Source: an uncultured Micrococcales bacterium (GTDB lineage Bacteria > Actinomycetota > Actinomycetes > Actinomycetales > Microbacteriaceae). From it: a stretch of DNA of 64,000 nucleotides. The translations under genes were made by a program, and so were the position numbers. The notes below the pieces were generated by a model, which was given only the letters and a program-made list of their open reading frames with translations, was not told the origin of the DNA and made no database searches. Shown here piece after piece: positions 1-64,000 of the stretch. Location: assembly GCA_903909605.1 (NCBI GenBank), contig CAIVWH010000001.1:62001-126000 (forward strand). The letters run 5' to 3'. The number at the start of each line of letters is the position of its first letter. Position 1 is the stretch's first letter.

Positions 1-711
1 CGGTCCGCCGACCTTCTCGTGCGCACCGCGAGAACCCTCTGGCAGTGGCTGACCTGGCTGGTACTTGCCGGTGAGCACGCCCTGGGCCATTGGCGACCAA
101 ACGATTTGCGAGACGCCGAGTTCCTTCGAGGTCGGAATTACTTCTGCCTCGATGACTCGCCAGAGTGCCGAGTACTGCGGCTGGTTCGAAATCAGCTGGA
201 AGCCGAGCTGCTTTGAAAGTTCGTGTCCGGCGCGAATCTGCTCTGCGCTCCACTCCGAAACGCCGATGTAGAGTGCCTTGCCGGCGCGCACGATGTCGGC
301 GAATGCCTGCATGGTCTCCTCGAGAGGTGTCTCAACGTCGTATCGGTGTGCCTGGTAGAGATCGACGTAGTCGGTCTGCAGGCGCTTTAGCGAACCGTTG
401 ATCGACTCCATGATGTGTTTGCGCGAAAGGCCTGTGTCGTTTGGACCCTTCTCGGAAACTGGCCAGTAGACCTTGGTGAAAATCTCGATGCCCTCGCGGC
501 GCTGGCCCTTCAAAGCCTCGCCAAGCACCGACTCGGCAGCCTGGTTTGCATAGACATCGGCGGTGTCGAACGAGGTGATGCCACCTTCGAGGGCTGCGTG
601 CACGGTGGCGTGCGCTGCCTTGTCATCGATCTGGCTAACGTGAGTCAGCCAGTTGCCATAAGTCAGTTCTGAAACCTTGAAACCTGAATTGCCTAGATAG
701 CGGTGCTTCAT
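1..711 (-). CDS. Aldo/keto reductase, Kv-beta/YghZ-like (3' end cut by window)
   Basis: NAD(P)H-dependent oxidoreductase of the aldo/keto reductase superfamily, a soluble TIM barrel that reduces aldehydes or ketones; the substrate is unknown. The 237 visible residues carry the catalytic tetrad: Asp49 and Tyr54 (FDTADVY), Lys80 (FTKVYW) and His122 (YQAHRYD). The N-terminus MKHRYLGNSGFKVSEL is typical of the potassium-channel beta-subunit-like subgroup. The start is the ATG at 711, preceded by AAGGAG 5-6 nt upstream. The frame stays open to base 1, so roughly the last quarter lies outside the window. Transcribed in the same direction as the DUF3043 gene behind it. Family certain, substrate not. 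Confidence 0.93.
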   Translation of the reverse strand, partial: MKHRYLGNSGFKVSELTYGNWLTHVSQIDDKAAHATVHAALEGGITSFDTADVYANQAAESVLGEALKGQRREGIEIFTKVYWPVSEKGPNDTGLSRKHIMESINGSLKRLQTDYVDLYQAHRYDVETPLEETMQAFADIVRAGKALYIGVSEWSAEQIRAGHELSKQLGFQLISNQPQYSALWRVIEAEVIPTSKELGVSQIVWSPMAQGVLTGKYQPGQPLPEGSRGAHEKVGGP

Positions 712-753
712 TTTTTCTCCTTGAATTGAAACTTCGTTATTGCGACCAGGAAA

Positions 754-1296
754 CTAAGCGACTTTGTCGCCGCGCTTCACCTGTGGCTTAGGGATGCGCA
801 TTGGGCGCAATTGAATCGAACGCATTGCTGCGTACCAGCCGATGCCACGTTCGAGATTTGTCGAACCGAATTTGGCCGCTACAGCTTTTGAGGTGCGGCG
901 CGCAATGAGAATTGCGTCAATTGCCACGATCAGGAAAAGCGCCCACATCAGTGACAGCGCAGCGAACTGTAACCAGATCAGAGATTTTCCCGCGACGCCC
1001 GTAACCAAGAGGAAAGCAAACATGGTTGGCAAGATTAATTCTCCGGTGGTGAATCTCGAGTCGACCAAGTCTCGGGCCAGGCGCTTCTGAGGTCCACGGT
1101 CTTTCACGGGCAGGTACTTCTCTTCGCCTCGCATCATTCCGAAGCGAGCCTTTCGACGTGCCTCGGCCTGCTGCTCCTTGCTCAGTTTGCGACCCTCGGG
1201 GGTCTTGTCGCCAACCAGAGGACGACGGTTTGCCGCCTCTTGAGCCTTGCGAGCTGGGGTAGGGCCTTTTTTGCCTTCTGGCTTGTTATCTGACAT
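754..1296 (-). CDS. DUF3043 family membrane protein
   Basis: Actinobacterial conserved protein of unknown function, 180 residues. The first 85 or so residues are highly charged and rich in Lys, Arg and Glu (GKKGPTPARKAQEAANRRP, then RKARFGMMRGEEKYLPVKDRGP), which is the DUF3043 signature. Two hydrophobic segments follow at roughly 87-105 and 108-130 and make it a likely two-span inner membrane protein with a long basic cytoplasmic head. The ATG at 1296 has a GAGG sequence 5 nt upstream. It is divergent from the M20 peptidase gene, with 37 bp between the two starts. No function can be inferred from the neighbours. Confidence 0.85.
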   Translation of the reverse strand: MSDNKPEGKKGPTPARKAQEAANRRPLVGDKTPEGRKLSKEQQAEARRKARFGMMRGEEKYLPVKDRGPQKRLARDLVDSRFTTGELILPTMFAFLLVTGVAGKSLIWLQFAALSLMWALFLIVAIDAILIARRTSKAVAAKFGSTNLERGIGWYAAMRSIQLRPMRIPKPQVKRGDKVA

Positions 1297-1320
1297 CGAA
1301 TCCTCGTCTGGTTATCGACT

Positions 1321-1326
1321 TAAGAT
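1321..1326 (+). promoter_or_regulatory. -10 box of leaderless M20 peptidase gene
   Basis: TAAGAT lies 7 nt before the ATG at 1334, and there is no Shine-Dalgarno sequence between them. Transcription would start at or next to the start codon. This supports the ATG at 1334 rather than the in-frame ATG at 1247, which lies inside the divergent gene. Confidence 0.5.
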
Positions 1327-1333
1327 TACAAGC

Positions 1334-2749
1334 ATGAATCTTTCGCCAGAATCGTCGAAGTTCGACTCCATCACCGTCACCCTCGCCAAAGAAAAAGTCG
1401 CCGCGCGCTTTCCCGAGGCCATCGCTCGCTTGGGTTCGCTGGTGCGCATCCCTGGAATCGCCTGGGATGCCTTTCCCGCAGAAGACCTGGAACGTAGCGC
1501 CACCGCCGTTGCCGAGCTCTTGACCAGCACGGGAGTTTTTGAAACCGTTGAAGTTCGCCGTGCCACTTACGGAAATGACAAGGTCGGCGCACCCGCCGTG
1601 GTGGCCCGTCGAGCCGCTCGCAACGGTCGCCCGCAAATCTTGCTGTACGCCCACCACGATGTTCAGCCGCCTGGCGATAAGTCTGAATGGAAGACTCCCG
1701 AATTTGAGCCGACCCTGATGGACGGCCGTATTTTTGCTCGCGGAGCCGCAGACGACAAGGCCGGCATCATCGCCCACGTGACGGCCATTCAGTCGCTGGT
1801 TGACCTGGCCGGCCCCGATTTTGAAATCGGTCTGAGTGTTTTTGTCGAGGGTGAAGAGGAGGCCGGTTCGCCATCATTCCGCGCATTCCTGGATCAGAAC
1901 CGCGACATCCTGGAGGCCGACGTCATCGTGGTTGCCGACTCGGCTAACTGGACGACGACCATCCCTGCGCTCACCACCACGCTTCGAGGCCTGGTCTCTC
2001 AGGAGTTCGAGGTGCGAACCCTTGACCACGCTGTTCACTCTGGCATGTATGGCGGGCCAATTCCCGACGCCATGACCGCCATGATCAGGCTTCTGGCAAC
2101 TCTCCACGATGAAAACGGCAACGTTGCAGTTCGCGGCCTGGTTGAGGGCAAGGCCGCAGAGCTCGAATACGACGAGGCAGCGCTTCGCACCGACAGCGGC
2201 CTGCTGGATGGGGTAGAACTCATCGGCGATGGCAGCATCCTCGATCGAATCTGGACAAAACCTGCGCTGACCGTGATCGGCATCGATGGCATGAACGTGG
2301 CGACTTCCTCAAACACTCTGCTTCCCGCCGTAAAGGCCAAGGTCAGCATGCGTATTGCTCCCGGACAGGAGCCAGCAGAGGCGCTTACCGCGCTGCGCCG
2401 GCACCTGAGCGAAAATGCACCGTTCGGAGCCAGGGTTGAATTTGGCGAGGTCGAGCTGGGCAAGCCGTTCAAAGCGGATGATTCGGGTTGGGCCAAGCAG
2501 CTAGCCAGCGGAGCACTGAGCGCCGCTTTCGGTAATGAATCGGTGGACATCGGTATCGGCGGGTCCATACCTTTCATCGCCGATCTGGTTCAGGTGTTCC
2601 CGAACGCCCAGATCCTGGTAACCGGGGTAGAAGATGCCGACAGTCGAGCTCACAGCCCGAACGAGTCAGTCCACCTTGAAACCCTGCGCGGCGCCATGGT
2701 CGCCGAGACACTCTTCCTCGCCAAAGGGAATGAACTTCGAATCAACTAG
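1334..2749 (+). CDS. M20 family dipeptidase / metallopeptidase
   Basis: Cytoplasmic zinc exopeptidase of the M20/M25/M40 (ArgE/DapE/CPG2) family, 471 residues, probably a dipeptidase that recycles peptides. Visible signatures are YAHHDVQPPGD near residue 105 (metal ligand His107, Asp109), ARGAADDKAG near 135 (bridging Asp140) and VEGEEEAGS near 171 (catalytic Glu and metal-ligand Glu). A dimerisation domain occupies the middle third (around SGMYGGPIPDA). The length suits actinobacterial members. The start at 1334 is preferred because a -10 box lies just upstream; the longer frame from 1247 would overlap the divergent gene. The exact substrate is unknown. Confidence 0.93.
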   Translation: MNLSPESSKFDSITVTLAKEKVAARFPEAIARLGSLVRIPGIAWDAFPAEDLERSATAVAELLTSTGVFETVEVRRATYGNDKVGAPAVVARRAARNGRPQILLYAHHDVQPPGDKSEWKTPEFEPTLMDGRIFARGAADDKAGIIAHVTAIQSLVDLAGPDFEIGLSVFVEGEEEAGSPSFRAFLDQNRDILEADVIVVADSANWTTTIPALTTTLRGLVSQEFEVRTLDHAVHSGMYGGPIPDAMTAMIRLLATLHDENGNVAVRGLVEGKAAELEYDEAALRTDSGLLDGVELIGDGSILDRIWTKPALTVIGIDGMNVATSSNTLLPAVKAKVSMRIAPGQEPAEALTALRRHLSENAPFGARVEFGEVELGKPFKADDSGWAKQLASGALSAAFGNESVDIGIGGSIPFIADLVQVFPNAQILVTGVEDADSRAHSPNESVHLETLRGAMVAETLFLAKGNELRIN

Positions 2750-2783
2750 GTTTCAGATTTAGACTGGTATTCAAGGAGTAACA

Positions 2784-3125
2784 ATGAGCGAAACCATGAC
2801 CCACGAGGTAAACCTCACCGATGCCGCCCGCGACCGGGTGAAAGCACTTTTTGAGGCCCAGGGATGCCCGGATGCACGCCTGCGAATCGAGGTCAAGCTC
2901 GGTGGTTGCGCTGGATTCATCTACGACCTCTATCCAGACGAAGAGCTGACCGATGGCGACCTGGTTCGCGACTTTGGTGGTCTCGAAGTGGTTGCGCACC
3001 AGAAGAGTGCGAACTACCTGGTCGGTGCAACCATCGACTACGAAGACACCATCATGAAGCAGGGTTTGACCATCGACAACCCAAATGCCACTGGCTCGTG
3101 TGCCTGCGGCAACAGCTTCAACTAA
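2784..3125 (+). CDS. erpA: Iron-sulfur cluster insertion protein ErpA (HesB/IscA family)
   Basis: A-type carrier that passes Fe-S clusters to apo-proteins. At 113 residues it has the full family length. The three conserved cysteines are Cys42 in GGCAGF and Cys106 and Cys108 in GSCACGNSF. The ATG at 2784 has a strong AAGGAG 5 nt upstream, and a TAGACT box at 2760-2765 could be its -10. It sits just before ctaC, the usual actinobacterial neighbourhood, next to genes whose products depend on Fe-S (Rieske protein) or haem-copper assembly. A hairpin follows the stop. Confidence 0.95.
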   Translation: MSETMTHEVNLTDAARDRVKALFEAQGCPDARLRIEVKLGGCAGFIYDLYPDEELTDGDLVRDFGGLEVVAHQKSANYLVGATIDYEDTIMKQGLTIDNPNATGSCACGNSFN

Positions 3126-3139
3126 AGCCACAACGCCAG

Positions 3140-3166
3140 ATCCGGCTCCGATTTTCGGGGCCGGAT
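3140..3166 (+). terminator. Hairpin between erpA and ctaC
   Basis: ATCCGGCTCCG (3140-3150), loop ATTTT, CGGGGCCGGAT (3156-3166): 11 paired positions with one T-G wobble. It is not followed directly by a T-run; TTATTTTTC comes only at about 3181. It may be a partial terminator or an mRNA-end structure after erpA. Confidence 0.45.
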
Positions 3167-3224
3167 TCGGCCATTAAAGCCTTATTTTTCGGCGGTTTGA
3201 GCCGATTTCCGCCAAATTCGTGCG

Positions 3225-3230
3225 TAGGAT
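3225..3230 (+). promoter_or_regulatory. Probable -10 box of the ctaCDF operon
   Basis: TAGGAT about 35 nt before the ctaC GTG start would give a leader of about 30 nt that includes the GAAGGG ribosome site. No convincing -35 box is seen. Confidence 0.35.
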
Positions 3231-3265
3231 TAAGCCGTAATTGTTTTGCACCTGAAGGGCAAATT

Positions 3266-4138
3266 GTGCGTCGCAAGAATGCAATGAAATGGGCTATTTT
3301 GCCCGCAGCTGCATCCCTCATCCTGGCTTTGACCGGATGTACCCCACAAATGGCGGGCCTTGGCGGCTTGCCAAGTGCGGGAAAGAACATCACTGACCGT
3401 AGCGAAGTCATTTCCAACATGTGGAATTACTCCTGGATGGTGCTCTGGGGCGTTGGAATCGTGGCCTGGGGTCTGATGATTTTCGCAATAATCGTCTACC
3501 GCCGTCGCAAGGGCGACACTTCGCTTCCAGTGCAGTTGCGCTACAACAACCCAATCGAGGTCTTGTTCACGGTCGTTCCGCTAATCATGGTGGTTGGCTT
3601 CTTTGCCTTTACCACCAAGACCATGGATGAGGTTGGCAAGCCTTTCGCCAACCCAGACGTCAAGATCGAGGTGGTCGGTAAGCAGTGGGCCTGGGACTTC
3701 AACTACACCAGCGCAAATGTTTATGACTCGGGCGTTCAGCTGCAGGGCAAGAATGCAGCCGAATTGAAGGCAAATTACGACGCGAATGCCTCGACCCTGT
3801 GGCTTCCGGTGAACAAGAAGGTTGAACTTGACCTGACTTCACGCGACGTGATCCACTCTTTCTGGGTAGTCGACTTCCTCTACAAGAAGGACGTCTTCCC
3901 GGGCAAGGTAAACAAGATTTGGTTCATCCCGCAGGTGCTTGGCACCTACGACGGCAAGTGCTCCGAACTCTGTGGCGAGTACCACTCGATGATGCTCTTC
4001 AAGGTCAAGGTGGTTTCTCAGGCCGATTATGACGCTCACATGGCCCAGCTCGGGGCAGAGGGTAACCTCGGTCAGCTCAGCGATGGCCTGAACCGCAACC
4101 AGAATCTTCCAGGCGACAACCCAAACGTTAGAGGTTAA
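3266..4138 (+). CDS. ctaC: Cytochrome c oxidase subunit II (lipoprotein)
   Basis: Subunit II of the aa3-type terminal oxidase. It carries the CuA centre that takes electrons from cytochrome cc of the bcc complex. The 290-residue protein starts at GTG 3266, with GAAGGG 6 nt upstream; the inner ATG at 3284 has no such site. An N-terminal lipoprotein signal ends in the lipobox LTGC (Cys25). Two membrane helices follow (about 55-77 and 98-118), then the cupredoxin domain with the CuA motif [12 protein letters not shown] near residue 230. The window also encodes lnt, which would acylate such lipoproteins. First gene of ctaC-ctaD-ctaF, with 5 nt to ctaD. Confidence 0.95.
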
Positions 4139-4143
4139 TCGAA

Positions 4144-5811
4144 ATGGCTACCGCTACAGCAACCGGATACCAGTCGGGCAAAAAGACTCAGGGTCGCATC
4201 CTGATTGATTGGCTAACCACTACCGACCACAAGAAAATCGGGTATCTCTACCTGATCACCTCAATCGTTTACTTCATGATCGGTGGCGTAATGGCACTGG
4301 TCATCCGTGCCCAGCTCGCAGCACCAGGCCTGTCGATTGTGGCAAGCAAGGAGCAGTACAACCAGCTGTTCACCATGCACGGCACCATCATGCTGCTGAT
4401 GTTCGCAACTCCGCTGTTCGCAGCTTTTGCAAACATCTTGATGCCGGTTCAGATCGGTGCGCCGGATGTGGCCTTCCCGCGCCTTAACGCAATCGCATAC
4501 TGGCTCTACTTCTTTGGTTCGTTCATCGCCGTCGCTGGGTTCTTCACCCCGCAGGGCGCTGCATCTTTCGGTTGGTTCGCTTACGCGCCACTGTCGAACA
4601 CCACGTTCTCACCGGGACTCGGTGGCGACCTGTGGGTCTTCGGTCTGGCAATGAGCGGTTTCGGCACCATCATGGGTGGTGTCAACTTCATCACCACGAT
4701 CTTGACCATGCGCGTGCCAGGCATGACCATGTTCCGCATGCCAATCTTCACCTGGAACACCTTGGTCACTTCGATCCTGGTCATCATGTGTTTCCCCCCG
4801 CTCGCAGCAGCACTGTTTGCACTTGGAGCAGATCGCCGCTTCGGGGCGCACATCTTCGACCCAGCCAACGGTGGTCCAATGCTTTGGCAGCACCTGTTCT
4901 GGTTCTTTGGACACCCCGAGGTTTACATCCTCGCCCTGCCGTTCTTCGGAATCGTTTCAGAGATTTTCCCGGTCTTTAGCCGCAAGCCAATCTTTGGTTA
5001 CAAGACCCTGGTCTTCGCAACCATCGCCATCGCTGCGCTGTCGATGACCGTTTGGGCACACCACATGTATGTCACCGGCGGCGTGCTGCTTCCATACTTT
5101 GCATTCACCACCATGTTGATTGCAGTTCCGACTGGTGTGAAGGTATTCAACTGGATCGGCACCATGTGGAAGGGTTCGATCACGTTCGATACCCCGATGC
5201 TCTTCGCCCTGGGCTTCCTGACCACCTTCATCTTCGGCGGTCTTACCGGTGTCATCCTCGCAACCCCGACTCTCGACTTCGAGCTGAGTGACAGCTACTT
5301 TGTGGTTGCTCACTTCCACTACGTGGTCTTCGGAACCGTGGTATTCGCCATGTTTGCCGGAATCTACTTCTGGTATCCAAAGATGACCGGCAAGTTGCTC
5401 AACGAGCGCATCGGAAAGATTCAGTTCTGGTTGCTGTTCATCGGCTTCCACATGACCTTCTTGATTCAGCACTGGCTCGGATTCCTCGGGCTGCCTCGTC
5501 GTTACGCAACCTACTTGGCCAGCGATGCACAGGGCAACGCGGCTTGGATGAACGGGCTTTCGACTGTAGGTTCGGTCATCCTGGCAATCTCGATGATTCC
5601 GTTCCTTTGGAACGTCTGGATCACCCACAAGCGTGGTGTTCGCACAACCTTGAACGACCCATGGGGCTACGGCCGCTCGCTCGAGTGGGCAACCGGTTCA
5701 CCGTTCCCTCGCCACAACTTCACTTCGATTCCTCGCGTTCGCTCGGAGTCTCCAGCCTTCGATTTGAACCACCCGGAGTTTGCCTCCGATGAGGCTAAGG
5801 CAGGTAAATAA
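4144..5811 (+). CDS. ctaD: Cytochrome c oxidase subunit I
   Basis: Catalytic subunit of the aa3 oxidase, reducing O2 to water and pumping protons. At 555 residues with 12 membrane helices it is a typical size. Visible motifs include DHKKIGYLY at the N-terminus, MHGTIM with a haem a ligand, [10 protein letters not shown] (CuB His with its cross-linked Tyr), WAHHMYV (two CuB His) and HFHYVV (haem a3 and haem a His). The ATG lies 5 nt after the ctaC stop, and the stop abuts the ctaF ATG, so the three genes form an operon. Haem A would come from ctaB and ctaA near 50-53 kb. Confidence 0.98.
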
Positions 5812-6243
5812 ATGAAGTTCAACGGCAACCTGTTTTACTTTCTGTCGGCCTTTTACGTTCTTGCAGCAGGTGGCTACGCCATCTGGTTCAACAACGCAAA
5901 CCCAAATCCGGATGGCAGCTTCCACCTAGAGGTAATCGGTACCGCCGCGATCGCGATGCTCGCGATCATGTCTGTATTCCTTGCCTTCTATCTGAAGATG
6001 ACCAATAAGAAGCAGGGTCCTGTTCCCGAAGACATCGAGACCGCCAACATCGAAGAGGGCGATTTCGAGCAAGGATACTTCGCACCATGGAGTTGGTGGC
6101 CACTGCTGATTGGCGCCTTCGGAGCGATCGTATTCTTGTCGCTTGCAGTCGGCTGGTGGTTGTTCTTCATCGGCTTCCCGCTGGCACTCATCGCACTGAT
6201 TGGTTTCGTCTTTGAGCGCAGCCGCGGCCAGCTAGCCCACTAG
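5812..6243 (+). CDS. ctaF: Cytochrome c oxidase subunit IV, actinobacterial type
   Basis: Small accessory subunit of the actinobacterial bcc-aa3 supercomplex, 143 residues. Four hydrophobic segments are visible: around residues 7-25, 40-62, 93-113 and 114-135, with a charged loop containing EDIETANIEEGDFEQGYF. The ATG follows the ctaD stop codon with no gap, so translation is coupled. The stop overlaps the 3' end of the convergent P-loop gene by 4 bases. The identification rests on position after ctaD and on the MKFNGNLFYFLSAFY start that is characteristic of CtaF. Confidence 0.93.
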   Translation: MKFNGNLFYFLSAFYVLAAGGYAIWFNNANPNPDGSFHLEVIGTAAIAMLAIMSVFLAFYLKMTNKKQGPVPEDIETANIEEGDFEQGYFAPWSWWPLLIGAFGAIVFLSLAVGWWLFFIGFPLALIALIGFVFERSRGQLAH

Positions 6244-6800
6244 GCGGCAAATACTCGCACTATGCGTCGGCTCACTCGAAACGGTGAGCCGATTCGCATT
6301 TTGGACACATTGGGCAGCGACTCGAAGAGGGCTGTGTAACGCTCGCGATTTCTCTGGTGAGTGGTCCAGGCCCAGAGCAGAATGTTGAGTTCAGGGTCGC
6401 GAGATAGCCAATTACTGGCGTCTTCACGATTCCCATTCCAAAGTTCCTTTCGACTGACCGCCCGCCAAACCGTTCGGCGAATCAACCGCCACATCACAAA
6501 GCAGCGCGGGTAGTCGAGCCAGATTAGGTGGGTGATCCTCCTATCGAGGATGTAGCGCAACACCGAGTAGTTGCCGTCGATGACCCAGCGATCGGCCGCG
6601 CAGAACTGCGTCACCCGCTCTCGAAACTCGGTTTCGGGCAGCGGGGTCCATCTTGGTTGATGGTAGATCGAGTCGAGCTCGAGCATCGGGATGCCCAATT
6701 GGTGAGCAAGCGTGGCAGTAAGCGTGCTCTTGCCCGAGCCAGAGGTGCCGACCACCTGAATTCGAAGCGCAGGCCTTTCTGAGGTGAGGGGAGAGGTCAT
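6240..6800 (-). CDS. P-loop NTPase / adenylate-kinase-like protein (FlaR-like)
   Basis: Small nucleoside-kinase-type P-loop protein of 186 residues. Walker A is GTSGSGKST at residues 18-26, followed by LELDSIYHQPRW, which in this subfamily replaces the adenylate-kinase NMP site, then WVIDGNYS, IWLDYPR and an Arg-rich lid RLIRRTVWRAVSRKELW. Relatives are often called DNA topology modulation protein FlaR; their true substrate is unknown. It overlaps the TipAS gene upstream by 4 nt (ATGA), so the two are co-translated. A hairpin within its 3' coding end (6268-6291) may end ctaF transcription on the other strand. Confidence 0.82.
   Translation of the reverse strand: MTSPLTSERPALRIQVVGTSGSGKSTLTATLAHQLGIPMLELDSIYHQPRWTPLPETEFRERVTQFCAADRWVIDGNYSVLRYILDRRITHLIWLDYPRCFVMWRLIRRTVWRAVSRKELWNGNREDASNWLSRDPELNILLWAWTTHQRNRERYTALFESLPNVSKMRIGSPFRVSRRIVRVFAA
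6268..6291 (+). terminator. Possible terminator of ctaCDF inside the convergent gene
   Basis: CGGCTCAC (6268-6275), an 8-nt loop, GTGAGCCG (6284-6291), then ATTCGCATTTTGG. The stem is perfect but the T-run is poor, and the site lies in coding sequence of the opposite gene. Confidence 0.3.
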
Positions 6801-7144
6801 AAGAGGTTTTGGTCTGCCCAGATCAAAATGGCGTCGTAATGGTACTTGGCTAGCCCGGGGTTTACTGCCTCATAGGTGTCTCGGTAGCCGGTTGGCAGTA
6901 TGTAGCTCTGCGCCAAAGACTTATAGGCGGCCCGGGTTGGCTTCCAGAACTGCAGGATGAACTCGTAGTGCTTGGCAACGAGTGCTTGCACCTCGGGCGA
7001 GGCTGGGTCGGCACCCGCAAATTGCTGATGCTTGAACGCATCCGTGATCAAAGAGAACTCTGCTGCAAACTGGTTGTTCTGCTCACGGCTATAGCTGTTT
7101 TCATACATCGAGCCATGCTGGGCATTAGGGTCTAGTTCACGCAC
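6797..7144 (-). CDS. Stand-alone TipAS-type antibiotic-recognition domain protein
   Basis: 115 residues matching the C-terminal drug-binding TipAS domain of MerR-type regulators such as TipAL: HGSMYENSYS, DPASPEVQALVAKHYEFI and GLAKYHYDAILIWA are the recognisable pieces. The MerR helix-turn-helix found in TipAL is missing, so it cannot bind DNA that way and may act as a ligand sequesterer. It is translated with the P-loop gene downstream through an ATGA overlap. No ribosome site is obvious before the ATG at 7144. The pair is wedged between ctaF and qcrB. Family assignment is fair; role is unknown. Confidence 0.78.
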   Translation of the reverse strand: MRELDPNAQHGSMYENSYSREQNNQFAAEFSLITDAFKHQQFAGADPASPEVQALVAKHYEFILQFWKPTRAAYKSLAQSYILPTGYRDTYEAVNPGLAKYHYDAILIWADQNLL

Positions 7145-7168
7145 CGCTTTAGCCTAGGCGAAAGAAAA

Positions 7169-7191
7169 GGCCCCAGCTTTCGCGCGGGGCC
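7169..7191 (-). terminator. Rho-independent terminator of ctaE-qcrCAB
   Basis: Read on the minus strand: GGCCCC, an 11-nt loop, GGGGCC, then TTTTCTTTC. It starts about 19 nt after the qcrB stop. Confidence 0.75.
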
Positions 7192-7209
7192 ATTTCCTTT
7201 TGTTGCTAA

Positions 7210-8979
7210 TTACTTTTTAGGCGCTGCCTTCTTGGCGGCAGGCTTCTTAGCGGGAGCCTTGGCAGACTTGGTAGCGGTCTTGCTTGCAGTCTTTTTGGCC
7301 GCAGGCTTAGCCGCTGATTTCTTGGCTGCCGGCTTCTTAGTCGCAACCTTCTTGGCTGGCTTGGCTTCGATCGCCTTCTGCTCGTCGTGGTGACCGTGCG
7401 AAGCATCGATTTCGAGTTGGGTTGCAGGTGTCACGCGGTCTTCGAAGTAGAACTTTGAAAGGGCTGCACGCATGCGAGCCTTGACCGTGATCTTGCCATC
7501 CTCGTTCGGGCGAGCCAGCGTTGGGGCGAAGCTTTCGAAAGCGGTGAGCTTGTAGAGCTCATACTTGTCTACTGGCTCGTGCACCTCGATGTATTCGCCG
7601 TGCGGCATGCGAACGATGCGACCTGTTTCGCGGCCGTGCAGCGCGATTTCGCGGTCCTTGCGCTGCAGCGAGAGGGCAGTGCGCTTAGTTGCCCAGAAGG
7701 CCACTATTGGCAGCACAATCAGGCTGATCTGCATGAAGGTCAGCACGGTGTTCAGCGACATCTTGAAGTTGGTCGCAATCAGGTCTGTGCTTGCGCCGGC
7801 CCAGAGCACCGCGTAGAAGGTCACTCCGGCCGCACCGATTGCAGTGCGAACAGGTGCGTTGCGTGGGCGGTCCAGCACGTGGTGTTCGCGCTCGTCACCG
7901 GTAACCCACTTCTCAAGGAATGGGTAGGCGCCGACAACAAACAGGAAGACCAGGCTGATAATCAGCGGCAACAGGATGTTCCATGACCAAGAGAAACCGA
8001 ACCAACCGGCCTCTAGGTGGCTTGGTGCCAATCGGAGTGCACCATCCAGCCAGCCGATGTACCAGTCGGGCTGGGTTCCGGCAGAAACAGGCGATGGGTC
8101 ATAGCCGCCGTAGTTCCAAACCGGGTTGATGGTGAAGGTTGCAGAGATCAGCATGATTACGCCGAAGACGATGAAGAAGAAGCCGCCGGCCTTTGCAACA
8201 TAAACCGGTGCCAATGGGTAACCGACTACGTTGTTGTCCTTCTTGCCAGCTCCCGAGTAGTGGGTGTGCTTGTGAATCACAACCATGAACAGGTGCACTG
8301 CAAGCAGCACGATGATTAGGGCAGGCACAATCATGATGTGCAGGCTGTATAGGCGAGCCACGATTGCGTGACCAGGGAACTGTCCACCGAACAGCAGCGA
8401 CGAAACGTAGGCGCCAATTACTGGAACGCCCTTGATCATGCCGTCGATGATTCGAAGACCGTTACCCGAAAGTAGGTCGTCTGGAAGCGAGTAACCGGTA
8501 AATCCGCCGGCCATGCCCATTACGAAGAGCAGGAATCCGACTACCCAGTTGATTTCGCGAGGCTTGCGGAACGCACCGGTGAAGAAAACGCGGAGCATGT
8601 GCAGGCCTGCCGATGCCACGAACAACAGTGCCGACCAGTGGTGAACCTGACGCATTAGCAGACCGCCGCGCACCTCAAACGAAATGTCGAGGGTCGACTT
8701 GTATGCGATTGACATCTCAGCGCCCTTTAGTGGGCCGTAAACGCCGTTGTAGATGACGTCGGTCATTGCTGGCTGAAAGAAGAAGGTCAGGAAGGTTCCC
8801 GAGATCAATAGAACGAGGAAGCTGTACATCGCAACTTCACCGAGCATGAACGACCAGTGGTCAGGGAAGATCTTGCGACCGAACTCCTTGAGGATGCCGG
8901 CTACGCCAACACGCTCATCCAAGAAGTTGGCACGCTCAGCCAAGAAACCTGGCTTCTTTGCGGTTGCTTGATTTGCCAT
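7210..8979 (-). CDS. qcrB: Cytochrome bc1 complex cytochrome b subunit with Lys/Ala/Pro-rich tail
   Basis: Menaquinol-oxidising membrane subunit of the bcc complex, carrying haems bL and bH. The 589 residues include eight or more membrane helices, the haem ligand region (RQVHHWSALLFVASAGLHMLRV has two of the His, GHAIVARLYSLHIMIVP the others) and a PDW-type Qo loop (TQPDWYIGW). After the normal cytoplasmic C-terminal domain the last 50 residues (about 540-589) are 19 Lys, 17 Ala and 6 Pro in AAKK-type repeats like histone H1. Its start overlaps the qcrA stop by 1 nt. Last gene of ctaE-qcrC-qcrA-qcrB, followed by a terminator. Confidence 0.96.
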   Translation of the reverse strand: MANQATAKKPGFLAERANFLDERVGVAGILKEFGRKIFPDHWSFMLGEVAMYSFLVLLISGTFLTFFFQPAMTDVIYNGVYGPLKGAEMSIAYKSTLDISFEVRGGLLMRQVHHWSALLFVASAGLHMLRVFFTGAFRKPREINWVVGFLLFVMGMAGGFTGYSLPDDLLSGNGLRIIDGMIKGVPVIGAYVSSLLFGGQFPGHAIVARLYSLHIMIVPALIIVLLAVHLFMVVIHKHTHYSGAGKKDNNVVGYPLAPVYVAKAGGFFFIVFGVIMLISATFTINPVWNYGGYDPSPVSAGTQPDWYIGWLDGALRLAPSHLEAGWFGFSWSWNILLPLIISLVFLFVVGAYPFLEKWVTGDEREHHVLDRPRNAPVRTAIGAAGVTFYAVLWAGASTDLIATNFKMSLNTVLTFMQISLIVLPIVAFWATKRTALSLQRKDREIALHGRETGRIVRMPHGEYIEVHEPVDKYELYKLTAFESFAPTLARPNEDGKITVKARMRAALSKFYFEDRVTPATQLEIDASHGHHDEQKAIEAKPAKKVATKKPAAKKSAAKPAAKKTASKTATKSAKAPAKKPAAKKAAPKK

Positions 8980-10004
8980 TAGTTAGCGCTCCGATCCCAG
9001 AAGCTTGGTCCGACAGGTTCGTGGAAGTCGCTCTGAGCGATTAGGTAGCCCTCAGCGTCAACGGTGATTGGCAACTGAGGAAGTGGGCGAGAGGCTGGGC
9101 CGAAGAGGACCTTGCAACCATCGGTTAGATCGAAGGTCGACTGGTGGCACGGGCAAAGCAAGTGGTGAGTCTGCTGCTCGTATAGAGCAACCGGGCAACC
9201 AACGTGAGTACAGATCTTGCTGTAGGCAACGATGCCGTCGTATGACCAGTTCTCACGACCTGCGATCGGCTTCAACACCGAAGGGTCGACGCGAACCAAG
9301 AGCACAGCCGCCTTGGCCTTCTCTTCGAGTTTCGTGTCGGTTAGGTCTTGCAAACCTTCTGGGATGACGTGGAACACCGATCCTTCGGTGACCTCGCTTG
9401 CCTTGATTGGTGTGCCGTATGGGTCTTTGGCAAGGCGAGTGCCCTTGCGCCACATCGTGTGACGAAGAGTGTCAGCAGGGTTTGGGCCTAGGCCGCCGAA
9501 GAAGAAGATTGCAGGAAGAGGGAACATTGCAAGCGCCGTGTACAACGAGCGACGGATGAGCTTGCGTCGTGTGAAGCCCGACTCCTGGTCTGCAAGCTTG
9601 ATGATCTCGATTGCCGCAGCGCGGTTTTCTTCACTGCTTCGAGACTGGTGGCGAGGCTCGTACACTTCTGCGTCTGGCATCAGGGTCTTTGCCCAGTGCA
9701 CTGCGCCAATGCCGATGCCCAGCAGGCCAAGAGTGATGCCAAAGCCGAGCCAGAGAGTGTTCGAACGTACTGTGCCTAGGTCTGAGGTAATCGGGAAGGC
9801 GAAGTAAGCAAAGATCGAGAACGCGCTTCCCACCGCTGATGCGATGAAGAGTGCCGCAACCTGCCGGTTGGCGGTGCGCTCGAGCTTCTCACTCTTATCG
9901 GTCATTCGAACGCGGTGCGGTTCGATGCCCGGGTCTGAGACCTTGCCTGATTGAACGACTGCGAGACCGCTTTCGTAGCGGTGCTCTTTAGCCTTTTCGC
10001 TCAC
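8979..10004 (-). CDS. qcrA: Cytochrome bc1 complex Rieske iron-sulfur subunit
   Basis: Carries the high-potential 2Fe-2S cluster that moves electrons from menaquinol to cytochrome cc. 341 residues. Cluster ligands are visible: CTHVGC (Cys265, His267) and CPCHQS (Cys284, His287), with Cys270 and Cys286 forming the usual disulfide. Three hydrophobic helices at about 48-70, 84-104 and 155-171 match the actinobacterial three-span type, and an RRKLIRRS stretch precedes the third. The start codon is GTG at 10004, with AGGAAAGAG upstream. 26 nt separate it from the qcrC stop and it overlaps qcrB by 1 nt. Confidence 0.96.
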   Translation of the reverse strand: MSEKAKEHRYESGLAVVQSGKVSDPGIEPHRVRMTDKSEKLERTANRQVAALFIASAVGSAFSIFAYFAFPITSDLGTVRSNTLWLGFGITLGLLGIGIGAVHWAKTLMPDAEVYEPRHQSRSSEENRAAAIEIIKLADQESGFTRRKLIRRSLYTALAMFPLPAIFFFGGLGPNPADTLRHTMWRKGTRLAKDPYGTPIKASEVTEGSVFHVIPEGLQDLTDTKLEEKAKAAVLLVRVDPSVLKPIAGRENWSYDGIVAYSKICTHVGCPVALYEQQTHHLLCPCHQSTFDLTDGCKVLFGPASRPLPQLPITVDAEGYLIAQSDFHEPVGPSFWDRSAN

Positions 10005-10030
10005 TTATTGCTCTTTCCTGTTTTCTGAAA

Positions 10031-10822
10031 CTAGTTTGACTTGGCGCCAAGCCAGACGGTGAAACCGATGATGAGACCCAAGCCGATGATCCAGATGAAC
10101 AAACCTTCGGCAACCGGGCCAAGTCCTGCAAGTTCATAACCACCGGCAGATGGATTTTCATCCAAGTACTTCAAGTAAGTGATGATGTCTTTCTTGTCGG
10201 TAGGGGTGATGTTTGCATCGTTGAAAACCGGCATGTTCTGCGGGCCGGTGAGCATCGCCTCGTAGATTCGAGTGTTTGGAATGTTCTTGAGCGCCGGAGC
10301 GTACTTGCCTTCGGTCAATGCTCCACCGGCACCAACGGCGTTGTGGCACATTGCACAGTTGATGCGGAAGAGCTCGCCACCGCGAACGGCATCGCCGTTT
10401 GCCGCGGTCATGTCTGCACTTGGGATGGCCGGACCGGTTCCAAGCGAACCAACGTAGGCCGCAATCGCGTCAATCTGTTCGCGAGTGAACTGAACCGGCT
10501 TGACCTGCATCTGCGGACCGTCGGCCTGAGCAGGCATGCGACCCGAGGAAACCTGGAAGTCAGCAGATGCTGCACCCACGCCGATCAGGGTAGGAGCAGC
10601 AGAGGTTCCGACGCCGTTCTTGCCGTGGCATGAGGCGCAGTTTGCAAGGAACAGCTGCTTACCCTCTTCAAGCTGCGACTGTGTGACGGCCTGTGAGGTG
10701 TTGCTGTGCTTGACCACTGCGTTAGCAGCCGCGTAGCTACCACCGCTGATGATTAGGCCGGCGACGATTACCAGAGCAGCAGCAAATGGGCTGCGGCGTT
10801 TGTTCTTCATTTTGTTTGCCAA
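10031..10822 (-). CDS. qcrC: Dihaem cytochrome c subunit of the bcc complex
   Basis: Fused dihaem cytochrome cc that links the bcc complex directly to the aa3 oxidase, replacing soluble cytochrome c. 263 residues: N-terminal signal anchor (about 12-30), haem motif CASCH at 62-66, haem motif CAMCH at 156-160, likely axial Met96 (GRMPAQ) and Met197 (QNMPVF), and a C-terminal membrane helix (about 239-258). The first start is TTG at 10822; the ATG at 10810 (MKNKRRSP) is an alternative, and neither has a strong ribosome site. It begins 10 nt after the ctaE stop. Exported by Sec, with haem attached outside the membrane. Confidence 0.95.
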   Translation of the reverse strand: MANKMKNKRRSPFAAALVIVAGLIISGGSYAAANAVVKHSNTSQAVTQSQLEEGKQLFLANCASCHGKNGVGTSAAPTLIGVGAASADFQVSSGRMPAQADGPQMQVKPVQFTREQIDAIAAYVGSLGTGPAIPSADMTAANGDAVRGGELFRINCAMCHNAVGAGGALTEGKYAPALKNIPNTRIYEAMLTGPQNMPVFNDANITPTDKKDIITYLKYLDENPSAGGYELAGLGPVAEGLFIWIIGLGLIIGFTVWLGAKSN

Positions 10823-10832
10823 TCGATTTCTC

Positions 10833-11456
10833 TTATTTCAAAACGTAGATGATGAGGAAAAGGCCAATCCAGACCACATCGACGAAGTGCCAGTAGTAGG
10901 AAACGACGATCGCGCTGGTTGCCTCGTAGTGACCAAACTTCTTGGCTGCGTAGGTGCGGCCAATCACCATAAGGAAAGCGATCAAACCGCCGGTCACGTG
11001 CAAGGCGTGGAAGCCGGTGGTGATGAAGAATGCGCTCGAATACGAGTTGGCGCTGAAGAAGATGCCTTCCGAGCAGAGCTGGGCGTATTCCCACACCTGA
11101 CCAGAAACGAACATGGCGCCCAGAACATAGGAGAGCATGAACCACTCGACCATGCCCCACTTGGAGAACTGCAGGAAATTGCCGGTGCGACGGGGCTGCA
11201 GGCGCTCAGCGGCAAAAACGCCGAACTGAGCGGTGAATGACGATGCCACCAGGATGAGGGTGTTGGTCAGCGCCATCGGCACGTTCAACTTTGCGGTGTC
11301 TGAGGCCCAAATTGCCGGGGAATTCACCTTTAGCGAGAAGTACATGGCGAAAAGGGCTGCGAAGAACATCACCTCACTGCCGAGCCAAACGATGGTTCCG
11401 ACCGAAGTTGCACTCGGTCTATTGATTGAAGGCGAAGAAAAAGTCGCAGATGACAT
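10833..11456 (-). CDS. ctaE: Cytochrome c oxidase subunit III
   Basis: Non-catalytic membrane subunit of the aa3 oxidase, 207 residues with five membrane helices, matching the short bacterial form. Signature stretches are [17 protein letters not shown] near residues 22-38, [15 protein letters not shown] near 143-157 and [15 protein letters not shown] near 184-198. It heads the ctaE-qcrC-qcrA-qcrB operon. It has no ribosome binding site: a TAGCAT -10 box lies 6 nt before the ATG, so the operon mRNA is probably leaderless. Divergent from trpD, 82 bp between starts. Confidence 0.96.
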
Positions 11457-11462
11457 GCGTTA

Positions 11463-11468
11463 ATGCTA
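11463..11468 (-). promoter_or_regulatory. -10 box of leaderless ctaE-qcrCAB mRNA
   Basis: TAGCAT on the minus strand, 6 nt (TAACGC) before the ctaE ATG. There is no Shine-Dalgarno sequence. The same hexamer and spacing occur before glgA. Confidence 0.55.
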
Positions 11469-11526
11469 ACCCACGAGATGGCCCGAATCGGTTGATTTCA
11501 CGCGGTTTTCAAACGATTTTCGCGAA

Positions 11527-11532
11527 TAAACT
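11527..11532 (+). promoter_or_regulatory. -10 box of leaderless trpD mRNA
   Basis: TAAACT, 6 nt (GAACGC) before the trpD ATG, with no Shine-Dalgarno sequence. The same hexamer and spacing occur before metF. Confidence 0.55.
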
Positions 11533-11538
11533 GAACGC

Positions 11539-12609
11539 ATGACCCGCGAAAACTCCTGGCCGCTCATCCTAGGCAAATTGCTAGATCGACACGACCTAGA
11601 TAGGGCAGAGGCGGCCTGGGCGATGGCCCAGATTATGTCTGGTGAGAGCGACCCGGCTCAAATTGGGGCATTCATGATTGCCCTTCGCGCCAAGGGCGAA
11701 TCTGTTGCAGAACTCGCTGGCTTGGTAGACACCATGCTGGAAAACTCGGTCATCCTCGACACCGGCAACGACGCCGTCGACATCGTGGGAACCGGTGGGG
11801 ACATGATTGGCACGGTCAACATTTCCTCCATGGCCTCGATTGTGGCAGCAGCTACCGGGCTGCCGGTGATGAAGCACGGCAGTCGCTCTGCATCGGGCAA
11901 GACCGGTTCGAGCGAAATGTTGGAGGTGCTCGGAATTCGCCTTGATCTGTCGCCGGAGCGTGTGGCCGACGTTTTTCGCGAAGTGGGGCTGACCTTCTTC
12001 TTTGCCCCGGTATTCCACCCGGCGATGCGCCACGTTGCACCAATCCGCAAGGCTTTGGGAGTGCCTACGACGTTCAACTTTCTTGGCCCGCTGGCAAACC
12101 CAGCTCAGCCAATCGCAACCTCGCTCGGTGTCTCGAGCGCCCAGATGGCGCCGCTGCTGGCTGAAGAACTGGCCCAGCGGGGTAGAACTGCCCTGGTTTT
12201 CAGGGGTTCAGATGGCTTGGATGAGCTCACCACCACTGGAATGAGCCACATTTGGACGGTTTCCGGCGGCAAAGTCCTCGATTTCGACCTCAATCCAGCC
12301 GATTTTGGGCTAAATACCGCCAAATTGGCCGATTTGGTGGGGTCAGACGCGCATCACAACGCTCAGGTGGCTAAAAGCCTGTTCGCCGGCGAGCGAGATG
12401 GCAACCTGGCGGCGATCCGCGAGGTCGTGGCGCTAAACGCCGCAGGCGGCATCGTTGCTTACCGCCTCGCCAAGAGGGGTTCAGAATTGCTTTCCGAAAG
12501 CGGCCTGAAGCACGAATTCAAGGATGCAATCGCGCTGAGCCTCGAGGCAATCGACTCAGGCAAAGCCGCAGAGAAGCTCTCTGCATGGATGTCGGCAACT
12601 CAGGCCTAA
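11539..12609 (+). CDS. trpD: Anthranilate phosphoribosyltransferase
   Basis: Second step of tryptophan synthesis: anthranilate plus PRPP gives phosphoribosyl-anthranilate. 356 residues, full length. The PRPP-binding motif VGTGGDMIGTVNIS lies at about residue 77, the KHGSRSASGKTGSSE loop at about 113, and the HPAMRHVAPIRKALG and FNFLGPLANP stretches are typical. No other trp gene lies in the window; standing alone beside ctaE is the common actinobacterial arrangement. Likely leaderless. Downstream are only 116 bp before the convergent NUDIX gene, and these hold the dif site. Confidence 0.97.
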   Translation: MTRENSWPLILGKLLDRHDLDRAEAAWAMAQIMSGESDPAQIGAFMIALRAKGESVAELAGLVDTMLENSVILDTGNDAVDIVGTGGDMIGTVNISSMASIVAAATGLPVMKHGSRSASGKTGSSEMLEVLGIRLDLSPERVADVFREVGLTFFFAPVFHPAMRHVAPIRKALGVPTTFNFLGPLANPAQPIATSLGVSSAQMAPLLAEELAQRGRTALVFRGSDGLDELTTTGMSHIWTVSGGKVLDFDLNPADFGLNTAKLADLVGSDAHHNAQVAKSLFAGERDGNLAAIREVVALNAAGGIVAYRLAKRGSELLSESGLKHEFKDAIALSLEAIDSGKAAEKLSAWMSATQA

Positions 12610-12686
12610 GGCTCGTTGGTCAGTGGTCAGAGGCGGCCATCCAAGACAAAAGTCGGGAGAGCGACTCAGAGCGCCAGATAAACATT

Positions 12687-12714
12687 ACTTTACATAATGT
12701 TCATTATCGGCGAT
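12687..12714 (-). other. dif: Chromosome dimer resolution site dif (XerC/XerD target)
   Basis: Read on the minus strand: XerC arm ATCGCCGATAA, central TGAACA, XerD arm TTATGTAAAGT, 28 bp in all. It matches the published actinobacterial dif consensus, as I recall it, at 26 of 28 positions, and the XerD arm matches that of E. coli dif at 9 of 11. It lies in the 116-bp spacer between convergent trpD and the NUDIX gene, as expected for a non-coding unique site. XerC/XerD recombine here to resolve chromosome dimers, and FtsK KOPS signals should point to it, so this marks the replication terminus region. Confidence 0.85.
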
Positions 12715-12725
12715 AGGGAAACCGC

Positions 12726-13187
12726 CTAGAACCGGTGGTGCTTCAAGAAGTCAACCAAACCGGGCGGCGCCACACTCTCGCCGGTTTCAATTAGTTCATC
12801 GAGCAGCCACCAGCGAACATCGACGACATCTCGACGTTCGTCGTCAGTCCAGCCGGATTGATTGAGTTCGAAGCGCTGCACCTGAAGCGCGAAAAAATGA
12901 TCCTTGAATGTGTGGTGATTGATTCCATCAGCCCAAAGCCAGCGACCCTCTGTTTGCCATATCTGGTTGCCCAGCTCGGTCTCGGTAATCCTCAGGCCAG
13001 TCTCCTCAGCTAATTCTCGAATCGCGGCCTCGGAGGTTGACTCGCCGGGGTCAATGCCACCCCCAGGGGTTATCCAGCGCGGTGGCAAGCCAACTTCGGG
13101 GTCAAAGTGGGTCTTGAGCAGCAAAATCGCCCCTGTTGGGTCGGTAACCAGCACCCTGGCGGTTTCTCGGTGTTGGCCCGGCCTCAT
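12726..13187 (-). CDS. NUDIX hydrolase
   Basis: Cytoplasmic Mg-dependent pyrophosphohydrolase of nucleoside diphosphate derivatives, 153 residues. The NUDIX box is complete: Gly43-x5-Glu49-x7-Arg57-Glu58-Leu-Ala-Glu61-Glu62-x-Gly64. The rest (ARVLVTDPTGAILLLKTH, RWITPGGG, FFALQV) is the standard fold and does not reveal the substrate. It follows the YczE-type gene by 13 nt on the same strand, and the two probably share a transcript. Its 3' end lies 11 bp from the dif site. Confidence 0.9.
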   Translation of the reverse strand: MRPGQHRETARVLVTDPTGAILLLKTHFDPEVGLPPRWITPGGGIDPGESTSEAAIRELAEETGLRITETELGNQIWQTEGRWLWADGINHHTFKDHFFALQVQRFELNQSGWTDDERRDVVDVRWWLLDELIETGESVAPPGLVDFLKHHRF

Positions 13188-13200
13188 GCTTTATGCGCCA

Positions 13201-13794
13201 TCATCGCGATTTGATTGCGAAAAGCTTCATCGAACGCTGCATCAACCAGCCGATAGTGAGCGCGAAAATAATCGTGCCTTCACGGAATTGGCCACCCATA
13301 GCCCAGCCGATGCCGAGCACCGTAAGCTCAACCAGGGTTCGAATCAACCAAACCGGCTTATTCAGCTTCGTGGCCAAGCCCAGCATCAACCCGTCGCGAG
13401 GCCCCGCTCCGAGGTTTGCCGAGATGTAGAGGCCACTTGCCCCTCCAACAAGTAGCAAGCCAGTCAGAAACATCCACACCGACTGCAAATAACTTGAGGA
13501 AACCGGAATCACCGTGATGAATAGGTTGGCCCAGGTGCCGATCAGGATTGCGTTGGCGATGGTTCCGAAGCCAGGTCGATTGCGAAGGGGAATCCAGAAA
13601 AGCAAGACGATCGCCCCGATCAGGATCGAGGCGGTGCCAAATGCGATGTTGAGCCGCAGCGACACACCCTGCGACAACACATCCCAGGGAGATAGCCCCA
13701 GATGAGCCCGCAGCATCAAGGTCAAGCCAAAGCCGCAACCGCACAGCCCAACCATTAGTCGAGTCAGGTTTGCGGCGCTTAGCGTTTTGAACAC
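13201..13794 (-). CDS. YczE/YyaS/YitT-type membrane protein
   Basis: Polytopic membrane protein of 197 residues with about five or six helices. Recognisable family pieces are RAHLGLSPWDVLSQGVS near residue 29 and NLGAGPRDGLMLGLATKLNKP near 126, the repeated GLSPWD / GAGPRDG half-motifs of YczE-like proteins, plus RTLVELTVLGIGWAMGG. Members are linked loosely to transport or secretion; no substrate is known. The start is GTG at 13794, with TAGGCT exactly 6 nt upstream and no ribosome site, so it is probably leaderless. First gene of a pair with the NUDIX hydrolase. Confidence 0.82.
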   Translation of the reverse strand: MFKTLSAANLTRLMVGLCGCGFGLTLMLRAHLGLSPWDVLSQGVSLRLNIAFGTASILIGAIVLLFWIPLRNRPGFGTIANAILIGTWANLFITVIPVSSSYLQSVWMFLTGLLLVGGASGLYISANLGAGPRDGLMLGLATKLNKPVWLIRTLVELTVLGIGWAMGGQFREGTIIFALTIGWLMQRSMKLFAIKSR

Positions 13795-13800
13795 CAGTAG

Positions 13801-13806
13801 AGCCTA
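13801..13806 (-). promoter_or_regulatory. -10 box of leaderless YczE-type gene
   Basis: TAGGCT on the minus strand, 6 nt before the GTG at 13794, with no Shine-Dalgarno sequence. Confidence 0.45.
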
Positions 13807-13837
13807 ACCGCGAGAGACTAGAGCCAGACCAACACGG

Positions 13838-14605
13838 ATGGGTGTAATGAAGACCGCTTACTTTTCACCGGCCAAGCCACGCGTTTTTGCCCATCGCGGT
13901 CTGACCCTCGGTCGGTTCGACGAAAACAGCTTGGAGGCGCTCACGGCGGCGCAATCGGCTGGAATTCAGTATTTCGAAATTGATGTTCGAACATCCAGCG
14001 ACGCAGTGATTTTTGTTTTACATGACCAAGATCTGCTGCGTGTTGCCGGTGATTCTAGGAAGGTTGACCAGCTCACAGCCGCTGAGCTGGATTCGCTTGT
14101 ATTGAAATTCGGCGGCAAACCGCTGCGGCTTGAAGCTGCCTTCGACCACTTCCCCGCTGCCAGATTCAATATCGACCTGAAAACCCAATCTGCAATTGCT
14201 GGAGTACGTGCACTGGTGGCGATGGCCGATGCGGCCGGCAAGAACCTAAGCGACCGAGTGCTTCTGACCAGCTTTAGCGACAAAACAGGTCGGGCCGCAA
14301 CGCGGGGTCTTCGGGTAGCAACCTCGGCAGGAATGCGCACGACACTCCTCGCCCGCTTGTGCTATTCGGTAAGTCCGCTGCTAGCCTGGCTGCTTCGCGA
14401 CGTGGATGCTCTACAAATTCCCGTCAGAAGTGCCAGACTTCGACTCGACTCGCAGGCTTTCATCAGGGCCGTGCAGAAACATGGGGTCGAAGTTCACTAC
14501 TGGACCATCAACGACCCAGCCGAGGCTAAACGACTAGTCGCACTCGGTGCCGATGGAATCATCAGTGATCAGGCAGATGTGATCGCAGCCGCGCTCGCGG
14601 AATAA
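13838..14605 (+). CDS. Glycerophosphodiester phosphodiesterase
   Basis: Hydrolyses glycerophosphodiesters to glycerol 3-phosphate and an alcohol. 255 residues, a cytoplasmic GDPD TIM barrel without a signal peptide. Catalytic signatures are FAHRGLTLGRFDENSLEA (His, Arg, Glu), FEIDVRTSSD (metal-ligand Glu and Asp), VLHDQDLLR (second His), FNIDLK, and HYWTINDPAEAKRLVALGADGIISDQ near the C-terminus. The start is ATG 13838 or ATG 13847 (MKTAYFSP); neither has a clear ribosome site or -10 box. The stop codon lies inside the SigR-like promoter of rbpA. Confidence 0.93.
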   Translation: MGVMKTAYFSPAKPRVFAHRGLTLGRFDENSLEALTAAQSAGIQYFEIDVRTSSDAVIFVLHDQDLLRVAGDSRKVDQLTAAELDSLVLKFGGKPLRLEAAFDHFPAARFNIDLKTQSAIAGVRALVAMADAAGKNLSDRVLLTSFSDKTGRAATRGLRVATSAGMRTTLLARLCYSVSPLLAWLLRDVDALQIPVRSARLRLDSQAFIRAVQKHGVEVHYWTINDPAEAKRLVALGADGIISDQADVIAAALAE

Positions 14606-14624
14606 AACCGAACACCAATCGGTT
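14599..14624 (+). promoter_or_regulatory. SigR/SigH/SigE-type ECF promoter of rbpA
   Basis: GGAAT at 14599-14603, exactly 18 nt, GTT at 14622-14624: the GGAAT-N18-GTT consensus of the actinobacterial thiol-oxidative ECF sigma factor SigR/SigH. Transcription would start near 14631 and leave a leader of about 32 nt with the AGGAGG ribosome site. rbpA is a known SigR target in Streptomyces and a stress-sigma target in Mycobacterium. Confidence 0.7.
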
Positions 14625-14626
14625 TT
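14604..14626 (+). repeat. Inverted repeat at the GDPD stop / rbpA promoter
   Basis: AAAACCGA (14604-14611), a 7-nt loop, TCGGTTTT (14619-14626). It could act as a weak terminator for the GDPD gene, but it coincides with the rbpA promoter spacer and so may be incidental or an operator. Confidence 0.35.
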
Positions 14627-14662
14627 GAACAGTACCCCAAAAGGGTTATGCAGGAGGAAACA

Positions 14663-15025
14663 ATGGCCAGTACTTCAATGCGCGGAATGCGCCTCGGTGC
14701 ACAAACTATCGAGAACGAAATCGGTGTTACCTACGCCGACAAGACCAAGCACGAATACATTTGTGCCAACGGTCACAGCAACGACGTGGTCTTTGCCGCG
14801 GATGCGGAACTCCCCGAGTTTTGGCAGTGCCGCAAGTGTTCCGAGCTCGGCGCACTGGTTGTCGATGGCAAGCACGTTGCACTCGAATCGAAGTCCGATC
14901 GTCCTGGTCGCAGCCACCTCGAGATGCTGCTTGAGCGTCGCACCAAGGAAGAGCTCGAAGAGATTCTGAAAGAGCGAATTGCCTACATTCGTGCGCGACG
15001 CGCACACGGCAAGGCCGAAATTTAA
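14663..15025 (+). CDS. rbpA: RNA polymerase-binding protein RbpA
   Basis: Actinobacterial transcription factor that binds the beta' zipper region and the principal sigma factor and stabilises the open complex. 120 residues. Core zinc-type ligands are Cys34, His38, Cys56 and Cys59; the C-terminal sigma-interaction domain (RPGRSHLEMLLERRTKEELEE, about 80-101) is intact. The ATG at 14663 has AGGAGG 5 nt upstream; the frame from 14648 includes that site and is rejected. It stands convergent to ppm1, the conserved neighbour in mycobacteria. A second family member lies at 61.7-62.1 kb. Confidence 0.95.
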   Translation: MASTSMRGMRLGAQTIENEIGVTYADKTKHEYICANGHSNDVVFAADAELPEFWQCRKCSELGALVVDGKHVALESKSDRPGRSHLEMLLERRTKEELEEILKERIAYIRARRAHGKAEI

Positions 15026-15736
15026 CTAACGCTTAAAAACTCGAGCAAATCCGAGTTTTGTGACCAGCCATAGTGCCTCAACCACTATGGCTGTTGTCAT
15101 TTTTGACGCACCAATGACGCGTTCAACAAAAACGATTGGTACTTCGCGCACGGTGGCTCCCGCACGAAGTGACGCCCAGGTCATCTCAACCTGAAACGAG
15201 TAACCCTGCGATGCGATTGAATCCAAGTCGATCTTTTGCAGCAGGCTCGAGCGATAGACCCTGAAGCCGGCGGTTGCATCCTTGATTTTTGCGCCAAGCA
15301 TGATGCGAACATAAAGATTTCCGGTTCGCGAAATTAGTTTGCGGCTAAGCGGCCAATTCTCCGTCTTGCCGCCTTTAGTCCAACGCGAGCCGATCACGAG
15401 ATCGGCTTCCTGGGCAATGAGCTTCGGCAGGTCCTCTGGTCGATGACTGCCATCGGCATCCATCTCGATGACAAATTCGTAGCCGCGTTCAAATGCCCTC
15501 TTGAAGCCGGCTAGGTATGCCCGCCCCAGGCCATTCTTTTCTGTGCGGTGTAACACCGTTACCCGCTTGTCTTTGCTGGCTATCTCATCGGCCAACTGGC
15601 CGGTGCCATCCGGGCTATTGTCGTCGACGATCAGGAGGTCGACGTTGCTGTTGTTCTCGAATAGGCGCCCGACAATGATGGGCAGATTCTCAATCTCGTT
15701 GTAGGTCGGAATAATGACCAAGTGTTTATTAGGCAT
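15026..15736 (-). CDS. ppm1: Polyprenol monophosphomannose synthase (dolichol-phosphate mannosyltransferase family)
   Basis: GT2-family enzyme that transfers mannose from GDP-mannose to polyprenyl phosphate, supplying mannose for lipoglycans and protein O-mannosylation. 236 residues, GT-A fold without membrane spans: IPTYNEIENLP, LIVDDNSPDGT and EMDADGSHRPED (metal-binding DxD), then the AGFRVYR acceptor loop. I chose ATG 15736 over TTG 15763; the ATG overlaps the lnt stop by 8 nt (ATGCCTAA). In mycobacteria Lnt and Ppm are one fused protein or an operon; here they are separate but coupled. Confidence 0.92.
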   Translation of the reverse strand: MPNKHLVIIPTYNEIENLPIIVGRLFENNSNVDLLIVDDNSPDGTGQLADEIASKDKRVTVLHRTEKNGLGRAYLAGFKRAFERGYEFVIEMDADGSHRPEDLPKLIAQEADLVIGSRWTKGGKTENWPLSRKLISRTGNLYVRIMLGAKIKDATAGFRVYRSSLLQKIDLDSIASQGYSFQVEMTWASLRAGATVREVPIVFVERVIGASKMTTAIVVEALWLVTKLGFARVFKR

Positions 15737-17276
15737 TGAGTTTCTGCTTTCTGCGGTAGACAAACCTCACCCACAGTAAAAACACAGTCTGGGCGATGGC
15801 TGAGAAATTGATGACCTCATCGAGGCTTGGTCCGAAGGTCATCGCTGGCGTGATTGCTGTTCGCAACGGCAGCGAGGATTGCAAAATGCCAGCCTCGAAG
15901 CTTGGCAGGGTCTGGGACACCGCGCCATTTGGGTAAATCAGTGCAGAGATACCGACTGTGGAGATGTTCACCACTGCCCTGCCGGTTTCAATTGCGCGCA
16001 ACTTTGCGATGGCCAACTGTTGCGACGACTCGTTGGTGTGCCCGAAGTCTGAGTTGTTGGTTTGAACAATCAGGATCTTTGCTCCCTGTCGAACCAGATC
16101 ACGCGAGATGTCGGCAACTGCCACCTCAAAACAGATCATCACGCCGACCTTGCCCTGCTTCAATTCAAAAATGCCATCGCGCGTTCCAAATGTGTAGCCC
16201 TTGGCAATCAGTGCAATCTGCGCGGGATCGATGAGTGACCAAAATGCACGGTCTGGCACATACTCGGCGAAAGGTACCGGGCGTTTCTTGTCGTACAGGT
16301 CGGTTGGGCCTATTCGCGGCTGCCAGAGCACGGATGAATTGAAGTAGTCGGAATCGCGCGCGGTGATGGTGCCAAATATCAACGGAGTTTTGAGCTGATC
16401 GACGAAACGTGTCACTTCCCATTGTGCGTCGAAGTTGGAAAGCGGGCTCAGGTCTGCCGCGTTCTCGGGCCATATCACCACGTCTGGCTTATTGCTCTCG
16501 GCAAGCAACGGCTTACTCGCATCCAAGTGATTTTTCAAAATAGTTCCCGGTACTTCATTTGCGAACAGCCCAGCGTTGGCATTGCCCTGCACTGCCGCGA
16601 CGTTCAGCCAGCCTGCCTGGGCGTTGGTGTTCAACGGGGTCAATGCGGGTATCGCGATCACCACAAAAACTAGAGCCGCGGTGAGCGAACCATGCCAGTG
16701 CGCCGGATTGAGTTCTCGGTAGCCGAAAGTGATCAGAGCAGTGACGAATACCAGACAGAAGCTGATTGCCGTTTGCCCGCCCCAGTAGGCAATTCCTGCA
16801 AAAGGTGACTCCGATTGAGACATTGCCACCGTTGACCAGGGAAATCCCCCGTATGGCCAGTTGCTAGTCAGCCATTCGCGGGCGCTCCAGAGCGAACTGA
16901 CCGAAACGGCGAGCAATGCGTTTGACCAGAGCGTGTGCCTGGAGCGCTTGAAAAAGACATAGGCGAGGTTGATCAGGTATGCGCCAGCGGCGAAAATCAA
17001 GGCCTCGAGGATCGACAGGGCAAGCCAAGGCACGGGGCCAAGGTAGGCGGTCATCCAAGGGATTTGGCTGGCATACCAGGCAAGACCGGCAACGAAACCG
17101 ACACCCAGTGACTGTCGCGGAGAACTGCGGATGATCGCAACCAACACCATGGCAACTGCGGGAAAGATTGCAATCCAGATGCCGGCATCCGGGTAGGCCT
17201 GTGATGAGAGCAGCCCGCCGAATAGACCGAGCAGCAGGTTGCCGCCCAGATAGCGCAGATGTGAGGCCTTTGTCAT
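15729..17276 (-). CDS. lnt: Apolipoprotein N-acyltransferase
   Basis: Adds the third acyl chain to the N-terminal Cys of lipoproteins at the outer face of the membrane. 515 residues: six or so N-terminal membrane helices (to about residue 215), a nitrilase-like domain with catalytic Glu (VIWPENAADL), Lys (YDKKRPVPFAEYVP) and Cys (GVMICFEVAVAD), and a last C-terminal helix. Substrates in this window include CtaC and the FKBP lipoprotein. It lies 15 nt after helY and overlaps ppm1 by 8 nt. The ribosome site before ATG 17276 is weak. Confidence 0.94.
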   Translation of the reverse strand: MTKASHLRYLGGNLLLGLFGGLLSSQAYPDAGIWIAIFPAVAMVLVAIIRSSPRQSLGVGFVAGLAWYASQIPWMTAYLGPVPWLALSILEALIFAAGAYLINLAYVFFKRSRHTLWSNALLAVSVSSLWSAREWLTSNWPYGGFPWSTVAMSQSESPFAGIAYWGGQTAISFCLVFVTALITFGYRELNPAHWHGSLTAALVFVVIAIPALTPLNTNAQAGWLNVAAVQGNANAGLFANEVPGTILKNHLDASKPLLAESNKPDVVIWPENAADLSPLSNFDAQWEVTRFVDQLKTPLIFGTITARDSDYFNSSVLWQPRIGPTDLYDKKRPVPFAEYVPDRAFWSLIDPAQIALIAKGYTFGTRDGIFELKQGKVGVMICFEVAVADISRDLVRQGAKILIVQTNNSDFGHTNESSQQLAIAKLRAIETGRAVVNISTVGISALIYPNGAVSQTLPSFEAGILQSSLPLRTAITPAMTFGPSLDEVINFSAIAQTVFLLWVRFVYRRKQKLNA

Positions 17277-17291
17277 CGGGATAATTCTTGC

Positions 17292-19730
17292 CTAGTCGTA
17301 GTAGCTAATCGCGACAATGCCGCGCTTGACCGAATCAACAGCCGAGCGAGCCGTGGCGGCTAGTTTGTCGTCTGCTACCTGGGCGATCTGGTCAAGCAGG
17401 TCAATCACCTGCTTTGCCCAGCGAATGAAGTCTCCTGGCAGCAGATCGGCGAGTTCGAGTACGTAGTCAAGTTTCGCATTCGACGCCCACTTGTGAAACG
17501 CGAGACTGATTGAGAAATCCGGAGAATTCGTTGAGGGCAGTTTGTTCTTTTTCGAAAGTGATTCCAGGCTCCACCAGACATCAAGAGTCTTCTCGGCGTA
17601 CTGCTCGAAATTGCCTCGCGGCAGCCGCGGGGTTTCCTCCTCGTCACGTCTCGCCTCGTAAACCAGCGCGACAACCAGGGCTGCGAGATTGGCAGCGTCG
17701 ATGCTGTTCCAAACGCCGTGGCGAATGCACTCGGCCACCAGCAAGTCGCGGTCTCCGTAGATGCGGGCGAGCATCTTGCCCTCCTCCAACACGTTCAGGT
17801 CGGGATCCTCGTCGCTCAGGTATTCCAGCTCGACAAGTTGGTTGCAAATCTTGTCGAAGGTTCGCGCCACCAGGTTGGTTCGAGTCTCAATTTGCGAAAG
17901 TGCCGCATCCAGTTCGCGTTGAAGTCGGAAGTAGCGCTCGGCCCAGCGAGAATGCGCTTCGCGCTCTTGGCAAGGATGGCAAGGGTGATGCTTTATCTCG
18001 CGCTTCAGAGCTGCCAGGCGGTGTTCCTTTTCGTGCCGACCTTTGGTTGAGCGAATGTCCTTGCCTCGCTCGGCCCGAACCTTTCCGTTGCTCAACTCGC
18101 GTTCGAGATCGCTGATCTCGCGGCGCATGGTGGCGTACTCCTCGAAGTCGCCAAGGTGGCAGCGCATGGCGGTCAGGTAACCGTCGAGCGACACCTGCTT
18201 TTCGCGAAGCCCCTTGGCGAGCCCCACTACCGACCGGTCGGCCTGAAACTGTGAAAATGACATCTCGAGCACTTCTCGCGCGCGGTTGCGACCAAATGCC
18301 TCGACCAGATTCACCGCCATGTTGTTGGTCGGCCTGAATGAACTGATTAGCGGGTAGGTGCGCTTGGATGCCAGGCCGGCAACCGAGGCCGGATCCAACT
18401 GCGCCGACCACTGAATGACTGAGTGGCCCTCGGTGTCGATGCCACGACGACCGGCACGGCCCGTGTATTGGGTGTACTCACCCGGCGTGATTTGCACACG
18501 AGACTCACCGTTGTATTTGTCGAGTCGCTCAAGCACGACGGTGCGGGCGGGCATGTTGATTCCAAGTGAAAGGGTTTCGGTGGCGAATACCGCCTTAACC
18601 AGCTTTCGAAGAAAAAGTTCCTCGACCACTTCCTTGAATGCCGGCAGCATTCCTGCGTGGTGCGCAGCCACTCCCCGCTCTAGCGCAGAGAGCCATTCGT
18701 TGTAGCCGAGCGTTGCTAGGTCTTCGTCGGCGATGTTGTAGGTCTTTTCTTCGACAACGCGACGAATCTCCTGGCGCTCCTCGGTAGTCGTTAGTCGAAT
18801 CGAGCGATGCAGGCAAGCTCGCACGGCCGCCTCGCATCCTGCTCGAGAAAATATGAAAAAGATTGCTGGCAGCAGATCTGCTTCTTCGAGAAGTTCGACG
18901 ACTTCTGGTTTCGATAACTGCGGGATCAGGTGTTGCAGGCGCGCCCGGTTCTGACCCGGGTTTCCGTTTCTGCCGCGCGGGGGTCTGGCCACCGGGTTAC
19001 GAAGCTTATTTGCGTGCCGTTGAGCAAGTTCCGGATTGACCGCTTTGCCGGAGGGGTCGAACAATTCGAGCAGTTCATCATTGAACAGCACATGCTGATT
19101 CAGAGGAACCGGGCGGTGCTCGGAGACGATGATTGAAGTTTCGCCTCGAACCTCGTCGAGCCAAGCGCCAAACTCCTCAGCGTTAGAAACGGTTGCGCTC
19201 AGCGAGATGATTCGCACATCGCGCGGCAAGTGCAGGATGACTTCTTCCCAGACCGCGCCGCGGAATTTGTCGGCCAGATAGTGAACTTCGTCCATCACGA
19301 CGTAGCCGAGAGTGATCAGCGAGTTACTGCCCGCATAGATCATGTTTCGCAACACCTCGGTGGTCATCACCACGATTGGCGCATCGCCGTTTTGGTTGGT
19401 GTCACCGGTGAGCAGTCCGACTTCGCTCGAGCCATAGCGGTCGCAGAGTTCAAGGTACTTTTGATTGCTCAGTGCCTTGATCGGCGTGGTGTAAAAGACT
19501 TTCTGGTTCTTGCTTCGAGCCAAGTGGATGGCGAACTCACCAACAACGGTTTTGCCGGCTCCGGTCGGTGCAGCTACAAGCACTCCCCGACCTTCCGCAA
19601 GTGACTTGCATGCCTGAAGTTGAAAGTCATCCAGCGGAAACTTCAACAGGTTGGCAAAGTCTTCAAGCTCACTTGGTAGGCGATTTTGCTTTGCGCGTCT
19701 ATAGCGCTCGGAGGGGCTGAGCTCATCCAT
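17292..19730 (-). CDS. helY: Ski2/Mtr4-like DEVH-box RNA helicase HelY
   Basis: ATP-dependent superfamily 2 helicase, 812 residues, shorter than the roughly 900-residue mycobacterial HelY. Motifs in order: Q-motif region FPLDDFQLQAC, Walker A APTGAGKT (about 54-61), TTPIKALSNQK (Ia), MDEVHYL (II, DEVH), SLSATVSN (III), FSRAGCEAAV (IV), and TQYTGRAGRRGID (VI). The rest is the winged-helix and helical region plus a Lys/Arg/Glu-rich coiled insertion. Its start is 2 nt after the tatC stop and has no ribosome site of its own, so coupling is likely. Probably acts in RNA processing; the substrate is unknown. Confidence 0.93.
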   Translation of the reverse strand: MDELSPSERYRRAKQNRLPSELEDFANLLKFPLDDFQLQACKSLAEGRGVLVAAPTGAGKTVVGEFAIHLARSKNQKVFYTTPIKALSNQKYLELCDRYGSSEVGLLTGDTNQNGDAPIVVMTTEVLRNMIYAGSNSLITLGYVVMDEVHYLADKFRGAVWEEVILHLPRDVRIISLSATVSNAEEFGAWLDEVRGETSIIVSEHRPVPLNQHVLFNDELLELFDPSGKAVNPELAQRHANKLRNPVARPPRGRNGNPGQNRARLQHLIPQLSKPEVVELLEEADLLPAIFFIFSRAGCEAAVRACLHRSIRLTTTEERQEIRRVVEEKTYNIADEDLATLGYNEWLSALERGVAAHHAGMLPAFKEVVEELFLRKLVKAVFATETLSLGINMPARTVVLERLDKYNGESRVQITPGEYTQYTGRAGRRGIDTEGHSVIQWSAQLDPASVAGLASKRTYPLISSFRPTNNMAVNLVEAFGRNRAREVLEMSFSQFQADRSVVGLAKGLREKQVSLDGYLTAMRCHLGDFEEYATMRREISDLERELSNGKVRAERGKDIRSTKGRHEKEHRLAALKREIKHHPCHPCQEREAHSRWAERYFRLQRELDAALSQIETRTNLVARTFDKICNQLVELEYLSDEDPDLNVLEEGKMLARIYGDRDLLVAECIRHGVWNSIDAANLAALVVALVYEARRDEEETPRLPRGNFEQYAEKTLDVWWSLESLSKKNKLPSTNSPDFSISLAFHKWASNAKLDYVLELADLLPGDFIRWAKQVIDLLDQIAQVADDKLAATARSAVDSVKRGIVAISYYD

Positions 19731-19732
19731 GT

Positions 19733-20524
19733 TTATTCAGCCAGATCGGAGGCGGTGAGGCTTTGCGCTGCCTGTCGCTTTGACGTGAAGCGGTCGCGCA
19801 GCGAGGCCACCAGAACCGAAAGGTAGTAGAGGGCAATCATTGGCACCATCAGCAGGAACATCGACATCGGGTCTCCGGTTGGTGTTGCCATCGCCGAGAG
19901 CAGCGCGCTTAGAAAAATGGCCATGCGCCAGCCCTTGCGAATCGCCTTGGCCGAGAGAATTCCGACGAAGTTCAAAAGCACGAGAACAACCGGCAACACA
20001 AATGAGAGCCCGAAGACCAGCAGAATGCGAATCGAGAACAGGATGTAGTCGCTTGCGCCGATGATGTTCGAGGAACCGGCAGGTGTGAACGTGAGTAGAG
20101 CCTTCACGAAAGCTGGCAACATGGCCCAGGCAACGTAACAGCCCGCCAAGAAAAGCGGCACGGCGGCCAGCAGAAAGCCGAGGCTGTAGCGTCGCTCGTT
20201 TTTCTTGAGGCCTGGTGTGATGAACGCCCAGAGGTTGTAAAGCCAAAACGGGCTCGAAATGATTAGGCCGATGAACATCGAAAGTTGCATTCGAAGGTCG
20301 AATGCCGAAACTACCGAGTTGAAGTTGATGGTTGCGTTGATGCCCTTTTGTTTCGCGAGTTCAACGATCGGATGCTGGAGAGTTTCGAAAACCGGGTCGA
20401 AAAGAAACCAGCCGGCTACCGAAGCGATAACAAAGAAGAGTGCAGACCAGGCAAGGCGTTTGCGCAGCTCACCAAGGTGACCCCGAAGGCTCATCCGGCC
20501 TTCTGGATTCTTTCTTCTAGACAT
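19733..20524 (-). CDS. tatC: Sec-independent protein translocase TatC
   Basis: Multispan receptor of the twin-arginine translocase, which exports folded proteins. 263 residues with six membrane helices. The N-terminal NPEGRMSLRGHLGELRKRL is the conserved signal-peptide-binding region (Glu and Arg of HLGELRKR), and the FGLSFVLPVVLVLLNFVG stretch is typical. The start is ATG 20524; the inner ATG (MSLRGHL) has an AGAAGG sequence upstream and is a possible alternative, but the NPEGR stretch before it is conserved in actinobacteria. 19 nt after tatA. TatB is not visible nearby. Confidence 0.95.
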   Translation of the reverse strand: MSRRKNPEGRMSLRGHLGELRKRLAWSALFFVIASVAGWFLFDPVFETLQHPIVELAKQKGINATINFNSVVSAFDLRMQLSMFIGLIISSPFWLYNLWAFITPGLKKNERRYSLGFLLAAVPLFLAGCYVAWAMLPAFVKALLTFTPAGSSNIIGASDYILFSIRILLVFGLSFVLPVVLVLLNFVGILSAKAIRKGWRMAIFLSALLSAMATPTGDPMSMFLLMVPMIALYYLSVLVASLRDRFTSKRQAAQSLTASDLAE

Positions 20525-20543
20525 TGGTTCAGAAGAAAAACGA

Positions 20544-20738
20544 CTAGTCGTTCGACTTGTCGTCTGCCTTCTTCTCGTCCTTTTCAGGGGTCTTGTCGTC
20601 GCTCTTCATCTCTTTGCGGAAGATCTTCAACGACTGGGCCAGGTTCTTTGAGGCGTTCGGCAGTTTCGAGCCGCCCCAGACCAGGATGAGCAAGACGATG
20701 ACGACGAGGAACAGTGGGTTGTCGAAAATTGCTCGCAT
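20544..20738 (-). CDS. tatA: Sec-independent protein translocase TatA
   Basis: Pore-forming small subunit of the Tat system, 64 residues: an N-terminal membrane helix (about 9-21, LFLVVIVLLILVWGGSKLP), the conserved hinge, an amphipathic helix NASKNLAQSLKIFRKEMKS, then an acidic/basic tail (DKTPEKDEKKADDKS). The ATG at 20738 has TAGGAG 6-7 nt upstream. It sits in the canonical pafC-(small membrane protein)-tatA-tatC-helY order. Confidence 0.95.
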   Translation of the reverse strand: MRAIFDNPLFLVVIVLLILVWGGSKLPNASKNLAQSLKIFRKEMKSDDKTPEKDEKKADDKSND

Positions 20739-20753
20739 TTGGTTCTCCTAGAT

Positions 20754-21056
20754 TTAGGGCTTCAATCTGTCTATAAGCCTACGTTGTCGAGCCAAGTTGC
20801 GGCGTTCCCGGGCCTTGCGCTGTTCGCGAACTGCTCTCAAGTGTTGCGCCGGTGAATCCTGAAGGTTGTCGGGCTTGGCCTGGTAATCCGTGCCGGTTTG
20901 TGCCACTTTCGCGAGCTTGCCGAGCATCCCGATCAGCGGTTCAGCGGCTTTGACCAGTTGCCCAGATTTTCGGGCCAATTTGAGCCCTACCCGAGCCAGC
21001 CAAAGAACCGAGAACACCAGGGCGGCCAGCCAAACCAGGATGACCAACCAGGTCAT
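20754..21056 (-). CDS. Small single-span membrane protein of unknown function
   Basis: 100 residues. One N-terminal hydrophobic helix (MTWLVILVWLAALVFSVLWLA) is followed by a mostly basic cytoplasmic part ending in REQRKARERRNLARQRRLIDRLKP, which looks like a charged coil. It is not recognised as a named family. Its ATG overlaps the pafC stop by 4 nt (ATGA), and its stop is 15 nt before tatA, so it is expressed with them. It could be a membrane partner of the Tat genes or simply carried in the operon. Coding status is well supported by the overlaps. Confidence 0.75.
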   Translation of the reverse strand: MTWLVILVWLAALVFSVLWLARVGLKLARKSGQLVKAAEPLIGMLGKLAKVAQTGTDYQAKPDNLQDSPAQHLRAVREQRKARERRNLARQRRLIDRLKP

Positions 21057-22090
21057 TCGGTGCCCCTGCGGTCGCCGGCTTGTCCAAGTGCCCGCAGGGC
21101 GTAGTCGCGAACGACTTGGCGCGCCTGGGCGGGAGAAATGACTCGTACAGCCCCGCCGAAGCGGGCCACGGCGCGGCCAAAGTATGGCAGGAAACCGATT
21201 TGGAGGGTCGCCGTCGTTACGCCTGATTTCTTGTCAATCTTGTGAACCTTGCCCCCGAAATCGGTGATTATCGAGAGCCCTTCGGGATCCGCCTCGATGA
21301 GCACCTCGACGTCGGTTTCCTTTGCGCGGTATTCGGCCTCTTCATCAACTTCAACCTTGTATGACTCCGGCAGCCAGTCGATCTCGAGCAGTTCAACGTT
21401 GCTCATTGAGTCGATTCGGAAGTTGCGCGGCTCGAGGTTGCTGTGACACCAGGCCCGCAGCTGCCAACTCGCCGCTCGCGGGTCGATGCGAAGCGGATCC
21501 ATTTCGCGTACGGTCTTCTCACCCTTTTGGTTCTGGTAGCTGCAGCGAATTCGCTTGTTGGTTTGAATTGCCTTTTGAATCACATCGATAGCCGCACTTG
21601 TGGTGCCAGGACGGTATTCGATGTTGTTTGCCAAAAGGTCGTGCCGACCTTCGCTGAGCACTTTGATGAGTTCATCGATGTCGGCTGTGGCCGTGGTGTC
21701 TGGTAGTGAGCGTAGGTATTGAAGCCCAGCCACGAGTGCAGAAGCCTGCTCCGAAGAAAATTGCGGCGCAATCTTTACAGAGCCCTGCTGATTGATCGAA
21801 AAATCGATGACGGCGTCCTCGTTGAATGGAAGCTCGCGATCGTTCTCATCAAACTGAAAATCAATCTCGTATGGGTAGTGCCAGTTTTCATAGTTACCGT
21901 TAGCGTCTTCGAAGCCGCCAACGCTCAGAACGTGAAGTGCTCGGTTGACCTCGCGGAGTTCAACATCGAAGTGAATGGCAATTTCACCCGCGGTGACATC
22001 GCGCCGTTCGGCCTGCGCTTCGTTGAGGAAGGTCAGCAGTGCCAGAGTGAAATTCAGTCGGTCTGGTCCGGTGGAGAGTTTCTTAGGCAT
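21053..22090 (-). CDS. pafC: WYL-domain transcriptional regulator PafC
   Basis: Partner of PafB. In mycobacteria the PafBC pair activates most DNA-damage-response promoters independently of LexA. 345 residues: an N-terminal winged helix (LNFTLALLTFLNEAQAERRDVTAGEIAIHF), a WYL domain in the middle (TNKRIRCSYQNQKGEKTVREMDPLRIDPRAASWQ, with a variant of the WYL core) and a C-terminal WCX domain. I chose ATG 22090 (MPKKLSTGPDRLN), which overlaps the pafB stop by 8 nt (ATGCCTAA), over the longer frame from 22135. Pup-ligase genes normally next door are absent. Confidence 0.92.
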   Translation of the reverse strand: MPKKLSTGPDRLNFTLALLTFLNEAQAERRDVTAGEIAIHFDVELREVNRALHVLSVGGFEDANGNYENWHYPYEIDFQFDENDRELPFNEDAVIDFSINQQGSVKIAPQFSSEQASALVAGLQYLRSLPDTTATADIDELIKVLSEGRHDLLANNIEYRPGTTSAAIDVIQKAIQTNKRIRCSYQNQKGEKTVREMDPLRIDPRAASWQLRAWCHSNLEPRNFRIDSMSNVELLEIDWLPESYKVEVDEEAEYRAKETDVEVLIEADPEGLSIITDFGGKVHKIDKKSGVTTATLQIGFLPYFGRAVARFGGAVRVISPAQARQVVRDYALRALGQAGDRRGTE

Positions 22091-23078
22091 GTTCTGCGGC
22101 AATCCTCTCGAAACCTTCACGGTATGCCTGAGCAAGCAGCGCGGGCCCGGTCACCTCGATATCGACGTCAAATTCGCGCAATTCATCGGCAAGCAACCAG
22201 GCATCCATAAATTCGAATTTGTGAGTTACCCATTCGCTATTGCCGGGTTCGTTCAGCGAAAAGTGGTTGTAGGCAGGCGAATATCGGCGAATCTGCAACT
22301 GCGCAACCTGGCGCGATATGTGCTCATCGAGGGCCTTCGCGGCTTCTACAAGTTGCTCCGCGGTTGGGCTCTGTGCGGTTTGGTCGGTGGTGGTGACGAC
22401 GCCAATTATGCGTTTGATGAGAAAGTTTCGAACCTTGTTCTCACCTTTGGCGTTTTCATCAAGGCCGGTCACCATCCACTGGCCGACCAGGTAGCTGAGC
22501 TTCCAGGGGTGCAGCCTGCGCTGCGTGAGTTCTGTGCCGCCAGGTTTACGGTATTTGAACTCGATGACCCGATGCTTCTCAATGGCCTTGCTCACCGGAT
22601 AGAAGGCCTCGCCCGTGGTCTGTAGGCGCGGCGACCAGCCGACTAGGCCCGAATCAACCGGCAAATCGCCGAAGGCGCGGGCCCGATCTAGTGCCTGGGC
22701 AGCGCTGCTGGAAAAGGCCGCTTGTTGCCAGACAGAACCGGCGAGGGTAAGCAGCGAGATCTGCTTGGCCGTCAGGTGAAAATCCTTTGGCCAATTGAAC
22801 GTTCCGGTGAGTAGCACATAGCGAGAGTTTTGGTTGTCGCCATCGTCGTCTTGCACCTCGATGTTCACGCCGAGTTGGCGCAAATCGTCGATGTCTCTCT
22901 CGAACTTCTTTTCAAGCGCCTCCTGGGCAGTTTTAGTCTTTGCCACTAACTGGTATTCAGGGATGGTCTTGAAGAGATCGCGTTTAGTCAAACCGCGACT
23001 TGAGGCAGCGATGGCCAACATGATTGAAAGCAGTCGCTCGGCGACATCACGCGGTTTGCGTTCTTCTCCCCCGGTCAT
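22083..23078 (-). CDS. pafB: WYL-domain transcriptional regulator PafB
   Basis: First half of the PafBC DNA-damage activator, 331 residues. N-terminal helix-turn-helix (VAERLLSIMLAIAASSRGLTKRDLFKTIPEY), FERDIDDLRQLG linking helix, then the WYL domain (KHRVIEFKYRKPGGTELTQRRLHPWKLSYLVGQW has the typical core) and WCX extension. The ATG at 23078 is 6 nt after the FKBP stop with AGGA close by. Regulators of this type are thought to sense single-stranded DNA. Its retention without pup, dop or pafA supports a role separate from pupylation. Confidence 0.92.
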   Translation of the reverse strand: MTGGEERKPRDVAERLLSIMLAIAASSRGLTKRDLFKTIPEYQLVAKTKTAQEALEKKFERDIDDLRQLGVNIEVQDDDGDNQNSRYVLLTGTFNWPKDFHLTAKQISLLTLAGSVWQQAAFSSSAAQALDRARAFGDLPVDSGLVGWSPRLQTTGEAFYPVSKAIEKHRVIEFKYRKPGGTELTQRRLHPWKLSYLVGQWMVTGLDENAKGENKVRNFLIKRIIGVVTTTDQTAQSPTAEQLVEAAKALDEHISRQVAQLQIRRYSPAYNHFSLNEPGNSEWVTHKFEFMDAWLLADELREFDVDIEVTGPALLAQAYREGFERIAAEHA

Positions 23079-23084
23079 GATTTC

Positions 23085-24062
23085 CTATTTCGTCGATTCG
23101 GTGCCAAGAATATCGATCACAAAAACCAGCGTTGAATTGGCAGGGATGCTGCTCTGAGCGGTCGAACCATAACCATCACCAGGCGGAATAATCGCCATGA
23201 TTTCGTCGCCGACGTGAGGAGCCTTGCCGTCGCGAGATTCGGTCAGGGCCTTCACAAAACCTTTGATGAACCCGGTGTCGGTCAACTTCCACTGCACGGG
23301 TGCATTAGCCCAGGATGAGTCAAACTGGGTGCCGCCCTTCCACAGGAATCCCGAGTACTGCAAGGTCACAGTGTCTCCCATGGAAACGGTCTGCGGATTG
23401 CTGGACTTGATAGTGGTAAACAGCTCGAGTTTGCTAGGTGCCGGACGACCAGGGATCTGCACGCTCGGCTGTCCGCTCACGGTGCGCACGATGCTTGGCG
23501 CTCCGCTAACCTGCGGTTGAACCTGGCCGATAGACCGCGGATAGTAAACCTTCACAATGTCCATGACGAAAATCACGTCGTCGTTCGCACCAATACCTGC
23601 AGCGGCATCGCCCTGGTTCTTGTGGGCCATGCTTGCAGGAATCAAAACTGCGACTCGAGATCCTTCAGGCACTCCGGCCAAGGCTTTGCAGAAATCGATT
23701 TGCTGGGATGGGCCAAAGCTCTGAATCACAGAATCGGTGCCGTCGTATTTGGTGCTTGAGAAGGCCTTGCCGGTTGCCGCATTTAGCGCAACGTAGTTGA
23801 ACTTGATCAGCTGATTACCAACAAACTGAGGGCCGCTGCCTTTGCTCAGCACATGCGAAACGATGGTCTTTGAGCTAAGCGGTGCCGGGAAGGTGACCGT
23901 TGGCTTGGATCCGAAATTGCCTGTCGCCTGGATTTTGTCGACCGTGGCACTATCGCTCGCGCTGCCGCAAACCGGACTCAGGCTCGAGTAATCGGAGGTC
24001 GCGGCACATCCGGTTAGACCTAGGCTGAGTGCCGCTAGAACGGCTACTAGTGACTTGCGCAA
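23085..24062 (-). CDS. FKBP-type peptidyl-prolyl isomerase, lipoprotein with two FKBP-like domains
   Basis: Exported folding helper, 325 residues. TTG start at 24062 with AAAGG 5 nt upstream. The lipoprotein signal ends in the lipobox LTGC (Cys19). The second domain (about 220-325) has normal FKBP pieces: GDTVTLQYSGFLWKGGTQFDSSW, IKGFVKALTESRDGKAPHVGDEIMAIIPPGDGYG, LVFVIDIL. The first (about 60-190) is a degenerate copy (VGNQLIKFNYVALNAATGKAFSST, GVPEGSRVAVLIPASMAHKNQG). Located exactly where FKBP genes sit between pafA and pafB in related genomes. Likely acts at the outer membrane face. Confidence 0.9.
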   Translation of the reverse strand: MRKSLVAVLAALSLGLTGCAATSDYSSLSPVCGSASDSATVDKIQATGNFGSKPTVTFPAPLSSKTIVSHVLSKGSGPQFVGNQLIKFNYVALNAATGKAFSSTKYDGTDSVIQSFGPSQQIDFCKALAGVPEGSRVAVLIPASMAHKNQGDAAAGIGANDDVIFVMDIVKVYYPRSIGQVQPQVSGAPSIVRTVSGQPSVQIPGRPAPSKLELFTTIKSSNPQTVSMGDTVTLQYSGFLWKGGTQFDSSWANAPVQWKLTDTGFIKGFVKALTESRDGKAPHVGDEIMAIIPPGDGYGSTAQSSIPANSTLVFVIDILGTESTK

Positions 24063-24101
24063 ATCGACCTTTTCGTTGGGGTTCGGTTCATCTTAGGCGC
24101 A

Positions 24102-25082
24102 CTATTCTCGCTCTTGCTCGAGACGTGCCTCAGCCGTCTTAAGCGCATTGCGAACAGTTTTGCGCAGCTTTTTATCGCTCACCTTGCGCTCGCCCATGTG
24201 ATCGGGATTCCAGACCGCAATGTCCTCAGCTGCGAACTCAGGCTTGGTCTTTCCTTTGAACTTGGGTACCACGGTGTCAGGTGCCAAACGGCGGGCGGTG
24301 ACTAGGAAGCCGGTGTGACCGATCATTCGGTGCTCTGGGCGAACTGCGAGGCCCTGCAGGTGCCAGCCGCGGAACAGCGTCTCAAAGGCCTCCGGCTCGG
24401 CAAAATGCCCTGAATTGCGCAGTGCCTCGGTGAAGCGAGACAGCTGCGTCACCGTTGCCACATAGCCAACAATCAATCCACCTGGGATGAGCGCATCGGC
24501 AGACTCTTCCACACACTCCCACGGGGCGAGCATGTCTAGAACCACGCGGTCGGCATCCCCGTTGGCGCAAACCTTTGGTAGAGCATCCTGTAGGTCGCCG
24601 AGGTGAATTTGCCAGTTCTCGGGGTCGTAGCCAAACTGGCTGACCACGTTAGCCCTGGCGATTTCGGCAAACTCATTGCGACGCTCAAAGGAGTCGAGCC
24701 GCCCTGAGGGGCCGATGGCGCGAAGCAAGTACATGCTCAGGCCGCCAGAGCCAACCCCGGCCTCGATGACTCGAGCACCCGGGAAGATGTCTCCCATGGT
24801 CACAATCAGTGCCGAGTCCTTTGGATAGATGATGTTTGCGCCACGCGGCATCGACATAACGAAATCGGTCATTAGCGGGCGAAGCGCCAAGTATTCGATG
24901 CCGTTGTGGTTGCGGATCACAGACCCCTCGGCCTTGCCGATGATGTCGTCGTGCTTCAGCTCTCCCCTGTGGGTGCCAAAGGCCTTGCCCGGCTCGAGGG
25001 TGATGGTGTGCAACTTGCCCTTAGGCCCGGTGAGTTGAACCCTGTCGCCCACTCGAAACGGCCCGCGCGGAAGGTTGGTCAT
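24102..25082 (-). CDS. trmI: tRNA (adenine-N1)-methyltransferase TrmI
   Basis: Makes m1A58 in the T-loop of tRNAs. 326 residues: N-terminal beta domain (FRVGDRVQLTGPKGKLHTITLEPG), then a Rossmann methyltransferase with SAM motif I VIEAGVGSGGLSMYLLRA (about 121-138), the acidic SFERR, and the catalytic VLDMLAPWE. It is the orthologue of mycobacterial Rv2118c, which lies beside the proteasome locus. Its ATG overlaps the HAD gene stop by 4 nt (ATGA). The C-terminus is charged (KKLRKTVRNALKTAEARLEQERE). Confidence 0.94.
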   Translation of the reverse strand: MTNLPRGPFRVGDRVQLTGPKGKLHTITLEPGKAFGTHRGELKHDDIIGKAEGSVIRNHNGIEYLALRPLMTDFVMSMPRGANIIYPKDSALIVTMGDIFPGARVIEAGVGSGGLSMYLLRAIGPSGRLDSFERRNEFAEIARANVVSQFGYDPENWQIHLGDLQDALPKVCANGDADRVVLDMLAPWECVEESADALIPGGLIVGYVATVTQLSRFTEALRNSGHFAEPEAFETLFRGWHLQGLAVRPEHRMIGHTGFLVTARRLAPDTVVPKFKGKTKPEFAAEDIAVWNPDHMGERKVSDKKLRKTVRNALKTAEARLEQERE

Positions 25083-25747
25083 TTGGCTCTCGTTTCGGTC
25101 ACTATGGCGTCGAGATCTTCAACGGTAAGGCCAACCAGGGTCGGCCAGATAATTCTGTCTGGTTTAGCAGGCAAGGTCACCAGGTTAGGCACCCCAATGG
25201 CTACCGTGCCAGCACTCTCGGCAGAATGCAGGCCAGAGATGGAATCCTCGAATGCCACGCAGTAGGCAACATCGACGCCCAACGCGCTCGCGGCCTTCAA
25301 ATAAGGCTCAGGGTGTGGCTTGCCCAGAGACACGTCGTCTCCACCCAAGACCACATCGAAGGCGTTGAACCCGGAGCTTTGCGCAACCGCAAGTGCCATG
25401 CGGCGCATCGACATGGTTACCAGGGCAGTTTTCACGCCGCGCTCGCGGAGGTGGCGAAGCAGCTCCAATGCCCCGGGCCGCCACGGAATCGAAGTTTGCA
25501 GGCGGGCAATCACAGAATCTGTAAGAGTCTGGATGATCTCATCCTGGTTTAGGGTCAGCCCCAGTTTTTGCTTCAGCAATCGGCTGCTGTCGTAAAGGCT
25601 CATGCCAATCAGGCTCAGGCCATCCTGGTCGGTCCAGATGGCTCCGGTGGTGGCAGCCAACTCGACTTCAGCGGCCATCCAGTAGTGCTCACTGTCGATA
25701 AGCGTGCCATCCATGTCGAATAGCACGGCTTGCAGTGAATTGGTCAT
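25079..25747 (-). CDS. HAD-superfamily hydrolase (phosphatase/phosphoglucomutase-like)
   Basis: Cytoplasmic HAD phosphatase of the beta-phosphoglucomutase/GPH group, 222 residues. Motif I is LFDMDGTLID (Asp11 nucleophile, Asp13 acid/base), motif II TALVTMS, motif III LGKPHPEPY and motif IV FEDSISGLHSAESAG. A helical cap lies at about 20-85. Substrate is not predictable. The gene is leaderless by sequence: TAAAAT stands 6 nt before the ATG. It leads a long transcript trmI-FKBP-pafBC-tatAC-helY-lnt-ppm1, all on the same strand. Confidence 0.9.
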   Translation of the reverse strand: MTNSLQAVLFDMDGTLIDSEHYWMAAEVELAATTGAIWTDQDGLSLIGMSLYDSSRLLKQKLGLTLNQDEIIQTLTDSVIARLQTSIPWRPGALELLRHLRERGVKTALVTMSMRRMALAVAQSSGFNAFDVVLGGDDVSLGKPHPEPYLKAASALGVDVAYCVAFEDSISGLHSAESAGTVAIGVPNLVTLPAKPDRIIWPTLVGLTVEDLDAIVTETRAK

Positions 25748-25753
25748 TTGGAA

Positions 25754-25759
25754 ATTTTA
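25754..25759 (-). promoter_or_regulatory. -10 box of leaderless HAD/trmI operon
   Basis: TAAAAT on the minus strand, 6 nt (TTCCAA) before the ATG at 25747. No Shine-Dalgarno sequence. This may drive the run of genes down to ppm1. Confidence 0.5.
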
Positions 25760-25806
25760 CCTTCGACGCTCGCTTAAGGTTTAAGGGTCGTCGATAAAGG
25801 GGATGA

Positions 25807-26679
25807 ATGGCAAAGCGCTATGAAACCGGCCGCACTCTGCTTGTGGCATTTCAGGGATGGAATGACGCCGCAGAAGCTGCAACCGGAGTCATGAAGTTTC
25901 TGAGTGACGCCATTTCGGGTGAAGTCGTCTCCTCAATCGACCCTGAGGACTACTACGACTTTCAGTTCACTCGCCCAAACGTTGCACTCGACTCAGAGAA
26001 CAATCGCACAATCGAGTGGCCGAACACCGAGCTAATTCGCGCCAGCTCCGACGCCATCTCTGAAAACCCGAGGCTTGCCGGCCTCTATGTGCTGTTCGGC
26101 ACCGAACCGGCCCGGCGCTGGCAGAGTTTCACCGCCGAGATGATGGAAATGATCGAGGATTGCGAAATCGACCAGGTTATTTTTCTTGGCGCAATGCTCT
26201 CGGATGCCCCGCACACCAGGCCCATCAAGGTGACCATGACCAGTCAGAACGAGGCGGTGCGCTCAGAGCTCAACATTGAGCGAAGCACTTATGAAGGGCC
26301 GATTGGAATTCTCGCGGTCCTTGGCATCGCTCTCGAGGCTGCCGGTATCCCGACGTTGTCGCTTTGGGGCTCGGTTCCGCACTACGTGCACAATCAGGCC
26401 TCCCCCAAGGCCACGCTCTCGATGCTGATTGAAGTCGAGAACCTGCTCGGCATGCAGTTTGATCACGGCACGTTGGCAGACGAAGCTTTTACCTGGGAGC
26501 GCGGCATCGACGAGGTCGCCGAGGGCGACGAGGACATGGCCGCCTACATTCAGCAACTTGAAAAGACCCGCGACCTAGAGGATGAGGCCGAAGGTTCGGC
26601 CGAAACGCTTGCTCACGAATTCGAGCGCTTTCTTGCCGCGGATTCGGCAAAGAATGACGACGAAGAAGGCCTTATCTAG
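25807..26679 (+). CDS. PAC2 family protein
   Basis: 290 residues of the PAC2 (proteasome assembly chaperone 2-like) fold, common in actinobacteria and unrelated to proteasome presence there. Recognisable parts are TLLVAFQGWNDAAEAATGVMKFL near the N-terminus, DPEDYYDFQFTRPNV, VIFLGAMLSDAPHTRP and WGSVPHYVHNQASPKATLSML. The C-terminal 60 residues are acidic. The ATG at 25807 has AAGGGG 5 nt upstream; a second ATG overlaps at 25803 out of frame. Divergent from the HAD gene. Function unknown; a peptide- or protein-binding role is only a guess. Confidence 0.88.
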   Translation: MAKRYETGRTLLVAFQGWNDAAEAATGVMKFLSDAISGEVVSSIDPEDYYDFQFTRPNVALDSENNRTIEWPNTELIRASSDAISENPRLAGLYVLFGTEPARRWQSFTAEMMEMIEDCEIDQVIFLGAMLSDAPHTRPIKVTMTSQNEAVRSELNIERSTYEGPIGILAVLGIALEAAGIPTLSLWGSVPHYVHNQASPKATLSMLIEVENLLGMQFDHGTLADEAFTWERGIDEVAEGDEDMAAYIQQLEKTRDLEDEAEGSAETLAHEFERFLAADSAKNDDEEGLI

Positions 26680-26704
26680 CTCTAACTGCTGGCGTTAGTG
26701 GCGG

Positions 26705-27547
26705 TTACGCGGTGAGTGCACCATTGGCCAGCGCGGCAAGAACCGCAACACCAACCAGGATGCGCCAGATCACGAACGGCGCGAATGAACCGCGGTTCAG
26801 GTAGCGCAGGAATCCGACGATCACCGCATAGCCAACCAGGAATGAGAAGAAGGTAGCCACAGCCGTTGCGACAAACATGTCTGACGGTAGGTCTTTGTAA
26901 CTCTTCGCAAACTCGTAGAGACCACTGCCGACCACGGCAGGTATCGCAAGCAAAAAGCTAAAGCGAGCTGCCGCCTGGCGAGAAAATCCGAGCAGCAAAC
27001 CAACCGAAATGGTTGCCCCTGAGCGGGAGACGCCTGGAATTACTGCGAGAGATTGTCCGAGGCCAAACAGCACGCCGTCTCGCACGGTGAGCTTGTCTAT
27101 CGCCTTGTTCTTCTTTCCCAAGCGATCTGACAGGGCTAGCACGACGCCGAAGATAATCAGCATCGCAGCAGCGACCCAGAGGTTGCGAAGTTGGTTCTCA
27201 ATGAAGTTCTTGAAAACCAGCCCGATCAGAATCACCGGAAGGCTACCAAGGATGATCATCCAGCCGAGTCTTGAATCACGCTTAGCATCTTCGTTGACCA
27301 TGCCGCGATTGAAAATTGACTGCAGCCAGGCTTTGACGATTCGAACGATGTCTTTGAAGAAGTAGATAAAAACTGCAGCCTCGGTGCCGAGCGCGATGGT
27401 TGCCTCAAAGGCGGTGAGCACAGGCTTTGAAATCGAGCCGAGACCGAGAAGTTCGCTCGCGATTTGCACGTGCGCACTCGATGAAATTGGCAAAAATTCT
27501 GTGAGTCCCTGGATGAATCCCAGGATTACTGCGGCTACAAGGTTCAA
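26705..27547 (-). CDS. uppP: Undecaprenyl-diphosphatase UppP (BacA)
   Basis: Membrane enzyme that dephosphorylates undecaprenyl pyrophosphate to recycle the lipid carrier for peptidoglycan; extra copies give bacitracin tolerance. 280 residues, about eight helices. The two active-site repeats are clear: FIQGLTEFLPISSSAHVQIA (about 10-29) and IPGVSRSGATISVGLLLGFSR (about 165-185). ATG 27547 overlaps the preceding 72-residue gene by 4 nt (ATGA). Convergent to the PAC2 gene with 25 bp between stops. Confidence 0.96.
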   Translation of the reverse strand: MNLVAAVILGFIQGLTEFLPISSSAHVQIASELLGLGSISKPVLTAFEATIALGTEAAVFIYFFKDIVRIVKAWLQSIFNRGMVNEDAKRDSRLGWMIILGSLPVILIGLVFKNFIENQLRNLWVAAAMLIIFGVVLALSDRLGKKNKAIDKLTVRDGVLFGLGQSLAVIPGVSRSGATISVGLLLGFSRQAAARFSFLLAIPAVVGSGLYEFAKSYKDLPSDMFVATAVATFFSFLVGYAVIVGFLRYLNRGSFAPFVIWRILVGVAVLAALANGALTA

Positions 27548-27762
27548 TCTGCGTCTTCCTCATTGTCGGCGAGCTCAAAAGGCAACCACTCTTCAAACGA
27601 TTGGTCGACCGCTTCCTCATAATCGAGGAAGGCGTCCTTGAGCACCTCGTATGCGTGCTCAACTGCGGCACTGCTGCCCCCGTGCTTGGTCGACATGGCC
27701 TCGTAGTGTCGTTCGAGAGCAGCAATAAATTGCTGAAGTGCTTCGCGTGGTTGACGGCTCAT
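27544..27762 (-). CDS. Small acidic protein of unknown function
   Basis: 72 residues, strongly acidic at the C-terminus (FEEWLPFELADNEEDAD) and mostly helical (REALQQFIAALERHYEAM, VEHAYEVLKDAFLDYEEAVDQ). It has no signal peptide or known motif, and I do not recognise a characterised family. It is translated with uppP through a 4-nt overlap and has its own TAGTTT box 6 nt before the ATG, which argues that it is a real gene and the leaderless head of the operon. A soluble helical-bundle protein is the most that can be said. Confidence 0.72.
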   Translation of the reverse strand: MSRQPREALQQFIAALERHYEAMSTKHGGSSAAVEHAYEVLKDAFLDYEEAVDQSFEEWLPFELADNEEDAD

Positions 27763-27768
27763 GTGCCC

Positions 27769-27774
27769 AAACTA
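27769..27774 (-). promoter_or_regulatory. -10 box of leaderless 72-residue gene / uppP operon
   Basis: TAGTTT on the minus strand, 6 nt (GGGCAC) before the ATG at 27762, with no Shine-Dalgarno sequence. Confidence 0.45.
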
Positions 27775-27822
27775 CCCGCCAACTGGCGCATTGCTTTGGA
27801 AGCGGCGATCAATTCTTGGCAG

Positions 27823-27850
27823 TCGACAAGCCCCGGGTTCGTGCTAACCT
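27823..27850 (+). promoter_or_regulatory. Promoter of tRNA-Leu
   Basis: TCGACA (27823-27828), 16 nt, TAACCT (27845-27850), ending 16 nt before the mature tRNA 5' end. The -35 matches TTGACA at five of six positions. Confidence 0.45.
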
Positions 27851-27866
27851 TGACCCTTGTTGTTCG

Positions 27867-27949
27867 GTCCGGGTGGCGGAATGGTAGACGCGCTAGCTTG
27901 AGGTGCTAGTCCTCGATAGAGGGTAGGGGTTCAAGTCCCCTTTCGGACA
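27867..27949 (+). tRNA. tRNA-Leu(GAG)
   Basis: An 83-nt class II tRNA. Acceptor GTCCGGG pairs with TTCGGAC (two G-T pairs). Anticodon stem CTAGC/GCTAG encloses the loop TTGAGGT with anticodon GAG, reading CUC and CUU Leu codons. A long variable arm (TCCTCGATAGAGGG) and the T-arm GGGGTTCAAGTCCCC are clear, and the discriminator is A73 as for leucine. CCA is not encoded. A promoter lies upstream and a strong terminator 26 nt downstream, so it is a monocistronic unit. Confidence 0.96.
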
Positions 27950-27974
27950 CGATGATCGGTCAACGATCGAAACT

Positions 27975-28002
27975 AAAAGTCCCCACTCAGGTGGGGACTT
28001 TT
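27975..28002 (+). terminator. Rho-independent terminator of tRNA-Leu
   Basis: AAAAGTCCCCAC, loop TCAG, GTGGGGACTTTT: a perfect 12-bp stem ending in a T-run. Confidence 0.9.
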
Positions 28003-28031
28003 ACACTTAAGGCAACTGCAAAGAAAAGGCG

Positions 28032-28868
28032 ATGTTGACCACGAACGTTAGCGAGCTCACGGCTGCAGCCGCCTACGCGGTTGACTTCGCCAGGCAGCAG
28101 CTTGCCGGTAAGAAGTTGTTGGTTTTGACCGGGGCCGGCATCTCCACCGATTCGGGCATCCCCGACTACCGAGGACAAGGTCGGGTCGCCCGCCACCCAA
28201 TGACCTATGACGTATTTATGGGCTCTCTCGAGGCGCGTTCGCGATACTGGGCACGAAGCTATGTTGGCTTCAGCCGCATCGAGCAGGCAAAGCCAAATGG
28301 CGCACACTTTTCTCTTGCACGCGCCGAGGGGCGAATCGAACAACTTGTGACTCAAAATGTCGATGGGCTGCATGAGGCCGCCGGGTCGAAACGAGTGATT
28401 GACCTGCACGGTCGACTAGATCGCGTGATCTGCATGGGTTGTGCCGGTTTGCTGGCGCGACGAGAAATGGATGAGCTGCTGCGTGAGCTCAACCCAACCG
28501 TTCGCAAGGATGAAAGCATCGAGTTCTCACCCGACGGAGATGCCGAGGTCGAGGCCACCGCGGACTTCAAGGTGCCAAATTGTCCGAACTGTGGTGGATT
28601 ATTGAAACCGGACGTCGTCTTCTTTGGTGAAAGCGTTCCTGCGCAGCGAGCACTTGCTGCCACCGAGGCACTCGAGCGCGCAGATGCGCTCCTGGTTGCG
28701 GGCACCTCGCTTACGGTCAACTCGGGATTACGCTTTGCGAAGGCTGCTCACAAGGCGGGCAAACCCATCGTGATTGTGAACCTCGGTGCAACCCGAGCAG
28801 ACGAACTTGCATCAATAAAGATCGATGCTGGCACTACCCCAGTTCTTGAAAGGCTGTTGATTGACTGA
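28032..28868 (+). CDS. Sir2-type NAD-dependent protein deacylase
   Basis: Removes acyl groups from lysines using NAD. 278 residues. NAD-binding LTGAGISTDSGIPDYRG (about 35-51), TQNVDGLHEAAGS, catalytic DLHGR, zinc-binding pairs CMGC (about 137-140) and CPNCGG (about 182-187), KPDVVFFGE and AGTSLTVNSG are all present. A TACACT box at 28002-28007, just after the tRNA terminator, may be its -10; an AAAAGG run lies close before the ATG. The phosphatase gene overlaps its stop by 8 nt. Cytoplasmic; targets unknown. Confidence 0.94.
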   Translation: MLTTNVSELTAAAAYAVDFARQQLAGKKLLVLTGAGISTDSGIPDYRGQGRVARHPMTYDVFMGSLEARSRYWARSYVGFSRIEQAKPNGAHFSLARAEGRIEQLVTQNVDGLHEAAGSKRVIDLHGRLDRVICMGCAGLLARREMDELLRELNPTVRKDESIEFSPDGDAEVEATADFKVPNCPNCGGLLKPDVVFFGESVPAQRALAATEALERADALLVAGTSLTVNSGLRFAKAAHKAGKPIVIVNLGATRADELASIKIDAGTTPVLERLLID

Positions 28869-29466
28869 AACAATTTTGGGCTTGTTGCGACACGGACAAA
28901 CCGACTGGAACATCGACTTTCGACTTCAAGGGGTCACCGACATCCCGCTGAACGCAACTGGCTTGGCGCAGGCCGAGGCTGCCGGTCAAAAACTTGTGCG
29001 CGCCGACTGGGACTTCATCTGCTCATCACCGCTGAGCCGTGCCCGCGACACCGCCGCCATTGCTGCCAAGCACCTTGGCTTCGAAGAAATCGGCATCGAA
29101 GATTTGCTGCTCGAGCGTTCGTTCGGTGAGGCCGAGGGGCTGACCTACCCAGAGTGGAAGCGCGATCATCCAAGTGGAGTGCCACCCCAGGGCGAAACCC
29201 TCGAGGCGCTTCGCGAACGAGCACACTTGCTGCTTGACCGAATTTTGCTGAACTATCGCGGCACTCGAGTTCTTGCCGTGACTCACGGGGCGATGATTCG
29301 CAAGTTGCTGCGCATCGCAAGCAACAACGAACTTCCTGCCGAAGGTGAGCGCATCGGAAATACCTCGTTGAATGTTCTGGTTCACGACGGCACCCACTGG
29401 AGCGTGCTCAGCTATCGTCCGCAGTCGCTGGTCGATGGAGACCTAGGTCGCACCCCGAGCATTTAG
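28861..29466 (+). CDS. Histidine phosphatase (phosphoglycerate mutase-like) family protein
   Basis: 201 residues. The catalytic LLRHGQTDWN motif (phospho-accepting His of RHG) lies at about residues 8-17. CSSPLSRARDTA, Glu of LLLERSFGEAEG and TLEALRERAHL follow, and VTHGAMIRKLLR provides the second His. The start is TTG at 28861, inside the last codons of the sirtuin gene (8-nt overlap TTGACTGA), so the pair is coupled. The family includes phosphoglycerate mutases and broad phosphatases; the substrate cannot be chosen. Confidence 0.9.
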   Translation: MTETILGLLRHGQTDWNIDFRLQGVTDIPLNATGLAQAEAAGQKLVRADWDFICSSPLSRARDTAAIAAKHLGFEEIGIEDLLLERSFGEAEGLTYPEWKRDHPSGVPPQGETLEALRERAHLLLDRILLNYRGTRVLAVTHGAMIRKLLRIASNNELPAEGERIGNTSLNVLVHDGTHWSVLSYRPQSLVDGDLGRTPSI

Positions 29467-29470
29467 GGCT

Positions 29471-29494
29471 TAGCCCAAACCTAAAGTTTGGCTA
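29471..29494. terminator. Possible bidirectional hairpin between convergent genes
   Basis: TAGCC-C-AAAC (29471-29480), loop CTAAA, GTTTGGCTA (29486-29494): nine pairs with one bulged C. It sits between the phosphatase stop and the glycosyltransferase stop. No clean T-run. Confidence 0.35.
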
Positions 29495-30587
29495 GGGCAG
29501 CAACCAAGGCCGCGGCCGATTTGTCCCAGCTGAACTTTTCGGCCTGAGTTAGAGACTCCTGGCTGGCTCGGTTCCAAGCTTCAGCCGAGTTCAGTTCTTG
29601 GATGCGATCTGCCAGGGCCTGAGCATCCGTGGCGGCAAAGTATTTGGCTGCCGAACCGCCAACTTCCTTGAAGATGTCGAGATCGCTCACCACCACCGGC
29701 GTTGCTCGCTCCATTGCTTCGATCAACGGGATGCCGAAACCCTCATCGAGCGAGGCGCTAACCAGCGCGAAGGCCGAGTCGAGTTCTTCGAGGTAGCGCT
29801 CGTCGCTGACGCCGCCAAAGAACCGAATTCGATTTGCGGCTGCTCCGGCAAGCGAGAGCAACTCCCGTTTGCGTGCGTCCGAGATTCGACTGAGCAAATG
29901 AAGTTCGAATTCTTCAAGCAGCGCGATGGCGCGAACCAGAGTCTCGACATTTTTGTAGCCCATGAACGAGCCCATGTAGACCAGCGCCTTGTTTGCCTTG
30001 GCGAATTTTCTCGGCTTTGGAACCGGCCTGCTAGAACCGGCGTTGTAAACCACGGAGACTGGCTTGTTCGTGAGGCGATGCTTTCGAATCAAATCTGCTG
30101 TGGTCTGTGAAACGGTGATCACGGCATCCGCCCGATTCAGAACGAATCGCTGTGGCAGATAGGTCAGGTGAAAAAGACGCCAGCCAAATTTGATCAGTCT
30201 GCTGAACTCGGCGGGAGGGGTCTTGTGTCGGTAGTAGATCAGGTCGTGCAGAGTCAGCGCAACTTGGTACTTGCGACCGAGCGTTCCCATGGTCTGCATT
30301 GGGCTGTAAACCAGTTTTGCCCCCAGCTCGTTTAGCCTTCTGGCAATTGAGAGCTCGGCAACGCTATCGGTTGGGTCATTTAGCTGCACGTGTGCGATTT
30401 GCTTGGGCAGGTGCTCAAGCTGACGGACATCGCTGATGATGGCGACAATCTCATGGGTTTTGTGCAGTGCCGCGATCAGCCCGGCAGAAAACCGCGAAAT
30501 GCCATCGTGATGATTTACCCGGATGTAGCGCGCATCGAAATAGAGAACTTTTCCTGCGATTAGCTGCTTGCCCGCTGCCTTAGTCAT
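29481..30587 (-). CDS. Glycosyltransferase family 4 (GT-B fold)
   Basis: 368 residues. N-terminal acceptor half with DARYIRVNHHDGISRFSAGL and LTLHDLIYYRHK, then the GT4 donor half: VVYNAGSSRPVPK, ALVYMGSFMGYKNVETLVRA, RIRFFGGVSDERYLEEL and the E-x7-E motif in DEGFGIPLIEAMERATPVVVSD. Likely transfers a hexose to a cell-surface glycan. ATG 30587 (MTKAAGKQL) overlaps the upstream hydrolase stop by 8 nt (ATGACTAA); the longer frame from 30620 is less likely. Donor and acceptor unknown. Confidence 0.9.
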   Translation of the reverse strand: MTKAAGKQLIAGKVLYFDARYIRVNHHDGISRFSAGLIAALHKTHEIVAIISDVRQLEHLPKQIAHVQLNDPTDSVAELSIARRLNELGAKLVYSPMQTMGTLGRKYQVALTLHDLIYYRHKTPPAEFSRLIKFGWRLFHLTYLPQRFVLNRADAVITVSQTTADLIRKHRLTNKPVSVVYNAGSSRPVPKPRKFAKANKALVYMGSFMGYKNVETLVRAIALLEEFELHLLSRISDARKRELLSLAGAAANRIRFFGGVSDERYLEELDSAFALVSASLDEGFGIPLIEAMERATPVVVSDLDIFKEVGGSAAKYFAATDAQALADRIQELNSAEAWNRASQESLTQAEKFSWDKSAAALVAALAKL

Positions 30588-31482
30588 CTTCGCTAACCCA
30601 CTGCTCGATTGCTTCGGCAATCTTCTCCGGAATTTCGTAGTGAGTCAGATGCCCGACATTTTCAAAAACCTTCAGTTCGGCTCGGGACTCGATTAGCGCA
30701 AACATTTCCTGCTGCTGCTTGATGGTTGTGATGTCATCCTTGGTCGCAACCAGGGCGAGCACGGGGGTAGTAAATGAGTTGGCGTAGTCGCTGACGCAGT
30801 TTGAAATGGAGGCCGCGTATCCTTCGAGCGCCACACGACGCGAGGCATAGTCGCTGAAGTTCTCATCGTGCTGTCGGTGAATCCATTTGCGCAGTTCGCC
30901 GACTCGCGACTTGGTCATCAAGATGCTCATTCCGCGAACCATCGGCCACGACTTGAGAATTCGGTTGCCCGCGGCCTCGGGAAGTGCGGCGGCAAGGCCG
31001 AAGAATGCCTTGACCAACAAGGTGGTGGCCGCCTTTGGCCCATTCAGCGCAGGTGCCGATACCGGGTTTTCAAGAATCAGGCTGGCTATCGCATCGCTCT
31101 GAGCTGCGAAACAGGAAACCACGATGCTGCCGAAGGAATGACCAAGCAGGTGCGGTTTGGTCTTCAGCTTCAGCCCCGAGATGAACTTGCCAACCCAAGC
31201 GGCGTAGTGAGCGATGCTGTGGTTATCTGCAAAGGGTTCAGATTGCCCGAAACCTGGTAGGTCTGGGATGTAGACGTCCAGTTTCGTGATCGCCCCGGCA
31301 ATCGCCTCGAGACCGTGATGGTTGCCGCGGTATCCGTGAATGAATATGACCGAGCCGAGGGACTTTTTCGCGCTGGCCTTGTAGAACCAGTACACGGTCT
31401 GCCGACCGTCGATTGAGAGTTCACGCCGCTCGCCCCTGGATCTTGCAAGTTTTGCGAGCCCTGCTTGCGGAAGTGAGGTCAT
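30580..31482 (-). CDS. Alpha/beta hydrolase
   Basis: 300 residues. Oxyanion-hole stretch VIFIHGYRGNHHGLE (about 44-58), PDLPGFGQSEPF, nucleophile elbow LLGHSFGSIVV (Ser about 117), a C-terminal acid near ALVATKDDITT and the catalytic His of NVGHLTHYE. No signal peptide, so cytoplasmic or membrane-associated. Its ATG overlaps the metH stop by 4 nt, and it overlaps the glycosyltransferase by 8 nt. The operon link with metH is positional only; substrate unknown. Confidence 0.88.
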   Translation of the reverse strand: MTSLPQAGLAKLARSRGERRELSIDGRQTVYWFYKASAKKSLGSVIFIHGYRGNHHGLEAIAGAITKLDVYIPDLPGFGQSEPFADNHSIAHYAAWVGKFISGLKLKTKPHLLGHSFGSIVVSCFAAQSDAIASLILENPVSAPALNGPKAATTLLVKAFFGLAAALPEAAGNRILKSWPMVRGMSILMTKSRVGELRKWIHRQHDENFSDYASRRVALEGYAASISNCVSDYANSFTTPVLALVATKDDITTIKQQQEMFALIESRAELKVFENVGHLTHYEIPEKIAEAIEQWVSEDD

Positions 31483-34400
31483 ACAGAAAAGTATTTCGCT
31501 TCTGGGTGGTGCATCACAATCGCGTCGGTGGTCTGCTCCGGGTGCATTTGCAACTCTTCGCTCAGAGTGACGCCGATTCTCTGCGGCTCTAGCAGCTCAA
31601 CGATTTTGTGTCGGTCCTCCATGTTCGGGCATGCCGGGTAGCCAAAGCTGTAACGTGCCCCGCGGTAATCGAGTTTGAACAGACCATCCACGGTGGCCGG
31701 CTCTTCTGAAGCAAAACCCAACTCCTCACGGATGCGCGCGTGCCAGAACTCGGCCAACGCTTCGGTCAGCTGCACGCCGAGCCCATGAATTTCGATGTAT
31801 TCGCGGAACTCCCCCTTGGCATACAGTTCGTTTGCGAACTCGGTGAGCCTCTGCCCCATGGTGACCAACTGGAATGGCACCACATCGACCTCACCGGTTT
31901 CGCGATTTCGAATGAAGTCGCTCAAGCAGAGGTGACGATCGCGAGTCTGGCGCGGAAAGTCGAACCGCAGACGTTCGGTTCCGGCCACGCCGCCAGCTGA
32001 ATCCTCGTGATTGAGAATGATGGTTTCGTTGCCTTCACTAACAGCAGGAAAGTAGCCGTAGACAACGGCAGGCTCGAGGATGTTCTCGGTCGCGATGCGC
32101 TCAAGCCAATAGCGAAGCCGTGGGCGGCCCTCGGATTTGACCAACTCTTCGTAGGACTTGCCGTCTTCTCCCCTGCCGGGCTTGAGCCCCCACTGGCCAA
32201 GGAACAGCGCACGTTCATCCAGGAAACTAGCGAAATCGCGAAGCGCCACGCCCTTGACGATTCGGCTGCCCCAGAACGGAGGTTGCGGCAGAGTGTTGTC
32301 TGCGGCCACATCCGAGCGTTCTGGCACCAGGTCTGGTTCTGTTCGAACCAGCAGACTGTGCGGTGGGGTCAACCGCTTTTTTCGCTCGGGCAGCTCGACC
32401 GCTTCTCCGCGCTTGATGCGAACCAGCGCATCCATGAGGCGCAGACCCTCGAAGGCATCGCGCGCATAGCGAACCTCGCCCTCGAAGATTTCGGCGAGAT
32501 CTTGCTCAACAAAGGCGCGCGTCAAGGCCGCCCCACCGAGAATGACCGGCCAACGATTTGCCACACCTCTCAGGTTCATCTCCTCGAGGTTTTCGCGCAT
32601 CACCTGAGTGGACTTCACCAGCAAACCGCTCATGCCGATGACGTCGACGTTGTGCTCTTCAGCGGCTTTCAAGATGTCGTTGATTGACTGCTTGATGCCG
32701 ATGTTCACCGTGTCGTATCCGTTGTTGCTCAGGATGATGTCCACCAGGTTTTTGCCAATGTCGTGCACGTCGCCGCGAACCGTGGCGAGCAGAATCTTGC
32801 CCTTGCCAACCGCATCCGTTTTTTCGATGAACGGTTCAAGGAAGGCGACCGCGGTCTTCATGGTCTCTGCAGACTGAAGCACGAAAGGAAGCTGCATCTC
32901 GCCGCTGCCGAACAGTTCGCCAACTATTTGCATGCCCTTGAGTAGGTAATCGTTGATGATCTCGAGGGCGGTCCACTTCTGAAGTGCCTCGGTCAGGTCT
33001 GCTTCGATGCCCTTTTTCTCACCATCGATGATTCGACGCTGCAGTCGCTCGTCGATTGGCAGCGCGGCAAGCTCGGCGGCGCGGTTTTGCTTGGCACTGG
33101 TTGAATCGACTCCTGCGAAGACATCCAGGTATTTCGACAGCGGATCAAAGCTGACGTTGCCCTCGGCGTCATACTCGCGACGGTCGTAAATCAGGTCGAG
33201 TGCCGCCGACTTTTGGTGCTCGGGAATCTGGTTGAGCGGCATGATTCTCGCGGCGTGCACGATTGCCGAGGTCAAGCCTGCCTCTAGGCACTCGTGTAGG
33301 AAAACGGAGTTGAGCACGTGGCGGGCAGCCGGCGAAAGACCGAACGAGATGTTCGAGATTCCGAGGGTGGTCTGCACTCCGGGGTATTTGGCGTTGATGC
33401 GACGGATGGCTTCGATGGTCTCGATTCCGTCCCGGCGGGTCTCATCCTGGCCGGTGGCAATCGGGAAGGTCAGTGCATCGACCGTGATGTCGACCAGCTT
33501 CATTCCCCATTTGCCAGTGAGGTCATCGATGAGCCGACTCGCGATCTCGACTTTGGTCTCGGCTGTGCGGGCCTGGCCCTGTTCGTCGATGGTCAGGGCG
33601 ACAACGGCTGCGCCGTGTTCCTTCACCAGCGGCATTATTCGAGCAAAGCGCGACGTAGGGCCATCGCCGTCTTCGAAATTGACCGAGTTGATCATGGCTC
33701 GCCCGCCCAGACACTCCAGCCCTGCCTCAAGCACCGCGGGTTCAGTCGAATCCAGCACTAACGGCAGCGTGGTGGCAGTTGCCAGTCGCGAAACTAACTC
33801 CCTGGCATCTGCAACGCCGTCGCGGCCGACATAGTCGACGCAGACATCGAGGGCGTGGGCACCTTCACGAGTCTGTGATTTGGCGATCTCGATGCACTCA
33901 TCCCAGTTGCCTGAGAGCATTGCGTCTTTGAAAGCCTTCGAGCCATTTGCATTGGTGCGCTCGCCAATCGACAGGTAGGTCATCGTCTGGTCGAAAGGTT
34001 GGAACTGGTACAGCGAGGCAAGCCCTGCCTCAATCTGCTTTGCCGGATGCTGCGGCTGCAGCTGGGCAACCATGGCCGCGAGCTGTTCGATGTGCGCCGG
34101 CGTGGTGCCGCAGCATCCGCCAACCAGACCGACGCCATACTCACGAATGAACGCGGCGTGGGCGCTGCCCAACTCATTTGGGGTCAGCGGGTAGTGCGCG
34201 CCGTGCGGGCCGAGAATTGGCAGGCCGGCATTTGGCAGACACAGAATTGGCAACGAGCTGTGGCGCGACAGGTAGCGCAGGTGCTCACTCATCTCGGCAG
34301 GCCCAGTGGCGCAGTTCAGGCCAATTGAATCGACTCCGAGCGCAGAAATAGCAGTTACCGCTGCCCCGATTTCGCTGCCAAGCAGCATGGTTCCGGTGGT

Positions 34401-34988
34401 TTCAATAGTGACCGAAACCAGGATGGCCAGTTCGATTCCGAGCGCCTTCATCGCGCGCTTTGAGCCGACAATCGCGGCCTTGGCTTGAAGCAAATCTTGA
34501 ACCGTCTCGATCATGATGGCATCTGCCCCACCGTCGATTAGGCCCTTTGCGGCAAGCTCGTAGTGATCACGAAGCACGCTGTATTTTTCGTGGCCAAGGG
34601 TTGGCAGTTTGGTGCCAGGACCGAGTGAGCCGAGCACCCAGCGCTGTTTATCGTGCGAAAAGTCGTCGGCGACTTGGCGGGCAATTTCGGCACCGGCTCT
34701 TGCCAGTTCATAGACGCGCTCGACGATTGAGTACTCGGCAAGGTTGGCAAAGTTGGCACCGAATGTGTTGGTTTCAATGGCATCTGCCCCCGACTGAAGG
34801 TACTGCTTGTGAATACTCGCAATCAGTTCCGGTCGAGTCGCGTTAAGAATTTCGTTGCAACCCTCGTGACCCTGGAAGTCATCGAGTGTTGGCGCGGCCT
34901 CTTGAATCATGGTGCCCATGGCCCCATCGGCAATCACAACGCGTGACGAAATTGCATCGAGCAGTGCCTGCGAGCGTGGGGTCTTCAT
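31479..34988 (-). CDS. metH: Cobalamin-dependent methionine synthase
   Basis: Transfers a methyl group from 5-methyl-THF through cobalamin to homocysteine. 1169 residues with all four modules: homocysteine domain (about 1-320, zinc ligands in GLNCATGP and GGCCGTTPAH), pterin domain (about 345-610), B12 cap and binding domain (about 630-880, GDVHDIGKN with the cobalt-ligand His) and the AdoMet activation domain (to the end, RPRLRYWLERI and YRGARYSFGYPACP). The ATG at 34988 has a TAAACT -10 box 7 nt upstream; the GTG at 35012 lacks support. Divergent from metF, which supplies its substrate. No cobalamin riboswitch fits the 42-bp gap. Confidence 0.97.
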   Translation of the reverse strand: MKTPRSQALLDAISSRVVIADGAMGTMIQEAAPTLDDFQGHEGCNEILNATRPELIASIHKQYLQSGADAIETNTFGANFANLAEYSIVERVYELARAGAEIARQVADDFSHDKQRWVLGSLGPGTKLPTLGHEKYSVLRDHYELAAKGLIDGGADAIMIETVQDLLQAKAAIVGSKRAMKALGIELAILVSVTIETTGTMLLGSEIGAAVTAISALGVDSIGLNCATGPAEMSEHLRYLSRHSSLPILCLPNAGLPILGPHGAHYPLTPNELGSAHAAFIREYGVGLVGGCCGTTPAHIEQLAAMVAQLQPQHPAKQIEAGLASLYQFQPFDQTMTYLSIGERTNANGSKAFKDAMLSGNWDECIEIAKSQTREGAHALDVCVDYVGRDGVADARELVSRLATATTLPLVLDSTEPAVLEAGLECLGGRAMINSVNFEDGDGPTSRFARIMPLVKEHGAAVVALTIDEQGQARTAETKVEIASRLIDDLTGKWGMKLVDITVDALTFPIATGQDETRRDGIETIEAIRRINAKYPGVQTTLGISNISFGLSPAARHVLNSVFLHECLEAGLTSAIVHAARIMPLNQIPEHQKSAALDLIYDRREYDAEGNVSFDPLSKYLDVFAGVDSTSAKQNRAAELAALPIDERLQRRIIDGEKKGIEADLTEALQKWTALEIINDYLLKGMQIVGELFGSGEMQLPFVLQSAETMKTAVAFLEPFIEKTDAVGKGKILLATVRGDVHDIGKNLVDIILSNNGYDTVNIGIKQSINDILKAAEEHNVDVIGMSGLLVKSTQVMRENLEEMNLRGVANRWPVILGGAALTRAFVEQDLAEIFEGEVRYARDAFEGLRLMDALVRIKRGEAVELPERKKRLTPPHSLLVRTEPDLVPERSDVAADNTLPQPPFWGSRIVKGVALRDFASFLDERALFLGQWGLKPGRGEDGKSYEELVKSEGRPRLRYWLERIATENILEPAVVYGYFPAVSEGNETIILNHEDSAGGVAGTERLRFDFPRQTRDRHLCLSDFIRNRETGEVDVVPFQLVTMGQRLTEFANELYAKGEFREYIEIHGLGVQLTEALAEFWHARIREELGFASEEPATVDGLFKLDYRGARYSFGYPACPNMEDRHKIVELLEPQRIGVTLSEELQMHPEQTTDAIVMHHPEAKYFSV

Positions 34989-34995
34989 CGTGCCA

Positions 34996-35001
34996 AGTTT
35001 A
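34996..35001 (-). promoter_or_regulatory. -10 box of leaderless metH, at the -35 position of metF
   Basis: TAAACT on the minus strand, 7 nt before the metH ATG at 34988. It is the mirror image of the metF -10 box, with exactly 17 bp between the two. Confidence 0.5.
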
Positions 35002-35018
35002 CCTTTCGACACTTCGGT

Positions 35019-35024
35019 TAAACT
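35019..35024 (+). promoter_or_regulatory. -10 box of leaderless metF, at the -35 position of metH
   Basis: TAAACT, 6 nt (TGATAG) before the metF ATG at 35031. No Shine-Dalgarno sequence is present. Confidence 0.55.
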
Positions 35025-35030
35025 TGATAG

Positions 35031-35951
35031 ATGAGCGAACAGTCGAACCAGAGCCAGTCATTTGCTGGCCATGAGGCCAGTTCGCCGATGCCGGGTGTTG
35101 TCTCGCTGTTGAATCAGCACAGGCAAATGGGAAAACCGACGATTTCTTACGAATTCTTTCCTCCGAAGGACGCCGAAGGTGATGCTGCACTTTGGCGCAG
35201 TTTCGACAAACTGCTCGAGTCGAATCCAGACTTCGTCTCAGTCACCTATGGAGCAGGTGGTTCGAACCGCGACACTTCGCTGGCGGTGGTCGACCGCATG
35301 GCCAAACTGGTGCCAACCATTGGCCATCTCACCTGCGTCGGAGCCACTCGCCGCACCACAACCGAGATCATTCGCCACTTCGAAGCCGCTGGAGTTTCGT
35401 CACTGCTGGCCCTCAGAGGCGATCCGCCCAAGGATGCCGCCCCGGTCAACTCTGAACTGTCACGCGCAATTGATCTGGTTGAGCTCATCCGTGAAGTTTC
35501 AAACTTGGATGTCGGTGTGGCGGCGTTTCCCGAGGTGCACCCCGAGTCGCCGAGCCTCGTCCACGATGTGCACGTGCTGAAGCTGAAACAGGATGCCGGC
35601 GCCAGCTTTGCGATGACGCAACTGTTCTTCACGGTCGAGGCCTATGTGAACCTGGTTACGGCTGCCCGCGCGGCCGGGGTAACCATTCCAATCGTGCCAG
35701 GGGTAATGCCAATCTCAAACGCGGCAAAGGTTCTTCGCATGGCCGAGATGTCTGGTGCCGCAGTGCCGGCGGGTCTGCAGCGAGACCTGCAAAACGCGGA
35801 TGAGGTGCAGGCTCGAGTCATTGGAATGGACTATTCGATAAGACTCGGCGCCGACCTACTCGAGGCAGGCGCGCCCGGATTGCATATCTTTACGTTGAAT
35901 TTCGCCAAGGCTGCGCTCGAAGTTGCTCGCGGTGTCGGTGGCCTCGGCTAG
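35031..35951 (+). CDS. metF: 5,10-Methylenetetrahydrofolate reductase
   Basis: Flavoenzyme that makes 5-methyl-THF for MetH. 306 residues, TIM barrel. Landmarks: ISYEFFPPKDAEGDAALW (about 36-53, with the catalytic Glu of EFFPP), VTYGAGGSNRDTS, LTCVGATRRTTTEI, LLALRGDPP, AAFPEVHPESP and TQLFFTVEAYV. The ORF starts at ATG 35031 without a ribosome site. Its TAG stop overlaps a predicted -10 box for the exonuclease gene. Back-to-back with metH, so the methyl cycle is controlled from a single 42-bp region. Confidence 0.96.
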   Translation: MSEQSNQSQSFAGHEASSPMPGVVSLLNQHRQMGKPTISYEFFPPKDAEGDAALWRSFDKLLESNPDFVSVTYGAGGSNRDTSLAVVDRMAKLVPTIGHLTCVGATRRTTTEIIRHFEAAGVSSLLALRGDPPKDAAPVNSELSRAIDLVELIREVSNLDVGVAAFPEVHPESPSLVHDVHVLKLKQDAGASFAMTQLFFTVEAYVNLVTAARAAGVTIPIVPGVMPISNAAKVLRMAEMSGAAVPAGLQRDLQNADEVQARVIGMDYSIRLGADLLEAGAPGLHIFTLNFAKAALEVARGVGGLG

Positions 35952-35954
35952 CCT
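35949..35954 (+). promoter_or_regulatory. -10 box made from the metF stop codon, leaderless exonuclease
   Basis: TAGCCT starts at the TAG stop of metF and lies 6 nt before the GTG start at 35961. No Shine-Dalgarno sequence. Confidence 0.4.
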
Positions 35955-35960
35955 GTTGCT

Positions 35961-36704
35961 GTGAGCGATCAACTATTTAGCCAGCTGCCAGCATTTGGCA
36001 AGCGAATTGCCGTTTTCGACACCGAGACTACCGGCCTCGATTTAAAAACGGCCCGCATCGTCACCGCCACCGTTGTCGAGCTTGACGAGTCCGGCAGCGT
36101 CGTGGTTGATCGCGAAGAATGGCTTGCAGACCCCGGCATTGAAATACCGGATGTCGCCGCAAACGTTCACGGCATCACCACCGCAATCGCTCGCGAGAAG
36201 GGGCGTGACTATCGCGAAGTGGTGGCCGAAATTCTCGAGGTTCTTCGCGATTGCTTCGCTCGCGGAATCCCGGTGGTCGCCTACAACGCGCCCTATGACT
36301 TCACCATTCTTTATCACCAGGCCATCGAACTTGGCCTCGAGCCAATTGCCGACCCAATGCCTGTAATCGACCCGCTCGTGATCGACAAACAACTCGATAA
36401 GTTCCGCAAGGGCCAACGTCGCCTTGAGGTCACCGCCGACTTCTATCAGGTCAGGCTTGAAGACGCCCACAACTCAAAGGCCGATGCAATTGCGGCTGGT
36501 CGAGTAGGTCAAGCGGTGCTCGCAAAGTTCGCCGCCAAACTGCCAGACAACATTGTCGATCTTCACAACGCCCAGGCCATCTGGGCAGACGAACAAGAGA
36601 AGTCTTTTACCGAATACCTTGTCAAAATTGGCAAGAATGCCAAGCCAAGTTTTGGTTGGCCGCTCAAGTTAGGCGGCGAGCAAATGGTGCGCGACCAGCT
36701 ATAG
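35961..36704 (+). CDS. DEDDh 3'-5' exonuclease (DNA polymerase III epsilon-like)
   Basis: 247 residues, a DnaQ/Exo domain protein. ExoI motif FDTETTGLD (Asp20, Glu22), NVHGITTAIAREKG, ExoII VAYNAPYDFTIL (third Asp) and ExoIII DAHNSKADAIAAG (His and last Asp). The C-terminal 50 residues are family-specific. It lacks a polymerase or helicase domain, so it may proofread or take part in RNA or DNA trimming. GTG start at 35961, 9 nt after the metF stop, possibly from its own leaderless mRNA. A strong bidirectional terminator follows. Confidence 0.9.
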   Translation: MSDQLFSQLPAFGKRIAVFDTETTGLDLKTARIVTATVVELDESGSVVVDREEWLADPGIEIPDVAANVHGITTAIAREKGRDYREVVAEILEVLRDCFARGIPVVAYNAPYDFTILYHQAIELGLEPIADPMPVIDPLVIDKQLDKFRKGQRRLEVTADFYQVRLEDAHNSKADAIAAGRVGQAVLAKFAAKLPDNIVDLHNAQAIWADEQEKSFTEYLVKIGKNAKPSFGWPLKLGGEQMVRDQL

Positions 36705-36718
36705 CAGCCAAGTTAAAC

Positions 36719-36750
36719 AAAAATCCCCCGAATTGCTTCGGGGGATTTTT
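36719..36750. terminator. Bidirectional terminator between exonuclease and rpmE2
   Basis: AAAAATCCCCCGAA, loop TTGC, TTCGGGGGATTTTT: a perfect 14-bp stem with A- and T-runs on both sides, serving both convergent genes. Confidence 0.93.
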
Positions 36751-36760
36751 CGTGAATTCT

Positions 36761-37009
36761 TTACGAGAAGTTCTTGTAGCGCTGGTTGAAGCGCTCGACG
36801 CGGCCCGCGGCATCCATGATGCGCTGCTTACCGGTGTAGAACGGGTGCGACTCCGACGAGATTTCAACGTCGAAAACTGGGTAGGTGTTGCCGTCTTCCC
36901 ACTCGATGGTCTTGCTGCTCGACACGGTTGAACGGGTCAGGAATGCAACACCCGATGCTAGGTCGCGGAATACGACTGCCTCGTACTTTGGGTGAATGTC
37001 AGCCTTCAT
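36761..37009 (-). CDS. rpmE2: 50S ribosomal protein L31 type B
   Basis: 82 residues. [20 protein letters not shown] and [25 protein letters not shown] are the standard L31 ends. The CxxC zinc pairs of the type A form are missing, which makes it the zinc-free B form, often used under zinc shortage. The ATG at 37009 has AAGGAAG 7 nt upstream. Monocistronic, with a terminator 11 nt after the stop. The leader holds two hairpins (37041-37072) after an extended -10 box. No Zur box was recognised. Confidence 0.97.
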
Positions 37010-37040
37010 GCGAAACTTCCTTGAATTTCAAAGTGTTTGT

Positions 37041-37072
37041 CTGGCTGGGCCAGAGTCGGTGCGAACCGCACC
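37041..37072 (-). promoter_or_regulatory. Two tandem hairpins in the rpmE2 leader
   Basis: On the minus strand: GGTGCG-GTT-CGCACC (37072-37058), then CTGGC-CCA-GCCAG (37053-37041), both perfect. They occupy the 5' half of the predicted leader, about 30 nt before the ATG. Confidence 0.5.
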
Positions 37073-37080
37073 AAGGGTCA

Positions 37081-37089
37081 AGCATAACA
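37081..37089 (-). promoter_or_regulatory. Extended -10 promoter of rpmE2
   Basis: TGT-TATGCT on the minus strand fits the TGnTANNNT extended -10 form. The start of transcription would fall near 37074 and give a leader of about 65 nt. Confidence 0.4.
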
Positions 37090-37155
37090 AAACGAATGCC
37101 TCGAAGCCAGCCTTTCCAGGCAAACTCGGCCCGAAGCCCTCAGCCTCAGGCGTGC

Positions 37156-37941
37156 CTAGCCGCGGAATCGCGCCTGAAACCGCCCGCCCTCTTGGCTTAC
37201 GGTTAGGCCGAGCCCAAAGGCTTCGCTGAGCACCTCAGTGGTCAGCAGCCGATTGATTTCACCGGCTGCGAAGGTCTTGCCACCCTGTAGTATCAGCGCG
37301 TGGGTGAATCCGGCCGGAATCTCCTCGAGGTGATGGGTGACCATGATCATGGCCGGAGCCGCAGGCTCAGAGGCGTAAGCCCCGATGATCGACACGGTTT
37401 GTTCGCGTGCAGCCAGGTCGAGGCTGGCAACCGGCTCATCTAGCAGCAAGAGCTCAGGATCTGGCATGACGGCCCTGGCGATTTGAGTGCGCTTTCGTTC
37501 GCCATCGCTGAGAGTGCCAAATGCTCGTTCACCGAAGTTGGCGAGGCCCCACTCGTTCAGCACTCGAAGCGCCCGACGCTCATCAATAGCGTCGTATTGC
37601 TCGTTCCAGCGACCGGTGATGCCGTACGAGGCGGTCATCACCGCATTCAGCACGGTTTCAGAGTTCGGGATGTGGCTGGCAAGAGCGCTCGAAGCGAATC
37701 CGATTCGGGTGCGAAGGTCGAAGACGTTTACTTCGCCCAGGTTCTCCCCTAGAACCGATGCGCGCCCGCTGGTGGGTTGTAATTGCGCCGCGGCGATTCG
37801 AAGGAGGGATGTCTTGCCCGCACCGTTTGGCCCGATGATCACCCAGCGCTGGTCGGATTCGACCTGCCAGTCGATGTTCTCAAGGATGGGTTGCCCGTCG
37901 CGGCCAAGTGAAACGTTGTTGAAATCAAGAACCCGAGACAT
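37156..37941 (-). CDS. ABC transporter ATP-binding protein
   Basis: 261 residues, a single nucleotide-binding domain: Walker A GPNGAGKTS (about 37-45), Q-loop, signature LSDGERKR (variant of LSGGQ, about 143), Walker B LLLLDEPVASLD and switch His MVTHHLEE. The motif set resembles iron-complex and ModF-like ATPases. No permease or binding protein lies nearby, so its transport partner, if any, is elsewhere. ATG 37941 has TAGGCT 6 nt upstream and no ribosome site; that box starts with the glgA stop codon. Family sure, cargo unknown. Confidence 0.9.
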   Translation of the reverse strand: MSRVLDFNNVSLGRDGQPILENIDWQVESDQRWVIIGPNGAGKTSLLRIAAAQLQPTSGRASVLGENLGEVNVFDLRTRIGFASSALASHIPNSETVLNAVMTASYGITGRWNEQYDAIDERRALRVLNEWGLANFGERAFGTLSDGERKRTQIARAVMPDPELLLLDEPVASLDLAAREQTVSIIGAYASEPAAPAMIMVTHHLEEIPAGFTHALILQGGKTFAAGEINRLLTTEVLSEAFGLGLTVSQEGGRFQARFRG

Positions 37942-37947
37942 GGCTAA

Positions 37948-37953
37948 AGCCTA
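37948..37953 (-). promoter_or_regulatory. -10 box made from the glgA stop codon, leaderless ABC gene
   Basis: TAGGCT on the minus strand, starting at the TAG stop of glgA, 6 nt (TTAGCC) before the ATG at 37941. The arrangement is the same as metF/exonuclease. Confidence 0.45.
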
Positions 37954-39141
37954 AACGAACTTTGCGATGGCCTCGCGATACACGCCAAGTGTTTGCTCGG
38001 CAATTGACTCCCAAGAGAAGTGTTGCTCTGCACGCCTGCGACCGGCAGCACCGAACTCGGCAAGTTTTGGATTCTCGAGCATCTCGTTTAGGGCGCCTGC
38101 AAAGTCGGCCACGAATTTTGCCTCGTCAAGAGGTCGGCCACTGCCATCTCCGACTTGTTCGATTGGAACCAGAAGACCCGTCTCGCCGTGGGCAACAACC
38201 TCGGGGATTCCGCCGGTGGCGGTTGCGACCACAGGGATGGAACAGGCCATGGCCTCGAGATTCACAATGCCGAGTGGTTCGTAAATGCTTGGGCAAGCAA
38301 AAACCGTTGAGGCAGACAGTACCGAAATCAGCTCGGTGCGCGACAAATGCTTCTCGACCCAGATGACGTTGCCTCGAAGATCCTGCAGTTCTTTGACCAG
38401 CGCGGTGACTTCTGCCTGGATCTGTGGCGTGTCAGGGGCGCCAGCACAGAGCACGAGTTGAACATCCTTTGGAAGTTGCTTGGCCGCCTTCAGTAGATAT
38501 GGCAGACCCTTCTGCTGAGTGATGCGCCCGACGAAAACTACGCTGCGTGCATCCGGGTTTATGCCAAGCGAACGAACCAGCTCAGGGTTGCTTGCCGATT
38601 GGAATGCCGAAAGGTCGATGCCGTTGTGCACCACTGACACTTTGGCCGGGTCAATCTGCGGATAGGCGCGAAGGATGTCGTTGCGCATGCCGGCGCTGAC
38701 CGCGATGATTCCGGTTGCGTCTTCGTATGCGGTTCGTTCAATCCAGGATGAGAGTCGGTACCCGCCGCCGAGCTGCTGCTCTTTCCATGGGCGAAGCGGC
38801 TCAAGGCTGTGCGCGGTGATCAGATGCGGGATGCCGTGCAACTTACCTGCTACCTGTCCGGCGAAGTTGGCGTACCAGGTGTGCGAGTGGACGAGGTCGC
38901 TGCCGGCGATGTCCTCGACCATGTTTAGGTCTGTGGCGAGGGTTTGCACGGCAGGGTTTGCAGTGTCGAAACCGGCATCGTGACGGTATGAGAATGTATC
39001 GGTTTCATCACGAACCTCGCCAAAGCAGCGAACCTTCACATCAATCTGTGAACGCAGAACCCGCACCAACTCGGCGACATGCACGCCGGCACCGCCGTAA
39101 ATGAAGGGTGGGTACTCCTTCGTGATCAGGTCGATTCGCAT
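37951..39141 (-). CDS. glgA: Glycogen synthase, actinobacterial GT4 type
   Basis: Extends glycogen, or makes maltose 1-phosphate as in mycobacterial GlgM, from ADP-glucose. 396 residues, a GT4 enzyme of the Corynebacterium type: IDLITKEYPPFIYGGAGVHVAEL at the N-terminus, VHSHTWYANFAGQ, VVHNGIDLSAF, VFVGRITQQKGLPYLLKA and YEPLGIVNLEAMACSIPVVATATGGIPEVV (E-x7-E). Divergent from glgC, with 46 bp between starts, both probably leaderless. No branching enzyme is in the window. Which of the two products it makes cannot be told from sequence alone. Confidence 0.92.
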   Translation of the reverse strand: MRIDLITKEYPPFIYGGAGVHVAELVRVLRSQIDVKVRCFGEVRDETDTFSYRHDAGFDTANPAVQTLATDLNMVEDIAGSDLVHSHTWYANFAGQVAGKLHGIPHLITAHSLEPLRPWKEQQLGGGYRLSSWIERTAYEDATGIIAVSAGMRNDILRAYPQIDPAKVSVVHNGIDLSAFQSASNPELVRSLGINPDARSVVFVGRITQQKGLPYLLKAAKQLPKDVQLVLCAGAPDTPQIQAEVTALVKELQDLRGNVIWVEKHLSRTELISVLSASTVFACPSIYEPLGIVNLEAMACSIPVVATATGGIPEVVAHGETGLLVPIEQVGDGSGRPLDEAKFVADFAGALNEMLENPKLAEFGAAGRRRAEQHFSWESIAEQTLGVYREAIAKFV

Positions 39142-39147
39142 GACGTA

Positions 39148-39153
39148 ATGCTA
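39148..39153 (-). promoter_or_regulatory. -10 box of leaderless glgA
   Basis: TAGCAT on the minus strand, 6 nt (TACGTC) before the ATG at 39141, with no Shine-Dalgarno sequence. Confidence 0.5.
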
Positions 39154-39175
39154 CCCACCTGTTCGCTTTGGGGAA

Positions 39176-39181
39176 TAACAT
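39176..39181 (+). promoter_or_regulatory. -10 box of leaderless glgC
   Basis: TAACAT, 6 nt (TCCTTT) before the ATG at 39188, with no Shine-Dalgarno sequence. It sits inside the short inverted repeat GGAAT-AAC-ATTCC (39172-39184). Confidence 0.5.
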
Positions 39182-39187
39182 TCCTTT

Positions 39188-40429
39188 ATGGGAGCACCGC
39201 GTATTTTCGGAATGGTCCTCGCCGGTGGTGAGGGCAAGCGTTTGATGCCGTTGACGGCAGACCGCGCCAAACCGGCTGTGCCCTTCGGTGGCAGTTACCG
39301 TTTGGTCGACTTTGCGATTGGCAACCTGGTCAACTCTGGTCTTCGCCGAATCGTGGTACTCACCCAATACAAATCCCACTCACTCGACCGCCACATCTCG
39401 CAAACCTGGCGCATGTCTCCGCTACTCGGTTCTTACATCGCCTCGGTTCCAGCTCAGCAACGACTTGGAAAGCGTTGGTTCTCTGGCAGCGCCGACGCGA
39501 TTCTGCAGAGCATGAACTTGCTCAGCGATGAGAAGCCAGACATCGTGGTGATTGTCGGTGCCGATCACGTTTACCGCATGGATTTTGACCAGATGATCAA
39601 AGCGCACATCGAAAGTGGCCGCGGAGTAACCGTCGCCGCAATTCGCCAGCCGCTGCACCTAGCCACTCAGTTCGGTGTGATTGAAGTTGACGACAACGAC
39701 CCAACCAAGATTTCTGCGTTCCGCGAGAAGCCGAAAGATCCGAAGCCCTTGGCCGATGCACCAAGCGAAGCATTAGTTTCAATGGGAAATTACGTTTTCT
39801 CGGCGCAGGCGCTGATTGACGCGATCGAACACGATGGCACGCTCGAAGATTCAGCGCACGACATGGGTGGCGACATCATCCCCTACATGGTCTCGCGCGA
39901 TGATGCCAGCGCCTATGACTTCACCTACAACGAGATTCCAGGATCCACCGAACGCGACCACTCATACTGGCGCGATGTCGGAACAATTGACTCTTACTAC
40001 GACGCCCACATGGACCTCATCTCGGTGATGCCGGTCTTCAACCTATACAACAGCGACTGGCCCATCTATACGCAGCAGGTCAATTTGCCGCCGGCAAAAT
40101 TCGTGCACGATGCCGAGGGCAATCAGGGTCGCACTACCGACTCCATCGTTTCGCTTGGCACCGTGATTTCCGGAGGAATCGTCGAGCGCAGCGTGGTTTC
40201 ACCGAACGTTCGAGTGCACTCGAGGGCTCTGGTTACCGACTCTGTTCTCTTGGATGGCGTGCTGATTGGTCGCGACTGCACTGTTCGCAAGGCCATCCTG
40301 GATAAGAGCGTCGTAGTTGCCGACGGCGCCTCGATTGGCGTGGATCGCGAACGCGACCTAGCTCGCGGCTTCACTGTCACCGACTCGGGCATCACCGTGG
40401 TCGCGAAAGGCGTATTAGTAACTCCGTGA
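39188..40429 (+). CDS. glgC: Glucose-1-phosphate adenylyltransferase
   Basis: Makes ADP-glucose from glucose 1-phosphate and ATP, the first committed step of glycogen synthesis. 413 residues: nucleotidyltransferase domain with [25 protein letters not shown] (about 12-36), the glucose-1-phosphate-binding [13 protein letters not shown] and [11 protein letters not shown], and [20 protein letters not shown]. It ends in a left-handed beta-helix domain ([25 protein letters not shown]). The TGA stop overlaps the GTG start of serB by 4 nt. Partner of glgA across the divergent promoter. Confidence 0.97.
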
Positions 40430-41058
40430 CAAAACTCCTAGTCGTCTTTGACGTTGATTCGACGCTCATCCAAGACGAAGTAATTGAACTATTGGCAGAT
40501 CTTGCCGGCCGACGTGCCGAGGTCGCCGCCATCACCGAGCGCGCCATGGCTGGCGAACTTGACTTCGTCGCAAGCCTCGTCGAACGCGTTTCAACCCTTG
40601 CCGGTCTGCCCGAGTCGGTATTCAAGGATGTCTTCGACCGCATCACGGTTACCCCGGGTGCAAAGCAGCTAATCGATGCGGTGCATTCCAGCGGCGGTCG
40701 AGTCGGGGCGGTTAGCGGCGGATTCAGTCAGGTGCTGGAACCTCTAAGTGAAAAGCTGTCGCTGGATTTTGCCAGAGCAAACCTGCTCGAAGTTGTGGAC
40801 GGCGTGCTCACCGGAAAAGTTCTCGGCAAGATCATCGACCGCGCCGAAAAAAGAAATGCGCTCGTCGAGTGGGCCAACTTCTCAGACATCGCGACTGCTC
40901 AAACCGTTGCGGTAGGAGACGGTGCAAACGATCTCGAGATGATGCAGGCTGCCGGTTTGGCTGTTGCGTTCAACGCAAAACCAATTGTTCGCCAGAATGC
41001 CGACATCGTGGTTGCTAAGCAGGACCTCAGCGAATTGATTACCCTGCTCGGTCTTTAG
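40426..41058 (+). CDS. serB: Phosphoserine phosphatase (HAD family, no ACT domain)
   Basis: Last step of serine synthesis: phosphoserine to serine. 210 residues, a HAD phosphatase: nucleophile motif [12 protein letters not shown] (Asp of DVDST, about 8-13), helical cap with [12 protein letters not shown], motif II AVSGGF, and [22 protein letters not shown]. The N-terminal ACT regulatory domains of mycobacterial SerB2 are missing. GTG start, GTGA overlap with glgC. Convergent with the SDR gene, stops adjacent. Other small HAD phosphatases are possible but the [10 protein letters not shown] and cap match SerB. Confidence 0.9.
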
Positions 41059-41826
41059 CTAGCCTTCGCCACCAAAGTCGGAGGTGTCGCCGACGATGCG
41101 TGTGTTGTCGGAAGGAACCGGTTCGACGGCGGCAAGTGCAATTTCGGCAGCGAACTCGGCAACGTTATAGAGCTTTCCGGCACCTTCGCGACGGGCCTCG
41201 ATGGCTCCAGGGTTTGCTCGATCGAGCAAGGTCGCCGTGATGGTGCCTTCGATCATGTCACCAGAGACAACAACGAAACCAATTTGGCGCTCTGCGAGTT
41301 CTGGGATCATGTCTCTGAGCGCATCCTCGCCCGCGCGCTTCGACAGCGCAACCGGCACGTACTCGGGCATGGTTGGGGTGGTTCGAATGAAGTGGGCCTG
41401 GTGGCTGGTGATGAACACCACTCGCCCGCCATCGTTGATGTGAGGCAGTGCAGCCTTGAGCAGGTTCACCTGTGAGTCGCGATTGAGGCGCATTGCGTAG
41501 TCTTCGCCCATGCCGGCCTCCATGCCACCCGAGGCATTCATGACCAAGATGTCGAGTTTGCCGAAGTTGCGCTCGGTTTCTGTAAACATGTGCGCGACAG
41601 CCGACGCGTCGGTCAGGTCGGCCCCAACAGCGATTGCCTGGCCTCCTGCGGCTTTGATGCCATCGACGATCTTGAGGGCCCGGGCCTCCTTATTGCGGTA
41701 GTTAACCACTACCGCGGCGCCTGCCTCGGCGAAGAATCCGACGGTGTCGGCACCGATGCCTCGGGATGAACCGGTAACAAGGGCCACCTTGCCGGCGAGC
41801 GAACCTGGCTTCAATGGGTTGGTCAT
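41059..41826 (-). CDS. SDR-family oxidoreductase with atypical active site
   Basis: 255 residues, Rossmann short-chain dehydrogenase. Nucleotide-binding TGSSRGIG lies at about residues 18-25, GADLTDASAV follows, and VMNASGG replaces the usual NNAG. Catalytic Ser sits in ITSHQAHF, but the YxxxK motif is absent: the Lys of VALSK has Val at -4 and Tyr at -7 (YVPVALSK). The ATG at 41826 has AGGAG 5 nt upstream and starts 26 nt after the fabG stop, so the two SDR genes form an operon. Either Tyr is offset in a special subfamily or catalysis differs. Substrate unknown. Confidence 0.85.
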   Translation of the reverse strand: MTNPLKPGSLAGKVALVTGSSRGIGADTVGFFAEAGAAVVVNYRNKEARALKIVDGIKAAGGQAIAVGADLTDASAVAHMFTETERNFGKLDILVMNASGGMEAGMGEDYAMRLNRDSQVNLLKAALPHINDGGRVVFITSHQAHFIRTTPTMPEYVPVALSKRAGEDALRDMIPELAERQIGFVVVSGDMIEGTITATLLDRANPGAIEARREGAGKLYNVAEFAAEIALAAVEPVPSDNTRIVGDTSDFGGEG

Positions 41827-41852
41827 TCTTACTCCTGTGATTCTCGTCGGGT

Positions 41853-42563
41853 CTAATGACCCATGCCAAGGCCGCCATCGACTGGGATGACCGCACCGGA
41901 AATGTAGGCGGCATCATCCGAGGCTAACCAGGTGACCACCTTGGCCACTTCGCTTGGGCTAGCAAAACGCCCTGCCGGAATCTTTTTCTTGTAGTCGGCG
42001 ATGAGGTCTTCGGGAAGCGCCGAGGTCATGTCGGTGTCGATGAAGCCAGGGGCAACGACGTTGGCGGTGATGCCTCGACTGCCGAGTTCTCGGGTAATCG
42101 AGCGAGCCATGCCCACGAGAGCCGACTTGGTCGCCGAGTAGTTGACCTGACCCGCCGAACCCAGAAGGCCAACGACTGAACCAATCAGGATCACTCGGCC
42201 GTGCTTCTTCTTAATCATTCCCATAGTCGCTCGGCGAAGCACTCGGAAGACGCCGTTGAGGTTGGTGTTGACGACCTCTTCGAACTGTTCGTCGCTCATT
42301 CGCATCAGCAGGGTGTCGCGAGTAATACCAGCATTGGCAACCAAAATCTCGACTGGCCCGAGCGCAGCTTCTATCTCGGTGAAAGCAGCGTCGAGGCTGG
42401 CCGCGTCGGTTACGTCTGCCTTAAAGGCGGTGGTTCCCGCTGGGCCTTCCCCGGAACGCACTGTCACAGCGACCTTGCTGTAGCCGGCTCGCACAAACTC
42501 TTCAGCGATGGCAAAACCGATGCCACGGTTTCCACCGGTGACCAGGACGACGCGTTCGCTCAT
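41853..42563 (-). CDS. fabG: 3-Oxoacyl-ACP reductase FabG-like SDR
   Basis: NADPH-dependent ketoacyl-ACP reduction in fatty acid elongation is the family role. 236 residues: TGGNRGIG (about 8-15), LVANAGIT, catalytic Ser in LIGSVVGLLGS, YSATKSALVGMARS (YxxxK intact) and VAPGFIDTDMT. The start is ATG 42563 (MSERVVLVTG) with AAGGAG 5 nt upstream; the longer frame from 42638 reaches the next divergent gene and is rejected. It lies outside any fab cluster, so it may be one of several paralogues. Confidence 0.9.
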   Translation of the reverse strand: MSERVVLVTGGNRGIGFAIAEEFVRAGYSKVAVTVRSGEGPAGTTAFKADVTDAASLDAAFTEIEAALGPVEILVANAGITRDTLLMRMSDEQFEEVVNTNLNGVFRVLRRATMGMIKKKHGRVILIGSVVGLLGSAGQVNYSATKSALVGMARSITRELGSRGITANVVAPGFIDTDMTSALPEDLIADYKKKIPAGRFASPSEVAKVVTWLASDDAAYISGAVIPVDGGLGMGH

Positions 42564-42637
42564 CGAAACTCCTTGGGAATAAGTCAGGGCAAGTCTAGCC
42601 TTTAGGGTTGTAGCCCCCAGAAAACTCGAAGGTCTCA

Positions 42638-42967
42638 ATGCCCGAAGTCCAAAGCGTCACCAGCCTGCAGTCCTCGCCCGAAGACGAGCGCAAGCGCAGG
42701 ATGCGCGGCTATCTGATTGCCATGACAGTGCGCGTGATCTGCATAATTCTCGGCGTCGTGGTCAAGGGGCCAATCATGTGGCTGGCATTTGCCGGGGCAA
42801 TTTTCTTGCCATACTTCGCGGTGGTTTTCGCCAATGCCGTCGGTGACTCTGAGCGCTCAAAGGCAATGGCGGTTTCGCAAAAGGCGCCGGTGCTAGAGGC
42901 CCCTGCGGTTAAGGTTCAGGCGAGTGATTTCAAGATAGTCTCCAAGGATGGCGATGCCCAAGGCTGA
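42638..42967 (+). CDS. DUF3099 membrane protein
   Basis: Actinobacterial protein of unknown function, 109 residues. A charged N-terminus (EDERKRRMRGYLIAMTVR) leads into two closely spaced helices (about 26-45 and 47-67: VRVICIILGVVVKGPIMWLAFAG and LPYFAVVFANAVG), then a hydrophilic tail. This matches DUF3099. The ATG at 42638 has GAAGG 5 nt upstream. The SURF1 gene begins inside its last codons (14-nt overlap with the start I prefer). Divergent from fabG. Confidence 0.88.
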   Translation: MPEVQSVTSLQSSPEDERKRRMRGYLIAMTVRVICIILGVVVKGPIMWLAFAGAIFLPYFAVVFANAVGDSERSKAMAVSQKAPVLEAPAVKVQASDFKIVSKDGDAQG

Positions 42968-43745
42968 AGCAAGCGACATCCGGCGCTGGTTGGGTTGGTT
43001 GGCATTAGTCGTTGCTTTCTCGATTGCCTGCGTGTTTCTTTCGAACTGGCAATTTGGTCGCCGCCAAGAGGCCGTGGGAGCAATGAGCCGGCTCGACACC
43101 AATTACAACTCGGCGCCTGCGCCGCTTGAGTCTCTGGAGAAGCCCTGGGGCTATCACCCAGTCAACGAATGGCGCCCAGTTACGCTAACCGGTCACTACC
43201 TGCCTGGTAATGCCCTACTGGTTCGCAACCGTCCGCTAAATGGCAGCTCGGGCTTTCTCGAGGTCGTACCGTTCCAATTGAAAAGCGGAATCATCGCGTT
43301 GGTTGAACGGGGCTGGGTCTCAAGCGACTCAAACTACGCGGCCCCGAAGACCTTCGGCCTGCCAAGCGCAGACGAGCAAACAGTTGTCGCGCGCATCCGA
43401 GAACAGGAGCCGGCCTTTGCCGGCACGGTGCCGCTCGGGCAAATTGCCAGCATCAACGTCGACAAGTTTGTGGAAGCGGCGAAAATCAAGGATCGAGTAT
43501 TCGGACATGTGTATCTGCGAATGGCAAGCGAATCAAAGCCTCAGGGGCTCTTGACTCCGCTTAGCAAGCCAAATCTTGATGAGGGAAATCACCTTAGTTA
43601 CGCACTGCAGTGGATCCTGTTTGCGGTTATGGCCGTGTTTGCGCTGTTCTGGGCGATTCGCAAAGAACGACAGGCCCGCGCAGGCATCGTGAAGGTGCGG
43701 CGCAAAGATTCAGACAGTCAGTTCGAGGACGGCCTACTGAGCTAG
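42954..43745 (+). CDS. SURF1 family cytochrome oxidase assembly factor
   Basis: Helps insert haem a into oxidase subunit I. 263 residues: N-terminal helix (about 13-31), a periplasmic beta domain with the typical SNWQFGRRQE, WRPVTLTGHYLPGNALLVRNRPLNG and LVERGWVSSD stretches, and a C-terminal helix preceded by HLSYALQWILFAVMAVFAL. I chose ATG 42954 because AAGGA lies 5 nt before it; the ATG at 42948 overlaps that site. It fits the oxidase assembly set in this window (ctaA, ctaB, ctaCDEF). Confidence 0.92.
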   Translation: MPKAEASDIRRWLGWLALVVAFSIACVFLSNWQFGRRQEAVGAMSRLDTNYNSAPAPLESLEKPWGYHPVNEWRPVTLTGHYLPGNALLVRNRPLNGSSGFLEVVPFQLKSGIIALVERGWVSSDSNYAAPKTFGLPSADEQTVVARIREQEPAFAGTVPLGQIASINVDKFVEAAKIKDRVFGHVYLRMASESKPQGLLTPLSKPNLDEGNHLSYALQWILFAVMAVFALFWAIRKERQARAGIVKVRRKDSDSQFEDGLLS

Positions 43746-43795
43746 CCCAGCGCTCGGCTCTGCCCACCTAAAACTGCTAATTGAGTTTTCCGAAA

Positions 43796-45394
43796 TTAGC
43801 TCAGCGCAATCAACTCTGCGTAGGAGTCGTTCCAGAGGTCTTCATCACCCTCGGGCAGGATCAGTACCCGCTCCGGGTTCAGTGACAGCACGGCTCCCTC
43901 ATCGTGGGAAACCAGGACGATTGCCCCCTTGAACGATGCCAAGGCCTTCAAGATTTCTTCGCGACTTGCTGGGTCGAGGTTGTTGGTTGGTTCATCCAGC
44001 AGCAAAACGTTGGCCGAGGAAACCACTAGCGAGGCCAATGCCAGTCGGGTCTTCTCGCCGCCGCTGAGCACCGAGGCCGGCTTCGAAACATCGTCGCCGC
44101 TGAATAGGAATGAACCCAGCACCTTGCGGGCGTCAACGTCGGTCAGGTGTGGAGCCGATCGTTGCATGTTCTCGAGCACCGTGCGGTTCACATCGAGGGT
44201 CTCGTGCTCTTGAGCGAAGTAGCCAATCTTTAGGCCGTGGCCCGCAATGATTTCGCCTGTGTCTGATTTGTCGATGCCGGCAAGGATGCGAAGCAACGTG
44301 GTTTTGCCAGCGCCGTTGAGTCCGATTATGACGACCTTGCTGCCTTTGTCGATTGCAAGATCGACAGCCGTGAATATCTCAAGCGAGCCGTAGCTTTTGC
44401 TCAGGTTCTCACCCATCAACGGCGTTTTTCCGCAGGGAGCAGGATCTGGGAAGCGAATGTTGGCGACGCGATCTGCTTCTCGAACATCATCCAAGTTGCT
44501 TACCAACTTCTCAGCGCGTCTAATCATCTGTTGGGCAGCCGCCGCCTTTGAGGCCTTGGCGCCGAATCGTGCAGCCTGCAGCTGCAGCTGGCTCGCCTTC
44601 TTTTCGGCATTCTGGCGTTCGCGCTTTCGACGCTCTTCGTCTGACTCACGCTGTTTGAGGTATTGCTTCCAACCCATGTTGTAGACGTCGATGACAGAGC
44701 GGTTAGCGTCGAGATAGAAAACTCGGTTCACTGTTTCGCCAATTAGATCAACATCGTGACTGATCACAATCAATCCGCCCTGATAGGTCTTGAGAAACTC
44801 TCGAAGCCAGATCACCGAATCGGCATCCAGGTGGTTGGTAGGTTCATCGAGAATCATGGTCTCGGCGGCGCTGAACAGAATTCGAGCAAGTTCGATTCTT
44901 CGACGTTGCCCACCGCTTAGGGTCTTTAGCGGCTGTGTGAGCACCTTCTCGCCTAGTCCAAGGTTGCTTGCGATGGCAGCAGCTTCTGCCTCTGCCGCAT
45001 AGCCCCCTGCTGCCTGAAAACGTTCTTCGAGTTTTGGGTAACGCGCCATCGCGGCGTCGTAAATCTTTTCGTCGACGCTGCCCATGTCGTGCGAGGTTTG
45101 CTCGAGTTGACGAAGCAGGTCGCCTAGTCCGCGTGCATTGAGAATTCGGTCACGCGCGAGTTCCTCTGGGTCGCCGCTGCGCGGGTCTTGCGGAAGGTAA
45201 CCGATCTCTCCGACGCGCTCCACCTTGCCGTGTGATGGCTGGCCGTCGCCCGCCAAAATCTTTGTCAAGGTGGTCTTGCCAGCACCGTTGCGGCCAACTA
45301 ACCCAATCTTGTCGCCCTTGGCTACACGGAAGTTAACCTCGTGCATCAGCAGGCGCGCGCCGATGCGAATCTCGAGGTCGCTTACCGCGATCAT
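43796..45394 (-). CDS. ABC-F family ATPase (ribosome-associated type)
   Basis: 532 residues, two ABC domains in one chain without membrane spans. Domain 1: GRNGAGKTT (about 36-44) and LSGGQRRR; domain 2: GLNGAGKTT (about 356) and LSGGEKTR, with Walker B LILDEPTNHLD-type motifs in both (MILDEPTNHLD, LLLDEPTNNLD). The linker (ESDEERRKRERQNAEKKASQLQ) is the helical arm that reaches the ribosome in such proteins. Roles range from translation control to ribosome protection; the subtype is not assignable. ATG 45394 has TTGGAG 6 nt upstream. Convergent to SURF1. Confidence 0.94.
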   Translation of the reverse strand: MIAVSDLEIRIGARLLMHEVNFRVAKGDKIGLVGRNGAGKTTLTKILAGDGQPSHGKVERVGEIGYLPQDPRSGDPEELARDRILNARGLGDLLRQLEQTSHDMGSVDEKIYDAAMARYPKLEERFQAAGGYAAEAEAAAIASNLGLGEKVLTQPLKTLSGGQRRRIELARILFSAAETMILDEPTNHLDADSVIWLREFLKTYQGGLIVISHDVDLIGETVNRVFYLDANRSVIDVYNMGWKQYLKQRESDEERRKRERQNAEKKASQLQLQAARFGAKASKAAAAQQMIRRAEKLVSNLDDVREADRVANIRFPDPAPCGKTPLMGENLSKSYGSLEIFTAVDLAIDKGSKVVIIGLNGAGKTTLLRILAGIDKSDTGEIIAGHGLKIGYFAQEHETLDVNRTVLENMQRSAPHLTDVDARKVLGSFLFSGDDVSKPASVLSGGEKTRLALASLVVSSANVLLLDEPTNNLDPASREEILKALASFKGAIVLVSHDEGAVLSLNPERVLILPEGDEDLWNDSYAELIALS

Positions 45395-45451
45395 TTGTTA
45401 CTCCAATTGACTTGAGCGGCCCGTTGACGCACGCTCGCAAAAGTCCCAGTC

Positions 45452-45457
45452 TACAAT
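45452..45457 (+). promoter_or_regulatory. Probable -10 box of bioY
   Basis: TACAAT gives a leader of about 22 nt ending in the TAGGAG ribosome site. TTGACG upstream is 22 nt away, too far for a standard -35. Confidence 0.4.
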
Positions 45458-45485
45458 TGAGGCAACAAACCCCCTAGGAGAACTC

Positions 45486-46070
45486 ATGAGCTTGGCTCTC
45501 ACCCACCGCACCACCCTGGTTGACCGCTTTGTTAGCAAGTCACTCGCAGCAGACATTGTTCTCGTTGTCGCTGGCACCGCACTAACCGCAGCTGCTGCAC
45601 AGCTGCAGATTCCAGCCTCACCAGTTCCATTCACTTTCCAGACCCTGGCCGTGCTTCTCGTCGGTTCGGTTCTCGGCTCGGTTCGTGGCGCGCTTTCACT
45701 CGCGCTCTACGCAGTGCTCGGCACTTTCCTGCCGATCTACACCAACCACACCTTAGGCGTTGACCACCTGTTCGGTGCGACCGGTGGCTACATCATCTCG
45801 TTCGTCGTTGCTTCGGCACTCGTCGGCTTCCTTGCTGAAAAGGGCTGGTCCAAGTCGGTTCCACTGATGTTCATCTCGTACGTGCTCGGAACCGCAATCG
45901 TCTATGCGATCGGCGCAAGCTGGTTGACCTACGGCTACCTCGGTGGCGACTGGTCGAAGGGCCTTGCATTCGGTGTCACCCCATTCCTCATCTGGGATGC
46001 AGTGAAGGCAATCATCGCCGGCGCGCTGGTGCCTGCAGGTTGGTCATTGGCCAAGGCACTCAAGAAGTAA
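45486..46070 (+). CDS. bioY: Biotin transporter BioY
   Basis: Membrane S-component that binds biotin, working alone or with an ECF module. 194 residues, six helices: ALTAAAAQLQIPASPVPFTFQTLAVLLVGSVLG is the characteristic BioY helix 1-2 region with the PVPxTxQT motif (about residues 40-48), and GATGGYIISFVVASALVGFLAE is helix 3-4. No bioM or bioN (ATPase, permease) adjoins it. The ATG has TAGGAG 5 nt upstream. A 17-bp terminator follows. Probably the biotin import route of an auxotroph; the biosynthesis genes are not in this window. Confidence 0.95.
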   Translation: MSLALTHRTTLVDRFVSKSLAADIVLVVAGTALTAAAAQLQIPASPVPFTFQTLAVLLVGSVLGSVRGALSLALYAVLGTFLPIYTNHTLGVDHLFGATGGYIISFVVASALVGFLAEKGWSKSVPLMFISYVLGTAIVYAIGASWLTYGYLGGDWSKGLAFGVTPFLIWDAVKAIIAGALVPAGWSLAKALKK

Positions 46071-46081
46071 GACTTCAAATA

Positions 46082-46119
46082 AAGAAAAGAACCCCGTGGA
46101 AACACGGGGTTCTTTTCTT
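46082..46119. terminator. Bidirectional terminator of bioY and the suf operon
   Basis: AAGAAAAGAACCCCGTG, GAAA tetraloop, CACGGGGTTCTTTTCTT: a perfect 17-bp stem. Its right end covers the stop codon of sufT. Confidence 0.95.
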
Positions 46120-46444
46120 AGATGCTGAACCCGATGGCACGCATCTGCTCTTTGCCGTCTTCGGTGATGCGTTCAGGGCCCCACGGCGGCATCCAGACCC
46201 AGTTGATTCGGAAAGTGTCGACAACACCATCCAGCGCTTCCGCTGTCTGCTCCTCGATGACGTCGGTCAGCGGGCAGCCCGCGCTGGTGAGAGTCATGTT
46301 GATTAGCAGGCTGGCGTCATCGGCCTTCTGAAGGTCGTAAATCAGACCGAGGTCGTAGATGTTCACGCCGAGTTCTGGGTCGATTACCTCTTTGAGGGCT
46401 TCGACCACCTGGTCGTACTTTTGCGGGTCAAGCTCTGTTGGCAT
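46118..46444 (-). CDS. sufT: SufT/PaaD-like Fe-S assembly protein (DUF59)
   Basis: 108 residues of the MIP18/DUF59 family, an accessory factor for Fe-S cluster maturation. Typical pieces are VVEALKEVIDPELGVNIYDLGLIYDL (about 12-37), INMTLTSAGCPLTDVIEEQ with the conserved Cys, and RINWVWMPPWGPERITEDGKEQMRAIG. It closes the suf operon: the sufC stop and its ATG share one base (TGATG). The strong terminator overlaps its last codons. Confidence 0.92.
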   Translation of the reverse strand: MPTELDPQKYDQVVEALKEVIDPELGVNIYDLGLIYDLQKADDASLLINMTLTSAGCPLTDVIEEQTAEALDGVVDTFRINWVWMPPWGPERITEDGKEQMRAIGFSI

Positions 46445-47196
46445 CAGGCATTCACGTAACGGTCGTAGCCTTCAGCCTCGAGGCGCGCTGCCAACTCGGG
46501 GCCGCCTTCTTCGGCGATTTTGCCTGCAACGAAAACGTGCACAAAATCTGGCTTGATGTAGTTGAGAATTCGGGTGTAGTGAGTGATCAGAAGCACACCG
46601 AAGCCGTTGGCATCCTTGGCGCGGTTAACGCCCTCGCTCACGATGCGAAGTGCGTCGACGTCTAGACCAGAGTCGGTCTCATCTAGCACAGCAAACTTTG
46701 GCTTAAGCAGTTCGAGCTGCAGAATTTCGTGACGCTTCTTCTCGCCACCGGAGAATCCTTCGTTGACATTGCGCTCGGTGAAGTCTGAGTCCATCTTCAG
46801 GTTGCTCATGGCCTCGCGAACCTCGCCCACCCAGCCGCGGATCGCAGGAGCCTCGCCGGCGATTGCGGTCTTGGCGGTGCGCAGGAAGTTGCTTACGGTA
46901 ACGCCAGGGATCTCAACCGGGTACTGCATTGCGAGGAAGAGGCCGGCGCGAGCTCGCTCATCCACGCTCATTTCGAGCACGTTTTCGCCGTCGAGCAGAA
47001 TCTCGCCCTCGGTCACGGTGTACTTCGGGTGGCCGGCGATCGTGTAGGCAAGGGTCGACTTGCCAGAACCGTTAGGGCCCATGATCGCGTGGGTCTCGCC
47101 GCTGCGAATAGTTAGGTCGACACCGCGCAGGATGGCCTTGGGGCCCTGCTCGGTTTCAACCGAAACGTGCAGGTTCTTGATTTGCAACAGTGCCAT
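46444..47196 (-). CDS. sufC: Fe-S cluster assembly ATPase SufC
   Basis: ABC-type ATPase that powers the SufBCD scaffold. 250 residues: Walker [10 protein letters not shown] (about 39-47), signature FSGGEKKR, Walker [17 protein letters not shown] (the ETDSGLD form is diagnostic of SufC). Cytoplasmic, with no membrane partner. It starts directly after the stop of the ferredoxin gene and is followed by sufT with a 1-nt overlap. Confidence 0.97.
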
Positions 47197-47508
47197 TTAT
47201 GCCTCGTACTCGATGTAGATGTCGTTGTTTTCGATGATGACCTCGTAGGTCGAAACTGGCTCGTACGCCGGCAGGCTCAGGGGCTTGCCGGTTGCCAGTT
47301 CAAATTTCGCTCCGTGTGCCCAGCACTCGATGCTGTTGTTGTCGACAAAACCTTCGCTGAGCGAGATTTCGCCGTGCGAGCACTTGTCGTCAAGCGCAAA
47401 CACTTCGCCGGTCTTTGAGCGAACCAGAGCAATTGGGTGCTCTGAGATGACCACGCGCAATGCCTTGCCAGGCTTCAGATCGTCGAGTGCGCAAATGCGG
47501 ATTGCCAT
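47197..47508 (-). CDS. Rieske-type ferredoxin in the suf operon
   Basis: 103 residues, one Rieske 2Fe-2S domain: CSHGEISLSEG (Cys-x-His) and CWAHGAKFE (Cys-x2-His) are the four ligands, with the GKPLSLPAYEPVSTYEV end typical of the dioxygenase-ferredoxin type. Such genes commonly lie between sufD and sufC in actinobacteria, where an electron-donor role in assembly is assumed. It shares one base with the sufD stop (TAATG) and ends against sufC. Confidence 0.93.
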   Translation of the reverse strand: MAIRICALDDLKPGKALRVVISEHPIALVRSKTGEVFALDDKCSHGEISLSEGFVDNNSIECWAHGAKFELATGKPLSLPAYEPVSTYEVIIENNDIYIEYEA

Positions 47509-48656
47509 TAGTTGTTGCTCCTTGCCAGCTCTGCTTCAATCGATTCGTTTAGCCGGGCCTCAAGTGACTCAATGCCGATTTGCTGAATTACTTCATTCAG
47601 GAATCCACGCACCACAAGTCGTTTTGCATCCAGCGGATTGATTCCGCGGGCCTGCAAATAGAACAGGTGCTCGTCATCGAATCGGCCAGATGCACTTGCG
47701 TGACCGGCTCCCTCGATTTCACCTGTTTCGATTTCGAGGTTCGGCACCGAGTCGGCGCGGGCACCATCGGTCAGCAAGAGGTTGCGATTGAGTTCGTAGG
47801 TGTCGGTGCCTTCGGCGGCCTGCCTAATCAGCACGTCGCCTACCCAAACGGTGCGAGCGCCATCGCCCTGCAGGGCACCCTTGTAGGTGACTCGCGACTT
47901 GCAGTTTGCCACCGCGTGGTCGACATAGCTTCGGTGCTCGAGAAATTGCTTCTCGCCCGCGAAGTAGGTGCCGAGCAACTCGACCTCGCCGCCGGGAGCG
48001 GTGAACTCCGCAGTTGGACTAATGCGGACAGTCTTGCCGCCGAGAGAAACCACAATGTGCTTGAGCTTGGCATTGCGGCCGATGCGGGCGAACTGCGCCG
48101 AGGTGTGCACGGCTGACTCGCTCCAGTCTTGAAGCGAAATCACGGTGAGTTCGCTCTCGTCGCCAACCAGAATCTCCACGGTCTCAGCAATGGATGCATC
48201 CCCGGTGTGATCGAGCACGACAACACCGCGGGCGAAAGCCTCGCTCTTGATAATCAGGTGAGCCGCACTGTGCTTGCCCGGGTTCGCGATCGAAACCGTA
48301 GTTGGTTCGCTCTGCTCTCCAGAAACTGTGATTTTCAGCGCCGTGGTGGCCGCTGCCCATCCATTTGCCGTTGCTACGTCCTCTGGCAGACCTGCGCGGC
48401 CGAAGTCGCTGTCGGTTGCGTCGACGCGCTCGATGGCCGCCGGGCCTTGGGTCTGAATGCTGTCGATTGCATTGCCGAGCAGTGCCGAGTCGAGACCGCC
48501 CAGGGCCTCTGCATCGAGGTAACGCCACTGCTCATCGGTCTTGCTGACCGCATTGTGCTCTGCTGGGTTGGCCGAGCGAAGGCGCTCGTTGCGAGTTTGA
48601 ATCGGGATGCCGGCACCGTGACTGTGCCCGGTGCTGCCAGGACGAACGATCTCCAT
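47508..48656 (-). CDS. sufD: Fe-S cluster assembly protein SufD
   Basis: Scaffold partner of SufB, 382 residues. Beta-helix core with TEFTAPGGEVELLGTYFAGEKQFLEHRSYVDHAVANCKSRVTYKGALQGDGARTVW (about 210-265) and the C-terminal ASASGRFDDEHLFYLQARGINPLDAKRLVVRGFL, which is the SufB/SufD signature. The N-terminal 60 residues are more variable. Its ATG shares one base with the sufB stop. Confidence 0.95.
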   Translation of the reverse strand: MEIVRPGSTGHSHGAGIPIQTRNERLRSANPAEHNAVSKTDEQWRYLDAEALGGLDSALLGNAIDSIQTQGPAAIERVDATDSDFGRAGLPEDVATANGWAAATTALKITVSGEQSEPTTVSIANPGKHSAAHLIIKSEAFARGVVVLDHTGDASIAETVEILVGDESELTVISLQDWSESAVHTSAQFARIGRNAKLKHIVVSLGGKTVRISPTAEFTAPGGEVELLGTYFAGEKQFLEHRSYVDHAVANCKSRVTYKGALQGDGARTVWVGDVLIRQAAEGTDTYELNRNLLLTDGARADSVPNLEIETGEIEGAGHASASGRFDDEHLFYLQARGINPLDAKRLVVRGFLNEVIQQIGIESLEARLNESIEAELARSNN

Positions 48657-50071
48657 TAACCGACCGCTCCTTCCATCTGCATCTGAATGAGCTTGTTTAG
48701 CTCAAGCGCATATTCCATCGGAAGTTCTTTGGCGATTGGCTCGATGAAGCCGCGCACGATCATCGCCATGGCTTCGTCTTCGGGCATGCCGCGCGACATC
48801 AGGTAGAAAAGTTGCTCGTCGCTCACGCGCGAGACTGTTGCCTCATGGCCCATGGTGACGTCGTCTTCGCGAACGTCTACTGCGGGGTATGTGTCGCTTC
48901 GCGAAATTGTGTCGACCAGCAGCGCATCGCAGCGTACGGTATTCGCGCTGTGGTGTGCACCAGGGTTCACGCGAATCTCGCCGCGGTATGAAGAGCGTCC
49001 GCCACCGCGGGCAATCGACTTCGAAACAATCGAAGACGAAGTGTGTGGCGCGAGGTGAATCATCTTGGCGCCAGCATCCTGGTGCTGGCCAGGGCCAGCG
49101 AATGCTACCGAAAGAGTTTCGCCGCGTGCGTGCTCGCCAGCCAGGATGATCGCCGGATACTTCATGGTGACCTTAGAGCCGATGTTGCCATCCACCCACT
49201 CCATGGTTGCGCCCTCGTGTGCAATGGCACGCTTGGTCACCAGGTTGTAGACGTTGGTCGACCAGTTCTGAATCGTGGTGTAGCGAACGCGAGCGTTCTT
49301 CTTCACGATGATCTCGACAACCGCCGAGTGCAGCGAGTCACTCTGGTAGATCGGCGCGGTGCAACCCTCGATGTAGTGCACGTATGAGCCCTCGTCGGCG
49401 ATGATCAGGGTGCGCTCGAACTGACCCATGTTCTCGGTGTTGATGCGGAAGTAGGCCTGAAGCGGAATCTCAACGTGAACGCCCTTCGGCACATAAACGA
49501 ATGAACCGCCCGACCAAACGGCAGTGTTCAGGGCCGCGAACTTGTTGTCGCCGGCAGGAATCACGGTGCCGAAGTACTCCTGAAAAATCTCAGGGTGCTC
49601 CTTGAGCGCGGTGTCGGTGTCTAGGAAGATGACACCCTGCTTCTCGAGCTCTTCGTGAATCTGGTGGTAGACCACCTCGGACTCGTATTGCGCGGCAACG
49701 CCGGCGACCAGTCGCGAGCGTTCAGCCTCTGGAATGCCGAGTCGCTCGTAGGTGTTGCGGATGTCCTCTGGCAGGTCTTCCCAGCTCTGGGCCTGCTTTT
49801 CGGTTGAACGAACGAAGTACTTGATGTTGTCGAAATCAATGCCGCTGAGGTCTGCGCCCCAGGATGGCATCGGCTTGCGTTGGAAGAAGTTGTAGCCCTT
49901 TAGGCGGGTCTCGAGCATCCAGTCTGGCTCGCTCTTTTTGCCCGAAATGTCTTTGACGACATCCTCATTGATTCCGCGCTTGGCCGAGGCTCCGGCTGCA
50001 TCGGCGTCAGACCAGCCGAATTCGTAAACACCAAGGGAGTCGAGTTCAGAACGGTCAACGGTGTCGGACAT
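48656..50071 (-). CDS. sufB: Fe-S cluster assembly protein SufB
   Basis: Main scaffold on which Fe-S clusters are built, 471 residues. Contains [11 protein letters not shown] at the N-terminus, [55 protein letters not shown] and the terminal [49 protein letters not shown]. The start is ATG 50071 ([12 protein letters not shown]) with AAGGAG 7-8 nt upstream; the frame from 50233 extends into the divergent ctaA promoter and is rejected. Head of sufB-sufD-ferredoxin-sufC-sufT. No sufR, sufS or sufU adjoins it. Confidence 0.96.
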
Positions 50072-50260
50072 GCCGAAATCTCCTTCTTGAGCGCGAATAT
50101 CATTTCGGCCCACTGATGAAACTCGATGCGGGCGGCCATAATTCCCAAAAGTTGAGGTTAGGGGCGCCTTTGCGGTGTGCGAAACTAGGAAACCTAGGCA
50201 ATCGCGAACGGCCTCAAGTCTAACCTTGGCCATCAGCCCTGACTAGCCCCGAAAGGCCCC
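50072..50260. promoter_or_regulatory. Divergent sufB / ctaA control region
   Basis: 189 bp with no gene. It holds the sufB ribosome site, the inverted repeat CTAGG-AAA-CCTAG near 50185-50197 and a TAACCT box at 50221-50226 pointing toward ctaA, about 35 nt before it. No clear sufB promoter or SufR-type operator was found. Confidence 0.4.
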
Positions 50261-51157
50261 ATGTCACTGTTTCAGTCTCTGATTTCAAAGCCAAGCCGAA
50301 GAACTCTTCGTGGGTATGCGCTTGCGAATCTAATTGCTCAGATCCTGATCGTGGTCACGGGTGGAGTCGTTCGTTTGACTAGCTCGGGGCTTGGCTGCCC
50401 GACTTGGCCAAAATGCACCGATTCTTCGCTTGTCACGGTACCGGCCCAGGGCATCCACGGAATTATCGAATTTGCCAACCGGACGCTCACCGGAGCCCTG
50501 GTAATCATCGCCGGACTGGTCTTTTTGGCTGCGATGCGCCGGCCAAAGCCCGAGCGAACCGGCTTGGTTTGGCCGGCAGCTGTGATCGTGGGCGGCATCT
50601 TCGTGCAAGCGGTCGTTGGCGGGGTCAGCGTCTGGTTCAAATTGAACCCTTGGATTGTCGCAGCGCACTTTTTGATTTCTGCAGCATTGATTGTTGTGGC
50701 AACAGTTTTGTATTGGCGCAGCCTTGCGACCGCGCACGAGCCAGTGCCACCGCTGGTCTATTCGCTCGCACCGTGGATTTTCATCGTCGGTGTCATCACT
50801 GTTTTGATGGGCGTGCTGGTTACCGGGGCTGGGCCTCATGCCGGAGATTTGGGCACACCTCGCAACGGACTTCCGCTAGAGATCATCGAACACGTGCACT
50901 CCTACCCCGCCTATGCGCTGCTTGCGCTGGCACTGATGCAACTTGTCACGGTTCGACAGGCAGCCGCTGGCTCGCTGAGAAATCTGAAGCGAGTCACCTG
51001 GTTGCTGTTGGCAGCGATTTCCGCACAGGCAACCATCGGAATCATCCAGGCTCGCACCGGAGTGCCGGCGACGCTGGTCGCGCTGCACATGTTTGGTGCA
51101 TCGATTCTGATCAGTTTGCTGACAGCAAACTTTTTAGCCATTCGCGGTAAGCGCTGA
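50261..51157 (+). CDS. ctaA: Haem A synthase (COX15/CtaA family)
   Basis: Converts haem O to haem A for the aa3 oxidase. 298 residues, eight helices in two four-helix halves. Haem-binding His and family motifs are GGVVRLTSSGLGCPTWPKC (about 29-47), EFANRTLTG, VAAHFLISAAL, VTGAGPHAG, EIIEHVHSYPAYALL and LHMFGASILI. The Cys of GCPTWPKC is conserved. The ATG has GAAAGG 4-5 nt upstream. The photolyase gene starts 2 nt after its stop. CtaB (haem O synthase) is just downstream on the other strand. Confidence 0.96.
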   Translation: MSLFQSLISKPSRRTLRGYALANLIAQILIVVTGGVVRLTSSGLGCPTWPKCTDSSLVTVPAQGIHGIIEFANRTLTGALVIIAGLVFLAAMRRPKPERTGLVWPAAVIVGGIFVQAVVGGVSVWFKLNPWIVAAHFLISAALIVVATVLYWRSLATAHEPVPPLVYSLAPWIFIVGVITVLMGVLVTGAGPHAGDLGTPRNGLPLEIIEHVHSYPAYALLALALMQLVTVRQAAAGSLRNLKRVTWLLLAAISAQATIGIIQARTGVPATLVALHMFGASILISLLTANFLAIRGKR

Positions 51158-51159
51158 GA

Positions 51160-52533
51160 ATGGCCACCGCTGCGTTCTGGTTTCGACGTGACCTGCGCCT
51201 GATCAACAACCTTGCGCTCTTCGAGGCATTCGAGAGTAGTGCCGAAAAAAGCGTTGCACCGATTTACCTGATTGATCGAAGCGAATTTGATGCGCTCAGC
51301 TCCATTCGTGCACATTCACTCTTGGCCTCTATCGAATCGCTTCGCGACAGTATTGGCGAGGCGCTCAGCATCCGTGTTGTCGATAGCGGCGACGAATACG
51401 TTCGTGAACTGGTTCGGCTGGTGAAGTCACTTGGCGTGAGCGAATTACTCGCCACCCGGATGTTCGACCCGCACGGCATCGCGCAGCAAAACGCCGTGGG
51501 GCTGGCACTCGGCGATGCGGGCATCTACCTGCGCTTGGTTGGCTCCAACTACGCGGTGCAGCCTGGCACAGTGCTCAAGGGTGACGGCACGCCCTATCGG
51601 GTTTACACGCCTTTCTATCGAGCCTGGCTCACACAGAATTGGCAGCAGCAGGTTGCCATTCCCAAAGCCGCCAAATGGCACAAGGCTGCCGACTCAGACC
51701 TGTTGCCGGTTGCAGGCGAACCGGCGCCTTTCAAGATTCGCGCCGGCGAGGCCTTTGCCGCAGAGACCTTTGCAAAGTTCAAGCGGCGCGCACTGCACAG
51801 CTACGACGAGCAGCGCAACCGTGCAGATCTCAGTGGCACCTCTCACCTGTCACACGCGTTGGCTCACGGAGAAATTCATCCGATCACGTTGCTTTCGCAG
51901 CTCGGCGAAAGCCCGGGCGAAGTTGTCTTCGCCAAGGAGCTCGCCTGGCGCGAGTTCTACGCCGACGTTCTGTTCTGGAACCCCGAATCGCTGAATGACT
52001 ACTACGAACCTCGCTTCGCTCGCATGCGATACGACACTGGCGCACTTGCCCAAACCCGGTTGCAAGCCTGGAAAGAAGGTAAGACCGGTTATCCGATGGT
52101 TGATGCGGGTATGCGCCAACTGGCAACAATCGGATGGATGCACAATCGTGTGCGCATGATCGTCGCGTCGTTCCTAGTCAAAGACCTTCACCTCGAGTGG
52201 CAGGAAGGCGCTAGACATTTCGAAACTCTGCTAACCGATTTCGATCCGGCATCAAACGCACACGGTTGGCAGTGGACTGCAGGTAGCGGAACAGATGCCT
52301 CTCCCTACTATCGAGTTTTCAATCCTGTGATGCAGGGTTATAAGTTCGATCCGAACGGCGACTACGTTCGCAAATACATTCCCGAGTTGCGCCACATTGA
52401 TGGCGCGGATGTTCACGAACCTTGGAACCTAGTCCACGGCTATTTGCAGGGTTATGCCGAGCGAATCGTGGATCACGCTGCCGAGCGCGAGGAATCGCTT
52501 GCGCGTTTGGAAGAAATAAAAGTTCGCGACTAG
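51160..52533 (+). CDS. phr: Deoxyribodipyrimidine photolyase (class I)
   Basis: Light-driven repair of UV cyclobutane pyrimidine dimers using FAD. 457 residues: N-terminal antenna domain starting [16 protein letters not shown], and the FAD domain with [52 protein letters not shown] and [30 protein letters not shown], all diagnostic. It is 2 nt after ctaA and shares its transcript. A plausible fit for sunlit surface water. The cofactor in the antenna domain cannot be told. Convergent with ctaB by 4 nt. Confidence 0.95.
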
Positions 52534-53417
52534 AAGTGCAGCAGCGGGTCAACCGCTACGGCCACGAACAACAGAGTCAGATAGCTGATTGACCCGTGGA
52601 ACAGTCGCATCGGGTTTTTTACCTCGGCGGCATGGCGCTGGGCGTAAAGGCGATATGCCTCGACGACGAACCAGACTCCGGTGGCAACGGCCACGCCGGT
52701 GTAAAGCCAACCCATGTGACCAAGTGGAATCAAAAGCAGACTCGAAACCACCATCGCCCAGGTGTAGAGCACAATCTGAACGGCGACGACCTCGTTTGAA
52801 CGCACCACCGGCAGCATCGGAACGCCGGCCGCCTTGTAGTCCTCTCGGTACTTCATTGACAGGGGCCAGTAGTGCGGCGGGGTCCAGAGGAAGATCACCA
52901 GGAAGAGCATCCAGGCGGCGCCGCTGAGCGACCCGGTTACAGCAGCCCAACCAATCAAAACCGGCATTGCCCCCGCGGCCCCACCCCAGACGATGTTTTG
53001 TGGCGTGCGCCGCTTGAGCAGAAGGGTGTAGATAAAAACGTAGAACAGGATGGCCGCCAGCGACAGCAGGGCTGCCAGCCAGTTGACGACTAGGCCGAGC
53101 CACAGCACCGAGGCGATTCCGATCACCCAGGCAAAGACATAAGCCTCGAGCTTGCTGAGTTCGCCGGTGACCAGTGGGCGATTTTTGGTGCGGCCCATGA
53201 TTTTGTCGATGTCGGCATCGATGTAGCAGTTGAATGCGTTTGCCGAGCCCGCGCTCAGGGTGCCGCCAATCAGGGTGGCCACGACCAACCAAAGGTTAGG
53301 CAGGCCGCGCTGGGCCAAAATCATGGTTGGAACGGTGGTGATGAGCAGCAATTCGATAACTCGAGGCTTGGTTAGGGCAACATATGCCCTGAATTTGCCG
53401 GTTTTTGGGGTGCTCAT
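52530..53417 (-). CDS. ctaB: Protohaem IX farnesyltransferase (haem O synthase)
   Basis: Adds farnesyl to haem B to make haem O. 295 residues, about nine helices of the UbiA fold. First Asp-rich motif [23 protein letters not shown] (about 63-85) and second region [17 protein letters not shown] (about 188-204). The ATG at 53417 has a TAGACT box 8 nt upstream and no good ribosome site. Divergent from tkt, the same ctaB-tkt order as in mycobacteria. Confidence 0.96.
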
Positions 53418-53425
53418 CTCGGTTA

Positions 53426-53431
53426 AGTCTA
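53426..53431 (-). promoter_or_regulatory. -10 box of ctaB, possibly leaderless
   Basis: TAGACT on the minus strand, 8 nt before the ctaB ATG. This is one or two nt more than in the other leaderless genes. Confidence 0.4.
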
Positions 53432-53478
53432 AGCGAACTAGCAGCCACGTTATTCCTGAGTGAATGCACCGCGAAGCC

Positions 53479-53484
53479 TAGAAT
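53479..53484 (+). promoter_or_regulatory. Possible -10 box of the tkt operon
   Basis: TAGAAT, about 93 nt before the tkt start. No convincing -35 box. It would give a leader of about 85 nt. Confidence 0.3.
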
Positions 53485-53565
53485 TGGAGGCAGAGCGGTT
53501 CGGCAGCCATAAGCCAGGTGAACTCGCAGCGGTGAAGATGCCGATTCTCAAACGATCCCCATAAT

Positions 53566-53578
53566 AAGGAGCCTCCTT
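53566..53578 (+). promoter_or_regulatory. tkt ribosome site inside a self-complementary element
   Basis: AAGGA (53566-53570), GCC, TCCTT (53574-53578). The Shine-Dalgarno AAGGAG can pair with bases reaching into the TTG start at 53577, so a 5-bp hairpin could hide it. Confidence 0.45.
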
Positions 53579-55673
53579 GTCATCACTGGTCTGGACTGAA
53601 CTCGATTCGAAGGCAGTAGACACCGCCCGCGTATTGGCGGCCGATGCGGTCGAGAAGGTCGGCAACGGGCATCCGGGAACCGCAATTTCACTTGCCCCTG
53701 TGGCCTACCTGTTGTTCAACAAGGTCATGCGTCACGACCCGAAGGACGAGCACTGGCTCGGCCGCGACCGTTTCATTCTTTCGGTCGGTCACTCATCGCT
53801 CACTCTTTACAACCAGCTCTACCTGCACGGTTATGGCCTCGAGCTCGACGACCTGAAGGCGCTTCGAACCTGGGGCTCGCTTACCCCTGGTCACCCCGAG
53901 TATGGCCACACCAAGGGCGTAGAGATCACGACCGGCCCACTTGGTCAGGGTCTTGCCTCTGCCACCGGCTTTGCTTACGCCGCGCGCTTTGAGCGCGGCC
54001 TATTCGACAAGGATGCACCCGCCGGCAGCTCGCCGTTCGATCACTTCGTCTACGTCATCTGCGGCGATGGAGACATGCAGGAGGGCGTGACCGCTGAGGC
54101 TGCTTCGCTTGCCGGTCACCAGCAGCTCGGCAATCTGATTGCGATCTACGACTCGAACCAGATTTCGATCGAGGATGACACCAATATCTCGTTCACCGAA
54201 TCGGTGCGCGACCGTTACGAGGCGTACGGTTGGCAGGTTCAGACTGTCGACTGGAAGAAAACCGGCAATTACGTCGAGGACGTTCACGAGCTTTATAACG
54301 CGATTCAAGTCGCAAAGGCTGAGACCGAAAAGCCTTCGCTTATTATTTTGCGCACCATCATCGGTTGGCCTTCGCCAAAGAAGCAGAACAGCGGAAAAAT
54401 CCACGGTTCTGCACTCGGTGCCGAGGAACTTGCCGGTTTGAAGACCGCTCTGGGCTTCGACCCAGCCAAGACATTCGATGTCGCGCCTGAGGTTATTGCG
54501 CACACTCGCGGTTACGCAGAGCACGCAGCCGAGGTCCGTTCTGCCTGGACCACCAAGTTCGACAGCTGGGCTGCCGCGCATCCAGAGCAGAAGAAGGTGC
54601 TCGACCGCATCAGTGCAGGGCACGCGCCAGCAGAGCTCGAGGCTGCGCTGCCTAAGTTCGACGGTGGCACCGAGGTTTCGACCCGTGCCGCTTCGGGTAA
54701 GGTCATCAACGCCATTGCTGCCGTAATGCCAGAGCTTTGGGGTGGTTCGGCAGACCTAGCCGAGTCAAACCTGACCACCATCAACGACGCCAAGTCTTTC
54801 GTGCCGACCAAGTGGTCAACCCACGAGTGGAGCGGTGACCAGTATGGTCGCGTGCTGCACTTTGGAATTCGCGAGCACGCAATGGGTGCGATTCTCAACG
54901 GCATCGTGCTGCACGGAAAGACTCGCGCTTTCGGCGGCACCTTCTTGATCTTCAGCGATTACATGCGTCCTGCGGTTCGCCTGGCAGCCCTGATGAAGGT
55001 GCCGAGCATTTTTGTCTGGACTCACGACTCGGTGGCACTCGGCGAAGATGGCCCAACCCACCAGCCAATCGAACAGCTCGCAACTCTGCGCGCGATTCCT
55101 GGTCTCGACATGGTTCGCCCAGGCGATGCAAACGAAACCGCGTACGCGTGGAAGACCATCCTGGAGCGTCGTCAAGGGCCAGCTGGCATTGCACTCACCC
55201 GTCAGAACATTCCGGTTGTCAAGCGCGGCGAGGCAGATTCAACCGGTGCAGTATTCGCCGGTGCAGAGAACACTTCGAAGGGTGCATACACCCTGGTCGA
55301 CGCAGCAAACGGCAAACCAGAATTGATTCTGATCGCAACAGGTTCAGAGGTTCAGCTTGCGGTTGCCGCTCGCGAAACTCTCGAGGCCGCAGGCATCGCG
55401 ACTCGCGTCGTTTCTGCACCATGTGTCGAGTGGTTCGACGAGCAGAGCGAAAGCTACCGCGAGTCGGTGTTGCCAGCATCGGTGAAGGCTCGCGTCTCGG
55501 TTGAGGCAGGTCTGGCACTGGGTTGGAGCAAGTACGTTGGCCCGTTCGGTCGCAGCGTCTCAATCGAACACTTCGGCGCATCTGCCGACTACAAGACTCT
55601 GTTCCACGAATTCGGCATGACGACTGAACACGTGGTTGCCGCCGCTCACGAATCAATCAAGGCTGCTCGCTAA
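53577..55673 (+). CDS. tkt: Transketolase
   Basis: Moves two-carbon units between sugar phosphates in the non-oxidative pentose phosphate pathway, using thiamine diphosphate. 698 residues. Landmarks: [34 protein letters not shown], the ThDP motif [17 protein letters not shown] (about 161-177), [14 protein letters not shown] with catalytic Glu, [14 protein letters not shown] and [22 protein letters not shown] start with AAGGAG 5 nt upstream. First gene of tkt-tal-pgi-zwf-opcA-pgl. Confidence 0.97.
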
Positions 55674-55698
55674 TCGCGGCGCAGAAGTTAGGACAGCA

Positions 55699-56805
55699 AT
55701 GAACTCTCCACTGGCACAGCTCGCAGCAAACGGCGTGAGCATCTGGCTCGACGACCTATCGCGCACTCGCATTCGCTCGGGTCAGCTCGAGCAGCTCATC
55801 ACCACTCGATCGGTTTGCGGTGTCACCACTAACCCGACCATCTTCGCCGGTGCCCTGTCTAAGGGTGAGGGCTACGGCGACCAGGTTGCCGAGCTCGCTG
55901 CCGGCGGCGCCGATGCGGCCAAAGCCGTTTTCGAAATCACCACCCAGGATGTCGCCGAGGCATGTGACATCTTCAAGGGCGTCTACGCGCACTCGCACGG
56001 TTTCGACGGCCGCGTCTCGATCGAGGTCGAGCCGGGTCTCGCCCACGACACCGAAGGAACTGTTGCTCAGGCGAAGCAGCTTTACGCCAAGGTCAACCGC
56101 GAAAACGTGATGATCAAGATTCCTGCGACCAAGGCTGGGCTTGCCGCTATCACCGCCGTCATCGCTGAGGGCATCTCGGTGAACGTGACCCTGATCTTCT
56201 CGCTTCAGCGCTACCGCGAGGTAATCGCCGCCTACATCGCAGGTATCGAGCAGGCGGCCGCAAAGGGCCACGACCTACGCAAGATTCACTCGGTGGCTTC
56301 GTTCTTCGTTTCGCGCGTTGACACCGAGATCGACAAGCGTCTGGTTGCCATCGGCACAGCCGAGGCACTCGCGCTCAAGAGCAAGGCCGCACTCGCAAAC
56401 GCACGCCTGGCCTACCAGGTCTTCGAGCAGGACTTCGACAACGCACGCTGGTCGGCACTGGCCGCGGGCGGCGCAAACGTGCAGCGCCCACTGATGGCTT
56501 CGACCGGAGTCAAGGCCCCGAACCTGTCAGACACCCTTTATGTCACAGAGCTGGTTGCCAAGCAGCTGGTCAACACCATGCCTGAGAAGACCATGGAGGC
56601 GGTATTCGATCACGGAGTCATTCCGGCCGATTCGATCACCGGCCACTACGCGCAGGCTAAGTCGGTTCTCGATGACCTTGCGGCAGTTGGCGTTAGCTAC
56701 GACGATGTCACCGAACTTCTCGAGACCGAGGGTGTCGAAAAGTTCATCGTCTCGTGGAACGAACTTCTCGAATCGGTCACCGCTGCCCTTTCCGCAGCCA
56801 AGTAA
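55699..56805 (+). CDS. tal: Transaldolase
   Basis: Transfers dihydroxyacetone units between sugar phosphates. 368 residues, the long actinobacterial type. [28 protein letters not shown] (about 45-57), [17 protein letters not shown], Schiff-base Lys in [12 protein letters not shown] (about 140) and [16 protein letters not shown] are visible. The start is ATG 55699 with AGGA 6 nt upstream; the frame from 55636 lies inside tkt and is rejected. 25 nt after the tkt stop. Confidence 0.97.
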
Positions 56806-56826
56806 TTTCAAAACAGAAAGCACGAA

Positions 56827-58428
56827 ATGTCACTCAAAGTAGTAGCCGGCGGTTCTGCTGCCTCGGCCGTTGCAAGCAAAGTTCCGCAGCTGATTGCCGA
56901 CAAGGTCGCCAGCCGCATCCACGCCAAAGACTTCACACTCTGGGGCAAGGATGCCGAAGCCGAGTCATCGATTCGACTCGGTTGGGTTAAAGCTGCGTTT
57001 GTGAGTGAGGCGCTGGTCGAGCGCATCCTGGCTCTTCGAGACGAGTTTGCGGCTAAGGGAGTCGATCGCTTCGTGCTATGTGGCATGGGTGGTTCTTCGC
57101 TGGCCCCTGAGGTTATTACCCGCACCGCCGGTGTCGACCTCGTGGTTCTAGACTCGACCAACGCCGATCAGGTCGGTCACGCCGTGAACTCTCACATCGA
57201 AAGAACCGCGATTGTCGTGTCGTCGAAGTCTGGCTCGACTGTCGAGACCGATTCACAAAAGCGTGTCTTCGAGCAGGCATTCGAACAGGCCGGCATCGAC
57301 AAGCGCGATCGCATCGTGATTGTCACCGACCCGGGTTCACCAATGGAGAAGGCCGCAACCGAGGATGGCTACCGGATTTTCAACGCAGACCCAAACGTTG
57401 GCGGTCGCTACTCGGCACTCACCGCATTCGGCCTGGTTCCGTCGGGACTCGCCGGCGTCGACATCAAGCAGCTGCTTGCAGACGCTCAGTCGGTTGCAAA
57501 CCTCTTGGCTAGCGACGATGAGCAGAACCCTGCCCTGATTTTGGGAGCGGCGCTGGGGGCTACCCCAGGCGAATACGGCATGCGCGACAAGATCGGCATC
57601 GTCACCGAAGACAGCCCAATCGTTGGTTTCGGCGACTGGGCCGAGCAGCTGATTGCCGAGTCGACCGGAAAGCTCGGCAAGGGAATCTTGCCTGTGGTGC
57701 TCACTCCTGAGGCCGCCGAACTGCACAGCGGACTTGCCGACCTACTCGCAGTGCGACTGGTTGCAGATGCAACCACCGTGCGCGGCGATGAGGTTGCCGT
57801 TTCGGGATCGCTCGGCGCACAGTTTGTGCTCTGGGAATATGCCACCGCAATCGCCTCACGTTTGATTGGTATCAACCCGTTTGATCAGCCAGATGTCGAG
57901 TCGGCAAAGATCGCGGCTCGAGCGATGCTCACCTCGCGCGAGCCGGTAGCGGCTCCAGCGTTCACATCTGGTGACATCCAGGTTCGTTCGCTCGGCCTAT
58001 CGCTCGATGGCGCGCACGACGTGACGTCGGCGCTCGCATCGCTGCTCAAGGCTCTCGACACCGACAACGGTTACATTTCGGTGCAGGCATACCTCGACCG
58101 CACCTCTGTTGCCGAGGCTGCCGACCTGCGCGACCTGCTCGCCACCAAGTCGCGTCGCCCGGTGACCTTTGGTTGGGCACCTAGGTTTTTGCACTCGACC
58201 GGCCAGTATCACAAGGGTGGCCCGGCACAGGGCGTCTACCTGCAGATCGTCAGCGCAGCCAAACACGACATCGCGGTTCCTGGTCGCGACTTCACTTTTG
58301 CCGAGCTCATTGCCTCGCAGGCAGCCGGCGACGCCAAGGTGCTTGCCGAACACGGTCGCCCAGTTTTGACGCTGACCATGTCGGATGCCGCCGCCGGCAT
58401 CCAAGCAATCAAGGCAGCACTCGCCTAG
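56827..58428 (+). CDS. pgi: Glucose-6-phosphate isomerase
   Basis: Interconverts glucose 6-phosphate and fructose 6-phosphate. 533 residues. Two SIS domains: FVLCGMGGSSLAPEV (about 79-93), VVSSKSGSTVETDSQ (about 131-145), FNADPNVGGRYSALTAFGLVP (about 181-201), and GDWAEQLIAESTGKLGKGILPV. This is the actinobacterial form found in pentose phosphate operons. The ATG is 21 nt after the tal stop with AGAAAG upstream. Confidence 0.93.
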   Translation: MSLKVVAGGSAASAVASKVPQLIADKVASRIHAKDFTLWGKDAEAESSIRLGWVKAAFVSEALVERILALRDEFAAKGVDRFVLCGMGGSSLAPEVITRTAGVDLVVLDSTNADQVGHAVNSHIERTAIVVSSKSGSTVETDSQKRVFEQAFEQAGIDKRDRIVIVTDPGSPMEKAATEDGYRIFNADPNVGGRYSALTAFGLVPSGLAGVDIKQLLADAQSVANLLASDDEQNPALILGAALGATPGEYGMRDKIGIVTEDSPIVGFGDWAEQLIAESTGKLGKGILPVVLTPEAAELHSGLADLLAVRLVADATTVRGDEVAVSGSLGAQFVLWEYATAIASRLIGINPFDQPDVESAKIAARAMLTSREPVAAPAFTSGDIQVRSLGLSLDGAHDVTSALASLLKALDTDNGYISVQAYLDRTSVAEAADLRDLLATKSRRPVTFGWAPRFLHSTGQYHKGGPAQGVYLQIVSAAKHDIAVPGRDFTFAELIASQAAGDAKVLAEHGRPVLTLTMSDAAAGIQAIKAALA

Positions 58429-58459
58429 TCGAGCAGAATTAGAGAAATAGAAAGCAGTA

Positions 58460-60001
58460 ATGAGCCCGGTTCGAATCAGTAGCACGCACAACCCGCTGCG
58501 CGACCCAGACGATCGTCGTCTGAATCGCATCGCAGGGCCATCATCGCTAATCATCTTTGGTGTCACCGGCGACCTATCTCGCAAGAAGTTGATGCCGGCG
58601 GTTTACGACCTTGCCAACCGCGGCTTGCTGCCACCAGGCTTTGCCCTGGTTGGCTTTGCTCGCCGCGACTGGGAGCACCAGGACTTCGGCAAGATTGTCA
58701 AAGAGGCTGTGCAGCAGTATTCCCGCACACCCTGGAACGAAGAGGTCTGGCAGCAGCTCGCCAGTGGCATTCGTTTTGTTTCTGGTGAATTCGGCGACGA
58801 CCAGGCCTTCGATCGCCTGAAGGCAACCATCGATGACTTGGATGCCAAGCGCGGCACCAACGGAAACCACGCCTTCTACCTCTCGATTCCGCCAAAGGCC
58901 TTTGAGCAGGTCTGTCAGCAACTCTCTCGCAGCGGTTTGGCCGCTTCAAAACCAGATCAGTTCCGTCGCGTAGTTATTGAAAAGCCATTTGGTCACGATC
59001 TGAAGAGCGCCCGTGAATTGAACAACGTGGTCGAGAGCGTGTTCCCTGCCGACTCGGTGTTCCGCATCGACCACTACCTCGGCAAAGAGACCGTGCAGAA
59101 CATCCTGGCTCTTCGTTTTGCCAACCAGATGTTCGAGCCGCTCTGGAACGCTAACTACATCGACCACGTGCAGATCACGATGGCCGAGGACATCGGGGTT
59201 GGCGGCCGAGCAGGTTACTACGACGGCATCGGTGCCGCCCGCGACGTAATTCAGAACCACCTACTTCAGTTGCTTGCCCTGACGGCCATGGAAGAGCCGG
59301 TGTCGTTTGACGCGGCCGATTTGCGCGCAGAAAAAGAAAAGGTACTATCGGCCGTGACTCTGCCAAGCGATTTGGCCAAGTACACAGCCCGCGGTCAGTA
59401 TGCCGGTGGTTGGCAGGGCGGCGAGCATGTTCTCGGTTTCTTGCAGGAGGATGGCATGAATCCGAAATCTGTCACCGAGACTTATGCGGCAATGCGTCTG
59501 GATATCAACACGCGCCGCTGGGCAGGTGTTCCGTTCTATCTGCGCGCCGGCAAACGACTGGGTCGACGGGTCACCGAAATCGCCGTGGTATTCAAGCGCG
59601 CGCCACAGCAGCTGTTCGCCAAATCGCAAACCAGTGCACTGGGTCAGAACGCTCTGGTCATCCGTGTGCAGCCTGACGAGGGAGTGACGATTCGCTTCGG
59701 CTCAAAGGTTCCAGGCGTCGGCATGCAGGTTCGCGACGTCACCATGGACTTCGGTTATGGCCACGCTTTTACTGAGGCAAGCCCAGAGGCATACGAGCGC
59801 CTGATTCTCGATGTGCTGCTTGGTGACCCACCGCTATTCCCCCGCCACGAAGAGGTAGAGCTCTCCTGGCAGATTCTCGACCCGATTGAAGAATTCTGGG
59901 CCAAGAAGGGCAAGCCACAGCAGTATGCCCCTGGCAGCTGGGGTCCAACCAGCGCAGACGACATGATGAAACTCGACGGACGTGCATGGAGGCTCCCGTG
60001 A
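58460..60001 (+). CDS. zwf: Glucose-6-phosphate dehydrogenase
   Basis: First step of the oxidative pentose phosphate pathway, making NADPH. 513 residues: the coenzyme motif IFGVTGDLSRKKLMPAVYDL (about 32-51), EKPFGHDLKSAREL, active-site RIDHYLGKETVQNIL (about 197-211) and YLRAGKRL. An AGAAAG sequence lies close before the ATG at 58460. Its TGA stop overlaps the opcA GTG by 4 nt, as fits a protein pair that works together. Confidence 0.97.
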   Translation: MSPVRISSTHNPLRDPDDRRLNRIAGPSSLIIFGVTGDLSRKKLMPAVYDLANRGLLPPGFALVGFARRDWEHQDFGKIVKEAVQQYSRTPWNEEVWQQLASGIRFVSGEFGDDQAFDRLKATIDDLDAKRGTNGNHAFYLSIPPKAFEQVCQQLSRSGLAASKPDQFRRVVIEKPFGHDLKSARELNNVVESVFPADSVFRIDHYLGKETVQNILALRFANQMFEPLWNANYIDHVQITMAEDIGVGGRAGYYDGIGAARDVIQNHLLQLLALTAMEEPVSFDAADLRAEKEKVLSAVTLPSDLAKYTARGQYAGGWQGGEHVLGFLQEDGMNPKSVTETYAAMRLDINTRRWAGVPFYLRAGKRLGRRVTEIAVVFKRAPQQLFAKSQTSALGQNALVIRVQPDEGVTIRFGSKVPGVGMQVRDVTMDFGYGHAFTEASPEAYERLILDVLLGDPPLFPRHEEVELSWQILDPIEEFWAKKGKPQQYAPGSWGPTSADDMMKLDGRAWRLP

Positions 60002-60975
60002 TCAAAGACCTACCAAACACCACGGTCAGCAAGGTATCCAAGGCCCTTGTCGAGATGCGTGAGGAGGGCGGCGTTGTCGCACTCGGGCGCGTGCTCACCC
60101 TCATCATCCAGACCAAGTTTTCTGGCATCGAGTCGGCTGTGAAGGCCGCCAACGAGGCCTCACGCGAACACCCATGTCGCATCATCGTGCTCGCGGAAAA
60201 CGATGGCCCAAAGACCAAGACCGCAAAGTTGGACGCCCAGATTCGTGTCGGCGGCGACGCGGGTGCATCCGAGGTAATCGTGCTTCGTGCCCACGGAGAG
60301 GCCGGAACTCATCCTGAGGGTCTTGTCACCGGACTGCTACTTCCTGACGCCCCCGTGGTTGCTTGGTGGCCTGACGATGCACCTGAGAATCTGAAGCAAA
60401 GCCCAATCGGCAAGATCGCAACTCGTCGCATCACAGACGCGGCGTCACAGAAAGACCCACACGCATTCCTTCGCAAACTCGCCAAGACCTACTCGCCTGG
60501 CGACAGTGATTTCGCTTGGACTCGCCTTACTCTCTGGCGTGCGCAACTGGCCGCGATTCTCGACCAACCGCCCCACGACCCGGTCATTGAAGTTGAAGTA
60601 ACCGGTGCCTCCGACTCGCCTTCTACCGATTTGCTCGCCGCCTGGCTCGCAATGAAGCTCAAGGTGAAAGTTCGAGAGATTCGAACCAATCGCGGCAAGG
60701 CCGTGCACGGCATCCGCGGGGTTAAGCTGATTCGCAAGTCGGGAGACATTGAAATCGTGCGACGTGTTCCAGACATTGCCACACTGATTCAGCCAACCCA
60801 ACCAACTCGCGAAATTTCGCTGCCCCGCAGAAGCCTGCGCGATTGCTTGAGCGAAGACCTACGTCGCCTGGATGCAGACGACGTATTCGGCAAGGTGCTC
60901 ATCAAGGGGCTGGCCGCTAAGCCGGTTTCTAAAGGCAAAGCAACAGCAGCTCCGGTTTCGCTTAAGGCAAAGTAA
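59998..60975 (+). CDS. opcA: Glucose-6-phosphate dehydrogenase assembly protein OpcA
   Basis: Stimulates G6PDH activity; found in cyanobacteria and actinobacteria. 325 residues. IKDLPNTTVSKVSKALVEMREEGG at the N-terminus, CRIIVLAEND, ASEVIVLRAHGEAGTHPEGLVTGLLLPDAPVVAWWPDDAP (about 88-126) and LPRRSLRDCLSEDLRRLDADD near the end are typical. I chose GTG 59998, with GGAGG 5 nt upstream and a GTGA overlap with zwf, over the ATG at 59986. Continues 3 nt later into pgl. Confidence 0.95.
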   Translation: MIKDLPNTTVSKVSKALVEMREEGGVVALGRVLTLIIQTKFSGIESAVKAANEASREHPCRIIVLAENDGPKTKTAKLDAQIRVGGDAGASEVIVLRAHGEAGTHPEGLVTGLLLPDAPVVAWWPDDAPENLKQSPIGKIATRRITDAASQKDPHAFLRKLAKTYSPGDSDFAWTRLTLWRAQLAAILDQPPHDPVIEVEVTGASDSPSTDLLAAWLAMKLKVKVREIRTNRGKAVHGIRGVKLIRKSGDIEIVRRVPDIATLIQPTQPTREISLPRRSLRDCLSEDLRRLDADDVFGKVLIKGLAAKPVSKGKATAAPVSLKAK

Positions 60976-60978
60976 CCT

Positions 60979-61704
60979 ATGGCCGCCCAAATCGTAAACC
61001 GATTAAAGGATGGCGCCGCCGTTGCCGAAGCCGCAGCCGAACATTTCGTAACCAAGGTTGCGGCCTTGCTCGAAGATAAGGCTGAGGTGAACGTGATGCT
61101 CACCGGCGGCACCGTTGGCATTGCAACCCTGGCCTGCATTGCCGGTCGCGAGGATGCTCACCTGCTCGAATGGTCGCGCATCCAGGTTTGGTGGGGAGAT
61201 GAGCGCTTTGTTAGGGCCGACTCGGATGATCGCAATGCGGTTCAGGCTCGAAAGGCCCTTCTGGGCAAGATTTCAATCCCAGAGGCAAACATCCACGAGT
61301 TCCCCTCGGATGACGGCCTGCTTGAACTGGATGATGCGGTGCGGCTATTTGAGGCCGAGCTTGCAATTCACCGCCCCCACTTCGACTTGGCCTTTGTGGG
61401 CATGGGGCCTGACGGGCACATCTGCAGCCTTTTTCCGGGCAAGCCGGAACCTGAAAAGTCAGTTTCCGTGATTGCAGAGCACGACTCGCCAAAGCCCCCG
61501 GCCAGGAGATTGAGTTTTAGCTATACAGCCATGAACCAAGTTGATGAACTTTGGTTTGTTGTTGCCGGCAGCGATAAAGCGGCCGCTGTCTTTCAGGTGT
61601 TTGGCGATGATCCAACTGCGCTTCCTGCCGGACGAGTGCAAGGAAGGCTCAAAACACTTTGGTTTGTGGATCAGACAGCTGGTAACACCAGCTGGGGCTG
61701 CTAG
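60979..61704 (+). CDS. pgl: 6-Phosphogluconolactonase
   Basis: Hydrolyses 6-phosphogluconolactone, the product of Zwf. 241 residues, NagB/DevB-type fold: MLTGGTVGIATLACIA (about 35-50), VWWGDERFVRADSDDRNA (about 72-89), FDLAFVGMGPDGHICSLFPG (about 134-153, with the catalytic His) and SFSYTAMNQVDELWFVVAGSDKAAAV. 3 nt after opcA. Ends 3 bp before the convergent second RbpA gene; no terminator was found in that gap. Confidence 0.96.
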   Translation: MAAQIVNRLKDGAAVAEAAAEHFVTKVAALLEDKAEVNVMLTGGTVGIATLACIAGREDAHLLEWSRIQVWWGDERFVRADSDDRNAVQARKALLGKISIPEANIHEFPSDDGLLELDDAVRLFEAELAIHRPHFDLAFVGMGPDGHICSLFPGKPEPEKSVSVIAEHDSPKPPARRLSFSYTAMNQVDELWFVVAGSDKAAAVFQVFGDDPTALPAGRVQGRLKTLWFVDQTAGNTSWGC

Positions 61705-61707
61705 AGC

Positions 61708-62124
61708 CTACTTCTTCTTTTTTGCCGATGCCTTTTCGGCTCGGTCTGCTGCCGCTGCCGCAGCTGCCGCGGCGGAACGCTTTATGCGAATAGAGGCTAC
61801 GGCCTCTTCGAGAAGCTGCTTTGCCTCGGCCTCGGTGCGACGCTCTTTGACGTAAGCCAGGTGAGTCTTGTATGGCTCGTGCTTTGCGATGTTTGGCGGG
61901 TTCTTTGAGTCTTGACCGGCAGGCAAACCACAGTTTGGGCAGTCAATCTCAACTGGAATCTCGGACTCTTCGATGCCTGCGGCGAAGGCCGGAGACTGAA
62001 CATGGCCCATGGCGCAGTAGTAACTGCGAACGACTCGGTCTGCTTGGAAGCCCTTGTCTTCTTCACCCATCGGCCCCGCACCAACGCGCGAGCCACGAAT
62101 CGCTGATCCCCCGGTGCCTGCCAT
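61708..62124 (-). CDS. Second RbpA-family RNA polymerase-binding protein
   Basis: 138 residues, related to RbpA and to the proteins encoded beside secG in streptomycetes. N-terminal GGSAIRGSRVGAGPMGE, zinc-type ligands Cys37, His41, Cys62 and Cys65 (DCPNCGLPAGQD), then EPYKTHLAYVKERRTEAEAKQLLEEA, which parallels the RbpA ERRT sigma-contact helix. It ends in nine alanines (118-126) and AEKASAKKKK. The ATG at 62124 has AGGA 8 nt upstream, 9 nt after secG. A role in transcription initiation is inferred by family; the partner sigma is unknown. Confidence 0.85.
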   Translation of the reverse strand: MAGTGGSAIRGSRVGAGPMGEEDKGFQADRVVRSYYCAMGHVQSPAFAAGIEESEIPVEIDCPNCGLPAGQDSKNPPNIAKHEPYKTHLAYVKERRTEAEAKQLLEEAVASIRIKRSAAAAAAAAADRAEKASAKKKK

Positions 62125-62133
62125 TTTGTATTC

Positions 62134-62379
62134 CTAGATTCCGAAACGAGTGAATAGGCCGAGGGTGATGATTACAACCACCCAGACCAGTCCAAGGATG
62201 ATGGTGATGCGGTTCAGGTTGCGTTCTGCAACACCCGAGCTGTTCATCGAGCTGGTCACACCGCCACCGAACATATCGCTAAGACCGCCACCGCGGCCCT
62301 TGTGCAGCAGGATCAGCAGCGTGAGCAGCAGGCTGGTGATGGCCAGCAATACCTGCAGTGCAATCTTGAGGGCGTCCAT
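62134..62379 (-). CDS. secG: Preprotein translocase subunit SecG
   Basis: Small membrane subunit of the SecYEG channel, 81 residues: helix 1 (about 6-24, ALQVLLAITSLLLTLLILLHKG), the conserved loop GRGGGLSDMFGGGVTSSMNSSGVAERNLNRIT, and helix 2 (about 58-76). The ATG has AGGA 6 nt upstream. Downstream of tpiA by 27 nt, the usual pgk-tpiA-secG order. Confidence 0.96.
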   Translation of the reverse strand: MDALKIALQVLLAITSLLLTLLILLHKGRGGGLSDMFGGGVTSSMNSSGVAERNLNRITIILGLVWVVVIITLGLFTRFGI

Positions 62380-62406
62380 TTGGTCCTAACTAGTTAATCT
62401 CGAAAA

Positions 62407-63189
62407 TTATACGCCGATGTGCTTCTGGAAACGGGCTATTCCGCTGAACTCGGTGGCATCCAGGCTGGCTCCACCGACCAGAACGCCGTCGACCTCTGGG
62501 CTGCGCAGATAACCAGCCACGTTGGCCGACTTGACGCTGCCACCGTAGAGGATGCGGGTTGCCTGGGCACGCTCCTCTCCCAGCAGCTCGCCGATGGCCT
62601 CGCGAATCTTGGCGCAGACGGCGGCGGCATCCTCTGGCGAGGCGACCTTGCCGGTGCCGATTGCCCAGACCGGCTCATAGGCGATGATGAACTCGGCCAC
62701 GGTCTCGTGACCGGCAAGTGCTGCCTTGACCTGTCGAAGAGGCACAGCTGCCGCTCCTTCGGTTTCGAGCTCCTCCAGGGTTTCGCCTACACAAATCACT
62801 GGGATCAGGTTGTGGCGGAACGCGGCGGCCACCTTGTCGCGCACGATCTGATCGCTCTCGTGGTGGTACTGGCGTCGCTCGCTGTGCCCGATGAGCACAT
62901 ACTTCATGTCCAGTTTCTTCAGGAACGCTCCGCTGACGTCGCCGGTGTATGCACCGGAATCGTGTTGCGAAAGGTCTTGTGCGCCAAGCTGAATCTCGAA
63001 CTTCTCGGCGTCGGCTAGGGTCTGCACCGTGCGCAGATCGGTGAAAGGCGGAAAAATCGCCACTTCACACTCTTCGTAGTTGTGGCCGACATCGCGCAGG
63101 GTCCAGTGCAGCTTCTGCGCGAGTGCGATTGCCTGCTGGTGGTCGAGGTTCATCTTCCAGTTACCTGCGATAAACGGAACTCTGCTCAC
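62407..63189 (-). CDS. tpiA: Triose-phosphate isomerase
   Basis: Interconverts dihydroxyacetone phosphate and glyceraldehyde 3-phosphate. 260 residues: active-site Lys in AGNWKMNL, His in VLIGHSERRQYHHE (about 97-110), Glu in IIAYEPVWAIGTGKVA (about 168-183), and the phosphate-binding ILYGGSVKSAN and GVLVGGASL. The start is GTG at 63189 with AAGAGG 5 nt upstream. Between pgk and secG on the same strand. Confidence 0.98.
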   Translation of the reverse strand: MSRVPFIAGNWKMNLDHQQAIALAQKLHWTLRDVGHNYEECEVAIFPPFTDLRTVQTLADAEKFEIQLGAQDLSQHDSGAYTGDVSGAFLKKLDMKYVLIGHSERRQYHHESDQIVRDKVAAAFRHNLIPVICVGETLEELETEGAAAVPLRQVKAALAGHETVAEFIIAYEPVWAIGTGKVASPEDAAAVCAKIREAIGELLGEERAQATRILYGGSVKSANVAGYLRSPEVDGVLVGGASLDATEFSGIARFQKHIGV

Positions 63190-63229
63190 TTTGACCTCTT
63201 CGATGTTCTTGGTGTGTGACTTCTGATTT

Positions 63230-64000
63230 TTACGCGAGTACTTCGAGACCAGGAAGGCTCTTGCCCTCGAGGAACTCTAGGCTCGCGCCGCCGCCAGTAG
63301 AGATGTGGCCGAACTGGTCGTCGTTGAAACCTAGGATGCGCACGGCAGCAGCCGAGTCGCCCCCGCCTACCACCGACAGGCCTTGGACTTCGGTGAGGGC
63401 CTGAGCAACAGCGCGAGTGCCGCCGGCAAATTTGTCAATCTCAAAGACGCCCATTGGTCCGTTCCAGAACACGGTCTTTGCTTCGCGAATCTCGCTGGCA
63501 AAACGTTTAGCAGACTCAGGGCCGATGTCGAGGCCCAGTCCGGTTGCGCCGAAAGGCGAACCCTCGATTGCATCTGCTGGAGTAACAGCAACCTCTGCGT
63601 CTGCACCGAACTTGCTGGCAACAACGATGTCGGTTGGCAGAACAACTTCGACTCCGAGCTCGTTGGCACGCTTGAGGTAGTTCTGACAGGTCTCGATCTG
63701 GTCTTTCTCCAGCAGCGATGAACCAACCTTGTGACCCTGTGCTGCCAGGAAGGTGAACACCATTCCCCCGCCAACCAAAATCTTGTTCACTCTTGGCAGC
63801 AAGTGGTCGATAACACCGAGCTTGTCGCTGACCTTCGAGCCACCGAGCACCACGGCGTATGGGCGCTCAGGGTTCTCGGTCAGGCGGGTCAGAACGTCGA
63901 CTTCCTTTTCAATCAGCAGACCGGCTGCACTCGGCAGCGCCTTGGCTAGTTCATAGACACTCGCCTGCTTGCGGTGCACAACGCCGAAGCCGTCGCTCAC
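63230..64000 (-). CDS. pgk: Phosphoglycerate kinase (5' end cut by window)
   Basis: Makes ATP from 1,3-bisphosphoglycerate. About 256 residues of the C-terminal part are visible, roughly two thirds of the protein. [18 protein letters not shown] is the hinge region near residue 150 of full-length enzymes, not a start; [39 protein letters not shown] and [11 protein letters not shown] are the nucleotide-binding and catalytic pieces. The frame runs off the window edge. tpiA follows after 40 nt. Confidence 0.97.

What the first reader, a model, noticed from the sequence alone, without database searches (positions are those of the whole stretch)
12687..12714. Chromosomal dif site, so the replication terminus is probably here
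The 116-bp spacer between convergent trpD and the NUDIX gene holds a 28-bp element with XerC arm ATCGCCGATAA, centre TGAACA and XerD arm TTATGTAAAGT. It agrees with the actinobacterial dif consensus, as I remember it, at 26 of 28 positions. The XerD arm is nearly that of E. coli. This places the terminus beside the ctaE-qcr-trpD block, close to where the same block lies in mycobacteria relative to dif (as I recall).
Basis: partly seen in the sequence, partly recalled or inferred. Interest (0 to 1): 0.75.

Follow-up and report, generated by a model that had tools for sequence, protein, structure and literature searches.

The report
Chromosome dimer-resolution (dif) site
This 28-base sequence is very probably the ordinary site where a small freshwater bacterium cuts joined chromosome copies apart before dividing, and DNA signposts on either side point to it as they do in better-known relatives.

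Summary
The 28-mer is real: minus strand 12714-12687, in the 116-bp gap between convergent trpD and a NUDIX gene. It is a chromosomal dif site of a Rhodoluna-like genome. It occurs once in the 1.34-Mb draft (31 contigs) at up to 3 mismatches, and the draft also encodes XerD, a XerC-like recombinase and FtsK with a gamma domain. A match lies beside trpD in 33 of 36 genomes of the genus; in the three misses the contig ends inside or just past trpD. The best support is FtsK-guide (KOPS/AIMS) polarity. A 7-mer scan of two closed relatives picked RGGGGAG, which points toward dif at 67 of 74 and 91 of 97 sites and switches within about 2 kb of dif. On the window's own contig, not used for the choice, it is 15 of 15. 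The motif is essentially the AIMS already published for Actinobacteria. GC skew is weak: compatible with dif in one relative, vague in the other, and it does not turn at dif on the window's contig. So the dif call is confirmed. "Terminus here" holds for the terminus region, not as an exact termination point. Ordinary.

The parts
12687..12714 (-). dif, 28 bp: ATCGCCGATAATGAACATTATGTAAAGT
   Evidence: read directly; single copy in the draft; conserved at the same place in 33 of 36 genus genomes
12704..12714 (-). XerC arm ATCGCCGATAA
   Evidence: sequence; positions 1-3 variable, 4 mostly G, 5-11 the same in 55 named loci plus the window (the finder there required 6-11, but a finder allowing 6 mismatches gave the same 56 sites plus one chance hit)
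12698..12703 (-). central hexamer TGAACA (strand-exchange region)
   Evidence: sequence; positions 13-14 vary, 12 and 16 invariant
12687..12697 (-). XerD arm TTATGTAAAGT
   Evidence: sequence; position 25 invariant, and 18-23 (required by the finder) the same in all 56 sites that the lenient finder confirms at 0-2 mismatches
12678..12686 (-). conserved box AATGTTTAT abutting the XerD arm; function unknown
   Evidence: mean 0.83 bits per position (0.44-1.29) against 0.16 and 0.14 in the far spacer on either side, with a lower shoulder (mean 0.39) at positions 38-52; 0.79 after thinning to 47 unlike sites; no terminator signal above shuffles
11539..12609 (+). trpD, gene flanking dif on the XerD side
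   Evidence: TIGR01245, 345.7 bits, cut-off 199.05
12726..13187 (-). NUDIX-domain gene flanking dif on the XerC side, convergent with trpD
   Evidence: PF00293, 69.4 bits, cut-off 21.1
6787..6793 (+). KOPS/AIMS-like RGGGGAG pointing right, toward dif
23066..23072 (-). KOPS/AIMS-like RGGGGAG pointing left, toward dif (also a published AIMS octamer)
24962..24968 (-). KOPS/AIMS-like RGGGGAG pointing toward dif
26400..26406 (-). KOPS/AIMS-like RGGGGAG pointing toward dif (also a published AIMS octamer)
31809..31815 (-). KOPS/AIMS-like RGGGGAG pointing toward dif
32168..32174 (-). KOPS/AIMS-like RGGGGAG pointing toward dif
37744..37750 (-). KOPS/AIMS-like RGGGGAG pointing toward dif
59838..59845 (-). 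published actinobacterial AIMS octamer pointing toward dif
63764..63771 (-). published actinobacterial AIMS octamer pointing toward dif

Best explanation
[quoted passage not shown] Inferred from the established system: XerC binds ATCGCCGATAA and XerD binds TTATGTAAAGT; FtsK at the division septum loads on G-rich polar motifs (here RGGGGAG), pumps DNA toward dif from both arms, and its gamma domain activates XerD, so that two dif sites in a chromosome dimer recombine across the 6-bp centre and give two monomers. Shown here: the site, its single copy in the draft, its conservation, the presence of XerD, a XerC-like protein and FtsK with a gamma domain, and the switch of motif polarity around dif. 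Not shown: binding, recombination, or the exact point where replication forks meet.
For: One copy in the draft at up to 3 mismatches. XerD over its curated cut-off (344.8 against 329.6 bits) and a second recombinase whose best model is XerC, though under that cut-off (313.9 against 335.15). FtsK gamma at 80.2 against 30.6 bits. dif pattern in 33 of 36 genus genomes, 10-119 bp from trpD in 32 and 1,142 bp in 1. In 55 of 55 named loci of this lineage with more than 4 bp of sequence past trpD, dif lies downstream of trpD at 0-2 mismatches of 20. GGGGGAG is 84 toward and 3 away in sampled G006+G017; the other six arrangements of six G and one A sum to a weaker bias, 6-22 toward and 4-8 away each. 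RGGGGAG switches best at 530,948-532,534 in G017 (dif 531,333, inside) and at 844,855-846,487 in G006 (dif starts 11 bp beyond), and is 15 of 15 on the held-out contig with dif inside its switch interval. The AIMS octamers published for Actinobacteria are 43 of 46, 60 of 64 and 8 of 8 toward dif.
Against: On the window's own contig the GC skew does not turn at dif (+0.023 left, +0.004 right; cumulative maximum 32 kb away; best single change point at 16 kb). Some looser forms of the motif switch best elsewhere: GGGGGA on the own contig at 58,568-66,793 (21 of 22 there, 20 of 22 at dif), GGGGNAG in G006 at 818-823 kb, GGGGCAG in G017 at 201-258 kb. dif is not antipodal to dnaA in either closed relative (replichores about 40:60). 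The XerC candidate is below its equivalog cut-off. PMC3025954 (passages) finds xerC mostly near dif and xerD near the origin; here xerD is 65 kb from dif and the XerC candidate is on another contig. G021 has two copies, on two contigs that each also carry trpD, which I take as assembly redundancy. A second copy in a gap of the 31-contig draft is not excluded.
Confidence: 0.97

Rival explanations
1. A dif-like attachment site or relic left by a mobile element (IMEX, phage or plasmid) that uses XerCD, not the chromosome's own site.
For: dif-like sites are known targets of such elements (recalled). Two loci (L136, L143) carry about 1.1 kb of extra genes between trpD and dif.
Against: One copy, so no flanking pair. 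Same place in 33 of 36 genus genomes. Two frames of the L136 insert match DUF2975 (below cut-off) and an HTH domain, not an integrase (the L143 frames were not scanned). In L136 and L143 no second site at 4 or fewer mismatches of 20; the next best is 5, far from the insert, and 6, overlapping dif itself. Polarity switches around this site.
Confidence: 0.01
2. A conserved palindrome in a convergent intergenic spacer with another role, such as a transcription terminator or regulator site.
For: It lies between convergent genes and is an inverted repeat.
Against: The inner arms are A+T-rich. The terminator scan finds 1 site, outside the 28-mer, against 0.7 expected. No terminator signal above shuffles in 56 sites. 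The same core is in 160 of 196 genomes of the class, and in 10 same-family loci examined it stands away from trpD.
Confidence: 0.01
3. dif is right, but replication usually ends elsewhere, so the site marks the segregation terminus and not fork meeting.
For: Unequal replichores (about 40:60) in both closed relatives. Skew change points are offset by 4.8% and 5.8% of the genome from dif. [quoted passage not shown]
Against: In G006 the skew interval (699-850 kb) includes dif. The G017 interval is too wide to decide.
Confidence: 0.4

Closest known systems
Actinobacterial dif (Frankia alni, Corynebacterium; Hendrickson and Lawrence 2007 as cited in PMC2830990; Kono et al. 2011, PMC3025954)
   Same: 28 bp, 11-6-11 layout, CCGATAAT...ACATTATGT core, single copy, intergenic, at the AIMS switch
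   Different: Four of 28 bases differ from F. alni; A in place of the common C at position 24
E. coli dif
   Same: Layout and XerD arm (9 of 11)
   Different: XerC arm only 6 of 11, centre 4 of 6
Actinobacterial AIMS G(A/T/C)GGGGGA and (T/C)GGGGGAG (PMC2830990, PMC3164646)
   Same: The motif picked by the 7-mer scan, mostly (C/T)RGGGGAG, includes the second octamer; both point to dif
   Different: Here A at the R position is nearly as common as G (74 and 84)
E. coli KOPS GGGNAGGG
   Same: G-rich polar octamer pointing toward dif; also polarised here
   Different: Rarer and less polarised in the closed relatives (22:8 and 15:5, against 67:7 and 91:6 for RGGGGAG); on the own contig almost as polarised (13:1 against 15:0)

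Membership tests
chromosomal dif site (XerCD type) | 28 bp, two 11-bp arms around a 6-bp centre, with conserved XerD arm | tested here: met
chromosomal dif site (XerCD type) | one copy per chromosome | tested here: met
   1 in the draft; 31 contigs, 98% complete, so a copy in a gap is not excluded
chromosomal dif site (XerCD type) | XerC, XerD and FtsK with gamma domain encoded in the same genome | tested here: met
   XerC is the best model of its candidate but below the equivalog cut-off
chromosomal dif site (XerCD type) | KOPS/AIMS polarity switches at the site | tested here: met
   15 of 15 on the own contig, switch interval 68,787-85,066 around 74,687; closed relatives place it within about 2 kb; some looser motif forms switch elsewhere
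[quoted passage not shown]
   no turn on own contig; G006 interval includes dif, G017 interval very wide
chromosomal dif site (XerCD type) | non-coding position, low G+C | tested here: met
   116-bp spacer; 32% against 57%
chromosomal dif site (XerCD type) | bound and recombined by XerC/XerD; deletion gives unresolved dimers | not testable with these tools
   needs experiment
mobile-element XerCD attachment site (IMEX type) | paired dif-like copies bounding an integrated element | tested here: not met
   single copy in the draft at up to 3 mismatches
KOPS (FtsK orienting polar sequences) | over-represented on the strand pointing to dif, switching there | tested here: met
KOPS (FtsK orienting polar sequences) | recognised by FtsK gamma | not testable with these tools
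   gamma domain present, binding not tested

The most novel reading that the evidence does not exclude
In the Rhodoluna/Aquiluna lineage dif is a longer site of about 37 bp or more. A box at fixed distance on the XerD side (consensus A[AG]TGTTTAT) has been held for function, perhaps as an extra XerD or FtsK-gamma contact, and dif has been locked beside trpD.
Probability: 0.25. Interest if true: 0.35.

Novelty: new member of a known kind. Interest (0 to 1): 0.2.

Why it matters
It fixes the segregation terminus of a streamlined freshwater actinobacterial lineage, and shows that dif position can be read from a draft contig by motif polarity even where GC skew is too weak. It is useful for genome finishing and rearrangement studies, but it brings no new mechanism.

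Tried and rejected
GC skew on the window and on the whole contig as a locator: rejected as too weak. E. coli KOPS GGGNAGGG and the B. subtilis octamer GAGAAGGG as the guide motif: 22:8, 15:5, 13:1 and 6:5, 9:4, 2:3 toward:away, so the first is also polarised but rarer than RGGGGAG in the closed relatives, and the second is not. Terminator explanation of the conserved XerD-side box: folding of 56 sites, one mononucleotide shuffle each, gave 22 of 56 at or below -8 kcal/mol in the NUDIX direction against 30 of 56 for shuffles, and 10 against 8 in the trpD direction. The L136/L143 insertion as a XerCD-integrated element: two L136 frames are a DUF2975-like protein (24.8 bits, below its 27-bit cut-off) and an HTH protein (L143 not scanned). 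No second dif at 4 or fewer mismatches of 20 in either locus; a 7-mismatch match 8 bp past trpD in L136 is at chance level. The mycobacterial comparison could not be made by name, because the genomes searched are unnamed. Paper searches: 'Rhodoluna' with 'dif site' gave 0 papers; three consensus strings gave only PMC3025954; KOPS/AIMS searches led to the papers cited. PMC13277299, PMC11898615 and PMC5993296 were looked at in passages and gave no actinobacterial KOPS letters in those passages.

Full report
What is there. On the minus strand at 12714-12687 lies ATCGCCGATAATGAACATTATGTAAAGT, in the 116-bp gap between the stops of convergent trpD (11539-12609, +) and a NUDIX gene (12726-13187, -). 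No shuffle of the window (0 of 100) gave a match at up to 3 mismatches. It matches the actinobacterial consensus I recall at 26 of 28, the Frankia alni dif in PMC3025954 (passages read) at 24 of 28, and the E. coli XerD arm in PMC2731167 (passages read) at 9 of 11.

Which organism. The window is G000:C1:62001-126000 of a draft of 1,341,911 bases in 31 contigs, 98% complete. Close trpD relatives in named records are mostly titled Rhodoluna, Aquiluna, Microbacteriaceae, Micrococcales or Actinomycetota; the nearest (95% of trpD) is an uncultured Micrococcales bacterium.

Copy number and machinery. One copy at up to 3 mismatches, none for the reversed control. The Phage_integrase family finds three places. 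One encodes a protein over the XerD cut-off, on the same contig about 65 kb from dif and beside a parA-like gene. One has XerC as its best model but under that cut-off, beside a dprA-like gene on contig C15. One is a match below the family cut-off at a contig end, in a frame that looks like a phage-type integrase (the names parA and dprA are my reading of the ORFs). FtsK with alpha, motor and gamma domains is present. PMC3025954 reports xerC mostly near dif and xerD near the origin; here it is xerD that shares a contig with dif.

Conservation. A dif pattern at up to 2 mismatches is found in 44 of 59 relatives: 33 of 36 in the genus (own included) and 11 of 23 from other families of the order. 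In the three genus misses trpD is cut off by the contig end on the dif side, either inside the gene (G026, G035) or 4 bases past the match (G001). In the 33, dif is 10-119 bp from the trpD match in 32 and 1,142 bp in G015. Two genomes show two places: G021, on two contigs that both carry trpD, and G058 of another family. Of 80 named trpD loci kept (of 169 found), I assign 59 to this lineage by trpD identity of 57% or more (the rest have 53% or less). Four of the 59 end within 4 bp of the trpD match. In the other 55 of 55 dif lies downstream of trpD, at 10-172 bp in 53 and about 1.1 kb in 2 (L136, L143). The remaining 21 loci have no site at 5 or fewer mismatches of 20 in the up to 5 kb held on each side. 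The named and unnamed sets overlap and are not independent. In the 55 loci plus the window, positions 5-12, 16, 18-23 and 25 do not vary. The finder used there required 6-11 and 18-23, but a lenient finder (up to 6 mismatches of 20) gave the same 56 sites at 0-2 mismatches plus one 6-mismatch chance hit in L140, which has no sequence past trpD.

Class-wide. With a second pattern, 160 of 196 genomes of the class have a match, in one place in 159 of them and two in G109. Sixteen of the 176 other genomes also have none at this threshold.

Polarity. From sampled stretches of two closed genus members (760 of 1,430 kb of G006; 720 of 1,338 kb of G017) I ranked 7-mers by excess on the strand pointing to dif. 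GGGGGAG came first of 14,326, 84 to 3. Of 7,688 7-mer pairs with 40 or more occurrences only 8 are at least 80% polarised, and all 8 are G-rich and forms or near forms of one motif. The other six arrangements of six G and one A give 6-22 toward and 4-8 away, so G-richness explains some bias but not this much. RGGGGAG points toward dif at 67 of 74 (G006) and 91 of 97 (G017) sites. The best switch interval, searched without reference to dif although the motif was chosen using it, is 530,948-532,534 in G017 (dif 531,333, inside) and 844,855-846,487 in G006 (dif starts at 846,498, 11 bp beyond). On the window's contig, not used in the choice, it is 15 of 15, switching between 68,787 and 85,066 with dif at 74,687. 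Of the 13 motif forms tried some switch best elsewhere: GGGGGA on the own contig at 58,568-66,793 (21 of 22 there, 20 of 22 at dif), GGGGNAG in G006 at 818-823 kb, GGGGCAG in G017 at 201-258 kb, and the rare GGGAGGG in G006. The octamers that Corynebacterium genome papers take from Hendrickson and Lawrence 2006, G(A/T/C)GGGGGA and (T/C)GGGGGAG (PMC2830990 and PMC3164646, passages read), are 43 of 46, 60 of 64 and 8 of 8 toward dif. The motif is therefore already known for the phylum.

Terminus. In the closed relatives the dnaA matches start at 94 and 164, and dif lies at 59.2% of 1,430,433 bp and 39.7% of 1,338,021 bp. GC-skew change points are 778 kb (90% interval 699-850) and 609 kb (377-844), against dif at 846 and 531 kb. 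The window's contig shows no turn at dif (+0.023 left, +0.004 right; cumulative maximum at 106 kb), and dnaA is on another contig (C23), so antipodality cannot be measured in the own genome. The segregation terminus is thus located, and the replication terminus only regionally.

Neighbourhood. In 10 other same-family dif loci (6-20 kb each) trpD is not adjacent; it is 6 kb from dif in G209 and 11 kb in G226, with the cytochrome genes, and not found in the other eight stretches. In the class, over 35 of the 44 single-contig genomes with a dif match (9 dropped because a row was not printed), qcrB is a median 8.1% of the genome from dif (range 0.4-36.5%); 27 of 35 are within 12.5%, against a quarter expected at random. 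Fifteen of the 35 are one family, and the median of nine family medians is 10.3%.

Unexplained. Positions 29-37 past the XerD arm (AATGTTTAT here) average 0.83 bits, against 0.16 and 0.14 in the far spacer on the two sides. A lower shoulder runs on to position 52 (mean 0.39), and positions -2 to 0 on the XerC side are also raised (0.72). Thinning to 47 unlike sites leaves 0.79. In 20 dif sites from other genomes of the class, 9 begin this flank with A then A or G (1 of the 10 same-family ones, 8 of the 10 others), and the rest of the box does not recur. It is not a terminator by the test used.

Verdict. A genuine, ordinary chromosomal dif site, a new member of a known kind. Binding, recombination and fork meeting are inferred from the known XerCD-FtsK system (review PMC5357621, passages read).

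Noticed in passing
12678-12686 (minus strand), next to dif: Lineage-wide conserved box AATGTTTAT at fixed distance on the XerD side of dif, with a weaker shoulder beyond; not explained by terminators.
   Followed up: partly
L136 6063-7175; L143 1639-2777: About 1.1 kb inserted between trpD and dif in two relatives; in L136 it encodes a DUF2975-like membrane protein and an HTH protein. No second dif at 4 or fewer mismatches of 20.
   Followed up: partly
L047, L048 (closed relatives G017, G006): dif is not antipodal to dnaA: replichores about 40:60 in both, with the trpD side facing the shorter arm in both, although dnaA orientation relative to dif differs.
   Followed up: no
L004 (G000:C3:1-1084): Phage-type integrase-like frame cut by a contig end, hinting at an integrated element elsewhere in the genome.
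   Followed up: no
G021:C47 and G021:C48: Two contigs each carrying dif and trpD at the same offsets; probably strain redundancy in the assembly.
   Followed up: no
class-wide search, family f33: All 20 genomes of one large-genome family lack a dif match, a natural negative control if they are linear-chromosome Streptomyces (identity recalled).
   Followed up: no
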